Source of the DNA: Microbacterium maritypicum
GTDB taxonomy: Bacteria > Actinomycetota > Actinomycetes > Actinomycetales > Microbacteriaceae
Assembly: GCF_041529975.1 (NCBI RefSeq)
Contig: NZ_CP168030.1
Location: forward strand, 1,612,001 to 1,676,000
Direction of reading: 5' to 3'
DNA: 64,000 bases
Translations under genes and position numbers: made by a program
Part shown: one piece after another, positions 1-64,000 of the stretch
How the letters are laid out: each line of letters opens with the position of its first letter
Numbering within the stretch: position 1 is the first letter of the stretch
Notes under the pieces: generated by a model
What the model was told of the DNA's origin: nothing
What the model saw: the letters and a program-made list of their open reading frames with translations, nothing else
The model's database searches: none

Positions 1-78
1 CCCAGCTGGGAGAGCTTCTATGAAGGCGCGATCGGCGCACTGATACTCATCGGAATCGGCGCAGCCGCAGCGACGTGA
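1..78 (+). CDS. Daptide-type precursor peptide, 5'-truncated
   Basis: An open frame enters from the left edge and stops with TGA at 76-78, giving 25 visible residues that begin PSWESFYEGA and end AAAAT. The visible part is a short acidic/aromatic stretch followed by a Gly/Ala/Ile-rich hydrophobic segment with a C-terminal Thr, the same layout as the two complete small peptides downstream. In the daptide family of RiPPs the C-terminal Thr is oxidatively decarboxylated, transaminated and dimethylated. The leader and start codon are outside the window. The function is inferred from the C-terminal pattern and the neighbouring methyltransferase, protease and exporter genes. Confidence 0.75.
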   Translation, partial: PSWESFYEGAIGALILIGIGAAAAT

Positions 79-120
79 TCTCGTCGACCCGATGAGGGTG
101 ACGAAACGAAAGGAGGAAAT

Positions 121-246
121 ATGCAGGCCACGATGCCGAAGCTCGAGTTCACCGAACTCGAGGCCATGGAAGCGCTGAACGACGGCGAGGACTTCCTGCG
201 GGGATTCGCCGCGGGCGTCATCATCGGGATTCTCGCGCTGACGTAG
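121..246 (+). CDS. Daptide-type precursor peptide (41 aa)
   Basis: This 41-residue peptide has an excellent ribosome binding site (AAAGGAGG ending four bases before the ATG). The N-terminal half is an acidic leader containing LEFTELEAMEAL. The C-terminal half is a hydrophobic core beginning near DFLRGF and ending IIGILALT. The LEFxELE leader motif recurs in the next peptide, which suggests a shared recognition site for a RiPP recognition element. The final residue is Thr, as daptide maturation requires. It lies 42 bp after the preceding precursor and 35 bp before the next. The exact leader/core boundary cannot be read from sequence. Confidence 0.85.
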   Translation: MQATMPKLEFTELEAMEALNDGEDFLRGFAAGVIIGILALT

Positions 247-281
247 TAGTCGTATCCGACTACCGATTGAGGAGGTACCAA

Positions 282-401
282 ATGCTGACGAGATCGCTGG
301 AATTCCAGGAACTCGAACAGATCGACGCACCACTCGAATGGTGGGAGCACGCGGGCTACATCATCGCCATCATCGGCGGTGCGGCAGCGATCGCAACCTG
401 A
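282..401 (+). CDS. Daptide-type precursor peptide (39 aa)
   Basis: This 39-residue peptide starts at ATG 282 behind a GAGGAGGT ribosome binding site. The leader carries LEFQELEQIDAPLEWW, which shares the LEFxELE motif with the upstream peptide. The core is hydrophobic (GYIIAIIGGAAAIAT) and ends in Thr. A longer frame starting at 338 in another phase overlaps it, but the ribosome binding site and similarity to the sister peptide favour this small gene. The three precursors have different cores, so the cluster probably makes three related products. A hairpin follows at 409-435. Confidence 0.85.
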   Translation: MLTRSLEFQELEQIDAPLEWWEHAGYIIAIIGGAAAIAT

Positions 402-408
402 CCGAGGG

Positions 409-435
409 GTGCGGGCGGACCACACCCGCCCGCAC
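409..435 (+). terminator. Hairpin between precursor genes and modification genes
   Basis: A perfect 10-bp stem (GTGCGGGCGG at 409-418 with its complement at 426-435) and a 7-base loop lie just after the last precursor stop codon. No T-run follows. A leaky terminator or processing hairpin here would give more precursor mRNA than downstream enzyme mRNA, a common arrangement in RiPP operons. The regulatory role is inference. Confidence 0.5.
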
Positions 436-463
436 TCCACTGCTCACGCTGAGAGGCCATCGA

Positions 464-1291
464 ATGCCAGGACTGATCACCGAAGCCATGCAGGCGCGAC
501 TCGACCTGGTCGGGGCGCGTCCCCGGGAACAAGACCTGTACGAAGGGGAGGGCACCGACTTCTATGAGCGACTCGTCGGCCCCGACCGTGCCGAGATTCG
601 AGAGATGCTGGCACTCGCGAGAGATGCCGCGGGGCCTGTACTCGATCTCGCCGCGGGAAGCGGGAGAGTGACGATCCCGCTGGTGAGATCCGGCAAGCGA
701 GTCACCGCCATCGACCTTTCGGACGACATGCTCGCCCACCTGCGACGCGCCTTGCCGGAGCGGTCGGCCGTCGAGTGCATCGTCGCGGACATGCGTCACT
801 TCTCGCTGGAGGCCCGGTACGAGCTCGTCATCATCGGCGCGACGTCCATCACCTTGCTCGATCACGAAGGAAGGTCGCTTCTCTACGCGAACGTGCGGCG
901 TCACCTCGCCCCCGGCGGCGTCTTCGCCTTCACCGTCGCCACAGGTGCGTCTGCGCAGAGTCTCGCCGTGCCGACAGAGCGTGAGATCAGAGTCCCTGGT
1001 AGAGGCCAAGACGACATCTATCTCTTCTCCCAGCAGGTGGAAGCGGACGGCGCGGCGCGGGTGGTCAATTGGGTCCGTGCCTCAGACGTGACCCCTGGCG
1101 GCGAAGTCACCATCCTCACCAGCCGATTGCAGCTGCTCAGCCACGAGGTTCTCGCGAGAGAACTCGTCGAAGCCGGCTTCCACGAACCTGCCGTATCTCC
1201 TGTTCGAACGCACCTCGGAGCGGAGATCCTCCTTCTCAAGACGTCGTGGGCGGGGGCCTGGGGAATGGCGGATGGCGATGTTTCCGACTAG
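464..1291 (+). CDS. Class I SAM-dependent methyltransferase, daptide MpaM-like
   Basis: This 275-residue protein has a Rossmann-fold methyltransferase core. Motif I is VLDLAAGSGRVT (about residues 59-70), the ribose-binding acidic residue is in VTAIDLSDDML (about 80-90), and the post-I region IVADMRHF follows. The N-terminal DLYEGEGTDFYERL segment is typical of small-molecule methyltransferases. In daptide biosynthesis the M enzyme N,N-dimethylates the amine made from the C-terminal Thr, and its position directly after three Thr-ending precursors supports that role. ATG 464 was chosen over an upstream frame-compatible start at 338 because the latter overlaps the third precursor. Its 3' end overlaps the protease gene by 20 bp. 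Confidence 0.8.
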   Translation: MPGLITEAMQARLDLVGARPREQDLYEGEGTDFYERLVGPDRAEIREMLALARDAAGPVLDLAAGSGRVTIPLVRSGKRVTAIDLSDDMLAHLRRALPERSAVECIVADMRHFSLEARYELVIIGATSITLLDHEGRSLLYANVRRHLAPGGVFAFTVATGASAQSLAVPTEREIRVPGRGQDDIYLFSQQVEADGAARVVNWVRASDVTPGGEVTILTSRLQLLSHEVLARELVEAGFHEPAVSPVRTHLGAEILLLKTSWAGAWGMADGDVSD

Positions 1292-2951
1292 TTCCCTTCG
1301 GAGGAGAAAGAGCTCCGCACCAGCACCGCTCACTGCAGACACGTGTCCGCTTCTGTCGACCGGAGTCACGTTCGTGGGAGTCGGCGATGAATCGACGGGG
1401 ATAGCAGTGCTGCACGGCGTGCCTTCATCCAGGGTTTCGCGGCCGGTCGTCGACCTGCTGTCGGCGATGGACGGCACGACCTCGCTTCACGATCTGCATC
1501 TGCGCTTCGCCGCATCCGAGTCCTCCGAGAGCTTCCTCCAGCTGGTCCAGCGTTTCCGCGCCACGGGGCTGCTCGAGGGCGACACCAAGCTGCCGCCCGG
1601 TCGGCTGACCTATCGGCCCCCGTTCACGCTGCAGATCGCAACCCTTCGTGCGGCCGCCATCTTCGGTCGACTGCACCGTCTGATCGCGCCCCTCCCACGC
1701 CGGGCGATCCTGGTATCCGTTGCGGCCGTGCTCAGCCTGGGGTTCATGGCGGCCATCCTTCAGGCGAGAGAGCTGCTGAACGTCGTCACCACGCCCATGC
1801 CTTTGGGGGCGATCGTGGTTCTCGTCGCCGTCCTCGCGTGCCTCACCCTGCTCCATGAGAGCGCCCACGGCCTCACACTCACGCGCTACGGCGGCAGGTC
1901 CCGGCGCGCCGGCGTCATGCTCTTCTATCTCGCTCCCGCCTTTTTCGTCGATGTGACGGATGGCTGGCGCCTGCCTCGCCGTCGGCAGCGCGTGGAAGTC
2001 GCTCTTGCCGGACCCGCCGTGCACGCCGTGGTCGCGGCGATCGCACTCACGGCGGCGCTGGTGGCTCCGCAACCGGTCGTCCGCGAGACCCTGCAGATCC
2101 TTGGTCTCTCCTGCACAGCCATCGTCCTCGTCAATCTGATCCCGTTCGTGCGGTTCGACGGGTACATCGCGCTCATGAGTGCGCTGGACGAGCCGAACCT
2201 CAGGAATCGGACGATTCGCGACGGAGCGAACTTCCTGACAGGCCTCCTCTTCGGCGGACGGCGCATGAGCAAGAGCGTGAACACGTGGTGGAGCGTGCCG
2301 TTCGGCCTCGCGAGCCTCATCGCACCGATCACGCTGGTGCTGCTCGCCGTCACACGCGCGGTCCGATCTCTGGCCGCGGGCGGACCAAGTCTCGGGATGT
2401 TCGTGGTGGCGCTGGAAGCCGTCGTCGTGCTCGTCGGGATGGGGCTTTTATGGAGGGCCCTGCACCGGGTGCTCCGGTCAGGTGTGTCGCGACTGCGCTT
2501 CATCTCGGTCTGCGCCGCGCTGGGTGCGATCATCGTGATCGCCGGAGCCGTGATCCCCGTACCGATGACCGCCACCTTCGGCTTCTCCACAGAAGGCGGT
2601 CGGGTGGTCCTTGTCCACGCCGACGGGCAAACGGCAGTGGAGGTGCGCGACGGGACCCCTATCGTGCTCTTGAGCAGCGGCATCCTGGGCAGCCGGCAGG
2701 TCGGTGAAGGAACCGCGAGACCGCAGCGACCCGAGCCCACGAGGGTGCCGCTCGATGCTCTGGTTCCCGCCACAGCGGCGGGCGTGTCGGTCTCGGCCGT
2801 GTCCTTCGCAGAAGTGGATGTATCCGACAGAGGCGGGAGCCCTCCCGAGGCCGGGCAGGCGAGGTTCGATCTCGGAATGGTGAGTCTGTGGGAGTTCCTC
2901 TGGGCCACCGGCGTGATGCAGCCACTTTCGGCATCCCAGAACGAGAAGTAG
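1272..2951 (+). CDS. M50-family intramembrane metalloprotease, daptide MpaP-like
   Basis: This 559-residue multi-pass membrane protein has zinc motif HESAH at residues 195-199 inside a hydrophobic stretch. The second site-2-protease motif, NLIPFVRFDGY, places the third zinc ligand at about Asp296. Residues 30-105 resemble a PqqD-like/winged-helix peptide-binding region (VSRPVVDLLSAMDGTTSL). After more membrane segments, a soluble C-terminal region of about 120 residues follows. The likely role is removal of the leader from the precursor peptides in the membrane, because none of the transport genes carries a peptidase domain. It is probably translationally coupled to the methyltransferase by the 20-bp overlap, and the ABC ATPase starts 13 bp downstream. 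Confidence 0.8.
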   Translation: MAMFPTSSLRRRKSSAPAPLTADTCPLLSTGVTFVGVGDESTGIAVLHGVPSSRVSRPVVDLLSAMDGTTSLHDLHLRFAASESSESFLQLVQRFRATGLLEGDTKLPPGRLTYRPPFTLQIATLRAAAIFGRLHRLIAPLPRRAILVSVAAVLSLGFMAAILQARELLNVVTTPMPLGAIVVLVAVLACLTLLHESAHGLTLTRYGGRSRRAGVMLFYLAPAFFVDVTDGWRLPRRRQRVEVALAGPAVHAVVAAIALTAALVAPQPVVRETLQILGLSCTAIVLVNLIPFVRFDGYIALMSALDEPNLRNRTIRDGANFLTGLLFGGRRMSKSVNTWWSVPFGLASLIAPITLVLLAVTRAVRSLAAGGPSLGMFVVALEAVVVLVGMGLLWRALHRVLRSGVSRLRFISVCAALGAIIVIAGAVIPVPMTATFGFSTEGGRVVLVHADGQTAVEVRDGTPIVLLSSGILGSRQVGEGTARPQRPEPTRVPLDALVPATAAGVSVSAVSFAEVDVSDRGGSPPEAGQARFDLGMVSLWEFLWATGVMQPLSASQNEK

Positions 2952-2964
2952 AAAGAGGATCAAG

Positions 2965-3681
2965 ATGAACGACCATGCGATCGAAGTCCGAGGACTCACC
3001 AAACGATATGGCAACCGAACCGCCGTCGAGGAGCTGTCGTTCGCTGTGCCGCGGGGGTCCATCGTCGGTCTGCTCGGGCCCAACGGCGCGGGCAAGTCGA
3101 CGACTCTGCGCAGCATCGTGGGTCTGCTCGCGCCGACCAGCGGCGACAGCCTCATCGACGGTGCCCCGTTCACCGCCCTCGACAACCCCGCATCGCACGT
3201 CGGCGTGCACATGGACGGCTTCGGCTTCGAACTCGGGATCACCGCGAGACGGCATCTGGAGATATCCCGACTCGCGGCCGGCGCATCTTCCGGCCGCGTC
3301 GACGAGGTCCTGGAGATGGTCGGACTCGCTCCAGACGCCCGTCGCCGTGTGAAGACCTACTCGACCGGGATGGCCCAGCGACTCGGGCTCGCTGCTGCGC
3401 TCATCGGTTCTCCGCGCACTCTCATCCTCGACGAGCCGGCGAACGGGTTGGACCCCAACGGCATTCGATGGCTCCGCCGGTTCCTCCGCGGCTTCGCGGA
3501 AAGCGGCGGCACCGTCTTGATCGCCAGTCATCAACTGGCCGAACTGGAACAGGTCGTGGATGAGGTCGTCGTCATCAAGCGGCGCGCGCTCTACGCCGGG
3601 CGGCTCGGCGACCTCGTAACGAGCGACCGCGATTCTCTCGAGAGCAAGTACTTCGACCTGGTCGAAGGAGCACCCGCATGA
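2965..3681 (+). CDS. ABC transporter ATP-binding protein (peptide export)
   Basis: This 238-residue nucleotide-binding subunit has Walker A GPNGAGKS (about 38-45), signature STGMAQRLGLA (about 133-143) and Walker B LILDEP (about 153-158) followed by ANGLDP. It resembles the BcrA/DrrA/NatA group, which pairs with separate membrane subunits for peptide or antibiotic export or self-protection. An AAGAGG ribosome binding site precedes the ATG. It overlaps the permease gene by 4 bp (ATGA). In this operon it should energise export of the mature peptides or confer immunity; the two roles cannot be separated from sequence. Confidence 0.85.
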   Translation: MNDHAIEVRGLTKRYGNRTAVEELSFAVPRGSIVGLLGPNGAGKSTTLRSIVGLLAPTSGDSLIDGAPFTALDNPASHVGVHMDGFGFELGITARRHLEISRLAAGASSGRVDEVLEMVGLAPDARRRVKTYSTGMAQRLGLAAALIGSPRTLILDEPANGLDPNGIRWLRRFLRGFAESGGTVLIASHQLAELEQVVDEVVVIKRRALYAGRLGDLVTSDRDSLESKYFDLVEGAPA

Positions 3682-4406
3682 GACGAGCCATTCGGAGCGA
3701 GGTGCTGCGCGCGGTGAGCGGCCTCTCCATTCTGCCCGTCTACTTCATCGCGCTCCTCATGCCCCTGTTCGTTCTCTTCTCCGACGGCTCCCGCTTCGAT
3801 GTCGCCGGCGTCGAGGCTGGCGCTGCCACGACCCGGCTCCTGGAGCCGCTTGCCTGGTCCGCCATCGCCGCGGCGTTCGCCGGGGCATACGGTGTCACCC
3901 GCGAGTACTACTACGGCTCGATGGACAGAACGCTGACCGGCGTCGGATTTCGTCGCGCATTCACGGGAAAGCTCGTCGCCGGTGCCTTTGTCGCGAGCGC
4001 ACTGTCAGTGTGCATCTTCGTGCTGTGGACGGTGGGGGTGCACTTCCTTCTCGCTCAGAACGGACTTTCGCTCGTGCTCACCCAGGATGCCTGGCAGATA
4101 TATGCGGGAGCTCTGCTCGGCTCCGTGCTCGGTTCCCTCGTCGGAGGTGCCATCGGCTGGATAACACGGAACTACTACGTGACGGCGGCTCTCGTTCTCG
4201 CCATCCCGATGGCGGTGGAGTTCGCGCTGCTGCGGAACGCACCTGAGCTGGCGCGGTTCTCGCCCGGGTTGGCCCTCGCCGCGCTGAGCGTTCCCGGGTA
4301 CCAGGACCAGCTGCTCGAGTTCATCCCTGCACTCGCTGTCGCGCTCGCTTGGGCTGTCGGCCTGGTCGCGCTCGCGTGGTACCGGAGACGAAGGGCCGTT
4401 TCGTGA
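3678..4406 (+). CDS. ABC-2 type permease subunit 1
   Basis: This 242-residue hydrophobic protein has about six predicted membrane spans, including segments around residues 18-33, 54-70, 100-125 and 210-235. The loop EYYYGSMDRTLTGVGFRRAFTGK is typical of ABC-2/bacitracin-type permeases. The start overlaps the ATPase stop by 4 bp and the end overlaps the next permease by 4 bp (GTGA), so the three are almost certainly co-translated. It is one half of the transmembrane channel of the presumed peptide exporter. Confidence 0.75.
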   Translation: MRRAIRSEVLRAVSGLSILPVYFIALLMPLFVLFSDGSRFDVAGVEAGAATTRLLEPLAWSAIAAAFAGAYGVTREYYYGSMDRTLTGVGFRRAFTGKLVAGAFVASALSVCIFVLWTVGVHFLLAQNGLSLVLTQDAWQIYAGALLGSVLGSLVGGAIGWITRNYYVTAALVLAIPMAVEFALLRNAPELARFSPGLALAALSVPGYQDQLLEFIPALAVALAWAVGLVALAWYRRRRAVS

Positions 4407-5137
4407 TTCTGCGGGCTCTGTGCGCTCAGAGCCGGAGCTTCACGGCCGACATCGTCCTCCTCTGGAGCGCGGTGGCGGCATTTGCGATGTCGCTCTCCCT
4501 GGCGACGAGCGTCCCACCGGAGTTCGCGACTGCGCCTGCTGATGTTCGTGAGGCGCTCATCGCGCCCTTCGGGGCCGTGCTTGCGACGTATGGCGCAGTT
4601 GTCGCGGCTGTTTATGGTTCCTTCCGGTACACCGTCGACCGCCGAGATGGTGTCATCGCGCAGCGTCTGATGCTCCAGCCTCGGTGGGTGATCTTCCTCA
4701 CCCGAATGCCCACTTCTGCGCTCGGCGGTGCGGTCGTCGCTCTCGCTGGCGTGGTGGGGGGTCACGTTGCGCTGATGATCGCCATGGGCGGCATTCCTGT
4801 GCAGTGGTCATCGGTCGGCCCCGTCGTTGCGCTCGGCGCTGTCGCGGGCCTCTGGGGAATGGGGCTCGGGATCGTCATCCAGACCCATCTGGTGGCTTTG
4901 TTCGCCGCATCCATGTCGATGGCGGCGGCGATGCTGGTGGCGCCCTTCTGGAGTGCGGGCGCCGTCTACCTTCCGCTTCTCGCAATGCTCGAAGCCCTTC
5001 AGTTCGACATCACCGCCCTGGGAGTGGAACCGAAGGACAGCCTCGACACATGGCTGGCCGTGCTGGTGGTAGCAGGGTGGGTGGTGGCGGCACTCGGGGT
5101 TGGCGCAGTCGCGTTTCTGAAGCGCGACGTGAAGTAG
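4403..5137 (+). CDS. ABC-2 type permease subunit 2
   Basis: This 244-residue hydrophobic protein has about six membrane spans. It shares with subunit 1 the general layout and a cytoplasmic loop (SFRYTVDRRDGVIAQRLMLQP, split here around a Tyr/Asp-rich turn). GTG 4403 was chosen because it overlaps the preceding stop by 4 bp; an earlier in-frame start would overlap the preceding gene by more than 50 bp. It forms the second transmembrane half of the exporter and is the last gene of the peptide operon: a gap of 63 bp and an unrelated tRNA-modification gene follow. Confidence 0.75.
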   Translation: MILRALCAQSRSFTADIVLLWSAVAAFAMSLSLATSVPPEFATAPADVREALIAPFGAVLATYGAVVAAVYGSFRYTVDRRDGVIAQRLMLQPRWVIFLTRMPTSALGGAVVALAGVVGGHVALMIAMGGIPVQWSSVGPVVALGAVAGLWGMGLGIVIQTHLVALFAASMSMAAAMLVAPFWSAGAVYLPLLAMLEALQFDITALGVEPKDSLDTWLAVLVVAGWVVAALGVGAVAFLKRDVK

Positions 5138-5200
5138 CGCGGCCGGGACCGGCTCTGAGCGGGTTCCGCCCACCACCCGCACCCGACGTAGGATTCCTGG

Positions 5201-6091
5201 GTGGCAACCCCCAAGATCGTCCTCTTCTACGCGTTCACGCCCCTCGCCGACCCCGACGCCGTGCGCGTCTGGCAGCGCGACATCGGCGAGGCGCTCGGGC
5301 TGCGCGGACGACTGCTCATCTCGAAGGACGGGATCAACGGCACTCTCGGTGGTGACATCACGGTCCTGAAGAAATGGCTCCGTTCCTTCCGCTCCTACGC
5401 GCCGTTCGCGGACGCCGACATCAAGTGGAGCGAGGGGACGGGGCTCGATGCCGAAGGCCGCAGCCTCGACTTCCCGAAGCTCAGCGTCAAGGTGCGTGAC
5501 GAGATCGTGTCGTTCGGAGCCCCGGGAGAGCTGCGTGTCGACGAGCACGGCGTCGTCGGTGGAGGCACCCGCCTGACCCCGGAAGAACTGCACGCGCTGA
5601 TGGACGAACGCGGCGACGACGTGGTGTTCTTCGATGGCCGCAACGCCCTCGAGGCGCAGATCGGACGGTTCCGCGGCGCGGTCGTGCCCGACACCGAGAC
5701 GACCCGGGATTTCGTGCAGCTCCTCGACTCCGGCGCCTACGACGACCTGAAGGGCAAGCCGGTCGTGACCTACTGCACCGGCGGGATCCGCTGCGAGGTG
5801 CTATCGAGTCTCATGACGGCTCGCGGCTTCGGCGAGGTCTACCAGCTCGAGGGCGGCATCGTCCGCTACGGCGAGAAGTACGGCGACGACGGCCTCTGGG
5901 ACGGCTCGCTGTACGTGTTCGACGGCCGTGGCTCCGTCGACTTCTCCGACCACGCGCGGGTCATCGGCGAGTGCGTCGGCTGCGGGACGCCCACCAAGCG
6001 CACCGCCAACTGCCCCGACCTCTCCTGCCGCTCGCAGTTCGTGGTGTGCGAGGCGTGCGTCGCCGTGTCCTGCGCCGTTCACGCCGCCTGA
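5201..6091 (+). CDS. trhO: tRNA uridine(34) hydroxylase, rhodanese family
   Basis: This 296-residue protein has an N-terminal acylphosphatase-like domain ([20 protein letters not shown]) and a central rhodanese domain. The catalytic-loop Cys192 lies in [12 protein letters not shown]-terminal Cys-rich tail contains CVGCG and CEAC pairs that could bind zinc. This is the TrhO/YceA layout; the family uses prephenate-independent oxygen chemistry to make 5-hydroxyuridine at the tRNA wobble position. It starts with GTG and is a single gene between the peptide operon and a convergent transglutaminase gene. Confidence 0.9.
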
Positions 6092-6145
6092 ACGCGGGTT
6101 CGACCGACCCAGCCGACCCGAGCCGAGCGTCCCGGAGCCCTGCCG

Positions 6146-8413
6146 TCAGACCGCCGCTCCTGGCTCGGCGGCTCGCGGAGCGTACAGGGACCGCGGCAGC
6201 AGTGCGGCGCGCACCCGGGTCGGTCGGTCGACGCTTTCGCGCAGCTGCACCAAGACCTGGCGCAGTGGCTCGGACAGATCAGTCTCCGCATCACCGGAGC
6301 GGGCGTAATTGGACTGCTCGACGGCATCCGTGAGTCGACGCATCGCCGCCGCGTCGACCTGGTTCGACCGCACGAGACCCGCCGCACGCACACGTGGGGT
6401 CTCGGCATCGGACACGTCTTGTTGGAGGTCGATCAACGTGTCGCGGAGCTCGGCCCAAGCCGCCGCGGAGTCTCCGCCTCGCGCTCGGCTCATGCGACCG
6501 CGGCGCTCCACGACGCGGATGAGCGCCGGCAGCAGGAGCAGCACGACGACTCCGAGTGCGGTGAGCGCGACCGGCATCGGGTCGAGGGTGCGCCGTGCGC
6601 CGCCGTCCGCCGAGTCGCCGCCGTCGGGGTCACGGTCCACCTCCGGAGCCGAGGTCTCTTCGCTCTGCGGGGCCGTGGTGGGGACGGGGACGGACGGGTC
6701 TCCGGAGCCACCGCCCTGCGTCACCCCCGCCCGGAAGGCGGTCGGTACCCCCAGCGAGGCCGTCGGCTCGAAGGGAACCCAGCCGACGCCGGGGAAGAGC
6801 ACTTCCGGCCAGGAATGCAGCTGGTCGCTGGTCACGGAGAAGACCGATTCCGTGCCGCGCTTCTCATCGGTGAGCGAGCCGGGCAGGTACCCGACGACGA
6901 TGCGCACCTGCATCCCCAGGCTCTCGGCCATCAGTGCGAAGGCTCCGGCGAAGTGCACGCAGTACCCGTGGCGCTCTTCGAGGAACTGCGCCACGGCCTC
7001 GGCTCCGGTGCCGTCGAAGCCTTCCTGCACCGGTGTCTCGAGGGAGTACGCGAACTGCGAGCGGAACCAGTTCTGCAGTGCCACGAGTCGGTCGTAGTCG
7101 GTGCTCGCGGCCGCGGTCACGTCGGTGGCCAGCTCGGCGATGATGCCCGGCAGCTCCACGGGCTCCGCCTCGGGATCGACGACGGGGGGCGCGGCGTCGA
7201 TCGCGCGGATCTGCTCGAGCGTCGGGATCAGGCGGGACGAGGTGACGGTGTAGTCGTTGCCGACGGCATCGGCGCTGCGCGAGAAGAGCGTGCGGTTGTC
7301 GGGGGAGACCCGCCACGAGCCGCTCAGACCCTGCACGGCGGTGGCCGGGTACGGCACCGGAAGCCACGAGCTCGACATGCGCAGCACCCGGATGGAGGTG
7401 TTCTCCTCCTCCGTCGCGATCTCCTCACCCCACTCCGGGGCGCCGAAGCCGTCGTCCTGCGACTGCAGGTCGCCTCGGTCGGGCTGCCAGACGCGTCCGT
7501 CGAACCGGGAGAGCGTCGTCAACCGCAGGTAGGGGGCGGTCTCGCCGTCCGCCGCCACGGTCAGCACCTCGACCGGGTTCGGTTGGCGCAGGTCGTCACC
7601 GAGGCGCAGCGATGCGTCGACCGTGACGCCGACGCCGGTGCCGGCCATGCTCGTCGCGACGGGCAGCGCGGGTGCGATGGCCACGGTCGTGACCAGCGCG
7701 GCGGCCCCGAGCGCGACGGCGAGCGAGGTCGACGATCGGCGAGGCGATTCCGGATGCCGGCGCGCGGTGTAACGGAAGAGGAGCAGGGCCATCACGCCGT
7801 AGAGCACGAACCAGATCACGTTCGTCTCACCCAGGGTGACGATCATCGGCACCGCGCCGATGGCGCCGGTCAGCAGCGCAGCCAGCACGGCCGAGCGGTG
7901 CGCCACGAGCTGGTCGAGGAGGATCGCGACGATCGCGAAGCCGGCGCCCATCGTGGCGGCGAGCCCGGGCGAGGCGTCGAGCGGCGCGGAACCGAAAGCG
8001 ACCTCCTCGAAGGCCGCGGCCCCGAGGGCTCCGAACACCGCGAGGGTGGTCGTCGTCGGGACCACCCCGAAGATCGCGGTGTCACCCGCGACGAGCAGCG
8101 TCACGGCGCCGATGGCCACGACGATCTGGGTGAGGAGGGTGCCGGTGTCCCGGACCCATGCCGCCCGTCGGCGCAGCAGGTGCCGCAGCAGCATGCCCGT
8201 CCCGGCCACGACGATGACCACGACGAGGACCGTACCCGACCAGGTGCCCGGAGAGATGACCGACGTGTACGGCCACGTCGCCACGAGTGTCGCCGCGGCA
8301 GCCAGTGCACCGGGGCCGACGACGCCGGTCGTCTCCTCGCGGTCGCGGTGCCACTGCGGCGCGGATGGCGTGGGGGCGGCCGCGGTCGGGGCCGACCGCT
8401 CAGCGCGGAACAT
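6146..8413 (-). CDS. Transglutaminase-like membrane protein (DUF3488 type)
   Basis: This 755-residue protein begins with about six membrane spans. A periplasmic transglutaminase-like domain follows, with the catalytic Cys in HGYCVHFAGAFALM, His in QLHSWPEVLFPG and an acidic residue in WVPFEPT. A Ser/Thr/acid-rich linker leads to one more membrane span (VALTALGVVVLLLLPALI) and a cytoplasmic tail. The architecture is typical of the third gene of actinobacterial MoxR-DUF58-transglutaminase operons, whose substrate is unknown. The start at 8413 gives a 14-bp overlap with the DUF58 gene; longer upstream frames are Pro/Arg-rich shadow sequence. Confidence 0.85.
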   Translation of the reverse strand: MFRAERSAPTAAAPTPSAPQWHRDREETTGVVGPGALAAAATLVATWPYTSVISPGTWSGTVLVVVIVVAGTGMLLRHLLRRRAAWVRDTGTLLTQIVVAIGAVTLLVAGDTAIFGVVPTTTTLAVFGALGAAAFEEVAFGSAPLDASPGLAATMGAGFAIVAILLDQLVAHRSAVLAALLTGAIGAVPMIVTLGETNVIWFVLYGVMALLLFRYTARRHPESPRRSSTSLAVALGAAALVTTVAIAPALPVATSMAGTGVGVTVDASLRLGDDLRQPNPVEVLTVAADGETAPYLRLTTLSRFDGRVWQPDRGDLQSQDDGFGAPEWGEEIATEEENTSIRVLRMSSSWLPVPYPATAVQGLSGSWRVSPDNRTLFSRSADAVGNDYTVTSSRLIPTLEQIRAIDAAPPVVDPEAEPVELPGIIAELATDVTAAASTDYDRLVALQNWFRSQFAYSLETPVQEGFDGTGAEAVAQFLEERHGYCVHFAGAFALMAESLGMQVRIVVGYLPGSLTDEKRGTESVFSVTSDQLHSWPEVLFPGVGWVPFEPTASLGVPTAFRAGVTQGGGSGDPSVPVPTTAPQSEETSAPEVDRDPDGGDSADGGARRTLDPMPVALTALGVVVLLLLPALIRVVERRGRMSRARGGDSAAAWAELRDTLIDLQQDVSDAETPRVRAAGLVRSNQVDAAAMRRLTDAVEQSNYARSGDAETDLSEPLRQVLVQLRESVDRPTRVRAALLPRSLYAPRAAEPGAAV

Positions 8414-9590
8414 CGCCGACTCCGATCCGCGCCGAGACGGCATCCTCCCACGCCTCGGCGATGTCCGCTCCGAGCTCCACGACCGTCCAGCCGTGCGGGA
8501 CGGAGGCCTCGGCGGCACCGGGCAGCAGCTCGGTGCTGAACAGCATGGGGGCGGTGGCTCCCGCCGGACGCAGCAGGGCGGCGTCCTCCTCATCGAGGCG
8601 CCCGGTGATGAAGACCAGCGGGCCGGGAGGCGTTCCTCCGATGAGCGACGCCAGGTCCCGACTCTCGCCGCGGGGTGTCACCATCGCCAGCGCCACGAGC
8701 AGTCCGTCACGGTCGTCTTCGTGCCCGCGCAGGGCGCCGAGCAGAGTTCCCGCGCCGTCGATCACGTCGACGCTGTAGCCCTCGGACGCGAGATGGATGG
8801 CGGAGGAGGCGCACAGGGACACAGCGGCTTCGAAGGCCGGATCGGCGTGGACGCCCGGCGCATCCCAGTGGCGGCTGCTGCGGTCGAGCACGACGACCGC
8901 GTCAGGGCTCGACTCCTCCTCTTCCTGTCGCACCATGAGCTGCCCGCGGTGTGCGGTCGCCCTCCAGTGGATGCGACGCATCGAGTCGCCGGGGATGTAG
9001 CCGCGCGGTGACAGGTTGTCGCTGCCCTGCCCCAGCCTCGTCGACGAGGTGTGCGCGGTTCCTCCGGCGGCTCCGACCCGCACGGCGAGCGGGGCGAGGG
9101 CGAAGACCTCGGGCACGACGGTGACGCTGCGGCTGTCGCCGAACGGCTGCTCGCGCTGCGCCAGCCCGAACGGATCCACCGTGCGCAGCATGAGCGGCCC
9201 GAGCGGCCAGACGCCGCGTCGGACGCCGGTGATCAGGTAGGTGAGCTGACCGGTCTCGGGCGGGTACTCGCCGCCCGAGTCGCCGGTGACGGCGTCGGGC
9301 AGCACGTCGTGCCAGAGCCCCCGTGGCACGCGGAGGGCGCGCAACGTGAAGCGCACCGTGACCCTCGAGGTCTCCGACACGGTCAGCAGGTCGGTCGAGA
9401 TCTGACGGGTGACCGTCCCGGAGCGGCGGGGGAGACGCACGGCGAGGAGCGAGAAGAGGGTGAGGGCGGCGAGCAGCACCCCGATGTAGAGCAGGATGCG
9501 GGCGCCGAGGACGTTGGCGGCGATCATGCAGCCCAGCGCGGCGATGAGCGCACCGGCGCCGCGGCTGGTGAGGGATCGGCGTCGTCGCAT
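8400..9590 (-). CDS. DUF58 domain membrane protein
   Basis: This 396-residue protein has two N-terminal hydrophobic segments (residues about 10-45), an extracytoplasmic beta-rich region, and a C-terminal von Willebrand A-like DUF58 domain. The DUF58 signature is seen as SMRRIHWRATAHRGQLMVRQEEEE, split around the conserved HWRATA. It begins at ATG 9590, 11 bp after the moxR stop. MoxR ATPases and DUF58 proteins are thought to act together as a chaperone-like pair, here with the transglutaminase. The exact process in this organism is unknown. Confidence 0.85.
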   Translation of the reverse strand: MRRRRSLTSRGAGALIAALGCMIAANVLGARILLYIGVLLAALTLFSLLAVRLPRRSGTVTRQISTDLLTVSETSRVTVRFTLRALRVPRGLWHDVLPDAVTGDSGGEYPPETGQLTYLITGVRRGVWPLGPLMLRTVDPFGLAQREQPFGDSRSVTVVPEVFALAPLAVRVGAAGGTAHTSSTRLGQGSDNLSPRGYIPGDSMRRIHWRATAHRGQLMVRQEEEESSPDAVVVLDRSSRHWDAPGVHADPAFEAAVSLCASSAIHLASEGYSVDVIDGAGTLLGALRGHEDDRDGLLVALAMVTPRGESRDLASLIGGTPPGPLVFITGRLDEEDAALLRPAGATAPMLFSTELLPGAAEASVPHGWTVVELGADIAEAWEDAVSARIGVGDVPR

Positions 9591-9601
9591 GAGGGTCTCG
9601 G

Positions 9602-10591
9602 TCAGGAACGGGTCGCGACGGGAACGCGCACCCGTTCGACGATCTGGGCGAGCGCCGCCTCGACGGGCTGGGCGCCCGCACGGTGGGCGCCGCGAGCGGG
9701 CAGCAGCCGGTGCGCCAGCACGGGGATCAGCAGCGCCGTGATGTCGTCGGGAATGACGTAGTCGCGCCCGTCGAGGGCGGCCCACACCTTCGCCGCCCTG
9801 ATCAGCTGCAGGGTGGCCCGGGGGCTCGCGCCGAGGTGGAGGTTCGGGTCGGAACGGGTCGACTGCGCGAGGGCGACCGTGTACTCCTCCAGCGCGGGGG
9901 CCACGTGGACGGAGCGCGCCCACGCGATGAGCTGGGAGATGGATGCCGCATCGGCGACGGGCGTCACCGCGGCGAGCGGGCTCACCACATCGCGCTGACG
10001 GAGCATGAGGGTTTCGGCTGCGGCATCCGGGTATCCCATCGAGATGCGCATCATGAAGCGGTCGCGCTGCGCTTCGGGCAGGGCATAGGTGCCCTCCATC
10101 TCGAGCGGATTCTGGGTCGCCACGACCAGGAACGGCTTCGGCAGCATGTGCGTGGCTCCGTCGACCGTGACCTGTCCCTCCTCCATCGCCTCGAGCAGCG
10201 CAGACTGCGTCTTCGGGGAGGAGCGGTTGATCTCGTCGGCGATCACGATGTGGGCGAACACCGCGCCGCGCTTGAACTCGAACTCCCGATCGACCGGGTT
10301 GTAGACCGAGACGCCGGTGACATCGCCGGGAAGCAGGTCGGGGGTGAACTGGATGCGGCGCACCGTCGCGTCCACGCTCGCGGCCAGCGCCCGGGCGAGC
10401 ATCGTCTTGCCGACGCCGGGCACATCTTCGATGAGCAGGTGCCCCTCGGCGAGGAGGCAGACGAGCGCGCTGCGCACGGCATCGGGCTTGCCGTCGATGA
10501 CCTGGCCGATGGAGCCGAGGATCGCGGAGGTCTGCGCGGCGAACCGCTCGGCGTCGATCGTCACCGGGACCAGGGGGGCGTTCTCGGGCAT
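9602..10591 (-). CDS. MoxR-family AAA+ ATPase
   Basis: This 329-residue AAA+ ATPase has Walker A GVGKT at residues 59-63, Walker B VIADEINR, and the sensor-1 region ATQNPLEMEGTYALPEAQRDRF that is characteristic of MoxR proteins. It is the first gene of the minus-strand operon moxR-DUF58-transglutaminase. It probably remodels or activates a partner through the DUF58 protein. The promoter should lie in the 10592-10735 interval shared with the divergent SRP RNA gene. Confidence 0.9.
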   Translation of the reverse strand: MPENAPLVPVTIDAERFAAQTSAILGSIGQVIDGKPDAVRSALVCLLAEGHLLIEDVPGVGKTMLARALAASVDATVRRIQFTPDLLPGDVTGVSVYNPVDREFEFKRGAVFAHIVIADEINRSSPKTQSALLEAMEEGQVTVDGATHMLPKPFLVVATQNPLEMEGTYALPEAQRDRFMMRISMGYPDAAAETLMLRQRDVVSPLAAVTPVADAASISQLIAWARSVHVAPALEEYTVALAQSTRSDPNLHLGASPRATLQLIRAAKVWAALDGRDYVIPDDITALLIPVLAHRLLPARGAHRAGAQPVEAALAQIVERVRVPVATRS

Positions 10592-10735
10592 GCGTTCCCT
10601 CTCACATCGGCGCTGCGGTGCGCGTTACTCGATCGTAACCCTGTGGAGGGGGTAACGCTCTGGCAGGTTCCCCTGAGCTCTCCGCCATCCGCGGTGACGG
10701 TTCGAACCACCCGGCGCATCGGGTTAGGATGGTTG

Positions 10736-10830
10736 ACGGCTCTCCGCGTGGCGGCATCCAGGCCAATTCCCCCAGGGCGGAAACGCAGCAAGGGTAACCG
10801 GGCTCTGCTGGGTGCGCGGAGGGTCACTTT
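10736..10830 (+). ncRNA. ffs: Small SRP RNA (4.5S RNA)
   Basis: The region contains the apical element of bacterial signal recognition particle RNA: a GGAA tetraloop in GGGCGGAAACGCAGCAAGGG (10775-10794), the segment bound by Ffh. An outer helix pairs CTCCGCG (10741-10747) with CGCGGAG (10815-10821). A TAGGAT -10 box lies at 10724-10729, and a T-rich tract (CTTTCTTTTTCT) follows at 10827-10838. The boundaries are approximate. dnaX-recR, which often sits near ffs in actinobacteria, is 8 kb downstream. Confidence 0.9.
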
Positions 10831-10895
10831 CTTTTTCTGCGGGTGATCCGCCGGATGCTCAGTCGTCTCCTGGCTGCACCTGCGACAATCATCCG

Positions 10896-11507
10896 GTGAC
10901 CGTCTCCCCACCACCGAAGGTGCAGCATCCGCTCGGCCGTTTCGCCTCGCCGGTGCTCCTGCTCGTCGCGATGTGGGTCGTGCAGTTCGCCGATGCGATC
11001 CTGCCGGGGTCTTTCACCGGCTTCGGGTTGCGGTCCTGGGATGTGTCCGGTCTCGGTGGCATCGTGCTCGGTCCGCTCCTGCACGCGAACTGGCAGCATC
11101 TCATCGGCAACTCGGTGCCGTTCCTCGTCCTCGGCTGCCTCGTCGCGGTCGAAGGAACCCGCCGATTCTGGGCCGTCACGGCGATCGTCGCGGTCGTCAG
11201 CGGCATCGGCACGTGGCTCTTCAATGCTCCCGGCACGCTGACGGTCGGCGCCTCCGGACTCGTGTTCGGATACTTCGGCTACGTCGTGATGCGGGTGTTC
11301 GCGCCGGGCCGGGTCGCCCACCGGATCCTCTACGCCGTCATCGCGTTGATCGTGCTCGCCCTGTACGGTGCCACGATGCTGGCCGGGGTGTTCGGCGTCG
11401 CCGAGGGGATCTCCTGGCAGGGTCACCTCTTCGGCGCGATCGGTGGCGGACTCGCCGCCCTCATCGGCCGTCGCCCGCGAACAGAGCGCGGAGCGCTCGC
11501 GGCATGA
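10896..11507 (+). CDS. Rhomboid-family intramembrane serine protease
   Basis: This 203-residue six-span membrane protein has the rhomboid catalytic dyad: Ser120 in GASGLVFG and His177 in WQGHLFGAIGG. The loop-1 element HANWQHLIGN supplies the conserved His and the oxyanion-hole Asn72. GTG 10896 was chosen because it places the first span at the usual distance; the longer in-frame start at 10812 would lie inside the SRP RNA. It overlaps the next gene by 4 bp. Substrates are unknown. Confidence 0.85.
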   Translation: MTVSPPPKVQHPLGRFASPVLLLVAMWVVQFADAILPGSFTGFGLRSWDVSGLGGIVLGPLLHANWQHLIGNSVPFLVLGCLVAVEGTRRFWAVTAIVAVVSGIGTWLFNAPGTLTVGASGLVFGYFGYVVMRVFAPGRVAHRILYAVIALIVLALYGATMLAGVFGVAEGISWQGHLFGAIGGGLAALIGRRPRTERGALAA

Positions 11508-12202
11508 GTCCTCGACGCGCGGCGTCGCCGGCGAAGCGCAGGCGGGCGACGACGAAGCCGAGATCGAAGCGGAAGAGCACGGCGCGGCGGCGCAAACCCG
11601 GCACGCGACGGCAGGCGGCGATCCGGCTCCGCCGCCGGAAGATCCTGCAGCGGGTGCTCGTGTCGACCACGGCCGTCCTGGTGCTCGGCGGGCTGCTGGC
11701 CCTCATCCCGCTCGGGCTCGCGCGCGACCCGGCACCGATCTGCATCGACGAGCCGCAGACGTTCCCGGAGGCGGGCATCGAGGGGTGGAGCGGAGAGCAG
11801 CTCGAGAATGCGGCGACCATCGTGCGCACGGCGGCCCGGCTGGGCTTCCCGCGAGAGGGGCAGATCCTCGGGGTGATGACGGCGATGGGCGAGAGCAGCC
11901 TGCGCAACATCGACTACGGCGACTGGGAGACGAGCGGGTTCACCAACCCCGACGGCTCGCGCACCACGAGCATCGGGCTGTTCCAGCAGCAGGACTGGTG
12001 GGGGAGTGCCGAGCAGCGGATGGATCCGGCGACCGCCACGACCCTGTTCTTCGACCGCCTCGGCCGGCTTCCCGACTGGCAGAGCATGCAGCCGTCGCAC
12101 GCGATCCACCGGGTGCAGATCAACATGGATCGCGACTACTACTCCCGATTCCAGGCGGATGCCACGGCGGTCGTCGATGCGCTGTCGGGGCACTGCGAGT
12201 GA
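11504..12202 (+). CDS. Membrane-anchored lysozyme-like (SLT-like) protein
   Basis: This 232-residue protein has a very basic N-terminal 48 residues, one membrane span (about 50-72) and an extracytoplasmic domain. That domain resembles lytic transglycosylases: Glu130 in TAMGESSLRNIDYGD matches the ES motif, and TTSIGLFQQQDWW (about 152-165) matches the GLMQ-type motif. Peptidoglycan cleavage is therefore likely but not proven. It is translationally coupled to the rhomboid gene, which could point to proteolytic release of this anchored enzyme, although that is only a suggestion. Confidence 0.65.
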   Translation: MSPRRAASPAKRRRATTKPRSKRKSTARRRKPGTRRQAAIRLRRRKILQRVLVSTTAVLVLGGLLALIPLGLARDPAPICIDEPQTFPEAGIEGWSGEQLENAATIVRTAARLGFPREGQILGVMTAMGESSLRNIDYGDWETSGFTNPDGSRTTSIGLFQQQDWWGSAEQRMDPATATTLFFDRLGRLPDWQSMQPSHAIHRVQINMDRDYYSRFQADATAVVDALSGHCE

Positions 12203-12267
12203 CGCCGGCGCAATAGTTCCGGTGGCATGCCCGGTGGGTTCACGGATGCCGCGCCTAAGCTGAAGCT

Positions 12268-14385
12268 GTGGCGCAGAGCATCTACATCACCTCGGCCGAA
12301 GGCCATACCGGAAAGTCGACGATCGCCCTCGGGGCGCTCGACGCGTTGATGCGCGTCTCGCCGCGGGTGGGGGTGTTCCGCCCGATCGCGCGGTCCGTCA
12401 CCGAACGCGACGACATCCTCGAGCTGATGCTGGCGCACGACGGCGTGCAGCTCGACTACGAGGACTGCATCGGCGTCACCTACGACGACGTGCGCAGCGA
12501 CCCGGAAGCGGCGCTGTCGACGATCGTCGCGCGGTTCAAGGCGGTCGAGGCGCAGTGCGACTCCGTCGTGATCATCGGCAGCGACTACACGGATGTCGCC
12601 AGCCCCGCCGAGCTCGGCTTCAACGCGCGTGTGGCCGCCAACCTGGGGGCGCCGGTCATGCTCGTCCTCAGCGGTCGTGATCAGCAGCGCCAGGCGGAGC
12701 AGCTGGGCACGACGACCGCTCGCGCAGCCGCTGCCGTCGGACAGATCGCAGAGCTGGCGCTGTCCGAGCTCGCCGCCGAACGGGCCGAACTCTTCGCGGT
12801 CGCCGTGAACCGGGCAGACCCCGACGCGCTCGACGCCGTGATCGATGCCGTGCGTGCGGTCCTCCACGACGAGCGCACGCCGGTGTGGGCGATCCCCGAG
12901 GACCGTGCGCTGGTCGCCCCGTCGATCCGCGGCATCCTCGCAGCCGTCGACGGGAAGCTCCTCAAGGGCGACGACGACCGGTTGGCGGCGGAGGCGCTGA
13001 CGATCGTGGTCGCCGGGATGTCGATGGTCAACGTGCTGCCGCGGCTCACCGAAGAGGCGGTCGTGGTGATCCCCGCCGACCGCACCGAGGTGCTCCTCGC
13101 TGCGCTGCTGGCCGACTCGTCCGGCACCTTCCCGCGCATCGCCGGCATCATCCTGAACGGCCCCTTCCCGCTGCCGGAGCCGATCCTCCAGCTGCTCGAC
13201 GGATTCGCCTCCACGGTTCCGATCATCACGACCGACCTGGGCACGTACGACACGGCGGTGCGGGTGATGGGCGCCCGCGGCCGGATCTCGGCCGATTCCC
13301 GCAGCCGGTACGACCGCGCGCTCGGCCTGTTCCAGGCGCATGTGGACATCGCCGAGCTGACCGAGAAACTCGGGCTCGCGGAGTCACGGGTCGTCACACC
13401 GTTGATGTTCCAGTACGGGCTCATCGAGCGTGCCCGGTCCGACCGTCGCCGCATCGTGCTGCCCGAAGGGGGAGACGACCGCATCCTCCGCGCCGCCGCC
13501 ACGCTGCTGGCCCGGGAGGTCGCCGACCTCACGATCCTCGGTGACGAGGCCGCGGTGCGGGCGCGTGCCGTCGAGCTGGGCGTCGACATCGCGGCGGCCC
13601 AGGTGCTCAGCCCGACCGACCCCGAGCTGGTGGAGCGCTTCGCCGCCGAGTACGCGCGCCTCCGCGCCCACAAGGGCATCACGCTCGCCCAGGCGGCCGA
13701 CACCGTGACCGACGTGTCGTACTTCGGCACGATGATGGTGCATCTCGGCCTCGCCGACGGGATGGTCTCCGGCGCCGCGCACACGACCGCGCACACCATC
13801 CGCCCGTCGTTCGAGATCATCAAGACGAAGCCGGGGGTGAACGTCGTCTCGAGTGTCTTCCTGATGGCGCTCGCCGACCGTGTGCTCGTGTACGGCGACT
13901 GCGCCGTGATCCCCGATCCGACGAGCGAGCAGCTCGCCGACATCGCGATCTCCTCCGCGACCACGGCGCGCCAGTTCGGGATCGATCCGCGCGTCGCGAT
14001 GCTGTCGTACTCGACCGGAGAATCCGGCACCGGCGCCGACGTCGACAAGGTGCGCGCGGCGACCACCCTCGTGCGCGAGAGGGCACCGGAGCTGCCGGTG
14101 GAGGGCCCCATCCAGTACGACGCGGCGGCGGATGCGGCGGTCGCCAAGGCCAAGCTCCCCGGCTCCGCCGTGGCCGGACGGGCGACGGTGTTCGTGTTCC
14201 CCGACCTCAACACCGGCAACAACACCTACAAGGCCGTGCAGCGATCGGCGGGCGCCGTCGCCATCGGACCGGTGCTGCAGGGGCTCAACAAGCCCATCAA
14301 CGACCTCTCCCGCGGCGCCCTGGTCGACGACATCGTCAACACCGTCGCGATCACCGCGATCCAGGCGCAGGGAGAGCACGCATGA
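12268..14385 (+). CDS. pta: Phosphate acetyltransferase
   Basis: This 705-residue enzyme is of the long Pta type. It has an N-terminal P-loop-like domain (TSAEGHTGKSTIALGAL), a central DRTGG domain and a C-terminal catalytic domain from about residue 380 (RRIVLPEGGDDRIL, VSGAAHTTAHTIRPSF, MLSYSTGESG). It interconverts acetyl-CoA and acetyl phosphate. It starts with GTG and overlaps ackA by 4 bp, so acetate production or assimilation is encoded as one operon. Confidence 0.95.
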   Translation: MAQSIYITSAEGHTGKSTIALGALDALMRVSPRVGVFRPIARSVTERDDILELMLAHDGVQLDYEDCIGVTYDDVRSDPEAALSTIVARFKAVEAQCDSVVIIGSDYTDVASPAELGFNARVAANLGAPVMLVLSGRDQQRQAEQLGTTTARAAAAVGQIAELALSELAAERAELFAVAVNRADPDALDAVIDAVRAVLHDERTPVWAIPEDRALVAPSIRGILAAVDGKLLKGDDDRLAAEALTIVVAGMSMVNVLPRLTEEAVVVIPADRTEVLLAALLADSSGTFPRIAGIILNGPFPLPEPILQLLDGFASTVPIITTDLGTYDTAVRVMGARGRISADSRSRYDRALGLFQAHVDIAELTEKLGLAESRVVTPLMFQYGLIERARSDRRRIVLPEGGDDRILRAAATLLAREVADLTILGDEAAVRARAVELGVDIAAAQVLSPTDPELVERFAAEYARLRAHKGITLAQAADTVTDVSYFGTMMVHLGLADGMVSGAAHTTAHTIRPSFEIIKTKPGVNVVSSVFLMALADRVLVYGDCAVIPDPTSEQLADIAISSATTARQFGIDPRVAMLSYSTGESGTGADVDKVRAATTLVRERAPELPVEGPIQYDAAADAAVAKAKLPGSAVAGRATVFVFPDLNTGNNTYKAVQRSAGAVAIGPVLQGLNKPINDLSRGALVDDIVNTVAITAIQAQGEHA

Positions 14386-15602
14386 GCGCGATCCTGGTGA
14401 TCAACAGCGGTTCGTCGTCGCTGAAGTACAGCCTGATCGACATCGAGCAGGAGAACCTGCTGGCGAGCGGGCTCATCGAGCGCATCGGCCAGGACGCCAG
14501 CCCGGTCGCCCACACCGTCCGCCCCGAGTCCGACGGCACGGCCATGCCGACGATGCTGGACGCGACGTATCGCGACGAGCGCCCGATCGCCGATCATGCC
14601 GCCGCCTTCGAGATCATGCGCGCGCAGTTCGCCGCGCACGGCCCGTCACTCGAGGAACACCGCCCGGTCGCCGTGGGGCACCGCGTGGTCCACGGGGGCG
14701 CCCGCTTCTACGCCCCGACGTTGATCGATGCCGATGTGGAGCGGCAGATCGATGAGCTCGCTGTGCTCGCGCCGCTGCACAACCCCGCGAACCTGGCCGG
14801 CATCCGCGCCGCCCGCGCCGTGTTCGATCAGGTTCCGCACGTCGCCGTCTTCGACACGGCGTTCCACCAGACGCTCCCGCCCGCCGCGTACACCTACGCG
14901 ATCGACGCCGCGCTCGCCGCGGAGCACCGGGTGCGCCGCTACGGCTTCCACGGCACGAGCCACCAGTTTGTGAGCGAGGCCGCGGCGGCGTTCCTCGGCC
15001 GTGACCTCGGCAGCCTCCGACAGCTCGTGTTCCACCTCGGAAACGGGGCGTCGGTGACGGCGATCGACGGCGGTCGCTCGGTCGAGACCTCGATGGGGCT
15101 CACCCCGCTCGAGGGCCTGGTCATGGGCACCCGCTCCGGCGACATCGACCCCGCCGCGCTCGTGCACCTGTCGCGTCGTGCCGGCCTCTCGATCGACGAC
15201 CTCGACTCGCTGCTCAACACCCGCAGCGGGCTGGCCGGCCTCGCCGGTCGGAGCGACATGCGCGACATCCTCGCCGGGGTGGAGGCGGGGGACGACGCCG
15301 CGATGCTCGCCTTCGACGTGTACGTGCACCGCCTGCGCGCCTATGCCGGCGCGTACATCGCGCAGCTCGGGGGAGTGGACGTCATCTCCTTCACCGCCGG
15401 CGTCGGCGAGAACTCGGCGCCGGTGCGGGCGGCCGCGATGGCGACCCTCGGATTCGCGGGTGTGGAGATGGATGCCGCCCGCAACGAGGCGAGGGAACGC
15501 GGCATCCGGCGCATCTCCACGAACACCTCACCGGTGACGGTCCTCGTGGTGCCGACGGATGAGGAACTGCAGATCGCCCGGCAGACGGCCGAACTGCTCT
15601 GA
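14382..15602 (+). CDS. ackA: Acetate kinase
   Basis: This 406-residue enzyme has the ASKHA-fold motifs of acetate kinase: N-terminal INSGSSSLKYSLID, the substrate Arg in GHRVVHGG, the catalytic Asp region AVFDTAFHQTLP, YGFHGTSHQFV, and FHLGNGASVTAIDGG. It catalyses acetyl phosphate + ADP to acetate + ATP. It overlaps pta by 4 bp. No strong terminator is visible before the beta-phosphoglucomutase gene 100 bp downstream. Confidence 0.95.
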   Translation: MSAILVINSGSSSLKYSLIDIEQENLLASGLIERIGQDASPVAHTVRPESDGTAMPTMLDATYRDERPIADHAAAFEIMRAQFAAHGPSLEEHRPVAVGHRVVHGGARFYAPTLIDADVERQIDELAVLAPLHNPANLAGIRAARAVFDQVPHVAVFDTAFHQTLPPAAYTYAIDAALAAEHRVRRYGFHGTSHQFVSEAAAAFLGRDLGSLRQLVFHLGNGASVTAIDGGRSVETSMGLTPLEGLVMGTRSGDIDPAALVHLSRRAGLSIDDLDSLLNTRSGLAGLAGRSDMRDILAGVEAGDDAAMLAFDVYVHRLRAYAGAYIAQLGGVDVISFTAGVGENSAPVRAAAMATLGFAGVEMDAARNEARERGIRRISTNTSPVTVLVVPTDEELQIARQTAELL

Positions 15603-15702
15603 TCCGTCCGCCGGGGTTACCTCCTGAAGCGCCACCGCATTACGCTTGCACAGTGGCACGGAGAGGTGCCGGCCCGACGATCGCCCTTCTCCTGGAGGCT
15701 CT

Positions 15703-16461
15703 GTGCCAGAAGCACTGCCCGACCTGTTCCACGCCGACGGCGTACTGTTCGACCTCGACGGCGTGCTCACTCCGACCGCCGAGGTGCACATGCGCGCCTG
15801 GAAGGTCGTGTTCGACGACGTGTTCGCCCGCTGGGGCATCACGTCGCCGTACACCGATGCCGACTACTACGACTACGTCGACGGCAAGAAGCGCTACGAC
15901 GGAGTGGCGAGTCTGCTGCGCAGTCGCAACGTCGAGGTGCCCTGGGGCGAGGTCGATGACGACCCCTCGACCGAGACCATCTGCGGGATCGGCAACCGCA
16001 AGAACGCCGCCTTCGCGCAGTCGCTGCGCGGGCAGGGCATCGCGCCGTACCCGGGCTCACTCGCGGTCGTCGAGGCTCTGCATGCCGCCGGCATCCCGCT
16101 CGGCGTGGTGTCGAGCTCCAAGAACGCCGAGGAGGTGCTGGCCGCCGCCGGCATCCGCTCCTTCTTCCGGATCGTCGTGGACGGGGTCGTGGCCGAGCGC
16201 GACGGTCTCGCGTCGAAGCCCGCCGCCGACATGTTCGCCGCGGGCGCGGTGGCGCTCGGTGTCGACCCGGCCCGCTCGGTCGCCGTGGAGGATGCCACCT
16301 CCGGGGCCGCTTCCGCCGCTGCCGCCGGCTATGCGAGCGTGATCGGCGTCGACCGCGGTGCCGGTGCCGATGCGCTCCGTGCCGCCGGCGCCACCGTCGT
16401 CGTCGACGACCTGGCCGTGTTCGTCCCCGATACCCGCACCGACATCCCGGAGACCGCATGA
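15703..16461 (+). CDS. pgmB: Beta-phosphoglucomutase (HAD family)
   Basis: This 252-residue HAD hydrolase has motif I DLDG (nucleophile Asp17, acid/base Asp19), motif II SSSKNAEEVL, and motifs III/IV SKPAADMF and VAVEDATSGAASA. The cap-domain length suits beta-phosphoglucomutase, which converts beta-glucose 1-phosphate to glucose 6-phosphate. GTG 15703 follows a CTGGAGG ribosome binding site. It overlaps by 4 bp a GH65 phosphorylase that would produce beta-glucose 1-phosphate, which is the strongest argument for the function. Confidence 0.9.
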   Translation: MPEALPDLFHADGVLFDLDGVLTPTAEVHMRAWKVVFDDVFARWGITSPYTDADYYDYVDGKKRYDGVASLLRSRNVEVPWGEVDDDPSTETICGIGNRKNAAFAQSLRGQGIAPYPGSLAVVEALHAAGIPLGVVSSSKNAEEVLAAAGIRSFFRIVVDGVVAERDGLASKPAADMFAAGAVALGVDPARSVAVEDATSGAASAAAAGYASVIGVDRGAGADALRAAGATVVVDDLAVFVPDTRTDIPETA

Positions 16462-18965
16462 TCGACCGCGACCGCTTCCCCGTCGACCCCTGGCGACTGA
16501 TCGACACGCACTACTCGGAGGAGGGCGTCGGCGAGACGCTGTTCTCGGTCGGCAACGGCTACCTGGGCCTGCGCGGCAACCACATCGAGGGCCGCGGCGC
16601 GCAGGAGCACGGCACGTTCATCAACGGGCTGCACGAGACGTGGCCGATCCGGCACGCTGAGCAGGCCTACGGTTTCGCCGAGGTCGGGCAGACGATCGTC
16701 AACGCTCCCGACGCCAAGGTCATGCGCGTCTACGTCGACGACGAACCCATCTCCCTCGACGACGCCGACGTGCGCGAGTACCGCCGCACGCTCGACCTGC
16801 GCACCGGAGTGCTGGAGCGTCACGTGGTCTGGGAGACCCCGTCGGGCAAGCGTGTGCGCATGCGTGACGAGCGCATCGTGAGCTTCGAGGAGCGGCACCT
16901 CGCCGTGCTGCGGCTCGAGGTCGTCGTCGAGAACGCCGATGCCCCGGTCACCATCAGCTGCCAGCTGCTGAACCGCCAGGACGGTGCGGGCGTGTACGCC
17001 GGCACTCCGATCGGCACGAAGGCCGCTGCCTTCGATCCTCGCAAGGCCGAGAAGATCGCCGACCGCGTGCTGGAGCCTGCCGAGCACTGGCAGGACGGGC
17101 TGCGCTCCGCGCTGTCGTACCGGGTCGCCGACTCCGGGATGACGGTCGCCGTCGTGGCCGACCACGTGGTCGAGACCGAGAACGAGTACAACGCCCGCAC
17201 GCTCGTGGAGCCCGACATCGCGAAGAACGTGTTCCGCGTGCAGGCGAAGGCCGGCGTCCCCATCACGGTCACGAAGCTCGTCAGCTACCACACCTCGCGG
17301 GGCGTACCGCCGCGTGAGCTCGTCGATCGCTGCCGTCGTTCGCTCGACCGCGCGGCCGATGAGGGCGTCGAGACGGTCTTCCAGCGTCAGCGGGCCTGGC
17401 TCGATGCGTTCTGGGAGCGCAGCGACGTGCAGATCGGTGGCCGCGACGACCTGCAGCAGGCCACCCGGTGGTGCCTTTTCCAGCTGGCTCAGGCCTCCGC
17501 CCGCGCAGACGGCGCCGGCGTCCCCGCGAAGGGCGTCTCCGGGTCGGGATACAGCGGACACTACTTCTGGGACACCGAGATCTACGTGCTCCCCTTCCTC
17601 ACCTACACGACGCCGCGGTGGGCATACAACGCACTGCGGGCGCGGGTGAAGATGCTCCCGGCTGCGCGTCGCCGGGCCGCACAGCTCAACGAGGCGGGGG
17701 CGCTCTTCCCGTGGCGCACCATCAACGGCGAGGAGGCCTCCGCGTACTACGCGGCCGGTACCGCGCAGTACCACATCAACGCCGACATCAGCTTCGCGCT
17801 CGGCAAGTACGTGCGCGCGACCGGTGACGAGGAGTTCCTCCGGCGCGAGGGCGCCGACATCGCGATCGAGACCGCGCGGCTGTGGGCGACTCTCGGCTTC
17901 TGGCGTGCCTCGAGACTGGTGGAGGAGGCGGATGCCGGCGACGGGATCGAGACCTTCCACATCCACGGCGTCACGGGGCCCGACGAGTACACCACGGTCG
18001 TCAACGACAATCTCTACACGAACGTCATGGCGCGCTACAACCTCCGCTACGCGGCGAAGATCGTCCGCGAGATCAAGGAGAGCCACCCCGAGGACTATGT
18101 GAAGCTCGTCGATCGCACGGGGCTCGGCGTCGGAGAGGCCGAGGCGTGGGACCGCGCGGCGGAGGCGATGTACATCCCCTACAGCGAGGGCCTCGGCATC
18201 CATCCGCAGGACTCGCTGTTCCTCGAGCGCGAGGTCTGGGATCTCGCCAACACGCCCGCCGAGCAGCGACCGCTGCTGCTGCACTTCCACCCGCTGGTGA
18301 TCTACCGGTTCCAGGTGCTCAAGCAGGCGGATGTCGTGCTGGCGCTGTTCCTGCAGGGGAACCACTTCTCGCCCGAGGAGAAGAAGGCCGACTTCGATTA
18401 CTACGATCCGCTGACCACGGGTGACTCGACGCTCTCGGCGGTCGTGCAGTCGATCCTCGCCGCGGAGGTCGGGTACCAGGATCTCGCGCAGAGGTATTTC
18501 GAGCAGTCGCTGTTCGTCGACCTGCACGACCTGCACCACAACGCGGCCGACGGCGTGCATGTGGCCTCCGCCGGTGGAGTGTGGACGGCGCTGGTGTGCG
18601 GTTTCGGCGGCATGCGTGACTATGCCGGCGACCTGAGCTTCGATCCACGCCTGCCGGCCGACTGGCCGTCGCTGTCGTTCCCGCTGCAGTGGCAGGGATC
18701 CACGCTGCACGTCTCGGTCACCAAGGACGAGCTGCGCGTGCAGGTGCGCAGCGGCCCCCCGGTGCCTTTCAGCGTGCGGGACACCGCGTATTTCGCGACC
18801 GTGGAGGACGAGGTCGTCGTGCCGCTGGCGGATCAGGGACCACTGATCCCCGGGCGTCCGACGCTGCGGCAGTTCGCCGACGCCCGCCGCGACGACGGCA
18901 CCCGGATGTCGGCATCCGTCCCCGTCATCACCACCGCCATCCCGGTGATCGAGTCGACCGATTGA
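16458..18965 (+). CDS. Glycoside hydrolase family 65 disaccharide phosphorylase
   Basis: This 835-residue protein has the GH65 layout: an N-terminal beta-sandwich, an (alpha/alpha)6 barrel and a small C-terminal region. The catalytic acid is Glu510 in HGVTGPDEYTTVVNDN, and the phosphate-side motif is near GDSTLSAVVQSILAAEVG. GH65 members phosphorolyse maltose, trehalose, kojibiose or nigerose with inversion to beta-glucose 1-phosphate; the substrate is not decidable here. Coupling to pgmB gives a complete route from disaccharide to glucose 6-phosphate. No dedicated sugar transporter is adjacent. Confidence 0.9.
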   Translation: MIDRDRFPVDPWRLIDTHYSEEGVGETLFSVGNGYLGLRGNHIEGRGAQEHGTFINGLHETWPIRHAEQAYGFAEVGQTIVNAPDAKVMRVYVDDEPISLDDADVREYRRTLDLRTGVLERHVVWETPSGKRVRMRDERIVSFEERHLAVLRLEVVVENADAPVTISCQLLNRQDGAGVYAGTPIGTKAAAFDPRKAEKIADRVLEPAEHWQDGLRSALSYRVADSGMTVAVVADHVVETENEYNARTLVEPDIAKNVFRVQAKAGVPITVTKLVSYHTSRGVPPRELVDRCRRSLDRAADEGVETVFQRQRAWLDAFWERSDVQIGGRDDLQQATRWCLFQLAQASARADGAGVPAKGVSGSGYSGHYFWDTEIYVLPFLTYTTPRWAYNALRARVKMLPAARRRAAQLNEAGALFPWRTINGEEASAYYAAGTAQYHINADISFALGKYVRATGDEEFLRREGADIAIETARLWATLGFWRASRLVEEADAGDGIETFHIHGVTGPDEYTTVVNDNLYTNVMARYNLRYAAKIVREIKESHPEDYVKLVDRTGLGVGEAEAWDRAAEAMYIPYSEGLGIHPQDSLFLEREVWDLANTPAEQRPLLLHFHPLVIYRFQVLKQADVVLALFLQGNHFSPEEKKADFDYYDPLTTGDSTLSAVVQSILAAEVGYQDLAQRYFEQSLFVDLHDLHHNAADGVHVASAGGVWTALVCGFGGMRDYAGDLSFDPRLPADWPSLSFPLQWQGSTLHVSVTKDELRVQVRSGPPVPFSVRDTAYFATVEDEVVVPLADQGPLIPGRPTLRQFADARRDDGTRMSASVPVITTAIPVIESTD

Positions 18966-19029
18966 CGCTTCCGGACGCCGTGGATCGGCCGACCCGCCGA
19001 AGGTCGGTGGCACGCCGTAGGCTGTTGAG

Positions 19030-21315
19030 GTGACCACAGCCCTCTACCGCCGCTACCGCCCCGAGACGTTCGGCGAGATGATCGGGCAGTCCCAGGTGAC
19101 CGACCCGCTCATGACGGCGCTGCGCGGCGATCGGGTCGGCCACGCGTACCTGTTCTCCGGCCCTCGCGGCTGCGGCAAGACGACCTCGGCGCGCATCCTG
19201 GCACGCTGCCTGAACTGCGCCGAGGGGCCGACCGACGTGCCGTGCGGCGTCTGCCCGAGCTGCGTCGAGCTGTCGCGCGCCGGCGGGGGATCGCTCGACG
19301 TCGTCGAGATCGACGCGGCCAGCCACAACGGCGTCGACGACGCCCGTGACCTGCGCGAGCGGGCGACCTTCGCGCCCAGCCGCGACCGGTACAAGATCTT
19401 CATCCTCGACGAGGCGCATATGGTCACCCCACAGGGGTTCAACGCGCTGCTCAAGCTCGTCGAGGAGCCGCCGGAGCACGTCAAGTTCATCTTCGCGACG
19501 ACCGAGCCCGAGAAGGTCCTCGGCACGATCCGCTCCCGCACGCACCACTACCCGTTCCGTCTCGTGCCGCCCGCAGCGATGCTCGAGTACGTCGAGAAGC
19601 TCTGCGCCGAAGAGGGCGTGATCGTCGAACAGGGCGTGCTGCCGCTCGTCGTCCGCGCGGGTGGCGGCTCTCCGCGAGACACGCTCTCGCTGCTCGACCA
19701 GCTCATCGCCGGATCCGACGCACCCGCCGGTTCCGAGACCGTCACGGTCGGCTACGCGCGTGCCGTCTCTCTGCTCGGCTACACGCACGGTGCCCTCCTC
19801 GACGAGATCGTCGACGCGCTCGCCGCCGGAGACGCCGCCGCCGCGTTCCCCGCCATCGACCGTGTCGTGCAGACCGGTCAAGACCCGCGGCGGTTCGTCG
19901 ACGACCTGCTCGAACGGCTGCGCGACCTGATCGTCATCGCGGCCGTCGGTGCCGGCGCTTCGGCCGTCCTGCGTGGGATCGCCGAAGACGACCTGCAGCG
20001 CATGCGCGGCCAGGCAGAGGTCTTCGGTGCCGCGCGCCTGTCCCGCACCGCCGACGTCGTGAGCGCAGCCCTCGACGACATGTCGGGGGCGACATCCCCG
20101 CGCCTGCATCTCGAGCTCATGGTGGCGCGTGTGCTCGCCAGTGCGACGGATGCTGCCGCTGCGGCGCCGGCGGCTCCCATTGCCGAGCGCGCCCCGGCGC
20201 CCACGCGGCCCACGGCGGCGTCGGCGCCTGTTTCGGCGCCTGCGGCCTCGGCACCCGCGGTCCCGGCACTCACTCCTGCTTCGCAGGCGTCGGACACGCC
20301 GCCCGCGGATTCGGAGGTTGCTGCCGCTGCGCCTGCTCCCGCAGCCGCAGCGCCGGCAGCGCCTGCGCCGGAAGCGCCGAGTTCAGCCGATGCCGCAACG
20401 CCCGCTCCGGCGGCGACCGAGCCGGCCGCCGCCGAACCCGCCGCTCATCGAGGGCCGGTCACGTTCGACAGCATCCGCGCATCCTGGCCCGCCGTCCTCA
20501 CCCGGCTCGAGGGCATCAGTCGCACGTCCTGGCTGCTGGCCACGGCCGTGCAGCCGCTCGCCTACGTCACTGACGCCGAGGTGCTGACGCTGGGCTTCAC
20601 GAGCCAGCACGACGTCGCGAAGTTCAAGGGCACGACCCCCGGTTCCGGTCCCTCCGACCACCTGCGGTCCGCGATCGAGCACGAGCTCGGGGTGCGGGTG
20701 AAGTACCTTCCTGCACCGATGCCTGCCGGTGGTGCTCCACGCCAGTCGGCGGCATCCGGTCCCTCGGCGCCCGCCGATTCCGCTGCCGCATCGGAGCCTG
20801 CGTCAGCGAGTTCCTCCCGCTCGCAGGTCCGTGGCTCGTCGGCATCCGCGGTGACCGAATGGGCGGTCGCACCGATCCCCACCGCGCAGGAAGAGCCGGC
20901 GAGCGCCCCGCCCGCGCCGTCTTCGCCGCTCCCCGTCGACGAGGAGCCCGAAGAGGTCGAGGCAGCGGCATCCGCTCCCGTCCCGCCATCCGATGGTGCG
21001 GTCGATCGTGACGAACCTCCGCTTCCGGGCGACGATGAGGCTCCGGCCTTCGATGACGAGCCGCCCTACGATCCTTCGTACGAGCCGCCGGTCTCGCGGC
21101 AGCCTGCTCCGCGGGAGCCAGTGCCTCCACGGGCTGCTCCTCAGCAGCAGCCCGCCCCGCAGGCGCAGCGCGCGGCAGCAGCCCCACCGGTCGTCATCGA
21201 GCGCGCTCCTTCGGTCGGGGGAGTGCAGCGCTACGGTGAGGCCGTGATCCGCCAGGTGCTCGGCGCGACCTTCCTGCGCGAAGAGCCCTACGAGCCCCCG
21301 ACGAGGTTCAACTGA
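19030..21315 (+). CDS. dnaX: DNA polymerase III subunits gamma and tau
   Basis: This 761-residue clamp-loader ATPase has Walker [13 protein letters not shown] (about 44-55), a zinc module with Cys60, Cys63, Cys72, Cys75 and Cys78, and Walker B FILDEAH. Domain III follows. A long Ala/Pro-rich low-complexity linker (about 375-480) and a second one (about 575-730) flank a C-terminal domain-like segment. No obvious slippery sequence for a frameshifted gamma form was seen. It starts with GTG and overlaps recR by one base. Confidence 0.95.
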
Positions 21316-21908
21316 TGTATGACGGCATCGTTCAGGAGCTGATCGACGAGTTCGGTCGCCTGCCCGGCATCGGCCCGAAGTCCGCCCAGCGGATCACGTT
21401 CCACATCCTGCAGACGCCGACGTTCGACGTCGCCCGTCTCGCGGAACTCCTCAGCGAGATCCGCACCCGTGTGCGGTTCTGCGAGATCTGCGGCAACGTC
21501 GCCGAGCAGGAGCGGTGTGCCATCTGTCGCGACCCGCGCCGCAGCCAGACGCTGATCTGCGTGGTCGAAGACGCCAAAGACGTCGCGGCCATCGAGCGCA
21601 CGCGCGAGTTCCGCGGGCTCTACCACGTGCTCGGCGGGGCCATCAGCCCCATCGCCGGCGTCGGGCCCGACGACCTCCGCATCGCGCAGCTCATGACGCG
21701 CCTCGCCGACGGCACGGTGCAGGAGGTCATCCTCGCCACCAACCCGAACCTCGAAGGGGAGGCGACCGCGAGCTATCTGAGCCGGCTGCTCACGACGATG
21801 CAGATCACGGTGTCCCGGCTCGCCTCCGGGCTCCCGGTCGGCGGCGACCTCGAATATGCCGACGAGGTCACCCTCGGTCGTGCCTTCGAGGGCCGGCGCA
21901 TCCTGTGA
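21315..21908 (+). CDS. recR: Recombination mediator RecR
   Basis: This 197-residue protein has an N-terminal helix-hairpin-helix ([14 protein letters not shown]), a C4 zinc finger (Cys56, Cys59, Cys68, Cys71) and a Toprim domain ([25 protein letters not shown]). It acts with RecO to load RecA at gaps. dnaX-recR adjacency is conserved across bacteria. Its stop overlaps the next gene's GTG by 4 bp. Confidence 0.95.
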
Positions 21909-22822
21909 CCCCGAACGCGGGCTTCTCGCGTCGTGGCTGGCTTCTCTTCGGGGCCATGGCCCTGCTGTGGGGCGTGCCGTACCTGTTCATCAGCGTCGCG
22001 GTCGAGTCGTTCTCGCCGCCCGCGATCGTCGCCGGGCGCACTCTCATCGCCGCCCTGCTGCTCCTGCCGTTCGCGATCCGCAGCGGAGCGCTCCGGGCTG
22101 CGCTGAAGCACTGGCCCTGGGTGCTGGCCTTCGGCGCCGTCGAGATGGCCGGTCCCTTCCTGCTGCTCGGACACGCCGAGATGACGCTGCCCTCCGGCAT
22201 GACCGGTCTGCTGGTGGCGACGGTTCCGCTCTTCGCCGCGCTGATCGCTCTCGGCGGCGGCGACCGTGGGGTGCTGCGGCCCACTCGCGGAATCGGCCTG
22301 CTCGTCGGCTTCATCGGCGTCGCGATCGTGGTCGCCGGTCCCGGTCTCTTCGGTGGCGAGGTCAGCCTGCTGGCGGCCGGCGAAGTCCTGCTGGTGGCGG
22401 TGCTCTACGCGATCGCCCCGTTCATCGTGGCGCGCAAGCTCAACGACGTCCCTTCGCTGGGCACCATCACCCTGTCGCTGCTCATGATCGGCATCTTCTA
22501 CCTTCCGATCGGTCTGCTCACGCAGCACGAGGTCCCCACGCTGCCCTCGATCGCCGCGCTCCTCGCGCTCGCCGTGATCTGCACGGCCGTAGCGTTCCTC
22601 GCGTTCTTCGCCCTCATCCGCGAGGTGGGACCGGTACGCGCCCCGCTGTTCACCTACGTGAATCCGGTGGTCGCGATCATCCTCGGGGCGATCGTCCTCG
22701 CCGAGCCGCTGACGCCCGGGTTGCTGCTCGGGTTCCCGCTGATCATCGTCGGCTGCTGGTTCGCCGCCACCGGTGGCCGTCTGCGTCCGGTCTCTCCGCA
22801 GGCGCTCCCTCCCGCACTCTGA
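21905..22822 (+). CDS. EamA/DMT-family transporter
   Basis: This 305-residue protein has ten predicted membrane spans in two EamA repeats. The first begins [17 protein letters not shown] and the second begins near [19 protein letters not shown]. The family exports amino acids and metabolites; the substrate is unknown. GTG 21905 overlaps recR by 4 bp, so it is probably co-transcribed with dnaX-recR. Aspartokinase follows 94 bp downstream, but no functional link to it can be shown. Confidence 0.85.
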
Positions 22823-22916
22823 CCCACGCGCGCCCCGTGACACATGCACGACTGGGCATACGCGCCGATCGTAGAATGAGCGTGGGCGGATCCGCCCGAC
22901 ATCCCAGGGAGTGATC

Positions 22917-24197
22917 GTGGCCCTCATCGTGCAGAAGTACGGCGGCTCGTCCGTCGCCGACGCAGAGAGCATCAAGCGCGTCGCCAAGCGCATCGTCGAC
23001 ACCCGTCGTGCCGGTCACGACGTCGTGGTCGCGGTCAGCGCCATGGGCGACACCACCGACGAGCTCCTCGAGCTCGCCAACGAGGTCGCCCCGATTCCCG
23101 CGCCGCGCGAGCTCGACATGCTCCTCTCCAGCGGAGAGCGCATCTCGATGGCGCTGCTGGCCATGGCGATCCACTCGATGGGCTTCGAGGCGCGCTCTTT
23201 CACGGGCAGCCAGGCGGGCATGATCACCGACTCGCAGCACGGTGCCGCCCGCATCGTCGATGTCACTCCCGTGCGTCTGCGCGAGGCTCTCGACGAGGGG
23301 GCGATCGTGATCGTCGCCGGATTCCAGGGCTTCAACCGCGACACCCGCGACATCACCACGCTCGGTCGCGGGGGGTCGGACACCACGGCCGTCGCCCTCG
23401 CCGCCGCGCTCGACGCCGACGTGTGCGAGATCTACAGCGACGTGGACGGCATCTTCACCGCCGATCCGCGCGTGATCCCGAAGGCGCAGAAGCTCGATCA
23501 CGTTTCGAGCGAGGAGATGCTGGAGCTCGCCGCCAACGGCGCCAAGGTGCTCTACATCCGCGCCGTCGAGTACGCGCGCCGTCACGGCGTCCTCATTCAC
23601 GCTCGGTCGACGTTCTCGTCGGCCGAGGGCACGTACGTTCTGGGCGAGGGTATGAAGAACCCTCGCGAAGCCGAGGGAGCAGTCATGGAAGAACCGATCG
23701 TCGCCGGGGTCGCCACCGACTTCAGCCAGGCCAAGATCACGGTCGCGGGCGTGCCCGACGTCCCCGGCAAGGCCGCCGAGATCTTCAAGATCGTGGCCAA
23801 GTCCGGCGCGAACGTCGACATGATCGTGCAGAATGTCTCGGCCACCGGGCGCACCGACATCTCCTTCACCGTCCCCAAGGCGGATGCCGCGGCAGCGCTC
23901 AAGGCGCTGGCGGGGGATCAGACCGAGGTGGGCTTCCAGAATCTGATCCACGACGACCAGATCGGCAAGCTCTCCGTCGTCGGTGCGGGTATGCGCACTC
24001 ACTCCGGCGTTTCCGCGACGCTGTTCGAGGCGCTCTCCGCCGGCGGCATCAACATCGAGATGATCTCGACGTCCGAGATCCGCATCTCGGTGGTCCTGCG
24101 CGACACCGACCTGACCGAGGCCGCGCGCACCGTGCACACCGCCTACGGACTCGACGGGGATTCCGACGCCACGGTCCACGCCGGCACCGGACGCTGA
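22917..24197 (+). CDS. lysC: Aspartokinase
   Basis: This 426-residue enzyme has the kinase motif [15 protein letters not shown], the [14 protein letters not shown] segment and two C-terminal ACT domains (from about residue 262) for feedback control by lysine and/or threonine. It phosphorylates aspartate, the first step to Lys, Thr, Met and diaminopimelate. GTG 22917 gives the usual N-terminus; a second GTG lies six bases upstream. Many actinobacteria also make the regulatory ACT half from an internal start, and ATG codons near 23652-23687 would permit this, without proof. Confidence 0.95.
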
Positions 24198-24278
24198 TCT
24201 CCGCCATCCGCCTTCGCTTTCCTGCCGACTGTGCGGGCGTGTGCAGCGTGGAAGCCGCATCGCCTCGGACCGCGGTAG

Positions 24279-25445
<1,167 letters not shown>

Positions 25446-25527
25446 CGGTATCCCCGCCATGTCGAACCGGTCTGGCAGGGTCGGACGCATGGTCTGCGAC
25501 CCCGTGCCCGCGAACTAGACTGGTTCG

Positions 25528-27000
25528 GTGACAGAAAACGTCGATGTCGTCCTGATCGGCGGTGGCATCATGAGCGCCACCCTGGGTACTCTCCTGCATG
25601 AGCTGCAGCCGGAGTGGAAGATCGTCGCCTTCGAGCGACTCTCCGATGTGGCTCAGGAGAGCTCGAACCCGTGGAACAACGCCGGCACGGGGCACGCCGC
25701 CCTGTGCGAGTTGAACTACATGCCGCAGCAGGGCGACGCTCCGCTCGACCCCGCCAAGGCCGTGTCGATCAACGAGCAGTTCCAGCAGAGCCGGCAGTTC
25801 TGGTCGTCGCTGGTCGAGAAGGGTGTGCTCGACGCGCCGTCGACGTTCATCAACGCGACTCCGCACATGACGTTCGTCCGCGGCGAGAAGGATGTCGCCT
25901 ACCTCAAGGCCCGCTACGAGGTGCTCAAGGAGCAGCCCCTGTTCGCCGGCATCGAGTACAGCGAGGACTCCCGCGTCATCAACCAGTGGGCGCCGCTGCT
26001 CATGCAGCAGCGCCGCAAGGGTGAGCCGTTCGCCGCGACGCGCGTGCCGGCCGGCACCGATGTCGACTTCGGAGCCCTGACGCACCAGCTCTTCGACCAC
26101 CTGACCGAGTCGGGTGTCACGCTGCGCACGAACCACGAGGTGCGCAGCCTCAAGAAGCAGAAGGACGGCGGCTGGCTGGTCAAGTACCGCACGACCATCG
26201 GTCGCACGCCGAACGAGATCAAGGCGCGCTTCGTGTTCGTAGGTGCGGGCGGCTGGGCGCTCAAGCTGCTGCAGAATTCCGGCATTCCTGAGATCAAGGG
26301 CTACGGCGTCTTCCCGATCGGCGGCCAGTTCCTCAAGACCACGAACCCGAAGGTCGTCGCGCAGCACAAGGCGAAGGTCTACTCGCAGGCATCCGTCGGC
26401 GCTCCGCCGATGTCGGTTCCGCACCTCGATACCCGCGTCGTCGGTGGTGAGTCCTCGCTCATGTTCGGGCCGTTCGCGACGTTCAGCCCGAAGTTCCTCA
26501 AGAACGGATCGATGCTCGACATCGTCTCGCAGGTGCGCCCGCACAACCTGCTGCCGATGCTGCAGGTCGCCGTGAAGAACCCCGACCTGATCACCTACCT
26601 GGTCGGCGAGCTGCTGAAGAACCACGCCAAGAAGGTCGACAGCCTGCGCACGTTCATGCCGACGGCCAAGGACGAGGACTGGACTCTCATCGACGCCGGT
26701 CAGCGGGCTCAGGTCATGAAGAAGGACCCGAAGAAGGGCGGCATCCTGCAGTTCGGCACGGAGGTCGTCTCGTCGGCAGACGGATCGATCGCCGGGCTCC
26801 TCGGTGCTTCTCCGGGAGCTTCGACCGCTGTCCCGATCATGCTCGAGCTGCTCAAGGCCTGCTTCCCGGACGAGTATCCGCACTGGGAGCCGGAACTCCG
26901 CGCCCTGATCCCCACGTTCGGCGAGAAGCTGAACACGGATGCGGCGCTGGCGGAGCAGTACACCGAGGCGACCGCCGCCACCCTCGGCATCAACGTCTGA
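25528..27000 (+). CDS. mqo: Malate:quinone oxidoreductase
   Basis: This 490-residue FAD enzyme has the dinucleotide motif LIGGGIMSATLGTLL near the N-terminus. The family signature NPWNNAGTGHAALCELNY, the region DTRVVGGESSLMFGPFA and the C-terminal LLGASPGASTA follow. It oxidises malate to oxaloacetate at the membrane and passes electrons to quinone. It starts with GTG, with a TAGACT -10 box about 10 bp upstream. It lies near lldD, another quinone-linked oxidation. Confidence 0.95.
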   Translation: MTENVDVVLIGGGIMSATLGTLLHELQPEWKIVAFERLSDVAQESSNPWNNAGTGHAALCELNYMPQQGDAPLDPAKAVSINEQFQQSRQFWSSLVEKGVLDAPSTFINATPHMTFVRGEKDVAYLKARYEVLKEQPLFAGIEYSEDSRVINQWAPLLMQQRRKGEPFAATRVPAGTDVDFGALTHQLFDHLTESGVTLRTNHEVRSLKKQKDGGWLVKYRTTIGRTPNEIKARFVFVGAGGWALKLLQNSGIPEIKGYGVFPIGGQFLKTTNPKVVAQHKAKVYSQASVGAPPMSVPHLDTRVVGGESSLMFGPFATFSPKFLKNGSMLDIVSQVRPHNLLPMLQVAVKNPDLITYLVGELLKNHAKKVDSLRTFMPTAKDEDWTLIDAGQRAQVMKKDPKKGGILQFGTEVVSSADGSIAGLLGASPGASTAVPIMLELLKACFPDEYPHWEPELRALIPTFGEKLNTDAALAEQYTEATAATLGINV

Positions 27001-27009
27001 GTCCGGACC

Positions 27010-27663
27010 GTGGCGAAGCTCTACTTCCGCTACGGCGCGATGAATTCGGGCAAGTCGACCTCGCTGCTCCAGGCCGCGTACAACTACGAGGAGCGCGGCC
27101 AGCACGTGCTGCTGGCGAAGCCCGCGATCGACACCAAGGGGGCGTCCGAGATCGAGAGTCGGCTCGGCGTCACCCGTCCGGTCGACTTCCTGATCGGCCC
27201 CGACGACGACGCGCGAGTGCTCTTCGCGGAGCACCGTGCGCGCATGCAGCATTCGTCGGACGACGAGCTGCTCCCGGCGGGACCCACCGATGTCGCCTGC
27301 CTTCTCATCGACGAGGCGCAGTTCCTCACGCCGGCTCAGGTCGACGACGTCTTCCGCATCGCGGTGGAAGACGGCATCCCGGTGATGGCGTACGGGATCC
27401 GCAACGACTTCCTCACGCATGCTTTTCCCGGCTCCGCGCGGCTGCTCGCGATCGCGCACTCGCTGGAGGAGCTCAAGACGATCTGTCGGTGCGGGCGGAA
27501 GGCCGTGTTCAACGGCCGGGTCGTCGGCGGGCGCTTCGTGTTCGACGGCGATCAGGTCGCCATCGACGAGGGGGCCATCGGGTCGGCCTCGCCGGAGCTG
27601 ACGACGTACGAGTCCCTGTGCGGCACCTGCTATCTCGAGGAGTCCGGCGGACGCCTGGGCTGA
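27010..27663 (+). CDS. tdk: Thymidine kinase
   Basis: This 217-residue enzyme has the P-loop GAMNSGKSTSLLQ near the N-terminus, Walker B LLIDEAQFL and a lasso-loop zinc site formed by CRCGRKA and CGTCYLE. It is a type II thymidine kinase of the salvage pathway (thymidine to dTMP). It starts with GTG 9 bp after mqo and is likely co-transcribed with it. Confidence 0.95.
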   Translation: MAKLYFRYGAMNSGKSTSLLQAAYNYEERGQHVLLAKPAIDTKGASEIESRLGVTRPVDFLIGPDDDARVLFAEHRARMQHSSDDELLPAGPTDVACLLIDEAQFLTPAQVDDVFRIAVEDGIPVMAYGIRNDFLTHAFPGSARLLAIAHSLEELKTICRCGRKAVFNGRVVGGRFVFDGDQVAIDEGAIGSASPELTTYESLCGTCYLEESGGRLG

Positions 27664-27720
27664 TCGCCCGGCACACGGCCCGCAGTGCGTGCAGCGGGGC
27701 GATCGAGCGCGCTCGTTTGC

Positions 27721-27760
27721 GTGGTCTGACCACACGCGCTAACCTGTGGTCAGACCACAG
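27721..27760. promoter_or_regulatory. Twin FadR/LldR-type operators
   Basis: Two palindromes sit immediately upstream of the GntR-family regulator: GTGGTCTGACCAC (27721-27733) and CTGTGGTCAGACCACAG (27744-27760). Both match the TGGTCTGACCA-type site of FadR/LldR/PdhR regulators, and their centres are 25 bp apart. The second ends eight bases before the regulator start codon and overlaps its ribosome binding site. This implies autorepression and probably control of lldD. Confidence 0.85.
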
Positions 27761-27768
27761 GAGGATCG

Positions 27769-28491
27769 ATGAGCGACCAGCCGGCGCGCGCCTGGCAACT
27801 CGTGCTCGAGCACATCGAGCGCGACCTGCTCGACGGCCGACTCGGGCCCGGTGACCGTCTGCCGTCGGAGCGAGATCTCGCGACCGAGCTCGGCGTCGGC
27901 AGGTCCAGCGTCCGCGAGGCGTTCCGCGTGCTCGAGGTGATGGGACTCATCCGCACCGCGACCGGTTCCGGTCCGCAGTCCGGCGCCATCGTCATCGCCA
28001 CGCCGACCGGTGGCATGTCGGCGCTGCTGCGGCTGCAGGTGGCGGCTCAGGGTTTCGCGCTGGATGATGTCGTGCGCACCCGCCTCGTCCTCGAAGACGC
28101 GGTCGTCACCGCCCTGGCCACTTCGCCCGATCGCGACACCGCACGAGCTCATGAGCTGCTCGAGGCGATGGATGCCGTCGGCCTGTCCGCCGGGGAGTTC
28201 CTCGCCCTCGACGCCCAGTTGCACCTCTCGCTTGCGGAAGCCAGCGGAAACACGGTCATCGCCGCGATGATGGCGGGCCTGCGCTCCTCGATCGAGTCCT
28301 ACGTGCAGGCGGGGGTCGCGGCGATCCCGGACTGGGCGGCGATGGCGACCAGGCTCCGCGCCGAGCACCACGCACTGGTCGCCGCGATCGATGCCGCCGA
28401 TGTCGAGGCTGCTCGAACCCTCGTCCGCACGCACATCACCGGCTACCACACGTCCGCGGGGCTCACCCGCGACATCCATCCCCAGAACTGA
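27769..28491 (+). CDS. lldR: FadR-subfamily GntR regulator, LldR-like
   Basis: This 240-residue regulator has an N-terminal winged helix ([34 protein letters not shown]) and a C-terminal all-helical FCD ligand domain with metal-binding His/Asp residues ([23 protein letters not shown]). It lies 10 bp before lldD and just after twin palindromic operators. Control of lactate oxidation, with lactate as inducer, is inferred from context and family. Confidence 0.85.
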
Positions 28492-28501
28492 GAGGCACAT
28501 C

Positions 28502-29761
28502 ATGGTGCAGCGCCAGCTTCCCAACCCCGTCGAACTGCTCGATCTCATGAAGTTCAAGAAGCCCGAGCTCGACGGCCGCAAGCGCCGCCTCGACGCCGCG
28601 CTGACCATCGACGATCTGCGTCTGATCGCCAAGCGGCGCACTCCCAAGGCCGCGTTCGACTACACGGACGGTGCGGCCGAGGGTGAGCTCTCCCTCACCC
28701 GAGCGCGTCAGGCTTTCCAGGACGTCGAGTTCCACCCCGGCATCCTGCGTCCGGCACCCGATGTCGACACGAGCACCGAGATCCTCGGAGGTCCGTCGGC
28801 CCTGCCGTTCGGCATCGCGCCCACCGGGTTCACCCGCCTGATGCAGACCGAGGGCGAGGTCGCCGGAGCCGGTGCGGCGGCTGCCGCCGGCATCCCGTTC
28901 ACGCTCTCCACTCTCGGCACCACGTCGATCGAGGGCGTGAAGGCTGCGAACCCGGACGGGCGCAACTGGTTCCAGCTGTATGTGATGCGCGATCGCGAGA
29001 TCTCCTACGAGCTCACCCGACGCGCGGCCGCGGCCGGCTTCGACACCCTGCAGTTCACCGTGGACACCCCCGTCGCCGGTGCTCGTCTGCGCGACAAGCG
29101 CAACGGCTTCAGCATCCCGCCGCAGCTGACGCTCGGCACGATCATCAACGCGATCCCGCGTCCCTGGTGGTGGTTCGATTTCCTCACGACGCCCAAGCTG
29201 GAGTTCGCGTCGCTGAGCACCACCGGCGGCACAGTCGGCGAGCTGTTGGATGCGGCGATGGATCCGACGATCAGCTACGACGACCTCGCCGTCATCCGCG
29301 ACATCTGGCCCGGCAAGATCGTGATCAAGGGCGTGCAGAACGTCGAGGACTCCGTGCGTCTGCGTGATGCGGGCGTCGACGGCATCGTCCTGTCGAACCA
29401 CGGTGGGCGCCAACTCGACCGCGCGCCCATCCCGTTCCACCTGCTGCCCGAGGTACGGCGGGCTGTCGGCGACGACTTCACCGTCATGATCGACACCGGG
29501 ATCATGAACGGCGCCGACATCGTCGCCGCGGTCGCTCTCGGCGCCGACTTCACGCTCATCGGTCGCGCGTATCTCTACGGGCTCATGGCCGGTGGGCGCC
29601 AGGGCGTCGACCGCACGATCGCCATCCTGCGCAGCGAGATCGAACGCACGATGCGGCTGCTGGGCGTCTCTTCGCTGGCCGAGCTCGAGCCGGGTCATGT
29701 CACCCAGCTCACCCGTCTGGTGCCGGTCGCCCGCGCGAACGCCGAGGCGCGCACGCGCTGA
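28502..29761 (+). CDS. lldD: FMN-dependent L-lactate dehydrogenase
   Basis: This 419-residue alpha-hydroxy acid dehydrogenase has a TIM barrel with FMN-contact motifs [12 protein letters not shown] and [12 protein letters not shown]. The catalytic His is in [12 protein letters not shown], and the phosphate-binding region is [19 protein letters not shown]. It oxidises L-lactate to pyruvate and passes electrons to quinone. ATG 28502 was chosen over an upstream in-frame start at 28391 because the latter lies inside the regulator gene. Confidence 0.92.
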
Positions 29762-29791
29762 TCGCGGCGGCCGCGCGGTGGCCTCTCCGTC

Positions 29792-30634
29792 TCAGGACTG
29801 CGGGGCCACGGCGCGCGCACGCGGCGGCCACGGGATGAGCATCGAGGTCGAGCGCTTGTACTCCGCGTAGGCCGGGTACTTGGATGCGGTGATCGACTCC
29901 GTGAAGATGGTCGACCCGATGAACAGCACCGTCAGCAGGGCGGGACCGACGATGGTCGGGTTGAGCGCCCCGCCGACGAAGCCCGCACCGCCGGCGACCG
30001 CAGCCGTCGCCCCGAGCGCGTAGAACGCCCACCACTGCGCCTGCTCGAAGAAGAAGTTCGGGTGGCGGCTGAAGCGGAACAGCCCGGTCGTCAGGAACCC
30101 CGGGGCGAGCGTGCCCCCTGCCTCCTTCTTGCGCTGGTGGAAGCGCCACTGCTGCTGATCGGCCACGGTCTCGCCGAGGAGGAACCCGAGGAACGCAGCG
30201 ACGAACAGTGCATCCCACCCGGTGAGGGCTGCGGGATGCTCGGCCGCGACCAGCGCGGGCAGCGTGATGAGCACGAGCAGCGTCATCTGGTAGCCGATGA
30301 TGAACAGCACGTTGAAGACCTGGAACTGCCACGGGCGCATGCGCCCGCGCAGGATCGCCCACCGGTAGTCCTCCACGCCCGTGTAGCCGCCCTTGCGCGC
30401 GAAGTTGAAGGTCAAGCGTGCGCCCCAGGCGGTCGCGAGCACCCCCATGAGTACGACACGCACGGAGCCGTCGCTGTTAGCGAAGGCGCCGGCCACGAAG
30501 ATCCACACGTAGACCACGGGAACGATCGACCATGCCCGGTCGACCCACGAGGTGTCGCGTGTGATCAGGGAGAGGATCCAGCACACGGCGCTGGCGACCG
30601 CGGCGGTGATGACGACGATCAGCAGGGCATCCAT
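29792..30634 (-). CDS. DUF1295 (steroid reductase-like) membrane protein
   Basis: This 280-residue protein has about seven predicted membrane spans. The C-terminal region shows the DUF1295/isoprenylcysteine-methyltransferase-like motif GLFRFSRHPNFFFEQAQWW and a YAEYKRSTSMLIPW ending. Such proteins resemble NADPH-dependent 5-alpha-reductases or lipid methyltransferases; the substrate is unknown. It converges with lldD, with a 30-bp gap between the stops. Confidence 0.8.
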   Translation of the reverse strand: MDALLIVVITAAVASAVCWILSLITRDTSWVDRAWSIVPVVYVWIFVAGAFANSDGSVRVVLMGVLATAWGARLTFNFARKGGYTGVEDYRWAILRGRMRPWQFQVFNVLFIIGYQMTLLVLITLPALVAAEHPAALTGWDALFVAAFLGFLLGETVADQQQWRFHQRKKEAGGTLAPGFLTTGLFRFSRHPNFFFEQAQWWAFYALGATAAVAGGAGFVGGALNPTIVGPALLTVLFIGSTIFTESITASKYPAYAEYKRSTSMLIPWPPRARAVAPQS

Positions 30635-30686
30635 GACGCCATGTTAGGACCAGGGGGCGGCAGAACGTCGCAGGACGCCCCCGAGG

Positions 30687-31442
30687 TCAGAGCGTCCGCA
30701 GGAGGCCGTCGAGCTTGTCCGCAGTGTCTTCCCAGCCGTCGACGGCCACGGACGGCACTCCGATGGCCAGGACCGGGTAGTCGTTCCCGCCCTCGTCGAG
30801 TCGGTCGCCGTAGAACAGCATCTCGGTGAGAGGGATGCCGGTGTGCTCGGCGAGCTGCCGCATCCCGAAGGCCTTGTCGATGCCGGCCTGGGTGATGTCG
30901 ATGGATGTCGATCCGCCGGAGCGGACCTCGAGTCCGGGAAGGCGGGCGGCGACGGCGGCACGAAGAGCCGCGCGCTTGGTCCCCGTGGGATCCCAGTCGT
31001 GCTTCGCCTCGCGCGGCGCGCGCTGCCCCAGTGCGGAGAAAGTGATCTGCGAGCCGCGGTCCTCGAGGATCTCGCCCCAGGGTTCGGCCTCCCACAGCCC
31101 CAGGTGCTCGGCCTCTTCGCGCAGCGCCGTCAACGCGGACTGCTTGTCCTCGTCGCTGAGGTCGTGCGCATACACCGGTGTGAAGTCGGTCCCGTCGTGG
31201 CGGAGGTAGCGCGTACCGCACGTCGGCAGCAGGTGCAGGCGGGCGAGGTCGGCGGCATCCGCATCGCCCAGGCGCGAGAGCACCTGACTGCGGAACTGCG
31301 CCTCGTTGCCGCCGGAGATGATGGCAACGTCGACCGAACGCAGCAGGCTGCGCAGCAGCGCGGCGATGCGCGGGTCGATCAGCCCCTTGGAAGGGGCGAG
31401 CGTGTCATCGAGATCGAAGGCGACGAGTGTGGGCGCGGTCAT
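30687..31442 (-). CDS. HAD-IIB hydrolase, phosphomannomutase-like
   Basis: This 251-residue protein has HAD motif I VAFDLDDTLAPS, motif II IISGGN and motif IV LFYGDRLDEGGNDYPV. The GGND motif and the IIB cap resemble eukaryotic-type phosphomannomutases. The true activity could be mutase or sugar phosphatase. It overlaps the VanZ-like gene upstream by 4 bp, forming a small minus-strand operon. Confidence 0.75.
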   Translation of the reverse strand: MTAPTLVAFDLDDTLAPSKGLIDPRIAALLRSLLRSVDVAIISGGNEAQFRSQVLSRLGDADAADLARLHLLPTCGTRYLRHDGTDFTPVYAHDLSDEDKQSALTALREEAEHLGLWEAEPWGEILEDRGSQITFSALGQRAPREAKHDWDPTGTKRAALRAAVAARLPGLEVRSGGSTSIDITQAGIDKAFGMRQLAEHTGIPLTEMLFYGDRLDEGGNDYPVLAIGVPSVAVDGWEDTADKLDGLLRTL

Positions 31443-31915
31443 GATGTCTCCAGCCTAGAAGGTGGCCGCTGGGAGGGTCGTGAAGCAAGCAGCAGTGTGC
31501 AGAGGATGGCGAACACGACGCCGACGAGCGCGCCGGTCGAGTTCGCCACGATGTCGGTGACGGTGGCGGCGCGATGGGGGAGGGCCACACGCTGCGCGGT
31601 CTCGATCCCGAGCGACAACAGCGGCCCGACCAGCAGGGCGAGCGGCCACACCCGGCGGGGGAGCAGGACGAAGGCGAGGATGCCGACGGGAACGAACACC
31701 AGGATGTTCGCGATGATCTCGAGTCGGGTGAAGTCGAGGGATTCCCATCCGAGGCGGTGCGCCGTGCCGAGGACCAGGTCGAGCAGGTTGGGCATCGCCC
31801 GTTCGATCCGCGACGGTGTCAGGGTCAGAGCCGCGAGGCCCAGGAGGAACGGGATGCCGAGCGCGAGGGCCCACAGACGGGTGAACCGGCGCGGTGGTGG
31901 AAGCAGCGACCCCAT
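31439..31915 (-). CDS. VanZ-like membrane protein
   Basis: This 158-residue protein has four to five membrane spans and the VanZ-like pattern: EIIANILVFVPVGILAF, LGIETAQ and DIVANSTGALVG. ATG 31915 was chosen because longer in-frame starts run into the terminator and tRNA-Pro. VanZ-like proteins are linked to glycopeptide tolerance and envelope physiology, but the molecular role is unknown. Confidence 0.8.
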   Translation of the reverse strand: MGSLLPPPRRFTRLWALALGIPFLLGLAALTLTPSRIERAMPNLLDLVLGTAHRLGWESLDFTRLEIIANILVFVPVGILAFVLLPRRVWPLALLVGPLLSLGIETAQRVALPHRAATVTDIVANSTGALVGVVFAILCTLLLASRPSQRPPSRLETS

Positions 31916-31950
31916 GCGTTCCCTTCCCCTTCGTGCACGTGCCCGATACA

Positions 31951-31982
31951 GAGAAGGCCGCCCCGGTGGGGGCGGCCTTCTC
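31951..31982 (-). terminator. Terminator after tRNA-Pro
   Basis: A perfect 14-bp stem (GAGAAGGCCGCCCC and its complement) with a 4-base loop lies 10 bp beyond the 3' end of the minus-strand tRNA-Pro. It separates the tRNA from the VanZ-like gene. Confidence 0.85.
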
Positions 31983-31988
31983 TTGTCA

Positions 31989-32066
<78 letters not shown>

Positions 32067-32122
32067 TTTGCAACCCTCCGAGTCTACAGGGAAATGCTCC
32101 GTGCGCCGAATCGAGCCGGCGA

Positions 32123-33058
32123 TCAGTCCCGCGCGGTGAGCGTGAGCAGCGTGGCCTCGGGGCGGCAGGCGAAGCGGACCGGTGCGTAGATCGAGTGTCC
32201 GCACCCGGCGCTGACATTGAGCGGCACCGTGCGGCCCTCGTGCGTCCACGTGCTCAGTCCCTTGGCCTGCTTGAGGGGGATGTCGCAGTTGGCCACGAGG
32301 GCACCGTAGCCGGGGAGGCACACCTGGCCGCCGTGGGTGTGGCCACCGAGGATCGCGTCGGCGCCGAGGCCGATGAAGCCGTTGAGCACGCGCTGGTAGG
32401 GCGCGTGGGTGACGCCCAGCATCGGTATGCCGGCGTCACGCGGACCGAGCGCGCCGATGGCGTCCGGCAGCACGTCGAGGCGGTCCCAGTCGCGGTGGGC
32501 GTCGTTGACGCCGAAGAGGTCGACCGCTGTGCCGGCGAGGGTGAGTCGCGCGGCGGCGTTGTTCAGGTCGGTCCATCCGAGCTCGTCCGTGAAGTACCGG
32601 TCCATCGCCGCGGTGTCGAGGTGCTCCGGCTCGGGCTGCTTCTTGGACGGACCGAGGAAGTAGCGCAGAGGATTGCGCGGAGACGGCGCGGTCACATCGT
32701 TCGACCCGTGCACGAACACTCCAGGGATGCCCGCGAGCGGGTCGAACGCGCGGCGGATGCCTTCCAAGCCGTTCGCGTGCCCGAGGTTGTCGCCGGTGTT
32801 GACGACGAGGTCCGGCTTCAGCTCGGCGAGCGAGGCCAGCCAGTCCTGCTTGCGGTGCTGCCAGGGCGCCATGTGCGCGTCCGACACGTGCAGGATGCGC
32901 AAGGGGGCCGAACCGGGAGGGAGCGCGGATGCCGTCGCCTCGCGCACCGTGAACAGGTAGCGCTCGATGCCGATGCCCCAGACTGCTGCGGCGGCACCGA
33001 CGGCCCCCACCGCGCCGAGCGCGATGAGGGCCGGGTGCGCAGCGCCGCGAGCGGTCAC
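32123..33058 (-). CDS. Metallophosphoesterase
   Basis: This 311-residue protein has an N-terminal signal-anchor-like hydrophobic stretch (residues about 10-28). The calcineurin-like metal-binding motifs are all visible: [23 protein letters not shown] and [12 protein letters not shown]. It is predicted to sit at the membrane with its active site outside or inside, depending on the anchor. GTG 33058 overlaps the penicillin-binding protein stop by 4 bp. The same PBP-phosphoesterase pair occurs in mycobacteria (ponA2 region). Confidence 0.85.
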
Positions 33059-35616
33059 TTGCACGTCACGGTGACGGGAGTGGACTTGCTGGTCGCCGTG
33101 CCGGGCGCCGGGTCCGTCGAGGACACGACCGCGGTCGGCGGGTTGCACGAGTTATCCCTCTCGGTCGTCGTGAAGCCGGCAGCGTTCAGCGCCGTCATCG
33201 CGTCAGCTGGCGACATACCTACGAGGTTGGCGGGAACCGTGGTGCCCTGGCCGTTGCTGGGGGAGATCGTGATGGTCGACCCGCCCGCGGTCTGCCCGGA
33301 GGGGTCCTGTGCGACGACGATGTTCGTCGGCTTGTCGCTGTCGACGGCGGCACCGACGGCCACGCCGAAGCCCTTGCTCTTGAGAGTCGACTCGGCTTCT
33401 TCCATCGTCATGCCGACGACGTTCGGGACCTCCGCCATCACCCGACGGGTCAGGTTGCCGTACTCACGCGGGAAGTCACCTCCCTCGTACACCTCGTTGG
33501 CGGCGGCCTGCGCGGCCTTGGCCAACGGATAGCGCATCTCGTTGAGCCGGTAACCAGCGGGGGTCCGCTTCTGGTAGATGTCCGACTGCCCCTTCCAGCG
33601 GCCGGCCCAGACCGCTGTGGTGACCTTGGTGCTGGACTCGATCATCATGGTCGACCAGCGGTCGTGCGTCCCGGTCTTGCCGATCAACGGCGTGCCGTCG
33701 TACGGGTTCGCTTCGCGGCCGGTGCCGCCTGCCATCACGCCCTGGAGCGCGTAAGCAGCCGTCGCCGCGACCTCGGGAGAGATCACGCCGTCGGTGCACG
33801 AGGCCGCCGGGAGTTCGCGGTCCTTGCCATCGGGGCCGACCACGCGGTCGATCGCGCGCGGGGTGCAGTACTTGCCGCCGCTCGCGACCGTGGCATAGGC
33901 GTTCGCCATCGCGATGGGGGAGATGTTCTTCGGGCCGAGCACGTCGTACGGCACGTTCTCTTCGGTGACCTTCTTGCCGCTGGCGAGCGTGACGCCCATG
34001 CGATCGGCGACCTTGTTGATGTCGCAGATGTCGAGCTTCGAGGCCATCGCGAAGTAGCCGCTGTTCAGCGACTGCCGCGTGAAGTCCATGACGCTCGCGT
34101 TGTACCCGCCACCGCCGCCGAAGTTGCCGATCTCCTTGGTGTTCGTGCTCTGCGGGCTCTCGCAGACGGGGATCTTCAAGTTCGTCTGCACGCGACCGTT
34201 CAGCACCTCGTTGACGGAGTGCCCCTTCTCGAGCCAGTCGATCAGCGTGAAGAGCTTGTACACCGAGCCGACCTGGAAGCCGCCGGAGTTGCCGTGCTTC
34301 TGGTCGCCGGCGAAGACGAGCGAGGTCTTCCCGAGATCATCGGTGGTGGTCTCGTCGAACCGCGTGTTCTGCGTGATCGACAGGATGCGACCGGTGCCGA
34401 CCTCGATCGAGACGCCGGCAGCGCCAAAGTAGTCGTTGTCGTAGTTGGCCGGAACGATCTCGCTCATCGTCTGTGCCGCCGGGTTCTGAATGCGGTAGTC
34501 CAGCGAGGTGTAGATCTTCAGGCCGCCGCGACGGAGCAGATCGGCGCGCTCCTGGGGAGTCTTGCCGAAGGCTTCGTCGTCGAGCACGATCGACCGCACG
34601 TACTGGCAGAAGTAGGCGTTGAGGCCGGCCGCCGCGCAGCCCTGCGTGGGCTGCTTCAGCGTCGGCGTGATCTCGGAGGCATCCGCTTCGTCGTACTGCG
34701 CCTGGGTGATCTTGCCGTCGGCGAGCATGCGGCCCAGCACGTAGTGGCGACGGTCCTTCGTGAGCGAGTAGCCGCTGTCGGCGGTGTTCAGCGCCTCACC
34801 GGCCTCGTTCGTCGTGGTGCCCTGCGGCATGTCGATGCGGTACGTGTTGGGGTTCTGCACGATGCCGGCCAAGGTCGCCGCCTGTGCGACCGTGAGCTTC
34901 GCGGCGCTCGTGCTGAAGTAGTACTTCGATGCGGCTTCGATGCCGTACACCGTGCCGCCGAAGTTCGCGATGTTCAGGTATCCGAGCAGGATGTCGTTCT
35001 TGGAGAAGTCCTTCTCGACCTGGATCGCGTAGCGCATCTCCTGCAGCTTGCGTTCGATGCCCTCGTTGCCGCTGGCGTTGGTCGCGTCTTCGAAGCACTT
35101 GCGCAGGTCGTCCGTGTAGGTCTCGGAGGCGCGGTCGACGTCTTGCTCGCACTCCTGGATCAGCACGTTCTTCACGTACTGCTGGCTGATCGTGGAAGCG
35201 CCTCGGCTGGAGGTGCCGCGCACGTTGTCGACGAGCGCCTTCACCGTCGCACCGAGGTTGACGCCGCCGTGGCTGTAGAAGCTCTTGTCCTCACTGGAGA
35301 GGATGGCGTCGTACAGCACGGGGGCCACCTGCTCGTACGTGACCGGGATGCGGTTCTGCTCGTAGAAAGAGGCCAGCTCGACCGGCTTGCCGTCGGGGTC
35401 CGTGGCGTAGATCGTCGACTGCTCCATCGGCGTACCCGGGTTGAGGTTCTCGGGGAGCTGGTCGAAGAGAGTCAGTGCCTGGGCGCCGGCGAGACCGGTC
35501 ATGGTGAGGACGGGCGTGACGCTGGCAGCGACCAGGAGGCCGGCGACGGCGCTCAAGCCGACGAGCCCGACGAGACCGCCGAGCACGCCTCTCACCGTGC
35601 GATTCTTTTGGGGCAT
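33055..35616 (-). CDS. Class A penicillin-binding protein with PASTA domains
   Basis: This 853-residue bifunctional peptidoglycan synthase has a short cytoplasmic N-terminus and one membrane span (about 10-40). The GT51 glycosyltransferase domain has catalytic Glu in SSEDKSFYSHGG and the STISQQYVKN motif. The transpeptidase domain has the Ser-x-x-Lys motif in GSVYKLFT, an S-x-N motif in SLNSGYF and KTG in IGKTGTHD. Two C-terminal PASTA repeats follow (from about residue 720). The second PASTA repeat has two Cys residues that could form a disulfide. It corresponds to the PonA2 type of actinobacteria. Confidence 0.93.
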   Translation of the reverse strand: MPQKNRTVRGVLGGLVGLVGLSAVAGLLVAASVTPVLTMTGLAGAQALTLFDQLPENLNPGTPMEQSTIYATDPDGKPVELASFYEQNRIPVTYEQVAPVLYDAILSSEDKSFYSHGGVNLGATVKALVDNVRGTSSRGASTISQQYVKNVLIQECEQDVDRASETYTDDLRKCFEDATNASGNEGIERKLQEMRYAIQVEKDFSKNDILLGYLNIANFGGTVYGIEAASKYYFSTSAAKLTVAQAATLAGIVQNPNTYRIDMPQGTTTNEAGEALNTADSGYSLTKDRRHYVLGRMLADGKITQAQYDEADASEITPTLKQPTQGCAAAGLNAYFCQYVRSIVLDDEAFGKTPQERADLLRRGGLKIYTSLDYRIQNPAAQTMSEIVPANYDNDYFGAAGVSIEVGTGRILSITQNTRFDETTTDDLGKTSLVFAGDQKHGNSGGFQVGSVYKLFTLIDWLEKGHSVNEVLNGRVQTNLKIPVCESPQSTNTKEIGNFGGGGGYNASVMDFTRQSLNSGYFAMASKLDICDINKVADRMGVTLASGKKVTEENVPYDVLGPKNISPIAMANAYATVASGGKYCTPRAIDRVVGPDGKDRELPAASCTDGVISPEVAATAAYALQGVMAGGTGREANPYDGTPLIGKTGTHDRWSTMMIESSTKVTTAVWAGRWKGQSDIYQKRTPAGYRLNEMRYPLAKAAQAAANEVYEGGDFPREYGNLTRRVMAEVPNVVGMTMEEAESTLKSKGFGVAVGAAVDSDKPTNIVVAQDPSGQTAGGSTITISPSNGQGTTVPANLVGMSPADAMTALNAAGFTTTERDNSCNPPTAVVSSTDPAPGTATSKSTPVTVTCK

Positions 35617-35704
35617 ACGCTTGATCGTAGGGGAGTTCCCTGAATACCACCTTTGACGAGCCGGCCCGCAATCACGGTGTCGCGCCCCGATCGACAGGAG
35701 TGCC

Positions 35705-35929
35705 ATGACCACGTGGGAGTACCTCACCACGCCGCTGCTGATCCACAACACGGCAGCCATCCTCAACAACTGGGGCAAGCAGGGCTGGGAGCTCGTGCAG
35801 GTCGTGCAGGGTCCCGAAGGCGGTCTCGTCGCCTACCTGAAGCGTCCGGTGAACGCGGATGCCTCCGCCAACGCCGGCCTCGCCGCGGCGGAGCAGGCCG
35901 CCCGTCAGTTCGAGGGAGGCCAGGCATGA
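35705..35929 (+). CDS. DUF4177 small protein
   Basis: This 74-residue protein begins WEYLTTPLL after Met-Thr-Thr and contains NNWGKQGWELVQVVQGPEG, the DUF4177 signature. A good GACAGGAG ribosome binding site precedes it. It overlaps the RidA gene by 4 bp. The same pair lies near ponA2 in mycobacteria. The function is unknown. Confidence 0.8.
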   Translation: MTTWEYLTTPLLIHNTAAILNNWGKQGWELVQVVQGPEGGLVAYLKRPVNADASANAGLAAAEQAARQFEGGQA

Positions 35930-36384
35930 GCGTCGCCGCCCGCCTCGCCGAACTCGGCATCGAGCTGCCCGCGGTCGCCGCACCCGTCGCCGCCTACGTC
36001 CCGGCGGTCGTGCACGACGGTCTCGTCTACACCTCGGGCCAGCTCCCGTTCGTCTCCGGTGCGCTCCCTGCCGTCGGCAAGGTCGGCGCCGAGGTCTCGG
36101 TGGAAGACGCGAAGGCGTATGCGCGCACCTGTGCGTTGAACGCCCTTGCCGCGGCGGCGGATGCCGCGGGCGGCGTCGACCGCATCGGCGGAGTGCTCCG
36201 CGTGGGCGGCTTCGTCGCCTCCGCCGCAGACTTCACGGGGCAGCCGGGCGTCATCAACGGCGCCAGCGAGGTGCTCGGCGAGATCTTCGGCGACGCCGGG
36301 CGTCATGCGCGTGCGGCCGTGGGTGTGGCGGAGCTTCCCCTCGGCAGCCCGGTCGAGGTCGAAGTGACCTTCATCCTCGCCTGA
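35926..36384 (+). CDS. RidA-family (YjgF) protein
   Basis: This 152-residue protein is of the LpsP/RidA-like subgroup seen in actinobacteria: VHDGLVYTSGQLPFVSG, AYARTCALNALAAAADAAGGVDRI, and VGVAELPLGSPVEVEVTFIL with the usual C-terminal Glu. RidA proteins deaminate reactive enamine/imine intermediates; whether this subgroup does so is less certain. It ends in a strong terminator shared with acsA. Confidence 0.88.
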   Translation: MSVAARLAELGIELPAVAAPVAAYVPAVVHDGLVYTSGQLPFVSGALPAVGKVGAEVSVEDAKAYARTCALNALAAAADAAGGVDRIGGVLRVGGFVASAADFTGQPGVINGASEVLGEIFGDAGRHARAAVGVAELPLGSPVEVEVTFILA

Positions 36385-36417
36385 GCATTCGGCCATCCGG
36401 CACGTCCGTGCCGCGCA

Positions 36418-36458
36418 CGAAGAACGCGCCTCCCCGGATCGGGAAGGCGCGTTCTTCG
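36418..36458. terminator. Bidirectional terminator between ridA and acsA
   Basis: A perfect 14-bp inverted repeat (CGAAGAACGCGCCT and its complement) with a 13-base loop lies between the convergent stops of the RidA and acsA genes. It should end transcription from both sides. Confidence 0.85.
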
Positions 36459-36472
36459 TCTACGGGGGAGTC

Positions 36473-38440
36473 CTACTTGACCTGCGCCGAGATGATGCTC
36501 ATCACCGCGGTGTCGGCCAGCGTCGTCGTGTCCCCGACCTCGCGGCCTTCGGCGACGTCGCGCAGCAGGCGCCGCATGATCTTGCCGGAGCGGGTCTTCG
36601 GCAGCTCGCCCACGATGTATACGTCGCGCGGACGGGCGATCGCCCCGATCTGCTCTCCGACCCACAGGCGCAGCAGCTGGGCGAGGCCCGCGGGCTCGTG
36701 CTCGGCGAGGTAGCTCTCCTTGATGATGACGAAGGCCACGACCGCCTGTCCGGTCGTCTCGTCCGATGCGCCGACCACGGCGGCTTCAGCCGTCGCCTCG
36801 TGCGCGACCAGCGACGACTCGATCTCGGCGGTGGAGAGACGGTGTCCCGAGACGTTCATGACGTCGTCGACGCGGCCGAGCAGCCACAGGTCGCCGTCCT
36901 CGTCGAGTCGGGCTCCATCACCCGCGAAGTAGTAACCCTGGTCCTCGAACTTCTCCCAGTACGTCTCGCGGTAGCGCTCCGGGTCGCCCCAGATGCCGCG
37001 CAGCATGCTCGGCCAGGGCTCGGTGATCACGAGGAGTCCGCCGTTGCCGTTGCCGACCTCGACACCCTGCTCGTCGACGACATCGATCGAGATCCCCGGA
37101 AGCGGAACCTGCGCGGATCCGGGCTTGGTCTCGGTGACGCCGGGGAGGGCCGAGACCATGATCGCTCCGGTCTCGGTCTGCCACCACGTGTCGACGATCG
37201 GCGTCTTGCCGGCGCCGATGACCTCGCGGTACCACATCCACGCCTCGGGGTTGATGGGCTCACCCACCGAACCGAGCAGTCGCAGCGACGACAGGTCGAA
37301 CTTCTTCGGCACGCTGCGGCCGATCTTCATGAACGAACGGATCGCCGTCGGCGCGGTGTAGAAGATCGAGACCTTGTACTTCTCGATGATCTCCCACCAG
37401 CGGCCGGGGTGTGGAGCGTCCGGCGTGCCTTCGTAGAGCACCTGGGTCGCGCCGTTCGCGAGCGGACCGTAGGTGACGTAGCTGTGTCCGGTGATCCATC
37501 CGATGTCGGCCGTGCACCAGAAGACGTCGGTCTCCGGATGCAGGTCGAACACGTACTTGTGCGAGTACGCGACCTGGGTGAGGTAACCGCCCGAGGTGTG
37601 CAGGATGCCCTTGGGCTTCCCGGTGGTGCCCGACGTGTAGAGGATGAACAGCGGGTTCTCCGCGGGGAAGGCCTGGGCCGTGTGCTCGGCGGACGCCGCG
37701 GGAACCACGTCGTGCCACCACAGGTCGCGTCCCTCGACCCAGTCCACCTCGTTCTCGCCGCGCCGGACGACCAGGACGTGCTCGACGGTCTGCTGCTCGC
37801 CCTCGCCACGGTCGGCGAGCGCCTGATCCACCGCCGGCTTCAAAGCGGACACCCGGCCCTTGCGGTAGCCGCCGTCAGCGGTGATGACGAGCTTCGCTCC
37901 GGCGTCGTCGATGCGTGAGCGGAGGCTGTCGGCGCTGAATCCGCCGAACACCACGGAGTGGATCGCACCGACGCGGGCGACGGCGAGCATCGAGGCGATC
38001 GCCTCGGGGATCATGGGCAGATAGATCGCGACGCGGTCGCCCTGGCCGATGCCGAGCCCTTCGAGGACGTTGGCGACCCGCTTGACCTCTGCGGTCAGCT
38101 CGGCGTAAGTGATGCGTCGGGAATCCCCGGGCTCACCCTCCCAGTGCAGAGCGACCCGGTCGCCATTGCCCTCTTCGACGTGCCGGTCGAGGCAGTTGTA
38201 CGCCACGTTCAGCTCGCCGTCGTCGAACCACTTCGCGAACGGCGGGTTCGTCCAGTCGAGAACCTGCGTGAACGGCTTGTGCCAGTGCACCAGGTCGCGG
38301 GACTGCTCGCCCCAGAACGCCTCGCGATCGGCAGCGGCGCGCTCGTAGAGTTCGGGCGATGAGATGGTCTGGGCGACGAATTCCTCCGACGGTGCGAACC
38401 GCCGGGTCTCGTCGAGAAGGTGGTCGATCTGGCTGCTCAT
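36473..38440 (-). CDS. acsA: Acetyl-CoA synthetase
   Basis: This 655-residue adenylate-forming enzyme has the core motif YTSGTTGKPKGILHTSGG, the acetate-pocket segment DTWWQTETG and the hinge region GRVDDVMNVSGHRL. The C-terminal catalytic Lys is in PKTRSGKIMRRLLR, the site usually acetylated for regulation. It activates acetate at high affinity, complementing the low-affinity pta-ackA pair 20 kb upstream. It is divergent from the 6C RNA and Tad locus. Confidence 0.95.
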   Translation of the reverse strand: MSSQIDHLLDETRRFAPSEEFVAQTISSPELYERAAADREAFWGEQSRDLVHWHKPFTQVLDWTNPPFAKWFDDGELNVAYNCLDRHVEEGNGDRVALHWEGEPGDSRRITYAELTAEVKRVANVLEGLGIGQGDRVAIYLPMIPEAIASMLAVARVGAIHSVVFGGFSADSLRSRIDDAGAKLVITADGGYRKGRVSALKPAVDQALADRGEGEQQTVEHVLVVRRGENEVDWVEGRDLWWHDVVPAASAEHTAQAFPAENPLFILYTSGTTGKPKGILHTSGGYLTQVAYSHKYVFDLHPETDVFWCTADIGWITGHSYVTYGPLANGATQVLYEGTPDAPHPGRWWEIIEKYKVSIFYTAPTAIRSFMKIGRSVPKKFDLSSLRLLGSVGEPINPEAWMWYREVIGAGKTPIVDTWWQTETGAIMVSALPGVTETKPGSAQVPLPGISIDVVDEQGVEVGNGNGGLLVITEPWPSMLRGIWGDPERYRETYWEKFEDQGYYFAGDGARLDEDGDLWLLGRVDDVMNVSGHRLSTAEIESSLVAHEATAEAAVVGASDETTGQAVVAFVIIKESYLAEHEPAGLAQLLRLWVGEQIGAIARPRDVYIVGELPKTRSGKIMRRLLRDVAEGREVGDTTTLADTAVMSIISAQVK

Positions 38441-38568
38441 CGGCAGGCGCTCCTTTGCGGCATTCGGGTCGTTCGAACCTGGCCGTGGGGGTGGACGGCG
38501 CGGTCAGGGTGAATCTATCCGCGGGGCCACACATCGCATACTGCCGAAAGTCGGTAGTCGCACCGGTT

Positions 38569-38596
38569 TTGTCAGGACGGTTGCCTTGCGTACACT
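38569..38596 (+). promoter_or_regulatory. Promoter of the 6C RNA
   Basis: TTGTCA (38569-38574) and TACACT (38591-38596) are separated by 16 bp, a good housekeeping-sigma promoter placed about 6 bp before the predicted start of the 6C RNA. Confidence 0.65.
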
Positions 38597-38601
38597 CGAC
38601 G

Positions 38602-38700
38602 ACAGCCGAAATCTCATTCCGGCCTTGGCATGCCCGATTCCCCCAATCGTGCATCGCCGTGGGCGGCATCTCATTCCCCCCGTGAGATGCCGCCCATTCC
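38602..38700 (+). ncRNA. 6C RNA (actinobacterial small RNA)
   Basis: Two stem-loops with cytosine-rich loops define this family. The first is GATT-CCCCC-AATC (38636-38648). The second is a perfect 13-bp stem, GGGCGGCATCTCA (38661-38673) with its complement (38683-38695), whose loop carries six consecutive C residues (38676-38681). A TTGTCA/TACACT promoter precedes it. In Mycobacterium the homologous small RNA (B11) also lies next to the Tad-like locus near acs, so gene order agrees. It is known to act by C-rich loop pairing with mRNAs. The ends are approximate. Confidence 0.85.
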
Positions 38701-38702
38701 GT

Positions 38703-38716
38703 TGGGAGCGCTCCCG
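38703..38716. promoter_or_regulatory. LacI-family operator-like palindrome (CebR-like)
   Basis: TGGGAGCGCTCCCG contains the perfect 12-bp palindrome GGGAGCGCTCCC and matches 13 of 14 bases of the CebR-type LacI operator of actinomycetes. No sugar gene is nearby: it lies just after the 6C RNA and 124 bp before tadA. It may be a chance palindrome or a part of the 6C RNA 3' end. Confidence 0.4.
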
Positions 38717-38839
38717 TTCTCGGCGCCCCGGCCCGTCCGTCTCCTGCACCGGTCGGCGACTGCGACTCTTCTGCACAGCGCCTGAGCCGCGGTGGCGTAT
38801 CCGATCGCTCGCGCCGTCCCGGCCGCCTACCTTCGCGGT

Positions 38840-39847
38840 ATGCCCGATTCCTTCGTCATCCAGCCCCGTGGTGCGGCACCGGTGACGGGCGCGATGGATG
38901 CCGCTCCCGAGCCGCTGCGCCTCGACCCCGCCTTCGGTCCGCTCATCGCCCACATCGACGACGCCGTCACCGATGTCTTCGTCAACGGCCCGGCGGGTCT
39001 GTTCGTCGACCGGGGCAGCGGCGCGGATCCGGTGAGCGGATGGCGGGCGTCGGAGCGGGAGGTCCGCGACCTCGCCGTCGCCCTCGTCGGTCTCGGCGGG
39101 CGCCATCTCGACGACCAGGCTCCGTGCGTCGACGTCCGTCTCGATTCCGGCATCCGCGTGCATGCCGTCCTCGCTCCGGTGTCCACGATGGGCACCGCGC
39201 TCTCGATCCGCATCCCTCGGGTGCGGGCGGCCGACCTCGAGGCGCTCGCTGCGCTCGGCTCCTTCGGCGCACGTCAGCAGGCCTGGCTCCTCGGGCTGGT
39301 GGCCGAACGGGCCAACATCCTCATCACCGGCGGCACCGGAACGGGCAAGACGACGCTCCTGTCCGCGCTGCTCTCCGAGGTCCCGGCGACCGAGCGCATC
39401 GTCACGATCGAAGATGTCGCAGAGCTCCGTCCGCGCCACCCGCATCACGTCGCCCTCGAGGCGCGTCAGGCGAATGTCGAGGGAGCGGGAGGGATCACGC
39501 TGGCTCGGCTGGTGCGCGAGTCACTGCGGATGCGGCCGGACCGTCTGGTGGTGGGCGAATGCCGCGGGGAAGAGGTCCGAGAGCTGCTCACCGCGCTCAA
39601 CACCGGACACGACGGCGGCGCCGGCACGATGCACGCCAGCGGGCTCCGCGATGTGCCGGCCCGGCTCGAGGCCCTCGGTGCGCTGGCCGGGATGGATGCA
39701 GTCGCCCTCGCGCGGCAGGCGGTGAGTGCGTTCACGGTGGTGCTGCATCTCGACCGTGCTCCCGGGGGCGTCCGTCGGATCCGGCAGGCCGGACGACTCG
39801 TGATGGCGGGCGACCGGTTGGACATCGAGGAGGTCACGCCGTGGTGA
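38840..39847 (+). CDS. tadA: Tad/Flp pilus assembly ATPase TadA (CpaF-like)
   Basis: This 335-residue type II/IV secretion ATPase has Walker A ITGGTGTGKTTLLSALL, Asp-box IVTIEDVAELRP and Walker B/His-box LRMRPDRLVVGECRGEE, plus GHDGGAGTMHA. It powers assembly of Flp pili. ATG 38840 was chosen; a GTG at 38792 would add 16 poorly conserved residues. It is the first gene of the pilus operon tadA-tadB-pilin-tadE-like, now split by an integrated element. No TadZ/MinD-like gene precedes it. Confidence 0.9.
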   Translation: MPDSFVIQPRGAAPVTGAMDAAPEPLRLDPAFGPLIAHIDDAVTDVFVNGPAGLFVDRGSGADPVSGWRASEREVRDLAVALVGLGGRHLDDQAPCVDVRLDSGIRVHAVLAPVSTMGTALSIRIPRVRAADLEALAALGSFGARQQAWLLGLVAERANILITGGTGTGKTTLLSALLSEVPATERIVTIEDVAELRPRHPHHVALEARQANVEGAGGITLARLVRESLRMRPDRLVVGECRGEEVRELLTALNTGHDGGAGTMHASGLRDVPARLEALGALAGMDAVALARQAVSAFTVVLHLDRAPGGVRRIRQAGRLVMAGDRLDIEEVTPW

Positions 39848-40743
39848 TCCGACGACGCCCTGCGCCCCCTGCGAGTGAGACGGGGGCGAGCGATGCCGCG
39901 ACCTCGGTGCAGACCCTGGCCGTCCTGCTGCAGGCGGGAGCGGTGCCGGTCGTCGCCTGGCGGCACCTCGCCGACATCGGCGACCCGCATGCGCTGGCCG
40001 TGACCGAGCGGGTGGAGGGAGGCATTCCCCTGCTCGACGCCATCGAGGCCGAGGGTGGGGCCTGGGTCGACCTCGCGGCCGCATGGGAGATCGCCACCAC
40101 GGTCGGTGCCCCGCTTGCCGAGGTGCTCCGGATCATCGCCGAATCTCTGCGCGACGCCGCGTCCGCCGCCGACGATGTGCGCATCGCACTCGCCGAGCCC
40201 GCGGGAACAGCGCGCCTGCTGCTGTGGATGCCGCTCGCGGGACTTCTTCTCGGGTTCGCGCTCGGCTTCGACACCGTCGGCGTCATCGTCGGCAATCCGC
40301 TCGGTGCCGCCTGCGTGGTCGCGGGCCTTCTCCTCGTGCTCGCAGCTCGGCTGTGGACGCGGCGGCTGCTCCGCCGCGCTGCGCCCGAGCCGGGCACGCC
40401 CGGGATGCGAGCCGAACTGGTGGCCGTCGCGCTCGCCGGGGGCGCCTCCATCGACCGCGCCCTCCGTCTGGTCGCCGAGAGCTCGGCCGGAGGGGGGACC
40501 GAGGAGGGCATCCGATCCGTGCTCGAGCTGTCCCGAGCAGCCGGCGTGCCCGCGGTGGAGCTCCTTCGAGCGTCCGCAGCGCAGGATCGGCATGCCGCGC
40601 GGGTGCACGGCCGCCTGCGTGCGGCGAAGCTCTCGACACGACTGCTCATCCCGCTCGGTGTGTGCACCCTGCCTGCGTTCCTCCTGCTCGGTGTGGCGCC
40701 GATGCTGCTCAGCGTCCTGGCCTCGACACCGCTGCCCCTGTGA
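39841..40743 (+). CDS. tadB: Tad pilus inner-membrane platform protein (TadB/TadC-like)
   Basis: This 300-residue protein has three to four membrane spans: a pair near residues 125-165 (LLLWMPLAGLLLGFALGF) and one at the C-terminus (LIPLGVCTLPAFLLLGVAPML). T2SSF-like helical regions lie on both sides. One protein replaces the usual TadB plus TadC pair, which could mean a fused or reduced platform. Two adjacent GTG codons (39841, 39844) could start it; both overlap tadA. Confidence 0.8.
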   Translation: MVIRRRPAPPASETGASDAATSVQTLAVLLQAGAVPVVAWRHLADIGDPHALAVTERVEGGIPLLDAIEAEGGAWVDLAAAWEIATTVGAPLAEVLRIIAESLRDAASAADDVRIALAEPAGTARLLLWMPLAGLLLGFALGFDTVGVIVGNPLGAACVVAGLLLVLAARLWTRRLLRRAAPEPGTPGMRAELVAVALAGGASIDRALRLVAESSAGGGTEEGIRSVLELSRAAGVPAVELLRASAAQDRHAARVHGRLRAAKLSTRLLIPLGVCTLPAFLLLGVAPMLLSVLASTPLPL

Positions 40744-40812
40744 GCGACGTGCCGAGCGACCCGCTGAGACCGACCAACCGATGCGAAGGCATCACAGAGA
40801 AAGAGGTACATC

Positions 40813-40938
40813 ATGATCCGCATTCCCCGACTCGACCGGCGCCGCGCGGCTGCGCTGTTCGGCGACGACACCGGCGCGGCCACGGCCGAATACGCGATCA
40901 CCACGATGGCCACTGTCGAAGATTTAGAGCACAATTAG
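40813..40938 (+). pseudogene. Flp/DUF4244 pilin, 5' part interrupted by the element
   Basis: The reading frame starts MIRIPRLDRRR, contains the pilin processing/hydrophobic-start region DDTGAATAEYAITTM, and then runs into element sequence (VEDLEHN) and stops at 40938. Family members continue with a single membrane span, which is found 8.5 kb away at 49419-49517. The pilin is thus split at the attachment site, and this copy would lack nearly its whole hydrophobic segment. Precise excision would restore it. Confidence 0.88.
40905..40915. other. Left attachment junction (attL)
   Basis: The pilin codons ATG-GCC (40906-40911) are followed directly by element sequence (ACTGTC...). Comparison with the right junction leaves GCC (40909-40911) as the shared core that restores a gapless pilin family alignment (TMAAVAF). 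A longer shared GGCCAC (40908-40913) is an alternative core that would add three residues to the restored pilin. Short cores are usual for serine integrases. Confidence 0.65.
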
Positions 40939-40941
40939 CGC

Positions 40942-42429
40942 ATGGTCCCCAAGAAGCGCACTCCCGCTGTCATCCGCGCCGCGGTGTACGCGCGACAGTC
41001 TGTCTACGAACCCGAGGGCATCGAGCGACAGATCGAAGCGTGTCGGCAACTCGCTGACGCACGTGACTACGTCCCCGCTGATATCTACGCCGATGACAAC
41101 GTCAGTGGATACCGCGATCGCGGCGACGGGACTGCGTTCGCTCGGATGCTCGAAGATGCGCGCGCCGGGAAGTTCGACGTACTCATCGTGCGGAAGCTCG
41201 ACCGACTCGCGCGCTCCCTCTCGGCGATTGAGTCCCTGACCGCCGCTCGCGTTCAAGTCGTCACGACCGACGGCGAACTCGACCTCACGACCGTCAACGG
41301 GCGACTCATCGCCAACGTGTTGACCGCCGTCGCTCGCGCCGAGAGTGAGACGAAGGCCGAGCGCCGCGTCTTCGCGAACGCCGGGAGACGACGCGAGGGC
41401 ATCCCAACGTCGGGACGCGTGCCGTACGGCTATGTATGGGTTCCGACGAAGGTTCGGAAGGATCACGGCAGCGTCGAAGCGTACGAGCTCGACGGTGAAC
41501 GCGCGGAGGACGTGCGGCGGATCTTCGAGGCCTTTCTCGCGGGGGTGCCTCTCGGATCGATCGCCCGTGATCTTGCTCTCGCTGGAAAGCGCACGGCCGG
41601 CACCAAACGCCACCCTGACGGCGTCCCTTTCTCTCCGACGACCCTGCGACGCATGCTGATGTCGCCGTACTACGCGGCATTGCTTCCGCTGCCCTCCGAA
41701 GACGGCGGCGCCTACGACCAAGACGCGATCACGCGTGGCTCGTGCGAGGTCGGCAAGTGGCCGGCGATCGTCAGCGTCGAGCAGTGGGAAGCGGCGAAGG
41801 CGAAGCTTGCACACCCCTCGCGTAAGACGTCACCCGGGCCTACGCGTCGATGGTTACTCTCGGGGATCGCAGTGTGCGGAGCAGCAGGGTGCGGGCGACC
41901 GATCCTCGCTGGCGGCGGTGAAAAGGGCGTGCACTCGTACCGCTGCCCTTCGATGCGCCATTTCATGCGGCAGGGCGACCCGCTCGATGCCTTCGTGGAG
42001 CGCTACGCGGTCGAATACATCGCGAAGCACCGAGGAGCACTGCTCGCCCCGCGGGAGAGGTCCGACGCGGCAGCGATCAATGCCGAGCTCGCCCGGCTCG
42101 ACGCGCGTCTCGTCGAGCTCGGTGAAGACCGCGACGGCGGACTCATCGACCGCGCCGAGTACTTGCGTCGCCGCCCTCCGCTCATCGCGAAGCGCGATGC
42201 GCTGCGCCGTGACCTCGCGGCGGGTGCTGACCGCTCAGCGCTGGAAGGCATCGTCGATGCGGGCGACGTGCTCGAAGCCTGGCGGGGGCTCACGCTCGGC
42301 GAGAAGCGCGCCGTGCTCGGCGACCTCTTCGAGATCCGTGTGCACTCTGTCGGTCAGGGCAACCGGCGCAACATGCCCGCGGACAAGTTCGCGGCGACGC
42401 TCGCCATCGCGCCGCTAGTCATCCGGTAG
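40942..42429 (+). CDS. Large serine recombinase (integrase)
   Basis: This 495-residue protein has an N-terminal resolvase domain with nucleophile Ser20 in VYARQSVYEPEG, and the catalytic Arg residues in VSGYRDRGDGTAF and VRKLDRLARSLS. It also has a recombinase domain (GRVPYGYVW, TLRRMLMSPYYAAL), a zinc ribbon (CGAAGCGRPILAGG, then CP) and a C-terminal coiled coil. It starts 31 bp from the left junction, the usual position for such integrases. It is responsible for integration into the pilin gene; excision would need a recombination directionality factor, not recognised here. Confidence 0.93.
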   Translation: MVPKKRTPAVIRAAVYARQSVYEPEGIERQIEACRQLADARDYVPADIYADDNVSGYRDRGDGTAFARMLEDARAGKFDVLIVRKLDRLARSLSAIESLTAARVQVVTTDGELDLTTVNGRLIANVLTAVARAESETKAERRVFANAGRRREGIPTSGRVPYGYVWVPTKVRKDHGSVEAYELDGERAEDVRRIFEAFLAGVPLGSIARDLALAGKRTAGTKRHPDGVPFSPTTLRRMLMSPYYAALLPLPSEDGGAYDQDAITRGSCEVGKWPAIVSVEQWEAAKAKLAHPSRKTSPGPTRRWLLSGIAVCGAAGCGRPILAGGGEKGVHSYRCPSMRHFMRQGDPLDAFVERYAVEYIAKHRGALLAPRERSDAAAINAELARLDARLVELGEDRDGGLIDRAEYLRRRPPLIAKRDALRRDLAAGADRSALEGIVDAGDVLEAWRGLTLGEKRAVLGDLFEIRVHSVGQGNRRNMPADKFAATLAIAPLVIR

Positions 42430-42822
42430 CGTCCGGCCCCGGCCCCGATCCTTGCGCCGAGCCGCCTTGCTCTTGTTCGAGTTGGGGGGATACCACTCGT
42501 TCAAGATGCGGTTGAGCGTCGCCTGATCCTCCGGATCACGGAACGGCAGCGTCGTCGCGGCACCCTCGTCGTCCGGTGTCTCGGGCGCCTCCGGGGTGAG
42601 CGTCGCGTGTGCATGACCCCAGGCGGAATCGGTTGGCTTCGCAACGATCGCCACCGCTTCACGAAGCTCAACGTCGTTCGCGACGGCACGCTTTGCAGTT
42701 CCGCTCGCCCGGTAGGCCACGATCAGCGACACGACGGCTAGCGCCGTCCCGATGAACCCGCCGGCGGCCGCGATCCAATTTGGGACAACCACGCCCCAGA
42801 AGTCAGTCGCCACAGTCACCAT
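42415..42822 (-). CDS. Small membrane-anchored protein of unknown function
   Basis: The 135-residue product starts near MVTVATDFWGVVVPNW and has one membrane span (AAAGGFIGTALAVVSLIVAY, residues about 17-36). An acidic cytoplasmic region (EAPETPDDEGAATTLPF) and a basic Lys/Arg tail follow. It overlaps the integrase 3' end by 15 bp on the opposite strand. A longer frame starting at 42957 is possible, but its extra residues look like shadow sequence. No family is recognised. Confidence 0.6.
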   Translation of the reverse strand: MVTVATDFWGVVVPNWIAAAGGFIGTALAVVSLIVAYRASGTAKRAVANDVELREAVAIVAKPTDSAWGHAHATLTPEAPETPDDEGAATTLPFRDPEDQATLNRILNEWYPPNSNKSKAARRKDRGRGRTLPDD

Positions 42823-43529
42823 GCGCTGAGCATATCGGCGCCTCGGGTGCGCGCTAATGGCGACAGCGGGCGCTGTGGGAGTTGCAGCGTGTCCGAGCGA
42901 CGGATAACTCGGGCGCCGACGGGAAGATAGTGACGGTTGTGCGGGGGCGACGCTCACTCCTCGCGCTATCTGGGAATCGTGCGCGAGGTTATGCGTGATG
43001 CGACCCCGCGACGCTCAACAACCCCGAAATCTGTCCCGGACAGCTCAGCCCGTCGAGCCCTCCCAATCGAGCTCTGGCGGCGACACTCTCAGGACAGCTA
43101 CTTCCGCGTAATTCTGCGCTTTTCGACTTGTCCTAGGACTGTCCTGGATTGTCCTCTAGGACAGGTGTCTAGTTGTCCTGCAGTTCCCCAGGGCTTTAGC
43201 CCGGGACACAGGACAGGACACACCGCCGGACACGCACCGATCGATGTGTGAGTGACGCAGCGACGTGAAGAAGTGGAGCCCCCAAGAGAGATCCGACACG
43301 CCGTACGCCCGTGCTCCACGCATTCGCGGGATGGATGTATTCTGACCTCACGGCTGCAGCCAATACGGTGAGAATCCCCGGCACGCAGCACACCAAAACC
43401 AGATTCAGCTTGAGTCTCGGCGACGAGTGGAGGGCGCGAAAGCGCCGGGCACCACGGCCGGGGCAAGACCTCTCCGGGTCGATCCGTGGCTAGAGCGGAC
43501 CCATCTCGATTCCGAGAAGGTTCCTCGCC
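42823..43529. other. Non-coding control region of the element
   Basis: No convincing gene is seen in these 707 bases; the open frames that exist are Arg/Ser-rich shadows. The stretch holds a cluster of TGTCC/GGACA half sites (43031-43232), described separately. It separates the integrase and a minus-strand gene from the plus-strand gene block that begins at 43530, so promoters and an origin or operator are likely here. Confidence 0.6.
43031..43232. repeat. Cluster of TGTCC/GGACA half sites (iteron or operator array)
   Basis: CTGTCCCGGACAG (43031-43043) is a 13-bp palindrome. TGTCC occurs at 43129, 43140, 43150 and 43174, the first three spaced 11 and 10 bp, i.e. on one face of the helix. The inverted form GGAC[A/T] occurs at 43092, 43136, 43159, 43204, 43211, 43216 and 43228, giving composite palindromes such as TGTCCTAGGAC and TGTCCTCTAGGACA. 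The density suggests a binding array for an element-encoded or host regulator or an initiator protein. Confidence 0.7.
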
Positions 43530-43688
43530 ATGGCTGAATCAGCCGCTACCGCCGCAACGACGGCGTGCCACTCACTCGACGTCCTCTTCCCCGACCCTGA
43601 CGGCGTGATCGCTGCTCTCGTCGCCGATCTCCCCGCGCCATCACCGGAGAGCGCCGCCCGCGTCTCTGCCCTTCTGGCGGTGCGCTGA
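43530..43688 (+). CDS. Small element protein (52 aa), unknown function
   Basis: This short Ala-rich protein (begins MAESAATAATTACHSLDVLF, ends ARVSALLAVR) is preceded by CGAGAAGG at a suitable distance. Its stop overlaps the next start (TGATG). Its place at the head of the plus-strand block and the overlap support translation. No family is recognised. Confidence 0.6.
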   Translation: MAESAATAATTACHSLDVLFPDPDGVIAALVADLPAPSPESAARVSALLAVR

Positions 43689-44119
43689 TGCCTACCGTCC
43701 GCTCGTCTGAAGAAGCCGCCGCTCTGGCACGCAAGCGTTGGGACAAGCCTCGCCCCGCACCCGCCGACAAACGAGTGCGCACGCTGCCGTCGGGCTCGAA
43801 GATAGAAGCCCGATGGATGGCGAAGGCCGAAGAGCTCGGGCTCGTCTACGAAGGCATGAGCCGCAATGCTCACCGCCGGCTCGCGAAGCGTCTATCCGAC
43901 GATGACACGATGCGGCGCGTCAAGCGCGTGCACGAGCCTCGCCCGCAGACGATCGACGATGACGACGACCTTTTGCTCGCGCATCTCGAAGCCGAGGCCG
44001 CACGGTGGCGCGCTCGCGTCAAGCGCGACCGCCGTGTCGCGCTCGCTCATGAGTTGCTCGCCGACAAGGCCGAGAGCGAGCTCGCAGAGCTCATGTTCAA
44101 GCTCGGGCTCATCTCGTGA
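43688..44119 (+). CDS. Hypothetical element protein (143 aa), charged
   Basis: This highly charged protein has a possible DNA-binding N-terminus (SSEEAAALARKRWDKPRP) and an acidic centre (TIDDDDDLLLAHLEAEAARW). A C-terminal amphipathic helix (DKAESELAELMFKLGLIS) could mediate oligomerisation. It overlaps the ATPase gene by 4 bp (GTGA), so the two are probably made together and may act together. No family is recognised. Confidence 0.65.
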   Translation: MPTVRSSEEAAALARKRWDKPRPAPADKRVRTLPSGSKIEARWMAKAEELGLVYEGMSRNAHRRLAKRLSDDDTMRRVKRVHEPRPQTIDDDDDLLLAHLEAEAARWRARVKRDRRVALAHELLADKAESELAELMFKLGLIS

Positions 44120-45504
44120 ACGTCCTCGGTCGAGAACTTGCCGAGCTCACTCCCGAGCGCGCACTCGATACATACGACCGGCTCCTCGACCTCACAGACG
44201 GAACGCCGTCGATGTTGGCGACGGTCGCCTTCCGCATCGGTCAGATCCCGCCGCGGGCGTTGCCGGATCACGACGACATCGTCGCGACGATGCTCTACCG
44301 TGCTGACATCGACGAGAGCGAGCACAAGGGGTACGCGAAGAAGATCCGGAAGGCGCTCCGGAAGGGGCACGACAAGCTCGCCTACACGGTCGTTGACCCC
44401 GACGTGCTCGGCCGGCAAGCGGCGGTCGATGCCGAGGCCGAGAAGATCCGCATACGTGAGGACGCTCGTCGCCTCGTCGCCGAGGAAGCCACACAGGACG
44501 ACGAGCCCGCCGACGACTATGCAGACGTCGCCGCGCTCATCGAGATGGGCGTAGAGCGGCGTGTGCCGGACGCTGGCGCCGTTCGCAACGACGGAGTGCG
44601 TCTCGCGTACTCCGCGGCCGTGAACGGGCTCGTTGGGCCGCCCGAGTCCGGGAAGACGCTGATCGCGGTCGCGAGCGCGTGCGACACGCTCAAAGCCGGT
44701 GGGAGCGTCCTCCACATCGATGCGGATCACAACGGCGCCGAGGCGACGATCTCGCACTACCTCGCGGCGGACGGCGTGAAGCGTCGCGTGCTTTCCGATC
44801 GCGATCGTTTTCGCTATGTCGACGTGCGCTCGGCCGACCACCTTCGCCGCGTGGTCGCAGAAGCAAAGGAGTGGGCGCCGTCACTCGTCGTCGTCGACTC
44901 CGTCGGCGAGATCGTTCCGCTCATGGGCGGCGAGTCGAACTCGAACGACGACTATCGACGTATCCACCGCGAGATCCTGTCGCCGCTCGCCGATGGCGGC
45001 GCGGCCGTGCTCGTCTTGGACCACGTCACGAAGGAAGAGGGTCGTGGCGGGTATGCGATCGGTGCCGGCGCGAAGAAGGCCGCGATCGACGGCTCATACC
45101 TCGCAGTCATGCCTGTCGAGCCGTTCGTGCCGGGTGTCGGCGGTGCCGCTTCTCTGACGATCCTCAAGGATCGGCACGGCGGGGTCCGCGCTCAGTCGCC
45201 GAGCGGAAAGAGCCCGACCGCTGCCGTCTTCCGTCTCGACTCTCGCGATGGTGCGTCGACGTGGGAGTTCTGGCGAGGTCGCTCAGACGACGAGCGCGAC
45301 GATGCACAGGCTCAAGCCGACGTCGAGCACGTGCTCGCGCTCGATCCGTTCCCGACGAGCCGGTCGAAGCTACAGGCCGTACTCAAAGCCGCCCAGGGCA
45401 AGGCGTGGGGTAACGACCGCGCGCATGCCGCCCTCACTGAAGCCCGACGTCGCCGCGAGTCCGCGATGACCACTATCCCGATCGAAACCAACACGAAGGA
45501 GTAA
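44116..45504 (+). CDS. RecA-fold AAA ATPase (RepA/AAA_25-like)
   Basis: This 462-residue protein has an N-terminal region of about 150 residues that is charged and helical. A RecA-like core follows, with Walker A GPPESGKT (about 175-182), Walker B SLVVVDSVGEIVPL and the sensor-like LVLDHVTKEEGRGGYAIGAGAKK. The fold matches plasmid RepA-type hexameric helicases and AAA_25 replicative ATPases of phages and satellites. A short C-terminal winged-helix-like tail may follow. It probably supports element replication. It starts with GTG. Confidence 0.75.
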   Translation: MNVLGRELAELTPERALDTYDRLLDLTDGTPSMLATVAFRIGQIPPRALPDHDDIVATMLYRADIDESEHKGYAKKIRKALRKGHDKLAYTVVDPDVLGRQAAVDAEAEKIRIREDARRLVAEEATQDDEPADDYADVAALIEMGVERRVPDAGAVRNDGVRLAYSAAVNGLVGPPESGKTLIAVASACDTLKAGGSVLHIDADHNGAEATISHYLAADGVKRRVLSDRDRFRYVDVRSADHLRRVVAEAKEWAPSLVVVDSVGEIVPLMGGESNSNDDYRRIHREILSPLADGGAAVLVLDHVTKEEGRGGYAIGAGAKKAAIDGSYLAVMPVEPFVPGVGGAASLTILKDRHGGVRAQSPSGKSPTAAVFRLDSRDGASTWEFWRGRSDDERDDAQAQADVEHVLALDPFPTSRSKLQAVLKAAQGKAWGNDRAHAALTEARRRRESAMTTIPIETNTKE

Positions 45505-45509
45505 CCCTC

Positions 45510-46268
45510 ATGGCAATCATCAGCGAAAACATCTCAGGCGTCTTGCTCAACGTCCCGGACGACCTCCCCGCCCCCAAGACTCGAAAGGCGATCCAGCGTG
45601 CGGTCGCCTCCAAGCTGGCGCGCCAGGCGGCACAGGGAACCTTCGGCGACGCAGTCGATCGGCGTCGCAAGCTCGACGGGATCATCGCCGACGAGTACGG
45701 CGCGATTCTCGACAACGATCCCGATGCCGACCTCCCGGATGCACGTCCCCGAGTAACGGCAGCGAAGGCCGAAGTCGAAGACGCACGTCGAGATCTCGAC
45801 GTGCGGATCAACGTCGAGCAACGCGCGGCACAGAAGGTCCGTAAGGCAGTGGCGGAAGAGCTTCCGTTGCTCGCTCGTACGGCACTTGCCGAGGGCGACA
45901 CGGCTCTCGCGATGCTCTCAGCGGTGCTGGAAGATGCGATCGCTGCGCGTGACGCTCTTTGGTCTTCGATCGGTGTCGGTCGAATGGCCGCGCGACTCGC
46001 GGAAGAGCCCGGCGCTCCGATCGCGATTCAGCACAAGGCCTACGGGTACACCTTCGATCTTGAGGCAGTGATCGAGGGGCTCCACGAGTCGCTTGCGAAG
46101 GCAAGCGCCGAGCTCACGGAGCTACGCGGCGACGCGCGGCTCTCCACGGGCAAGAAGACCCGGAAGCCGCGAAAGGCCGCCAGCGAGGCACACAGCCCCG
46201 CACAGACGGCAGCCACGCCCGATCCCGCTCTCGGCAACCTCACGATCGGCGAGGACGATGACGACTGA
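45510..46268 (+). CDS. Hypothetical element protein (252 aa), helical
   Basis: This mostly helical protein has a predicted coiled coil (VTAAKAEVEDARRDLDVRIN, residues about 78-97, then AQKVRKAVAEE). A hydrophilic C-terminal tail rich in Lys/Arg ends in acidic DDDD. A good AGGAG ribosome binding site lies 9 bp upstream, and the gap to the ATPase is only 5 bp. It is likely a structural or replication accessory of the element. No family is recognised. Confidence 0.65.
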   Translation: MAIISENISGVLLNVPDDLPAPKTRKAIQRAVASKLARQAAQGTFGDAVDRRRKLDGIIADEYGAILDNDPDADLPDARPRVTAAKAEVEDARRDLDVRINVEQRAAQKVRKAVAEELPLLARTALAEGDTALAMLSAVLEDAIAARDALWSSIGVGRMAARLAEEPGAPIAIQHKAYGYTFDLEAVIEGLHESLAKASAELTELRGDARLSTGKKTRKPRKAASEAHSPAQTAATPDPALGNLTIGEDDDD

Positions 46269-46425
46269 CATGCGCGACCCAGAAGAGATCGACCGCGACT
46301 TCATGGTGAGCGAGATGTCCATCCCCCCGGTCCCGTACGACGCCCGTCGCGAGATGCTCCGCATCATCGACAAATGCCTCGACCTTCTCGACCGCATCAT
46401 CGACCAAAACGGGCTGCGCTCATGA
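46258..46425 (+). CDS. Small element protein (55 aa), unknown function
   Basis: This 55-residue protein (MTTDMRDPEEIDRDFMVSEM at the start) has a C-terminal amphipathic helix, MLRIIDKCLDLLDRIIDQNG. ATG 46258 overlaps the previous stop; ATG 46270 is an alternative. The tight spacing on both sides supports translation. Confidence 0.55.
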   Translation: MTTDMRDPEEIDRDFMVSEMSIPPVPYDARREMLRIIDKCLDLLDRIIDQNGLRS

Positions 46426-46484
46426 CCGTCAACCAGCGCGCTCAGTCGCCTTTCAATGCCGACAAGAAGGAGTTCACCCCATGA
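46422..46484 (+). CDS. Possible very small protein (20 aa)
   Basis: An ATG at 46422 overlaps the previous stop by 4 bp, and its own stop overlaps the next ATG by 4 bp. The 20-residue product ends KKEFTP. It may be a real peptide or only a translation-coupling leader for the next gene, whose ribosome binding site (AAGGAG) lies within it. Confidence 0.35.
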   Translation: MTVNQRAQSPFNADKKEFTP

Positions 46485-46882
46485 GCACAGCATCCGACCG
46501 GGCAGCCGCGTTTCTGTCCGAAAACACGAACCGGCGCTCGGTACCGTCTCGTACGGCTGGAGCGATCACAGCATCAGGTAAGGCCGCGGCCTTCCTCTCC
46601 GACAGTGGAGCCGCGCCCGAACGCGCGGGCGAGACACGCGACGAGACAGGCGACTATGCACGGCTCCGCGAGCTCATCGAGCGAGACGCGCTCACCGACG
46701 ACGAAGAGAGAGAGTTCTCCGCGCTCGCTGGGAAGCGGCGCGCCGGCACTCTCGAGGGTCAGCCCCGCCGCACCGTCTATCGGCGGCGTAGCGTCGCCGG
46801 CGAACAGAGCGAAGCGGGCCGCGCCGACGCCGCGCCGACCGCGAGCGAACAGGCCGCCCGCGCTCTTCGAGGGCATCTGTAA
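46481..46882 (+). CDS. Hypothetical element protein (133 aa) with internal repeat
   Basis: The protein has two copies of an AAAFLS motif near its start (DRAAAFLSENTN, residues about 7-18, and GKAAAFLSDSG about 31-41). An acidic/basic helical region (LRELIERDALTDDEEREFSAL) and an Arg-rich tail follow. A good AAGGAG ribosome binding site is present. The repeated motif could be a binding module. No family is recognised. Confidence 0.6.
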   Translation: MSTASDRAAAFLSENTNRRSVPSRTAGAITASGKAAAFLSDSGAAPERAGETRDETGDYARLRELIERDALTDDEEREFSALAGKRRAGTLEGQPRRTVYRRRSVAGEQSEAGRADAAPTASEQAARALRGHL

Positions 46883-47289
46883 TGCGTAGCTCACGCATGG
46901 GGGCGATCCCGTCCGACCTCGGCCCCCTGATCGACATGCTCCGTGACTACGGCGACAGGATCCAGAGCCTCGAAGCGCCGTCGGGAGAGACGGTTAATGC
47001 GACGGTGTCTCGGCTGACGAAAGTCGTCGCGGATCTCTCGGTGCTCGTCAACAACATCGAGGCGACGCTCACCGCATTCATCGAGAACGACGTGAACGAC
47101 ATTGTCGATGCACGGATAGCGATCGCTCTCGCGTCGTACTTCTCTGGCTCGATAGCGATCGGCGGGAATCTCCTCGTCAACGGTACGGTGCAACTCCCCG
47201 GCGCCAGGCTTACTGATCTCTCGATAGCGGAAGACCGCACGGTCGCATGGCTCGCCGGGGCCGGCGACGATCGGCTCGGCCACACATGA
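46882..47289 (+). CDS. Hypothetical element protein (135 aa)
   Basis: A coiled-coil-like N-terminal half (LIDMLRDYGDRIQSLEAP, VSRLTKVVADLSVLVNNIEA) is followed by a beta-rich, Gly-containing C-terminal half (SIAIGGNLLVNGTVQLPG). The layout resembles small phage fibre or tail-tip proteins, but no family can be named. The start shares one base with the previous stop (TAATG). Confidence 0.6.
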   Translation: MRSSRMGAIPSDLGPLIDMLRDYGDRIQSLEAPSGETVNATVSRLTKVVADLSVLVNNIEATLTAFIENDVNDIVDARIAIALASYFSGSIAIGGNLLVNGTVQLPGARLTDLSIAEDRTVAWLAGAGDDRLGHT

Positions 47290-47462
47290 CCGTCGCCGTG
47301 TGCAAGGTCGACCGGAGCACGGCGACGGGCTCGCTCGTCGTCTGCACGTGCGGCCTTGTGCTCGGCCCGTTCATGAATCATGAGCGGGCCGTCCAGGTCG
47401 CTCGGTCACACCGGCAGATCCACGCAACGGACAGAGACGGCGCGCGTACGCGGGGTCACTGA
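47286..47462 (+). CDS. Small Cys/His-containing element protein (58 aa)
   Basis: This 58-residue protein has CTCGLVLGPF and HERAVQVARSHRQIH, a possible single zinc-binding unit (two Cys, several His). It overlaps the previous gene by 4 bp and ends the plus-strand block. It converges with a minus-strand gene, overlapping it by 7 bp. Confidence 0.6.
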   Translation: MTVAVCKVDRSTATGSLVVCTCGLVLGPFMNHERAVQVARSHRQIHATDRDGARTRGH

Positions 47463-48112
47463 CTCCGGCTGAGAACGGCGTACGCGCGTTCATAGCTATC
47501 GAGCGCGGATAGGTATTTCGCGGCTTCACCACGAACGTCCTCGACGACGGCGCGCGCGGCGCGAAGAATGGATATCCGACCCGACCCGGGAAGCGGCTCA
47601 ATGTCGACGCCCAGCAACAGCGCTTGGGTCGCGACTTGGACCGCGTGGAAATCCGCTGAACGGCGGACCAGAGGGTGGCGCTCGATCGCGCTGTAAACAG
47701 TGTTGCTTAGGCTCATGGTCAGATGATCCAACTCCGGGTAGTCCCGATCCAACGTGGCGAGCGCGGCAATCTCATCGTTGTCTGGCAACGCATCTGTGAG
47801 CATGACGAGGTCGAGCCTTCGAACAGCATCCCGCACAGCCCAAGCGCCCTCCCTCCAGAACGCTAGTTCTGCCTCTCGTGTCATCGGGTGAGCTGTGGCG
47901 TGGATGAGTGGTCGAACGTGGTTCCACTGCCGCTCCGCGAGTAGGCGGCGCTCGCGCTTTGTTGCCTGTGTCTGCACGACCCACAAGCCCACACCGACGA
48001 GAGCACCGACGACGGCGGTATTCACGAGATCCGGAAGGAACTGGCTCCAGTCCGCCGGCCACCAGGCCAAATGCGCCCACGGGCCTTCGACATCGAACGA
48101 AACGATCTGCAC
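47456..48112 (-). CDS. Membrane-anchored element protein of unknown function (218 aa)
   Basis: An N-terminal membrane span (LVNTAVVGALVGVGLWVVQT, residues about 29-48) is followed by a helical cytoplasmic domain of about 165 residues with no recognised motif. The start is GTG 48112. It is the last gene of the minus-strand block at the right end of the element. One anchored span with a helical domain is compatible with a superinfection or defence protein, but this is only a guess. Confidence 0.6.
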   Translation of the reverse strand: MQIVSFDVEGPWAHLAWWPADWSQFLPDLVNTAVVGALVGVGLWVVQTQATKRERRLLAERQWNHVRPLIHATAHPMTREAELAFWREGAWAVRDAVRRLDLVMLTDALPDNDEIAALATLDRDYPELDHLTMSLSNTVYSAIERHPLVRRSADFHAVQVATQALLLGVDIEPLPGSGRISILRAARAVVEDVRGEAAKYLSALDSYERAYAVLSRSQ

Positions 48113-48139
48113 GCGGCTGAGCCTATCGGCCGCAGTTCC

Positions 48140-48649
48140 TCAATCAGAGACGGGGATCCTGGCTAGCATCGCGTCGAGCTCGTCATCGATCAGGGTGCGC
48201 GACTTCACTTCGGCGACGAAGGCCGTCGGGGCGTCAAGGCCGAGAAGACGAGCCTCGCGCGAGTGGATGTCGAGCAACAGTCGGGCCGCATCCTTGTCGA
48301 GCTTCCCCGCGGTTGCTGCCTGCGCCAGCGCGGCTTGAGCGAGGCGCGACAACTCGTCGAGCTCGGCAATCTGTCGCTCTCGCGCCGTCACTGCATTCGC
48401 TTCGAGGAAGGGGCGCATGCGGTCGCGGTAGGCATCGAGCCGCGCCTTCACCTGCGGTTCGCTCAGCCTGTGCCCGAGTCCGCCCTCGGCGACCGGCAGA
48501 TCCGAGCGGCGAGAAATCTCGGCGAAGCTCAGGCGCTGCCGCCAGGCGTCGTACGCCCACTCTTGTTCGCGAAGGACGCGGACGGCGATCAACTCGCTCT
48601 GTCGACTCATGGGGACCCCGATCAATGCCATTTCGGGGGGCGTACTCAT
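48140..48649 (-). CDS. Terminase small subunit-like DNA-binding protein
   Basis: The 169-residue product has an N-terminal helix-turn-helix (LSFAEISRRSDLPVAEGGLG), a central coiled coil (ITARERQIAELDELSRLAQA-type) and a C-terminal LLDIHSREARLLGLDAPTAF. This last stretch resembles the segment that ends many small terminase subunits and related phage DNA-binding proteins. In phage satellites such a protein can redirect packaging of helper capsids. The start at 48649 gives a 10-bp gap to the upstream gene; ATG 48610 is an alternative. A plain transcription factor is the main alternative. Confidence 0.55.
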   Translation of the reverse strand: MSTPPEMALIGVPMSRQSELIAVRVLREQEWAYDAWRQRLSFAEISRRSDLPVAEGGLGHRLSEPQVKARLDAYRDRMRPFLEANAVTARERQIAELDELSRLAQAALAQAATAGKLDKDAARLLLDIHSREARLLGLDAPTAFVAEVKSRTLIDDELDAMLARIPVSD

Positions 48650-48659
48650 CTTATGTTGT

Positions 48660-49391
48660 TCAGCCGACCTTCGGGGCTTGGCTGACCCCCCACTCGACAA
48701 GTCGCTCTATGAGGGCACGAACGCTGTCAATGTAGTCTGCGGCGCCTTGCCCGTCGACCTTCGCGGTTCGTTCAGTGACGTCGATCGCGAGCTTCCGTGC
48801 TTCGCGGATATCTGCCGCGAGATCGTCAGGTAGCGAGAGCGCGTCAAGGGTTGGCTCGACCCCTGCCAGCGGACCGCGTTGCCCGCTGGTTGACCCAACG
48901 AGAAACGCGATCAAGCGGACCGCCTGCTTGAGATCCGCGTACGTCGTGCCGACTATCTCAGCCCCGAGTCGGGCGGAGGTCGTGTCAGTGTTGTACTTGC
49001 TGCGGCGAAGTCGATCGATGACGATACGGCCGTAGAAGCGAATCGTCCGATCGGGCGTCGGAGTTGCATCCTCGACGAGGGGGTCGGGATCCCCTGATGA
49101 TGCTGCAACGCCGTGCTGAGTGGAAACTGGGTCGCGTTCTTCGACCGCATCGTCGCGGTGCGGCGCAGTCTCTTGCTTGAGGTTCCGGGAGCGCTGGTTG
49201 CCACGCTTCACGGTGGCGCTACCCCAGCCGGCTTCTTCCGCGTCTGAAATGAAGGCGTAAATGGGCTTTCGAAACGCGAAAATAAGCGTCGCTACTAGAA
49301 GCGGCCACACGATGTGCCCAACAACATCGGACACGACGTTCCAACCCTCGATAGTCATCACGCACATGTGGATGACACTACCGTTCGCCAT
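48660..49391 (-). CDS. Membrane-anchored element protein of unknown function (243 aa)
   Basis: An N-terminal membrane span (VSDVVGHIVWPLLVATLIFA) precedes a hydrophilic linker (about residues 50-115). A helical C-terminal domain contains YGRIVIDRLRRSKYN and LKQAVRLIAFLVGS. The start at 49391 lies 27 bp from the right junction; longer in-frame starts run antisense through the host tadE gene and are rejected. ATG 49358 is an alternative. No family is recognised. Confidence 0.6.
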   Translation of the reverse strand: MANGSVIHMCVMTIEGWNVVSDVVGHIVWPLLVATLIFAFRKPIYAFISDAEEAGWGSATVKRGNQRSRNLKQETAPHRDDAVEERDPVSTQHGVAASSGDPDPLVEDATPTPDRTIRFYGRIVIDRLRRSKYNTDTTSARLGAEIVGTTYADLKQAVRLIAFLVGSTSGQRGPLAGVEPTLDALSLPDDLAADIREARKLAIDVTERTAKVDGQGAADYIDSVRALIERLVEWGVSQAPKVG

Positions 49392-49403
49392 TTCTGCTTT
49401 AAC

Positions 49404-49424
49404 TCGGCCACAGTTGCCGCCGTG
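49404..49424. other. Right attachment junction (attR)
   Basis: Element sequence ending CACAGTT is followed by GCC (49416-49418) and then the pilin codons GCC-GTG-GCG. Together with attL, the deduced empty site has imperfect dyad symmetry around the core (CCAC...GTGG), and the deduced element site has a CAGT/ACTG dyad. This is the usual pattern for serine integrase sites. The element sequence here happens to stay open in the pilin frame. Confidence 0.65.
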
Positions 49425-49517
49425 GCGTTCGCAGGGCTCCTGGTCGTCATCATGCGATCCGACGAGGTTCGCGGCATCCTGACCGATCTCGTCCGGCGAG
49501 CCCTCACCGTGTCGTGA
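49419..49517 (+). pseudogene. Flp/DUF4244 pilin, 3' part
   Basis: This fragment encodes the membrane span and tail of the pilin (AVAFAGLLVVIMRSDEVRG, then ILTDLVRRALTVS) and stops at 49517. Joined to the 5' part it gives a normal pilin of about 66 residues. It has no pilin start of its own; an open frame that begins inside the element at 49314 reads into it and would make a chimeric product without the processing site. Confidence 0.88.
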
Positions 49518-49882
49518 TGCGCCCCCGGAGGAGCGGCGCCGGTCGCGCCGGGGCGGGGGAGCGAGGCTCCGTCGCCACAGAACTCGCTCTCGGGCTGCCC
49601 GCCGTGGTGCTGGCGCTCCTGCTCGGTGCGGGCGCGCTCGGCGCGGCATCGCGCCAGGTGGCGCTGCAGGACGCATCGGCGGATGCGGCCCGTCTCCTCG
49701 GCCGCGGCGAGGGGGCGGACGCCGCCCAGCGCGTGGTGGGCACGGCCGTCCCCGGCGCAGGGATCTCGTCTTCACACTCGGGTGATCTCGTGTGCGTCAC
49801 GGCAACCTTCGAGGCCTCGATCGGCGCGCTGGTGCGGCTGCCCCTCCGGGCGTCGAGCTGCGCGCTCGACGGAGGCCGCTGA
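49517..49882 (+). CDS. TadE-like pilus assembly protein
   Basis: This 121-residue protein has a basic N-terminus, the TadE-type motif GSVATELALGLPAVVLALLL with the conserved Glu at the membrane span, and a Ser/Ala-rich pseudopilin-like remainder. The ATG overlaps the pilin stop by one base (GTG 49514 is an alternative). It belongs to the Tad operon and is now separated from tadA and tadB by the element, so its expression may depend on a promoter near the element's right end. Confidence 0.8.
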   Translation: MRPRRSGAGRAGAGERGSVATELALGLPAVVLALLLGAGALGAASRQVALQDASADAARLLGRGEGADAAQRVVGTAVPGAGISSSHSGDLVCVTATFEASIGALVRLPLRASSCALDGGR

Positions 49883-50211
49883 TGGCGGGCACGGCGGTGG
49901 CCGCGGGGGTCCTGGTGGTCGCCGCGGCGCTGTCTCTCGGGCTGGCCGCCGTCGGCGGAGCGGCGGTGACGGCGCAGCGCGCGGCCGGGGCGGCCGATGC
50001 CGCGGCGCTCGCCGCAGCCGATGCCGCGAGCGGTGCCGTGCCGACCGCAGCGGAGCCGTGTGCGCTCGCCGCGCGGGTCGCGGAGGCGGCGGGCGCGGCG
50101 CTCACCGGCTGCTCTCTCGAGGGCTTCGTGGCGACCGTGGAGGTGCAGGCGGCGTACGCTGGACTCGCAGCCGTCTCCCGAGCCCGTGCCGGGCCACCCG
50201 AGGGACAGTGA
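49882..50211 (+). CDS. Rv3654c-like secretion-neighbourhood TadE-like protein
   Basis: This 109-residue protein has one N-terminal membrane span (AAGVLVVAAALSLGLAAVGG). A secreted Ala-rich helix follows with AADAAALAAADAASG, and two Cys (in EPCALAA and TGCSLEG) could form a disulfide. This is the layout of the small TadE-like protein that ends Tad operons in actinobacteria. The start overlaps the previous stop by one base. Confidence 0.75.
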   Translation: MAGTAVAAGVLVVAAALSLGLAAVGGAAVTAQRAAGAADAAALAAADAASGAVPTAAEPCALAARVAEAAGAALTGCSLEGFVATVEVQAAYAGLAAVSRARAGPPEGQ

Positions 50212-50288
50212 CGGCCGTGCGACCTCACTCACTGTGAACGACCCCACACAGTGGTGTGTATGGTGTGCTTCGAAGAAAGGACGCACCC

Positions 50289-53162
50289 TTGGCTGAAGGC
50301 AAGAAGCTCGTCATCGTCGAGTCCCCGACGAAGATGCGGTCTATTCAGGGATACCTCGGCGACGGCTATGAGGTACTCAGCTCCGTCGGCCATATCCGCG
50401 ACCTCGCTGACAAGAAGGACATCCCGGCTGCCGACAAGCAGGCCTACGGGAAGTACTCCATCGACATCGACAACGGGTTCGACCCGTACTACGTCGTCTC
50501 CGATCGCAAGACGAAGACGGTCGCAGAACTCAAGCGCGCACTGAAGAGCGCCGACGAGCTCCTGCTCGCCACTGATGAGGACCGCGAAGGCGAGGCGATC
50601 GCCTGGCACCTGCTCGAGACGCTCAAGCCCAAGGTCCCCGTCAAGCGCATGGTGTTCCACGAGATCACCAAGGACGCGATCCAGGCGGCAGTCGGCAACA
50701 CGCGTGAGCTCGACCACGACCTCGTCGACGCGCAGGAGACCCGCCGCATCCTCGACCGCCTGTACGGCTGGGACGTCTCGCCTGTCCTCTGGTACAAGGT
50801 CAAGACCGGCATCTCGGCCGGACGCGTGCAGTCCGCCGCGACCCGCCTCATCGTCGACCGCGAGCGTGAGCGCATGGCGTTCACCTCGGCCGAGTACTGG
50901 GACGTCGACGCTCAGGCAGCCGCGACCGGCACGTCGTTCAAGATCCGCCTCGTGCGTGTCGACGGCGGCCAGCTCGCCCGCGGCACCGACTTCGACGATG
51001 ACGGAAAGCTCAAGAAGGCCGTCGTCATCCTCGATGAGGCCACCGCTGCCGCGCTCGCCGAGGCGGTCGACGCCGTCGGCGCCGGCAGCGTCACCAAGGT
51101 CGAAGCCAAGCCGGGCACACGCAGCCCCTATGCGCCGTTCACCACCTCCACGATGCAGCAGGAGGCGGGCCGCAAGCTCTCGATGGGTGCCAAGCAGGCG
51201 ATGGGCGTGGCCCAGCGGCTGTACGAAAAGGGCTACATCACTTATATGCGTACCGACTCCACGTCGCTGAGCACCCAGGCGGTGCAGGCGGCGCGGAGCC
51301 AGGCGGTGGCCCTCTACGGCGACGCCGCGGTGCCGCTGAAGCCGCGCGTGTACAAGTCCAAGAGCAAGAACGCGCAGGAGGCGCACGAGGCGATCCGTCC
51401 CTCGGGAGACACCTTCCGCACGCCCGCCTCTCTCTCGTCCGAGCTCGACCGCGACGAGCAGCGCCTCTACGACCTCATCTGGAAGCGCACGGTCGCCAGC
51501 CAGATGTCCGACGCCAAGTACGAGACCACCACGGTCACGATCGCCGTCGACGCCGCGGGGAAGAAGGCCGAGTTCACGGCTTCCGGAACCGTCTACACCT
51601 TCAAGGGCTTCCTGGAGGCCTACGAAGAGGGCCGCGACGAGAAGCGCGGCGACGCGGATGCTACCGAGAACCAGTCGCTCCCCGCCGTCGCCGTCGGAGA
51701 TCAGCTCGCGGTGTCGGATGCGGAGGCCAAGGGGCACCGCACCACGCCGAAGCCGCGCTACACCGAGGCGTCGCTCGTGAAGGTCCTCGAAGAGAAGGGC
51801 ATCGGCCGTCCCTCGACCTTCGCCTCGATCCCCGAGACCATTCTCGACCGCGGTTATGCGGTCAAGCGCGGACAGGCACTCGTGCCGACGTGGCTCGCGT
51901 TCAGCGTGGTCCGGCTGCTCGAGGAGCACTTCGCCGAGCTGGTCGACTACGACTTCACCGCTGCGCTCGAGGACGACCTCGACACGATCGCCCGGGGCGA
52001 GCAGAACCGCGTGGAATGGCTCAAGTCGTTCTACTTCGGGTCCGACTCACACGTCGGCCTCCGCCAGGTCGTCGACAACCTCGGCGAGATCGACGCGCGT
52101 GCCCTCAACTCCACCCGCATCACGGACACCGCCACGCTGCGCTTCGGCAAGTACGGCCCGTACCTCGAGGTCGCCGACCCGGAGAACCCCGACGCCAAGC
52201 CTCGCATCGTCAATGTGCCGGAAGACCTCGCGCCCGACGAGCTGACCGCCGAGAAGGCGCAGGAGCTCATCGACGCTCCCGTCGCGGGCGACCGTGTGCT
52301 CGGGGAGAACCCGGAGAACGGCAAGATCGTCGTCGTCAAGGACGGCCGGTTCGGACCGTATGTCCAGGAGAACGACCCGGTGTCCGAGGACGCAGCGGTC
52401 GACGAGACGACCGGCGAGGTCGTCGAGGCCCCGAAGCCGAAGCGCGGAGCGAAGAAGGAGGCGGCCCCGAAGCCGCGTACCGCATCGCTGTTCCGCTCGA
52501 TGTCGGTCGACACGATCGAGCTCGACACCGCGCTGCAGCTCCTGAGCCTGCCGCGTGTCGTGGGCGTCGACCCGGAATCGGGAGACGAGATCACGGCCCA
52601 GAACGGCCGCTTCGGTCCGTACCTGAAGAAGGGCACCGACTCGCGGTCGCTCGAGAGCGAATCGCAGATCTTCGACGTCACGCTCGAGCAGGCGCTGGAG
52701 ATCTACTCCCAGCCGAAGTACGGTGCCGGTCGTCGTGCATCCAGCGCACTCGCCGAGTTCGAGGCCGACCCCGTCAGCGGTAAGCCGATCCGCATCCGCG
52801 ACGGCCGGTTCGGTGCCTACGTGACCGATGGCGAGACGAACGTGACGATTCCGCGCGGCCAGACGGTCGAGGACATCACATTCGAGATCGCCGTGCAGAT
52901 GCTCGCCGACAAGCGTGCCAAGGGCCCGGCTCCGAAGCGCGGTGCGGCCAAGAAGGCGCCCGCCAAGAAGGCGCCGGCCAAGAAGGCCGCCGCCAAGAAG
53001 CCCGCAGCCAAGACGGCGGCCAAGTCGACGACCGCGAAGAAGGCCCCCGCGAAGAAGACCACGGCGGCGACGTCGGCCGCACGGTCGGCTGCGGCGAAGA
53101 AGGCTGCAGCCACCCGTGCGGCGAACGCCGCCGCGAAGGCAGCGGAGAAGGCGAGCTCGTGA
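50289..53162 (+). CDS. topA: DNA topoisomerase I
   Basis: This 957-residue type IA enzyme has an N-terminal Toprim domain (KKLVIVESPTKMRSIQGYL, DEDREGEAIAWHL). The active-site Tyr319 is in YITYMRTDSTSLS, and several C-terminal repeat modules carry the motif GRFGPY. A Lys/Ala/Pro-rich tail of about 80 residues follows. TTG 50289 was chosen because AAGAAAGGA lies 7 bp upstream; GTG 50256 is an in-frame alternative that overlaps the likely -10 region. The basic tail is typical of actinobacterial TopA and aids processive relaxation. Confidence 0.95.
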   Translation: MAEGKKLVIVESPTKMRSIQGYLGDGYEVLSSVGHIRDLADKKDIPAADKQAYGKYSIDIDNGFDPYYVVSDRKTKTVAELKRALKSADELLLATDEDREGEAIAWHLLETLKPKVPVKRMVFHEITKDAIQAAVGNTRELDHDLVDAQETRRILDRLYGWDVSPVLWYKVKTGISAGRVQSAATRLIVDRERERMAFTSAEYWDVDAQAAATGTSFKIRLVRVDGGQLARGTDFDDDGKLKKAVVILDEATAAALAEAVDAVGAGSVTKVEAKPGTRSPYAPFTTSTMQQEAGRKLSMGAKQAMGVAQRLYEKGYITYMRTDSTSLSTQAVQAARSQAVALYGDAAVPLKPRVYKSKSKNAQEAHEAIRPSGDTFRTPASLSSELDRDEQRLYDLIWKRTVASQMSDAKYETTTVTIAVDAAGKKAEFTASGTVYTFKGFLEAYEEGRDEKRGDADATENQSLPAVAVGDQLAVSDAEAKGHRTTPKPRYTEASLVKVLEEKGIGRPSTFASIPETILDRGYAVKRGQALVPTWLAFSVVRLLEEHFAELVDYDFTAALEDDLDTIARGEQNRVEWLKSFYFGSDSHVGLRQVVDNLGEIDARALNSTRITDTATLRFGKYGPYLEVADPENPDAKPRIVNVPEDLAPDELTAEKAQELIDAPVAGDRVLGENPENGKIVVVKDGRFGPYVQENDPVSEDAAVDETTGEVVEAPKPKRGAKKEAAPKPRTASLFRSMSVDTIELDTALQLLSLPRVVGVDPESGDEITAQNGRFGPYLKKGTDSRSLESESQIFDVTLEQALEIYSQPKYGAGRRASSALAEFEADPVSGKPIRIRDGRFGAYVTDGETNVTIPRGQTVEDITFEIAVQMLADKRAKGPAPKRGAAKKAPAKKAPAKKAAAKKPAAKTAAKSTTAKKAPAKKTTAATSAARSAAAKKAAATRAANAAAKAAEKASS

Positions 53163-53788
53163 CTCCAGGTCACGGGGTGTGGATCACGCTCGAAGGCGGA
53201 GACGGCTCTGGCAAGACCACGCAGTCGAATCTGCTCGCGGAGTGGCTCGAAGGCACCGGGCGCACTGTCGTGCGCACGCGCGAACCCGGTGGTTCCGAGG
53301 TCGGGCAGCTCATCCGCGACATCGTGCTGCATCATCGAGGTGACATCGCGCCGCGCGCCGAGGCGTTGCTCTACGCGGCCGACCGCGCGCACCACGTGGC
53401 GACGGTCGTGCGACCCGCACTCGACCGCGGGGATGTCGTGCTGCAGGATCGCTACCTCGACTCGTCCGTGGCGTACCAGGGTGCCGGCCGTGTGCTCGAT
53501 GCGACCGAGATCCGCGAGCTTTCGCTCTGGGCGGCCGAAGGCGCGCTGCCCGACCTGACCGTGCTGCTCGACCTCGACCCCGCTGCGGCCCGCACCCGCC
53601 TCGACTCCGCCGACAAGCCGTTCGACCGGCTGGAAGCAGAACAGGCGGAGTTCCACGGGCGCGTCCGCGACGCGTACCTGGCCCTCGCGGCGGCCGAGCC
53701 CGAGAGGTTCCTCGTCCTCGACGCCGCCGCAGCGCCGACGGTGATCGCGGAGCAGATCCGTGCCCGGGTCGGCGCACTGCTCGGCTGA
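53159..53788 (+). CDS. tmk: Thymidylate kinase
   Basis: This 209-residue kinase has the P-loop EGGDGSGKTTQSNLL, the DR(Y/X) motif in LQDRYLDSSVAYQG and the TREPGG substrate motif. It phosphorylates dTMP to dTDP. GTG 53159 overlaps topA by 4 bp. topA-tmk-holB is a conserved actinobacterial order, so this part of the backbone is intact despite the nearby insertion. Confidence 0.95.
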   Translation: MTPGHGVWITLEGGDGSGKTTQSNLLAEWLEGTGRTVVRTREPGGSEVGQLIRDIVLHHRGDIAPRAEALLYAADRAHHVATVVRPALDRGDVVLQDRYLDSSVAYQGAGRVLDATEIRELSLWAAEGALPDLTVLLDLDPAAARTRLDSADKPFDRLEAEQAEFHGRVRDAYLALAAAEPERFLVLDAAAAPTVIAEQIRARVGALLG

Positions 53789-53844
53789 CCTGTGCGAGCG
53801 ACACCCATGCCGTCGGCGTCGGTGGTCGCGATTAGGCTGAGTGC

Positions 53845-55002
53845 ATGCCCCGCACTGTTCCTCCTCCTTTCCCGTGGGCGGACGTGTGGGGGCAGGATGC
53901 TGCCGTCGACACGCTCCGTGCGGCGGCATCCGATCCGGGTGCGCTCTCGCATGCCTGGCTGATCACCGGCCCGCCCGGATCCGGCCGTTCGACTCTCGCG
54001 TACGCGTTCGCGGCCGCTCTGGTCGCCGACCACCCCGAAGACGAGGCGGTGATGCGGCAGGTCTTCGCGGGCACCCATCCCGACGTCACGGCGCTCCGCA
54101 CCGACAAGGTGATCATCACGATCGCCGAGGCCCGCGCTCTCGTGGAGCGCTCCTACTTCGCACCCTCCGCGGGTCGGTACCGTGTCATCGTCGTCGAGGA
54201 CGCCGATCGCATGGTCGAACGCACCTCCAATGTGCTGCTGAAAGCACTCGAGGAGCCGCCCGAGCAGACGGTGTGGATCCTGTGCGCGCCCAGCGAGGCC
54301 GACCTGCTGCCGACGATCCGCTCCCGGGTCCGCTCGCTGCGACTGCGGGAGCCGGATGTCGCCGACGTGGCCCGGCTCATCACCCTGCGCACGGGGGCCG
54401 ATGAGGCCGTCGCCGAGCAGGCGGCGCGGCATTCGCAGCGCCACATCGGGATGGCGCAGCGTCTCGCCACCGATGACGCGGCTCGGCGTCGGCGCGACGA
54501 GACCCTGCGGTCCGTCATCGGCGTCCGCGGTGTCGGCGATGCGGTCGATGTCGCGGGTCGGATCATCCAGGCCGCGACCGAAGACGCGAAGGCCCTCACG
54601 GCGGAGCGCGACGCGCAGGAGCGGGCTTCGCTCCTGCGCACGATCGGAATCGCCGAGGGGCAGGCCGTGCCGCCGGCATTGCGCACACAGCTCTCGGCGC
54701 TCGAAGACGATCAGAAGAAGCGCGCCACGCGCAGCCTGCGTGACGGCATCGACCGCGTGCTCACCGACCTGCAGTCGCTGTTCCGCGACGTGATCATGCT
54801 GCAGTTCGGCCGCGGCGACGATCTCATCAACCGCGAGCTGCGCCCCGAGCTGGAAGGCCTCGCGTCGGCCTGGCCTGAGGCCCGTACCCTTGTCGTACTT
54901 GACCACCTTGCCGAGACGCGGCAGTCGCTGGAGCGCAACGTCGCTCCGCTGCTCGCACTGGAGAGCTTGCTCGTGACGATCACGAGCGGGAGGAAACCGT
55001 GA
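53845..55002 (+). CDS. holB: DNA polymerase III subunit delta prime
   Basis: This 385-residue clamp-loader subunit has a P-loop-like GPPGSGRST (degenerate Lys to Arg), RVIVVEDADRMVERTSN, and the SRC-like region LCAPSEADLLPTIRSRVRSL. The changed P-loop agrees with delta prime not hydrolysing ATP. A TAGGCT -10 box lies about 15 bp upstream. It overlaps the next gene by 4 bp. Confidence 0.92.
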   Translation: MPRTVPPPFPWADVWGQDAAVDTLRAAASDPGALSHAWLITGPPGSGRSTLAYAFAAALVADHPEDEAVMRQVFAGTHPDVTALRTDKVIITIAEARALVERSYFAPSAGRYRVIVVEDADRMVERTSNVLLKALEEPPEQTVWILCAPSEADLLPTIRSRVRSLRLREPDVADVARLITLRTGADEAVAEQAARHSQRHIGMAQRLATDDAARRRRDETLRSVIGVRGVGDAVDVAGRIIQAATEDAKALTAERDAQERASLLRTIGIAEGQAVPPALRTQLSALEDDQKKRATRSLRDGIDRVLTDLQSLFRDVIMLQFGRGDDLINRELRPELEGLASAWPEARTLVVLDHLAETRQSLERNVAPLLALESLLVTITSGRKP

Positions 55003-56555
55003 ACAACCGATCGACTTCCCGCTTCCGTCGCGCCGCCGCGGCCATCGCCGGCCTCGCCGCGGCATCCGTCGCCCTCTCGGGCTGTCTCTACGCGATGATC
55101 CCCGAGCAGTCGTCGCGGCCGGCGACGACCATCGTCCCCGACACCGACGGGGTCGCCGAAGATCTGCTGCCCTTCTATTCGCAGGAACTGGAGTGGACGG
55201 ACTGCGGCCCCGGCTTCGACTGCACCGAGGTGACGGCGCCCCTCGACTGGGAGAACCCGGGGGCCGGTGACATCAGCCTGTCGGTGATCCGCCATCGCGC
55301 GCAGGGGACCCCCGTCGGCTCCCTGTTGACGAACCCGGGCGGACCCGGATCGAGCGGTGTGGAGCTCGTCCAGCGCAGCCTCGACTTCGCCGTCGGGCCC
55401 GATCTCATCGAGAACTACGACGTGATCGGCTTCGACCCGCGCGGAGTCGGGGGCTCGACCGCGGTGACCTGCTACGACGCACCGGAGATGGACGACTACC
55501 TCTACGGCATCCCGTCCGCCGCCCGTGGCACCGCGGAGTGGGAAGCCGAGCTGCTCGACGCGCACAAGTCGTTCGCCGAGGCATGCGAGGCGAACAGTGA
55601 CGGCATCCTGCCGCACATCACGACGGTCAACTCCGCCCGCGACATGGACCTGATCCGCGCGGTGCTGGGCGACAAGCAGCTCAACTATCTCGGCTACTCC
55701 TACGGCACGTTCCTCGGCGCGACCTATGCCAAGCTCTACCCCGAGAAGGCCGGACGCCTGGTGCTCGATGGCGCGATCGATCCGGCGGTTCCGGGTCTCG
55801 AGGTCGGGGCGACTCAGGCTCTGGGCTTCGAGTCGGCGCTGCGCGCCTACATGCAGAACTGTCTCGACTCGGGGAACTGCCCCTTCAACGGCACAGTGGA
55901 CGAGGCGATGGCTGATCTCGGGGCGCTGCTGGCGAGCGTCGACCGCACTCCGCTCGAGAACGGCGATGGGCGGATGATGGGCGCGGACTCCCTGCTGACG
56001 GGGATCATCGCCGCGCTCTACGCCCAGGAAAGCTGGGACATCCTCACCCAGGCCCTCGATGAGGCGCTGCAGGGAGACCCGACCACGGCGTTCCTGCTCG
56101 CCGACTATTACAACAAACGCGGCGATGACGGAATCTACACCGACAACTCCACCGAGGCCTTCCGTGCATACAACTGCATGGACTACCCGGTCGAGGACGA
56201 CCCGGCCGCCGAAGCCGCGATCGAGGCCAAGATCGCCGAGGGCGCGCCGACCATCGCCCCGTACTGGACCGGACCGGACTCCTGCGAGGTCTGGCCCTAC
56301 CCGCCGACCGGCACGCGGGGCGAGATCGCGGCTGAGGGTGCAGGACCCATCCTCGTGATCGGCACGACGAACGATCCGGCGACGCCGTACGAGTGGTCCG
56401 AGTCGCTGGCGGACCAGCTCGAAGAAGGGGTCCTGATCACCCGCGTCGGCGAGGGCCACACCGGTTACAACAAGGGCAACGTCTGTGTGGACGACGCCGT
56501 CGAAGCATTCCTGCTCGACGATGTGGTGCCCGAAGACGGCCTGCGCTGCGAGTGA
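54999..56555 (+). CDS. Secreted alpha/beta hydrolase lipoprotein (TAP-like)
   Basis: This 518-residue protein has a lipoprotein signal with lipobox ALSGC near residue 29, an alpha/beta-hydrolase fold with nucleophile Ser234 in GYSYGTFLGA, and a C-terminal TAP-like domain with the catalytic Asp and His (TTNDPATPYEWS, GEGHTGY). Related enzymes are tripeptidyl aminopeptidases and proline iminopeptidases. It is translationally coupled to holB, a common but unexplained pairing in actinobacteria. Confidence 0.88.
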   Translation: MNNRSTSRFRRAAAAIAGLAAASVALSGCLYAMIPEQSSRPATTIVPDTDGVAEDLLPFYSQELEWTDCGPGFDCTEVTAPLDWENPGAGDISLSVIRHRAQGTPVGSLLTNPGGPGSSGVELVQRSLDFAVGPDLIENYDVIGFDPRGVGGSTAVTCYDAPEMDDYLYGIPSAARGTAEWEAELLDAHKSFAEACEANSDGILPHITTVNSARDMDLIRAVLGDKQLNYLGYSYGTFLGATYAKLYPEKAGRLVLDGAIDPAVPGLEVGATQALGFESALRAYMQNCLDSGNCPFNGTVDEAMADLGALLASVDRTPLENGDGRMMGADSLLTGIIAALYAQESWDILTQALDEALQGDPTTAFLLADYYNKRGDDGIYTDNSTEAFRAYNCMDYPVEDDPAAEAAIEAKIAEGAPTIAPYWTGPDSCEVWPYPPTGTRGEIAAEGAGPILVIGTTNDPATPYEWSESLADQLEEGVLITRVGEGHTGYNKGNVCVDDAVEAFLLDDVVPEDGLRCE

Positions 56556-56624
56556 GGCGGGCTCGATTCGCGACCGGGCACGAGACAGGGTAATATCGGT
56601 GATCGCGCCGCTCACGCGTCGCAC

Positions 56625-56697
56625 GCCGCTTTAGCTCAGTCGGCAGAGCATTTCACTCGTAATGAAAAGGTCGTCAGTTCGATTCTGACAAGCGGCT
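56625..56697 (+). tRNA. tRNA-Thr (anticodon CGT)
   Basis: A complete cloverleaf is visible. The acceptor stem is GCCGCTT/AAGCGGC, the D arm is GCTC/GAGC, the anticodon stem is TTTCA/TGAAA around CTCGTAA (anticodon CGT), and the T arm is GTCAG TTCGATT CTGAC. A TAATAT -10 box is nearby (56591-56596). Confidence 0.95.
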
Positions 56698-56700
56698 CCG

Positions 56701-56735
56701 AAGGCCCCGTGATGTGAAGAACATCACGGGGCCTT
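56701..56735 (+). terminator. Terminator after tRNA-Thr
   Basis: A perfect 15-bp stem (AAGGCCCCGTGATGT and its complement) with a 5-base loop starts 4 bp after the tRNA and is followed by TTCCCG. Confidence 0.85.
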
Positions 56736-56763
56736 TCCCGTTCCAGCGGCGTACCCTCGAATC

Positions 56764-57345
56764 ATGAGCAGAGCGCTTCTGATCGTCGATGTGCAGAACG
56801 ATTTCACGGAGGGTGGTGCACTCGCCGTGACGGGCGGTGATGCGGTGGCCGCTGCCGTCACGACATTCCTCGCCGCGCATGCCTCCGACTACGCGGTGAT
56901 CATCGCGTCGCGGGACTGGCATGACGCGCAGGGAGACAACGGCGGACACTTCGCCGGCACGCCCGACTTCGTCGACTCCTGGCCCGTGCACTGCGTCGCG
57001 GGCACGGAAGGTGCCGACTACGACCCGCTCCTGGTGACGGATGCCGTGACGCACCATGTCCGCAAAGGGCAGGGCAAACCCGCGTACTCGATGTTCGAGG
57101 GGGAGACGGAGGCGGGTGAGACCGTCGGAGCGCTCCTCACTGCCGCGGGAGTGCTCAGTGCCGATGTGGTCGGCATCGCGACCGATCACTGCGTCCGGGC
57201 GTCCGCACTCGACGCGATCGCGCACGGCGTCCATGTACGGATTCTGACCGACCTCGTGGCCGGGGTGGCTCCGGAGCCGAGCGAAGCGGCCCTCGCAGAA
57301 CTCGTGCACGCGGGTGCGGAATTGGTCGAGAGCACCGACGCGTGA
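56764..57345 (+). CDS. pncA: Nicotinamidase
   Basis: This 193-residue isochorismatase-fold enzyme has the catalytic triad region LIVDVQNDF (Asp9), the Lys in VRKGQGKPAYSMFEG, and the Cys in GIATDHCVRASALDA. It also has metal-site residues DWHDAQGD and a cis-peptide motif. It converts nicotinamide to nicotinic acid for NAD salvage and would activate pyrazinamide. It overlaps DUF1697 by 4 bp. Confidence 0.92.
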   Translation: MSRALLIVDVQNDFTEGGALAVTGGDAVAAAVTTFLAAHASDYAVIIASRDWHDAQGDNGGHFAGTPDFVDSWPVHCVAGTEGADYDPLLVTDAVTHHVRKGQGKPAYSMFEGETEAGETVGALLTAAGVLSADVVGIATDHCVRASALDAIAHGVHVRILTDLVAGVAPEPSEAALAELVHAGAELVESTDA

Positions 57346-57875
57346 ACCGCAGCGTCCTGCTGCTTCGGGCTGTGAACGTCAGCGGACGCAACAGCGTGCC
57401 GATGGCACGGTTGCGAGAGGTGCTGGCGACCGACACTGATCTCGCCGACGTGTCGACCTACATCGCGAGCGGCAACATCGTCTGCGCGACGCCGAAGAAC
57501 CCGGATGCCGCGTGCAGCGTCGTCCGCTCGCTCATCCATGAGGAGTTCGGGGTCGACACTCCGGTCATCCACCGAACGCACACGCAGTTGGTCGCGTCGG
57601 AGTCCGCTCAGCCCTTTCCCGAGGGTGACGTGAAGTTCGTGCACGCGATGTTCCTCGAGGGGACGCCCTCGGCGGGGGCGGTCGAGGCGCTGGAGGAGCG
57701 ACGTCTGCCGGAGGAGCGTATCGCGCTGATCGGCAACGACCTGTGGATCGACTACGGGAGTGGTGGAGTGCACTCCACGAAGCTCACGAAGGGGGTGCTG
57801 GACCGTGCGCTGGGCGTGGCCGGGACCGCCCGCAACCTCCGGACGACGCGCACACTCATCGAGCTGACGGCGTGA
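57342..57875 (+). CDS. DUF1697 protein
   Basis: This 177-residue protein shows the DUF1697 pattern: LLLRAVNVSGRNSVPMARLREVL, TYIASGNIV, and the C-terminal TRNL-like TARNLRTTRTLIEL. The function is unknown. It starts with GTG coupled to pncA and ends in an 8-bp tandem repeat array. Confidence 0.85.
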   Translation: MNRSVLLLRAVNVSGRNSVPMARLREVLATDTDLADVSTYIASGNIVCATPKNPDAACSVVRSLIHEEFGVDTPVIHRTHTQLVASESAQPFPEGDVKFVHAMFLEGTPSAGAVEALEERRLPEERIALIGNDLWIDYGSGGVHSTKLTKGVLDRALGVAGTARNLRTTRTLIELTA

Positions 57876-57904
57876 CGGCGTGACGGAGTGACGGAGTGAC
57901 GGCG
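57865..57904 (+). repeat. 8-bp tandem repeat (five units)
   Basis: Five consecutive copies of TGACGG(C/A)G run from 57865 to 57904 across the stop codon of the DUF1697 gene. Every unit contains TGA. The array is prone to slippage, but changes in copy number would mostly alter only the 3' untranslated part. Confidence 0.9.
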
Positions 57905-57928
57905 CCGGAGATCGTCGAGGCCTGAGTC

Positions 57929-58144
57929 TCAGCCCTGGACCCCGCCGGTCTCCGTGCTCAGCGCGGTCGGCGGCGTGTGCGGGTGCGACTGCAGGTCGAC
58001 GCGGCGGGTGCCGCATCCCCCGCACCGCACGTAGAGGATGACGCCCTCACTCGTCGGATGCCGCGACTCGACGAGCCATGCGTGCTCATGGGACGCGGTT
58101 TCGGGCCGGATGCGGGGGATCGGGAGCGTGTTCTGCGAGGTCAT
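57929..58144 (-). CDS. Small zinc-ribbon-like protein (71 aa)
   Basis: This 71-residue protein begins MTSQNTLPIPRIRP and has HAWLVESRHPTSEG followed by YVRCGGCGTRRVDLQ. The pattern suggests a half zinc ribbon with His/Cys ligands. It diverges from the CGNR gene, with a 25-bp gap between starts. The function is unknown. Confidence 0.65.
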   Translation of the reverse strand: MTSQNTLPIPRIRPETASHEHAWLVESRHPTSEGVILYVRCGGCGTRRVDLQSHPHTPPTALSTETGGVQG

Positions 58145-58169
58145 GTACCCAGCGTGATGTAATGGTCTT

Positions 58170-58685
58170 ATGCATCTCAACCCTTACGGCGAATATGCGG
58201 TGCTCCTGGCCGCCTCCCTCGTCAACGACTGGCCGGCCGACCGCGCCGGGATCGAGGAGCGCACCCTCGAGCTGGGCATGACGCAGACGTTCCCGCCGGC
58301 GGCCGATGATCATGAGCGGATCAAGACGGTCATCGACGACTGGCTCGCGATCGTCGACGAGTCTGACCCCGATGCCCGGGCTCTGCTGCTGAACGCCCAG
58401 CTCGCGGCCGCGGCCGCCTACCCGCGGCTCACGAACCACGACGGGGAGGGCTGGCACCTGCACTACCGCGATGACGTGCCGTCACTGCCCTACGTGTTGC
58501 GGGCGATCATCAGCCTCGGCACCTCGCTGCACCTCGTGACACGAGGGATGAGCAGGCTCGGCAGGTGTCAGGCCGCGCCGTGCACGAACGTCGTCGCGGA
58601 CGTGACCCGCAACGGCCGTCAGCGCTTCTGCTCCGTGCGCTGTGCGAACCGCGCGGCCGTCCGACGGCACCGGGCGCGGGCCTGA
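58170..58685 (+). CDS. CGNR zinc finger (ABATE domain) regulator
   Basis: This 171-residue protein has an N-terminal ABATE-like helical domain (LAASLVNDWP) and a C-terminal CGNR-type zinc finger, with CQAAPCTNVVAD and FCSVRCANRAAVRRHR. These proteins are putative transcription factors in actinobacteria. The usual Asn-Arg after the fourth Cys is present (CANR). The targets are unknown. Confidence 0.85.
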   Translation: MHLNPYGEYAVLLAASLVNDWPADRAGIEERTLELGMTQTFPPAADDHERIKTVIDDWLAIVDESDPDARALLLNAQLAAAAAYPRLTNHDGEGWHLHYRDDVPSLPYVLRAIISLGTSLHLVTRGMSRLGRCQAAPCTNVVADVTRNGRQRFCSVRCANRAAVRRHRARA

Positions 58686-58694
58686 CACCGCTGC

Positions 58695-59240
58695 TCAGGC
58701 GGTCTGCCCGGAGTGCTTGCCCTCGCCGATCTCCTCGACGAGCTTCGCGTTGAAGGCGGGCAGGTCGTCGGGCGTGCGGCTGGAGACGAGGCCCTCGTCC
58801 ACGACGACCTCCTCGTCGACCCAGGTCGCCCCCGCATTGCGGAGGTCGGTCGTCAGGCTTGGGTAGCTGGTGAGCGTCCGCCCGTCCACGACACCGGCCT
58901 CGATGAGGATCCAGGCGCCGTGGCAGATCACGCCCACGGGCTTGTGCTGCTCGAAGAAGGACCGCGCGAGGGCGATCGACGGCTTGTCGAGGCGCAGGTG
59001 GTCGGCGTTCACGACGCCGCCGGGAAGCACGAGCGCGTCGAATTGGTCGGCCGACGCGTCGGAGGCGAGGAGATCCACGGCCTGCTCGTGACCGTTCTTC
59101 CCGGTGATCGCGGCGCCGTCCGGGGCGATCAGCGTCGCGCTCGCGCCCTCGGCGGTCACCGCATCCCAGGGGCTGGTGAGCTCGCTGTCCTCGAATCCGT
59201 CCGTCGCCAGGAATGCCACTCGGTTGCCGGTGAGAGTCAT
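58695..59240 (-). CDS. DJ-1/PfpI-family protein (type 1 glutamine amidotransferase-like)
   Basis: This 181-residue protein has Glu17 in ATDGFEDSEL and the nucleophilic Cys106 in GVICHGAWIL, followed by GRTLTSYPS. This matches the YhbO/PfpI group of general stress proteins with proposed deglycase or protease activity. ATG 59240 follows an AAAGGAC ribosome binding site; longer in-frame starts overlap the opposite lipoprotein gene. Confidence 0.88.
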   Translation of the reverse strand: MTLTGNRVAFLATDGFEDSELTSPWDAVTAEGASATLIAPDGAAITGKNGHEQAVDLLASDASADQFDALVLPGGVVNADHLRLDKPSIALARSFFEQHKPVGVICHGAWILIEAGVVDGRTLTSYPSLTTDLRNAGATWVDEEVVVDEGLVSSRTPDDLPAFNAKLVEEIGEGKHSGQTA

Positions 59241-59415
59241 GGTTCGTCGTCCTTTCGTGGAGGGTCGTCCGCGGGGAGCGGACGAGTAGACCCTCTCCCG
59301 GGACACCCGAATGTGGGAAGGGGGTGGCCTCTGCGAGGAGCCGGTGATACAGGAGAAGCCGTCGTCTCCGGAGCGCTCCCCTCGGATTCCGCTGCGGCGG
59401 CAGTAGCATCCAGAC

Positions 59416-59880
59416 ATGCGCGTTCGTCCTGCTCTCGTCCTCCTGCCGATGCTCGTTCTGCTCGCGGCCTGCGCCCCCGAGCCGGCTCCGAGCCCGTCGC
59501 CGTCGACGTCGTCGACCTCTGCGCCGACATCGCCCACTCCCACGCCGTCTGAGACCTCCGCGCCGACCCCGGACCCGACGGAGGCCGCCTCGGAATTCTC
59601 CGGTCCCCAGCTCGTGAATCTCTGCACCGAGAAGACGCGCAGCCTGGCACCGGACGCGACCTACTACGCCGACATGGCGACCACCGAGTGGCTTGCGGAG
59701 AAGTCCCTCTGGTTCGTCGTCATCCCCAAGACGCTGGACGGCCAGGACAGCGTCGCGGTGTGCGCGATCGGCGGTACCCCGAAAGCCCCGACGTTCGAAC
59801 TCGAAGGCGAGACGCTGCCCAGTGGCGTGGCCGACATCCGCGCGGAGCTGCTGGCGGGCGAGCACGACGGCGAATCCTGA
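59416..59880 (+). CDS. Small secreted lipoprotein, unknown function
   Basis: This 154-residue protein has a signal peptide with lipobox LLAAC (Cys19), a Pro/Ser/Thr-rich linker (residues about 20-60) and a compact domain with two Cys (LVNLCTEK, VAVCAIGG). The pattern is common among anchored envelope proteins of Microbacteriaceae. No family is named. Confidence 0.75.
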   Translation: MRVRPALVLLPMLVLLAACAPEPAPSPSPSTSSTSAPTSPTPTPSETSAPTPDPTEAASEFSGPQLVNLCTEKTRSLAPDATYYADMATTEWLAEKSLWFVVIPKTLDGQDSVAVCAIGGTPKAPTFELEGETLPSGVADIRAELLAGEHDGES

Positions 59881-59908
59881 GACAGGTGCCGCCGCGCTCA
59901 CCCTGCGG

Positions 59909-59981
59909 TGGGCCCCGTGGGGCTCGAACCCACGACCCGCGGATTAAAAGTCCGATGCTCTGCCAACTGAGCTAGAGGCCC
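59909..59981 (-). tRNA. tRNA-Lys (anticodon TTT)
   Basis: A minus-strand cloverleaf is visible. The acceptor stem is GGGCCTC/GGGGCCC with G-U pairs, the D arm is GCTC/GAGC, the anticodon stem is TCGGA/TCCGC-type around CTTTTAA (anticodon TTT), and the T arm is GTGGG TTCGAGC CCCAC. The discriminator is A. Confidence 0.95.
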
Positions 59982-60008
59982 CTGCTCAAAGTCTAGTGCG
60001 CACGACGA

Positions 60009-60043
60009 GGGGCCGTCGGCGACAGAACGTCGCCGACGGCCCC
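60009..60043. terminator. Bidirectional terminator beyond fasciclin gene
   Basis: A perfect 15-bp stem (GGGGCCGTCGGCGAC and its complement) with a 5-base loop lies between the tRNA-Lys and the fasciclin gene. The T-rich tail is on the plus side. Confidence 0.85.
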
Positions 60044-60115
60044 TTCTCCTTCCCGGGTGGCTCCCCCTACCCCGAGAAGGCCGCGTGCCGGGTCCTCCTC
60101 CCGGCCATCCCGTGC

Positions 60116-60778
60116 TTAGGAAGCCGGGGGCATCAGGACCGTGTCGATCAGGTACACGGTCGCGTTCGCGGTCTGCACTCCACCACAGACGACCTTGGCG
60201 TCGTTGACCATCCAGTCATCGCCGCTGCCGGTGACTTCGAGCTCGGCACCCTGGACCGTCTTGTGCATGCCCTCGATGTCGGCCGGCTCGATCTGGCCGG
60301 GGACCACGTGGTAGGTCAGGATCGAGCTCAGCGTCTCACTGTCGGTCTTGAGAGCCTCGATGGTGGCCGGGTCGATCTTCGCGAAGGCGTCATCCACCGG
60401 TGCGAACACGGTGAACTCGTCTCCGTTGAGCGTGTCGACGAGGTTCACGTCGGGGTTGAGCTGTCCGCTCACCGCTGCGACCAGCGTGGTCAGCATCGGG
60501 TTGTTGGATGCGGCGACGGCGACCGGGTCCTGGGACATGCCCTGGATCGATCCTGCGCCCTCCGGCACAGCTTCGGCGTAGGCGGCGCAACCGGGGCCCA
60601 CGAGGTTCGCGGCCGGGTCCATCTCCTCCATCGGCGTCGACTCCGACGTCTCCGGAGTCTTGGGCTCGGTGGACTCCTCCGTGGTGCTGCCGCTGCCCAT
60701 CGAACAGGCGGAGAGCAGGAACGCGCTCGCCAGGCCGAGGGTGATGGCTGCGGTGACCTTCTTCTTGGTGCTGAACAT
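60116..60778 (-). CDS. Fasciclin-domain lipoprotein, MPT83/MPT70-like
   Basis: This 220-residue protein has a lipoprotein signal (lipobox LLSAC, Cys near 25), a Ser/Thr/Glu/Pro-rich linker and one FAS1 domain. The domain keeps long stretches typical of mycobacterial MPT70 and MPT83: [58 protein letters not shown] and [20 protein letters not shown]. In mycobacteria these are SigK-controlled antigens. It diverges from dipZ, and a SigK-type promoter lies 50-77 bp upstream. Confidence 0.92.
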
Positions 60779-60827
60779 GTCGAGCTCCTTCAGAACTGAG
60801 CCACGGCCTCTCCGTGGCGTCGAGGGC

Positions 60828-60855
60828 TGTTCGGAGCACCTTCGAGATCGGATGG
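60828..60855 (-). promoter_or_regulatory. SigK-type promoter of fasciclin gene
   Basis: Reading the minus strand, CCATCC (60855-60850) and CGAACA (60833-60828) are separated by 16 bp. This resembles the CCATCC/CGAATA promoter of the mycobacterial SigK regulon and lies 50 bp before the fasciclin start codon. Confidence 0.7.
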
Positions 60856-60890
60856 GAGAAATCTCAGAAATCTCTCAGATCGATCGAATC

Positions 60891-60918
60891 CAATCCGTTG
60901 TCGTCCCCGGAGCGAACA
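60891..60918 (+). promoter_or_regulatory. SigK-type promoter of dipZ
   Basis: CAATCC (60891-60896) and CGAACA (60913-60918) are separated by 16 bp, the same spacing and -10 hexamer as the divergent fasciclin promoter. It lies 24 bp before the dipZ ATG. Confidence 0.7.
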
Positions 60919-60942
60919 GCTCCCGACAGAAGTGGGGACCTC

Positions 60943-62655
60943 ATGGACCTGATCATCATCGGCCTGCTCGGCGGGCTCATCACCGGCATCTCGCCGTGCA
61001 TCCTGCCCGTGCTGCCCGTGATCTTCCTCACCGGGGGCGCCCAGTCCGCGCGGTATGAAGACGAGGTGGTGCCCGCCAGGCGCAGCCGCCCGTACTTCGT
61101 GATCGCGGGGCTGGTGCTGAGCTTCACGCTCGTCACGCTCGGCGGCTCACTGCTGCTCGGGCTGCTGAATCTGCCGCAGGACATCATCCGCTGGGTCGGC
61201 ATCGCGGTGCTGATCATCATCGGCGTCGGGCTCATCGTGCCGCGGTTCCAGCACATCCTCGAGCGCCCGTTCCAGCGGTTCGGTCAGCGCGAGGTGAAGA
61301 ACCGGGGGAGCGGCTTCGGCGTCGGCCTCGCGCTGGGTGCGGTCTTCGTGCCGTGCGCCGGCCCCGTGCTGGCCGCCATCATCGTCGCCGGCTCCACCGG
61401 TCAGATCGGCATCGGAACCGTGCTGCTCACCGTGTCGTTCTCGATCGGCGTGGCGGTGCCGCTGCTGATCTTCGCCCTCGCCGGCCGCAGTGTCGTCGAG
61501 CGCATCCGCTCCTTCCGCTCGAAGGAGCGCGGGCTGCGCATCGCCGCCGGCATCGCGATGATCGCGCTCGCTGTCGGGCTCGTGTTCAACGTGCCCCAGG
61601 CGCTGCAGCGTCTGCTGCCCGACTACACGGCTCCGCTCCAGGAGCAGATCGCCGACTCCGACCAGGTGAAGGACGCCCTCGATCTCGGCGGACTCGTCAA
61701 CGAAGAGAACAAGGATCTCGACAAGTGCACCAACGGTGCCGAGGAACTCGAGTCGTGCGGAACGGCGCCGTCGATCAAGGGCATCCAGGAATGGCTCAAC
61801 ACCCCGAACGGGGAGGCGCTCGACCTCAAGGATCTGCGCGGCCAGGTGGTGCTGATCGACTTCTGGGCGTACTCGTGCATCAACTGCCAGCGTTCGCTCC
61901 CGCACGTGGTCGCCTGGGACGAGGCATACCGCGATGCGGGCCTGCAGGTGATCGGCATCCACTCTCCCGAGTACGCGTTCGAGAAGGACCCGGGCAATGT
62001 GGCGGCCGGCGCGCGAGACTTCGGCATCGAGTACCCGGTCGCCCTCGACAACAACCTGTCGACGTGGACGAACTACCGCAACCGCTACTGGCCCGCCCAC
62101 TACCTGATCGATGCAGAGGGAACCGTGCGCCACATCTCGTTCGGAGAGGGCAACTACGCCGCGACCGAGTCGATGATCCGCGAGCTGTTGAAGGACGCGG
62201 ATCCGTCCGTCGACCTTCCCGGCGCGACAGACGTCGAAGATGACACACCCGATGTGGGGTCGACGACGAGGGAGACATTCCTCGGTTCGTCGAAGGACGT
62301 CAACTACGGCGGCGACGGCGACTACCGCTCCGGCACCAACGCGTACACGTTCCCGAAGGATCAGCCGGCCGACAGCTTCGCGCTCGACGGCGACTGGACG
62401 ATCGAGACGCAGTACGCGACGCCGGAGGGTGATGACGGACGCATCAGCCTCGAGTATCACGCCGCCGAGGTGCGGGTCGTGGTCGCCGGGACGGGAGACA
62501 TCGAGCTCCGACGCGACGACGGATCGACGGAGACCATCGCGATCGACGGCACTCCGCGCTCGTACGAGCTGCTCAAGCAGACCGACATCGCCGAAGGCAC
62601 CCTCACGCTCGACGTCCCGCCCGGAATCCAGGTCTATTCCTTCACATTCGGGTGA
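60943..62655 (+). CDS. dipZ: DipZ: CcdA-thioredoxin fusion
   Basis: This 570-residue protein has an N-terminal CcdA membrane domain with Cys-containing motifs GISPCILPVLPVI and VPCAGPVLAAI. An extracytoplasmic thioredoxin-like domain follows, with Cys312 and Cys315 in YSCINCQRSLPHV, then a C-terminal beta-sandwich (residues about 430-570). It moves reducing equivalents across the membrane to secreted proteins. In M. tuberculosis dipZ lies between mpt83 and mpt70. It is followed 31 bp later by the sigma factor gene. Confidence 0.92.
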   Translation: MDLIIIGLLGGLITGISPCILPVLPVIFLTGGAQSARYEDEVVPARRSRPYFVIAGLVLSFTLVTLGGSLLLGLLNLPQDIIRWVGIAVLIIIGVGLIVPRFQHILERPFQRFGQREVKNRGSGFGVGLALGAVFVPCAGPVLAAIIVAGSTGQIGIGTVLLTVSFSIGVAVPLLIFALAGRSVVERIRSFRSKERGLRIAAGIAMIALAVGLVFNVPQALQRLLPDYTAPLQEQIADSDQVKDALDLGGLVNEENKDLDKCTNGAEELESCGTAPSIKGIQEWLNTPNGEALDLKDLRGQVVLIDFWAYSCINCQRSLPHVVAWDEAYRDAGLQVIGIHSPEYAFEKDPGNVAAGARDFGIEYPVALDNNLSTWTNYRNRYWPAHYLIDAEGTVRHISFGEGNYAATESMIRELLKDADPSVDLPGATDVEDDTPDVGSTTRETFLGSSKDVNYGGDGDYRSGTNAYTFPKDQPADSFALDGDWTIETQYATPEGDDGRISLEYHAAEVRVVVAGTGDIELRRDDGSTETIAIDGTPRSYELLKQTDIAEGTLTLDVPPGIQVYSFTFG

Positions 62656-62686
62656 CGTCTGCACGGGTACGGAGAGGAGATGCGGC

Positions 62687-63286
62687 ATGCTTGTGGAGAT
62701 GGTCATCGATGGAATGGACGTCCCGGAGGACGGCGCGACGCAGGATGCTGTCGGCGACCTCCTCGTGCGCGTCGCCGACGGTGACCAGGCTGCCTTCGCG
62801 GCCCTCTACGACGCCCTCTCCTCCCGCGCCTTCGGGCTGATCCTCCGCGTGCTGGTGAACCGGGCGCAGAGCGAGGAGGTCCTGCAGGAGGTCTTCCTGG
62901 AGATCTGGCAATCCGCTTCCCGCTTCGCTCCGAACAGAGGTCAAGGACGAACGTGGGTCATGACGATCGCACATCGTCGGGCCGTCGACCGGGTGCGGGC
63001 ATCGCAGTCGAGCGCCGACCGCGATGTGCGGGCCGGATTCAAGGACATCGGTGTGGCACACGACAGCGTCGCAGAACAGGTGGAGCTGGGAATCGAAGGC
63101 GAGAAGGTCGTCGACGCTCTCTCGGGGCTTCCTGAGGTGCAGCGCGAGGCACTCGTCCTCGCCTACTACGGCGGTTACAGTCAGAACGAGATCGCGGCCC
63201 TGGTGGGCGCGCCGCTGGGGACGATCAAGACACGGATGCGAGACGGGCTGACCCGTTTGCGCACGGCGATGGGGGTGACGGCATGA
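62687..63286 (+). CDS. sigK: ECF sigma factor, SigK-like
   Basis: This 199-residue sigma factor has region 2 (FAALYDALSSRAFGLILRVL, SEEVLQEVFLEIWQSASRF, TWVMTIAHRRAVDRVR) and region 4 (LSGLPEVQREALVLAYYGG, YSQNEIAALVGAPLGTIKTR). It belongs to the ECF19/SigK type that pairs with RskA. ATG 62687 follows GGAGAGGAG at 7 bp. Its likely targets are the divergent fasciclin and dipZ promoters next door. Confidence 0.88.
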   Translation: MLVEMVIDGMDVPEDGATQDAVGDLLVRVADGDQAAFAALYDALSSRAFGLILRVLVNRAQSEEVLQEVFLEIWQSASRFAPNRGQGRTWVMTIAHRRAVDRVRASQSSADRDVRAGFKDIGVAHDSVAEQVELGIEGEKVVDALSGLPEVQREALVLAYYGGYSQNEIAALVGAPLGTIKTRMRDGLTRLRTAMGVTA

Positions 63287-64000
63287 ACGAGAAAGAGTTC
63301 GCAGAGCTCGCGGCGGGTGCCGCCCTGCACGCGCTGTCGGCAGACGACGAGCGCCGTTTCCGTGACGCATTCGCCGCGCACCCCGAGTGGCAGGCCATCG
63401 TCGAGGCGGATGCCGGTGCGGCCGGGCTGCTCGCCGAGACGGCCGCGACGGTCGATCCGCCCGCGAGCATCCGGTCCGCCCTGCTCGCGCAGATCGCCGT
63501 CACGCCACAGAGAATCGAGTCGGACGGCGACGAGCCGCGTGCGGCCGCTCCAGCACCGGAGAGCTTCACGACGGAGGAGGCCGCCGCCGAATCCCCGAAG
63601 CCGCGCCGATGGACTCGCACGGTGTTCGCGTTGGCCGCGTGCCTCGCCCTCCTCGTCGGCGTCGGCATCGGCGCAGTGGCTCTGAATCAGCAGCTGAACC
63701 GCCCCGCGAGCGTGGTCGCCCTGCAGGAGATCGAAGCGGCGGGAGACGCCGAGCAGGCGACGGTCGCGCTCGATGACGGCGGAACGGCGACGGCGCACTG
63801 GTCGGGCTCGGTCGGCAAGGCCGTGCTCGTGGCCGACGGGCTCCCGAATCCCGGGGAGGGCGAGACCTACGAACTCTGGTTCGTGCGCGGTGACGCCCCC
63901 GTCTCGGCAGGCGTGTTCGATGTCGACGGCGGTGAGGCGACAGCCCTGCTCGATGGCGACATGCAGGCAGGAGATGCGATCGCGGTGACCGTCGAACAGG
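63283..64000 (+). CDS. rskA: Anti-sigma-K factor RskA-like, 3'-truncated by window
   Basis: The visible 239 residues have an N-terminal cytoplasmic anti-sigma region (AGAALHALSADDERRFRDAF, HPEWQAIVEAD), one membrane span (TVFALAACLALLVGVGIGAVAL) and the start of an extracytoplasmic RskA domain (TAHWSGSVGKAVLVADGLP, ETYELWFVRG). The start overlaps sigK by 4 bp. It should hold SigK inactive until cut by regulated proteolysis. The C-terminus is outside the window. Confidence 0.9.
   Translation, partial: MNEKEFAELAAGAALHALSADDERRFRDAFAAHPEWQAIVEADAGAAGLLAETAATVDPPASIRSALLAQIAVTPQRIESDGDEPRAAAPAPESFTTEEAAAESPKPRRWTRTVFALAACLALLVGVGIGAVALNQQLNRPASVVALQEIEAAGDAEQATVALDDGGTATAHWSGSVGKAVLVADGLPNPGEGETYELWFVRGDAPVSAGVFDVDGGEATALLDGDMQAGDAIAVTVEQ

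Follow-up and report, generated by a model that had tools for sequence, protein, structure and literature searches.

The question raised by this locus is why a daptide operon of Microbacterium should carry two adjacent genes for the recognition protein DapB, where the additional gene came from, and whether its protein is put to use. The window (the whole 64,000-nucleotide stretch of DNA analysed, G000:C1:1612001-1676000, G000 being the window genome) opens inside this operon, and the sequence to its left was read in locus L003 (G000:C1:1600001-1617500), whose positions minus 12000 give window positions. What was found is very probably a complete daptide operon with a foreign second DapB. It extends over L003:7386-17137, starting 4615 bases left of the window and ending at window position 5137, with all genes on the + strand in the order B1-B2-D-C-A1-A2-A3-M-P-T1-T2-T3, an order common to relatives among the compared daptide loci of the genus.

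In a profile search, the three precursors as well as B1, B2, C, D, M and P scored above the cut-offs of curated NCBI daptide models. Left of the window, dapB1 (L003:7386-8450; NF041823, 200.7 bits, cut-off 150) and dapB2 (L003:8447-9499; NF041823, 261.6 bits, cut-off 150) are followed by the aminotransferase gene dapD (L003:9496-10755; NF041821, 557.9 bits, cut-off 450) and the dehydrogenase gene dapC (L003:10752-11879; NF041822, 329.1 bits, cut-off 300). The original prediction had placed B, C and D just left of position 1 and had named the lack of an upstream decarboxylase or aminotransferase gene as the result that would speak against a daptide cluster; reading the sequence there uncovered the RRE-protein gene (in two copies), the dehydrogenase and the aminotransferase, all above cut-off, and because the NF041821 and NF041822 genes lie left of the window that objection falls. 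Among named records, the closest to B2 is that of Microbacterium sp. MYb45 (97%). A sigma-70 promoter scan of L003:7000-12600 found 0 sites against 0.5 expected.

The precursor genes straddle the window edge. dapA1 (44 aa; L003:11944-12078; NF041805, MpaA1 family, 92.3 bits, cut-off 40) is cut by it, so that window 1..78 holds its last 25 codons and stop, the start lying 57 bases left of position 1; dapA2 (41 aa; 121..246; NF041806, MpaA2 family, 92.4 bits, cut-off 40) and dapA3 (39 aa; 282..401; NF041807, MpaA3 family, 86 bits, cut-off 40) are complete, the latter with an ATG start preceded by GGAGG (the frame is open from a TTG at 267 as well). Each of the three cores ends in Thr (AAAAT, LALT and AIAT), and the A2 and A3 leaders share LEFxELE, as had been noticed from the window. 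The ELExMEAP-like leader, aliphatic core and C-terminal Thr of daptide precursors were recognized in each, except that the A2 leader ends in Leu where Pro is usual. A pattern search, which can miss some precursors, gathered three per locus in 54 of the 69 daptide loci, two in 7 loci, one in 5 and none in 3; since the matches to curated models have E = 9e-27, 1e-26 and 1e-24, and three Thr-ending precursors recur in those 54 loci, the trio is not a product of chance.

Downstream lie the SAM methyltransferase gene dapM (464..1291; NF041820, 265 bits, cut-off 175), dapP for an intramembrane M50-type metalloprotease with an HESAH motif (1272..2951; NF041824, 380.6 bits, cut-off 300; PF02163), and dapT1 for an ABC transporter ATPase (2965..3681; PF00005; no NCBIfam model above its cut-off among the 25 matches listed). 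dapT2 (3678..4406) and dapT3 (4403..5137) encode membrane proteins that are likely ABC permeases by position; neither reached a family cut-off in two family searches, and dapT3 gave a weak ABC2_membrane_2 match (E 0.48) in one of them only. The predicted run of methyltransferase, M50 metalloprotease and three-gene ABC exporter is thus present at 464-5137, with two permeases assigned by position. Together with DapB and DapC (NF041823 twice, NF041822), DapD and DapM (NF041821, NF041820), all above cut-off, and DapP with its transporter, this bears out the assignment to the daptide class.

Daptide chemistry was taken from the available text of PMC10036551 and PMC12338566. From family membership we infer Thr-to-Dmp chemistry for this operon: the RRE of DapB would bind the precursor leader and present the C-terminal Thr to DapC, which would convert it to a ketone by oxidative decarboxylation, after which DapD would transaminate, DapM dimethylate to the Dmp terminus, DapP remove the leader and T1-T3 export the product. 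Aligned to YqhD, DapC has other residues at the places that we take to be the YqhD metal ligands, which suggests metal-ligand loss in the DapC of this operon. TfDapC is likewise reported without its metal ligands in the available text of PMC12338566.

The class was described from the mpa cluster of Microbacterium paraoxydans DSM 15019, with products at m/z 2363, 2232 and 2339 (available text of PMC10036551). Comparison with mpa was made through four mpa-type loci (L046, L047, L048 and L052), which share the gene order seen here and were identified by predicted masses, their cores giving Dmp [M+H]+ of 2363.31, 2232.28 and 2339.29 that match the published values. The gene classes are the same (A1-A3, B, C, D, M, P and transport) and each precursor falls in the matching MpaA family. 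The original suggestion that the cores are new family members is correct to the extent that they are new sequences, differing from the L046 cores at 4/24, 6/22 and 1/22 positions, within families already curated as MpaA1, MpaA2 and MpaA3. Predicted Dmp [M+H]+ are 2364.30 (A1), 2245.27 (A2, if cut after Leu) and 2309.28 (A3). The known class gains three predictable daptides from this cluster. Two differences from mpa stand out: the A2 leader ends in Leu, whereas mpa leaders are cut at Pro, and two DapBs are encoded here but one in mpa, as in each of the four mpa-type loci. The DapBCDMP core is also shared with tfDap and saDap, both of which carry YcaO, tfDap having in addition a dehydratase and a monooxygenase (available text of PMC12338566); no match to YcaO, dehydratase or monooxygenase was found among the genes of this operon, though T2 and T3 matched nothing at all above cut-off. 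The cluster itself is ordinary, of a published class that is common in the genus, and its variation is the second DapB from another lineage. No mention of a second DapB was found in the available main text of PMC10036551, PMC12338566 and PMC12670281, whose supplementary files may list one.

The distribution of the pair was examined in three genome samples. The DapB model matched 68 of the 366 genomes that represent the genus, in 65 cases above the cut-off, 9 of 398 in a sample of the family (2 of them in the genus) and 19 of 394 in a sample of the class (3 of them in the genus). One locus was taken from every DapB-matching genome of the genus except G000, and two from G103, making 68 further loci and, with L003, 69. 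Tandem DapB pairs occur in 18 of the 69, each between a tRNA-Ser and trhO, and the family and class samples showed two full DapBs in none of their genomes from other genera; G756 and G1034 have two partial matches each, which together make one DapB. Several loci showed other departures. G103 holds two daptide clusters that differ in type and lie on separate contigs (L054 and L105). A divergent daptide type has methyltransferase and aminotransferase in one open frame (L106:10772-13075, 767 aa; L107:7492-9786, 764 aa; L108:10506-12350, with the aminotransferase part split over two frames), and in L106 the DapB match is itself divided, with N part and RRE part in separate frames (8918-9571 and 10161-11108), naturally or through error. 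In the tandem cluster L104 (G225), B2 and the protease are each broken into two frames, through decay or poor assembly; neither the dN/dS values nor the overlap count include this locus, and one tree was built without its short B2 piece.

One conceivable origin for adjacent genes of one family is simple tandem duplication in place. B1 and B2 are, however, only 32% identical, and their trees separate them. B2 is the native DapB. The B1s group instead with the DapBs of five single-precursor clusters (L089, L091, L095, L096 and L111), here labelled DFW after the core start DFWTWY, with support of 100/100 in two trees, one built from 56 of 85 DapB rows and the other from 36 of those plus 14 from other genera, the rows being chosen by the authors (L106 and L109 yielded no DapB row long enough). 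Forcing B1 together with native DapBs and apart from the DFW DapBs cost 59 log units (p-AU 1e-5), the native group so constrained including three native-side DapBs of another genus, and forcing B1 with B2 alone cost 540. In-place duplication is thus rejected by the constraint tests, under the model used and with groups that were named after earlier trees had been seen, and is scarcely credible. DapD tells another story of descent, the DapDs of tandem loci lying among the native type and those of DFW clusters forming a separate clade (96 SH-aLRT, quick tree). Judged from these trees, the operon is a chimera, since its B1 groups with DFW DapBs and the DapD of tandem loci with the native type.

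The two DapB lineages are, transfer aside, probably older than the genus, because in another genus of the same family (g46) three of five DapB rows fall beside native DapBs (96/97); the remaining 2 lie elsewhere. Neither monophyly of the DFW DapBs (p-AU 0.53) nor that of the B1s (p-AU 0.39) is rejected, and for this reason no direction of transfer is claimed. DFW clusters differ from this operon in having one precursor each, against three here, and a separate DapD clade; two of their precursor variants, when scored, exceeded the cut-off of the general model NF041808 but none of those of MpaA1-A3. Their only DapB is of the B1 lineage, and their chromosomal site is the same.

That site is bounded in the window genome by a tRNA-Ser (GGA) on the opposite strand to the operon (L003:7118-7205), left of dapB1, and on the right, outside the operon, by a + strand gene at 5201..6091 that is conserved beside clusters and which we take to be trhO-like. 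In 18 of 18 tandem loci the same tRNA-Ser precedes B1 at a distance of 167-200 bases and a trhO-like gene borders the right side; the analysis found the tRNA, trhO or both in 5 of 5 DFW loci and 28 of 46 other loci. In G263, which has no DapB match, tRNA and trhO lie about 170 bases apart, an empty site; around the trhO loci of cluster-less genomes, the tRNA was within the flank examined in 6 of 14. Genome G246 (L081) carries an orphan dapB at the site (9458-10492 in operon orientation) with the rest of the cluster missing, and its alignment to L057 jumps from the dapB end to the cluster end. Aligned to the DFW cluster of G122, the window genome is 78-100% identical per 150 columns over the left flank and roughly the initial third of B1, 63-79% over the remainder of B1 and 51% or less after it.

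B1 might be no more than a relic that cluster exchange left at this tRNA-Ser/trhO site, retained for its promoter and for translational coupling to B2 and not for its protein. The cargo of the site does change, between DFW clusters, native clusters, the empty site and the orphan dapB, and the TGATG following the DFW dapB in L089, L091 and L111 (three of the five looked at) resembles many B1-B2 junctions. All 17 intact pairs have overlapping B1 and B2 genes, with junctions TGATG or ATGA (counted from the junction sequences; in L064, L066 and L068 the B2 start that was chosen is downstream of this codon). Yet the B1 frame is open in all 18 tandem loci, and the constraint on B1 is about equal to that on B2. 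By NG86, with pairs that are not independent and many of which have dS near 1, dN/dS in L003/L068 was 0.23 (N part) and 0.26 (RRE) for B1, 0.27 and 0.39 for B2 and 0.12 for DapD; in L044/L051 the values were 0.23 and 0.27, 0.24 and 0.32, and 0.13. Median dN relative to DapD was 2.09 and 2.29 for B1 and 2.01 and 2.06 for B2. This constraint on B1 weakens the relic explanation, which is possible but doubtful.

Two other uses for B1 were weighed. As a member of the DapB lineage of DFW clusters, it could serve a DFW-type precursor encoded elsewhere in the genome. The L095 DFW precursor, searched against 366 genomes, had close matches (E below 1e-17) only in G109, G122, G236, G269 and G286, none of them tandem; the tandem genomes G101, G102, G193 and G211 gave weak matches (38-42% identity) near their own clusters, and with the same query G000 gave no match at E 0.001. 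Such service in trans is very improbable. B1 could also be specialized for A2: the A2 leader ends in Leu in all 18 tandem loci, and in a residue other than Pro in 14 of 29 single-DapB loci (12 Leu, 2 Gln). Those 12 single-DapB loci have A2 Leu but no B1, and once relatedness is counted only 1 independent pair remains on supported branches, which leaves the association without statistical power; specialization for A2 is unlikely.

Use of the B1 protein with the operon's own DapB and DapC is better placed. In G000, B1 aligns to positions 3-323 of the 331 of NF041823, which takes in both the N-terminal DapB domain and the C-terminal RRE, and in the five genomes with DFW clusters (G109, G122, G236, G269 and G286) a B1-lineage protein is the only DapB found, which suggests that this lineage can support DapC in oxidative decarboxylation. 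In L073, L074, L078 and L082, B1 stops short of the RRE part (its match to the profile ends at 214-220 of 323) with the 1-nt overlap with B2 kept; short DapB rows come otherwise from the broken copy in L104 and from L106-L108, which are of the divergent type and at other places. L074, L078 and L082 form one clade, and because the B1 of L073 ends differently and falls elsewhere in the trees, two losses of the RRE from B1 are likely. Removal of the RRE inactivated MpaB, according to the available text of PMC10036551. The RRE-less pair L074/L082 still has a B1 dN/dS of 0.29, against 0.22 for the B2 N part. On the other side, the branches of the RRE-less B1s are long and dN/dS goes up to 0.55 in pairs that include them, though it goes up to 0.53 for the B2 N part too. 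A search for solved relatives of B2 gave two weak hits, both to designed proteins and attributed to chance (E 0.4 and 0.62).

For a protein that stands beside a native DapB, has a gene overlapping that of its neighbour and can dispense with its RRE, a second adaptor or a partner on DapC is the simplest explanation. It is quite possible, if short of probable, that B1 has been retained in such a working role, as a second adaptor or as a partner of B2 and DapC, and that in the four relatives it has become an RRE-free partner. In a narrower and more speculative form of this proposal, to which we give rather low credence, the captured foreign B1 would be a partner subunit and B1 and B2 would form a mixed adaptor on DapC; B2 would read the leader, so that B1 could shed its RRE. 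B1 is in any case not generally needed, because the same precursor type also occurs in clusters with a single DapB, and one DapB is enough for mpa.

These loci show an exchange of daptide cargo at one chromosomal site, in which a recognition gene of another lineage was kept before a complete operon. Tandem DapBs are natural pairs with and without an RRE, and may serve as a probe of the unexplained N-terminal part of DapB apart from leader binding. If the mixed-adaptor proposal is true, the tandem clusters would show a recognition protein passing from a single-chain to a two-subunit adaptor.

Follow-up and report, generated by a model that had tools for sequence, protein, structure and literature searches.

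Two diverged DapB genes in a Microbacterium daptide cluster at a chromosomal site shared with other daptide clusters

Results

The window, i.e. the whole stretch of 64,000 nucleotides that was analysed (G000:C1:1612001-1676000, from a single-contig genome of 3.9 Mb), begins inside a complete mpa-type daptide cluster; the class membership is as certain as sequence allows, and the cluster contains two different DapB genes in tandem. We are highly confident of the daptide assignment together with this hybrid make-up, in which two different DapBs are kept. A further-reaching reading, less likely than not (probability roughly 0.35), is that in about one quarter of the sampled DapB-positive Microbacterium genomes one DapC and two DapBs of ancient divergence would together form the decarboxylase, a hetero-complex with one RRE needed and the other DapB kept for its DUF, and that this arrangement would have arisen by type I/type II replacement at the tRNA-Ser/trhO site with DapB1 as homology arm.

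The preliminary description had proposed a daptide-class cluster with its B, C and D genes left of the window. Reading the sequence left of position 1 (fetched as stretch L009; L009 position minus 9000 gives the window position) confirmed this placement, but a single B had been expected and two were found. The 4.6 kb of the cluster left of the window contain the two DapBs, DapD, DapC and the start of A1 (five genes), and the complete order, all on the + strand, is DapB1, DapB2, DapD, DapC, A1, A2, A3, DapM, DapP, DapT1, DapT2, DapT3. DapB1 (L009:4386-5450) and DapB2 (L009:5447-6499) reach 200.7 and 261.6 bits with NF041823 (cut-off 150), and the DUF with C-terminal RRE that characterizes DapB is present. 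DapD (L009:6496-7755; NF041821, 557.9 bits, cut-off 450; PF00202) is a class III aminotransferase, and DapC (L009:7752-8879; NF041822, 329.1 bits, cut-off 300; PF00465) belongs to the dehydrogenase family of the oxidative decarboxylase, which is its predicted role. Downstream of the precursors, profiles identified the methyltransferase and the M50-type protease as they had been described: DapM (464-1291; NF041820, 265 bits, cut-off 175) as a SAM-dependent N-methyltransferase and DapP (1272-2951; NF041824, 380.6 bits, cut-off 300; PF02163) as an intramembrane M50-type metalloprotease and predicted leader peptidase with a presumed N-terminal RRE fused to it, the NF041824 match spanning residues 38-398. 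Of the suggested three-gene ABC exporter, the ATPase DapT1 (2965-3681; PF00005, 97.8 bits) stands, whereas DapT2 (3678-4406) and DapT3 (4403-5137), for which no Pfam or NCBIfam family came over its cut-off, are presumed permeases from their position and their conservation across other daptide loci. The genes overlap by a few to 20 bases at B1-B2, B2-D, D-C, M-P and within the transporter set, which is operon-like, and the last transporter gene ends at window 5137.

As B, C, D, M, P and A1-A3 all exceed curated NCBIfam daptide cut-offs and NF041823 matched 0 of 14 control genomes, chance or artefact was rejected as an explanation. Neither a second cluster nor a second DapC was found in the same genome, and the cluster is probably working. 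In a phmmer comparison of DapC with 9knp, the Asp-x3-His of the 9knp chain, which we take to be metal ligands, is aligned to Glu-x3-Arg, and the other ligands lie beyond the alignment. The Glu-x3-Arg reading agrees with the loss of the metal ligands reported for TfDapC (PMC12338566). Elsewhere in the window, a small SRP RNA and three tRNAs of ordinary appearance were found (10735-10831, 31993-32066, 56625-56697 and 59909-59981).

The three hydrophobic cores ending in Thr (AAAAT, LALT and AIAT) are as noted before, and so is the LEFxELE leader common to A2 and A3. A1 (L009:8944-9078) is cut by the left window edge, and window 1-78 contains its final 26 codons including the stop; A2 (121-246) and A3 (282-401) are complete inside the window. 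Motif and core are ELDEMEAP and SWESFYEGAIGALILIGIGAAAAT in A1, ELEAMEAL and NDGEDFLRGFAAGVIIGILALT in A2, where the expected cut is preceded by Leu and not by Pro, and ELEQIDAP and LEWWEHAGYIIAIIGGAAAIAT in A3. Each precursor matches its own curated family (A1: NF041805, MpaA1, 92.3 bits; A2: NF041806, MpaA2, 92.4 bits; A3: NF041807, MpaA3, 86.0 bits; cut-off 40 in each case; E 9e-27 to 1e-24). Therefore, a new precursor family was rejected, and with it the earlier suggestion that the cores may be new family members. All three also exceed the cut-off of NF041808, and they are the only matches to do so in this genome; for comparison, 12 of the 94 mechanical open reading frames of 35-50 amino acids in the window end in Thr. 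A1 of the tandem locus L045 (G256:C1:3070000-3089000) likewise has Leu at the last position ahead of the predicted cleavage; in this locus B2, P and T3 are each broken into two frames, possibly by sequencing errors.

Assuming a cut after the eight-residue motif and conversion of Thr to Dmp (-16.94 Da), the predicted [M+H]+ values of the A1, A2 and A3 products are 2364.30, 2245.27 and 2309.28. For loci L015, L052 and L054, which have one DapB each, the same rule reproduces the m/z of 2363, 2232 and 2339 published for daptides 1-3 (PMC10036551), which supports the rule and marks these loci as mpa-type. Precursors were listed in a first pass up to L064 and with a stricter filter in L065, L067-L070 and seven other loci; this filter missed some type II precursors, and a third one per cluster was seen in G060 and G083.

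DapB1 and DapB2 are only 32% identical. A survey of 295 genomes of the genus yielded 50 DapB-positive ones (NF041823), of which 13 contain a tandem DapB pair; 14 tandem loci were compared. A B1-type protein is the sole DapB in another 5 of the 50 (G083, G023, G060, G108 and G143); in these clusters, called type II here, D, C and M have much lower scores on profiles built from mpa-type loci, and the precursors differ from type I ones. G027 has two non-tandem DapBs on different contigs, each in a daptide cluster of its own (L046 and L047), the second of which is strongly divergent and has longer precursors. Outside the genus, no tandem DapB was recognised in the matching genomes (9 of 398 of the family and 19 of 394 of the class, our own genome being counted in both). 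Two DapB matches lie within one reading frame in G963 and G100. In G685 two DapB pieces join at profile position 228; their frames differ and the junction has no stop codon. This resembles a broken frame, and the match was kept as pieces.

In a first tree, from which contig repeats (L034, L036, L040, L066), L048, L049 and the broken B2 pieces of L045 were left out, the B1 rows, 15 in number, group in a single clade (support 100/99). A second tree of 80 rows with outgroups was computed by a quick method with SH-aLRT support only and additionally left out L093, L099, L101, L115, L116, L118 and L120. In this quick tree B1 and B2 form lineages of their own, and the B2 side is joined by three genomes from a different genus of the family (SH-aLRT 96). 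The type II rows L094, L096 and L070 are the first branches of the B1 clade (SH-aLRT 84 to 95), and L089 and L092, also type II, are nested among the tandem B1s. Therefore, the history of the B1 clade was not a single one-way step, which also bears on the direction of the exchange described below.

The B1 reading frame is intact in all 14 tandem loci and shorter in three of them; in 3 of the 14 the leader-binding RRE is absent from B1, which takes at least two changes on the tree. To describe selection, dN/dS was calculated (NG86, ratio of median dN to median dS) for 28 pairs from 8 genomes, covering 8 of the 14 tandem loci; near-duplicates (L010, L011), loci with a short B1 (L042-L044) and the locus with a broken B2 (L045) were set aside. 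The values, which are averages over old divergence between species, are about 0.30 (DUF) and 0.36 (RRE) for B1 and about 0.31 and 0.37 for B2. For the pair L042/L044, whose B1s are without an RRE, the B1 ratio is 0.25 (240 codons), and the accompanying B2s give 0.30. At the level of codon changes this shows that B1 is under purifying selection resembling that of B2 between species, and that it has been kept in L042/L044 without its RRE. Within a species (L009/L010), where changes are very few, the ratios come close to 1 (0.91 for B1 and 0.81 for B2). We assume that the RRE of B1 is probably dispensable in some lineages. Furthermore, tandem clusters carry the same set of three precursors that single-B2 clusters do, so that B1 as a whole is not required for the mpa-type pathway.

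Tandem, single-B2 and type II clusters share a common site between tRNA-Ser(GGA) and trhO (5201-6091 in the window, the right neighbour of the site). In all 14 tandem loci tRNA-Ser(GGA) lies upstream of B1 and trhO after T3. The same tRNA was found at 20 distinct single-B2 loci, including L015, L052 and L054, with trhO in 19 of the 20 (in L064 it falls outside the fetched stretch); for L016-L019 and relatives, also single-B2, neither tRNA-Ser nor trhO was found within the fetched stretches. Among the five type II loci, four have tRNA-Ser(GGA), and the contig of G023 starts too near for a decision; four (G083, G108, G143 and G060) have trhO or its flank on the downstream side; the distance from the tRNA to B1 is 1.3-1.8 kb in L070, L094 and L096. 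A TrhO search of 12 genomes without a DapB match gave seven matches, three of them close (74-89%). In G001 and G014, which have close matches, GNAT, tRNA-Ser(GGA) and trhO are about 1.2 kb apart, no cluster gene is present, and by this gene order the site is an empty one; G014 has the tRNA in inverted orientation. At L065 (G116:C6:115000-132000) DapB2 alone is left, directly adjoining trhO; the remaining cluster has apparently been lost.

Upstream of DapB1, L009:4300-4345 carries a conserved stretch, AATATTGCA ... TATAGCCTCA ... GAGGAC, which recurs in most of 23 aligned loci, whether tandem, single-B2 or type II, in the interval from tRNA-Ser to the first DapB, and is a candidate promoter or regulator site of the cluster. 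In some of the gaps between tRNA-Ser and DapB long open frames were seen; by eye, one in L060, L061 and L095 resembles a phosphotransferase-like protein, and those in L094 and L096 resemble a DeoR-type regulator.

The junctions of the cluster can be seen by comparison with G060, which has a type II cluster at the same site. The left flanks are 96.2% identical over 4.2 kb apart from one 100-base block after the tRNA at 79%, and the identity is still 95.1% over the 0.3 kb from L009:4295 to about B1 codon 71. The remainder of B1, as far as aligned, drops to 74.2%, DapB2 has no match in G060, and the aligned part of DapD is 66.7% identical. Five bases past the last transporter gene, at window 5142, the identity resumes and stays at 95.3% over 9.4 kb (5142-14577). 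The G060 cluster is split over contigs C3 and C13, and its middle was never seen in one piece. The change of content inside B1 and just after T3 is the pattern expected after homologous exchange in which B1 was the left arm. It is likely that type I and type II cassettes have taken each other's place here. The most likely mechanism would be homologous recombination in which B1, common to both, served as left arm and the flank with trhO as right arm.

Discussion

Daptides, small peptides in which the acid end has become an amine, have been known as a class since their publication in 2023; relative to the literature examined (PMC10036551, PMC12338566 and PMC12670281, of which parts are drawn on here, supplements aside), the tandem layout and the chromosomal site are new. 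We found no mention there of two DapBs or of a shared site, and published data sets may contain such clusters. The closest described system is the mpa cluster of Microbacterium paraoxydans DSM 15019 (PMC10036551), which has the same set of A1-A3, B, C, D, M, P and transporter and precursors of the same three families, and the mass-matched mpa-type loci occupy the same tRNA-Ser/trhO site as the cluster described here. It differs in having one MpaB, as do the mass-matched loci, in the Pro that is replaced by Leu before the expected cut of A2 here, and in its cores and predicted masses. The tfDap and saDap clusters (PMC12338566, PMC12670281) have DapB, C, D, M, P and a transporter in common with our cluster, but one DapB is described for them; both own a YcaO, and tfDap has in addition a dehydratase and a luciferase-like enzyme. 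No gene for any of these enzymes was seen here. In contrast to these single-DapB layouts, the two DapB genes make the present cluster a variant within the daptide class. The type II Microbacterium clusters share with it the B1-lineage DapB and, where testable, the site, but they are without B2 and have divergent D, C and M and other precursors.

Since the individual steps have been shown in the literature for homologous clusters, we infer a similar pathway from the gene set. The RRE of DapB2 would hold the ELExxxxx leader of A1, A2 or A3, DapC would convert the C-terminal Thr to a ketone by oxidative decarboxylation, DapD would turn the ketone into an amine and DapM would dimethylate the amine to Dmp. 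DapP would then cut off the leader after the eighth motif residue, and the ABC genes would export three hydrophobic, probably helical peptides. For tfDap/saDap, a two-component decarboxylase and cleavage after ELExxxxx irrespective of the adjacent residues are described (PMC12338566, PMC12670281). DapB1 would probably be a second, partly redundant DapB that acts via its DUF domain with DapB2 and DapC. The simplest reading is that its substrates are the same peptides and that it perhaps forms a complex with DapB2 and DapC; a working partnership of this kind seems possible to us, at somewhat less than even odds.

Instead, the daptide cluster could be an ordinary one and B1 a functionless relic of cassette exchange that has not yet eroded. 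That single-B2 clusters, including the mass-matched mpa-type loci, manage without B1 would fit this explanation, and so would the repeated loss of its RRE, but a reading frame intact in every tandem locus and a dN/dS that resembles that of B2 between species, with 0.25 for the DUF of the RRE-less pair, speak against it, and we regard a relic as rather doubtful. It is very unlikely that B1 serves, in trans, another precursor encoded elsewhere in the genome. The B1-type DapBs of type II clusters do accompany other precursors; however, a search of the 13 tandem genomes with a type II precursor led to places within the clusters only (A1 or A3, and in G029 a weak match with E 0.97 in the transporter region), the own genome offers a single DapC and no NF041808 match over the cut-off besides A1-A3, and the RRE-less B1s would be unable to bind a leader in the known way.

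Another explanation concerns the origin of the pair, namely an old tandem duplication within type I clusters followed by loss of B2 in type II. The position of the type II rows L089 and L092 among tandem B1s is in line with such a history, but in the quick tree L094, L096 and L070 are the earliest branches of the B1 clade and the three genomes of the other genus join the B2 side, and the type II D, C and M are far from those of type I. We consider the duplication unlikely and retain a hybrid cluster formed by cassette exchange as our main reading.

If neither the DUF role nor the cassette exchange holds, the cluster would be one more member of a class for which 1,034 putative clusters are listed (PMC12338566). 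The DUF of DapB is needed together with DapC, and a further role is not given in the parts of the literature examined; an RRE-less DapB1 beside a full DapB2 separates the role of the DUF from leader binding and is testable in the published E. coli system. Daptides 1-3 are hemolytic, and no growth inhibition was seen (PMC10036551). A shared site with clear junctions between near relatives offers strains a way to change their daptide set, and if the hetero-complex and the cassette replacement are true, close relatives would swap one secreted peptide set for another.
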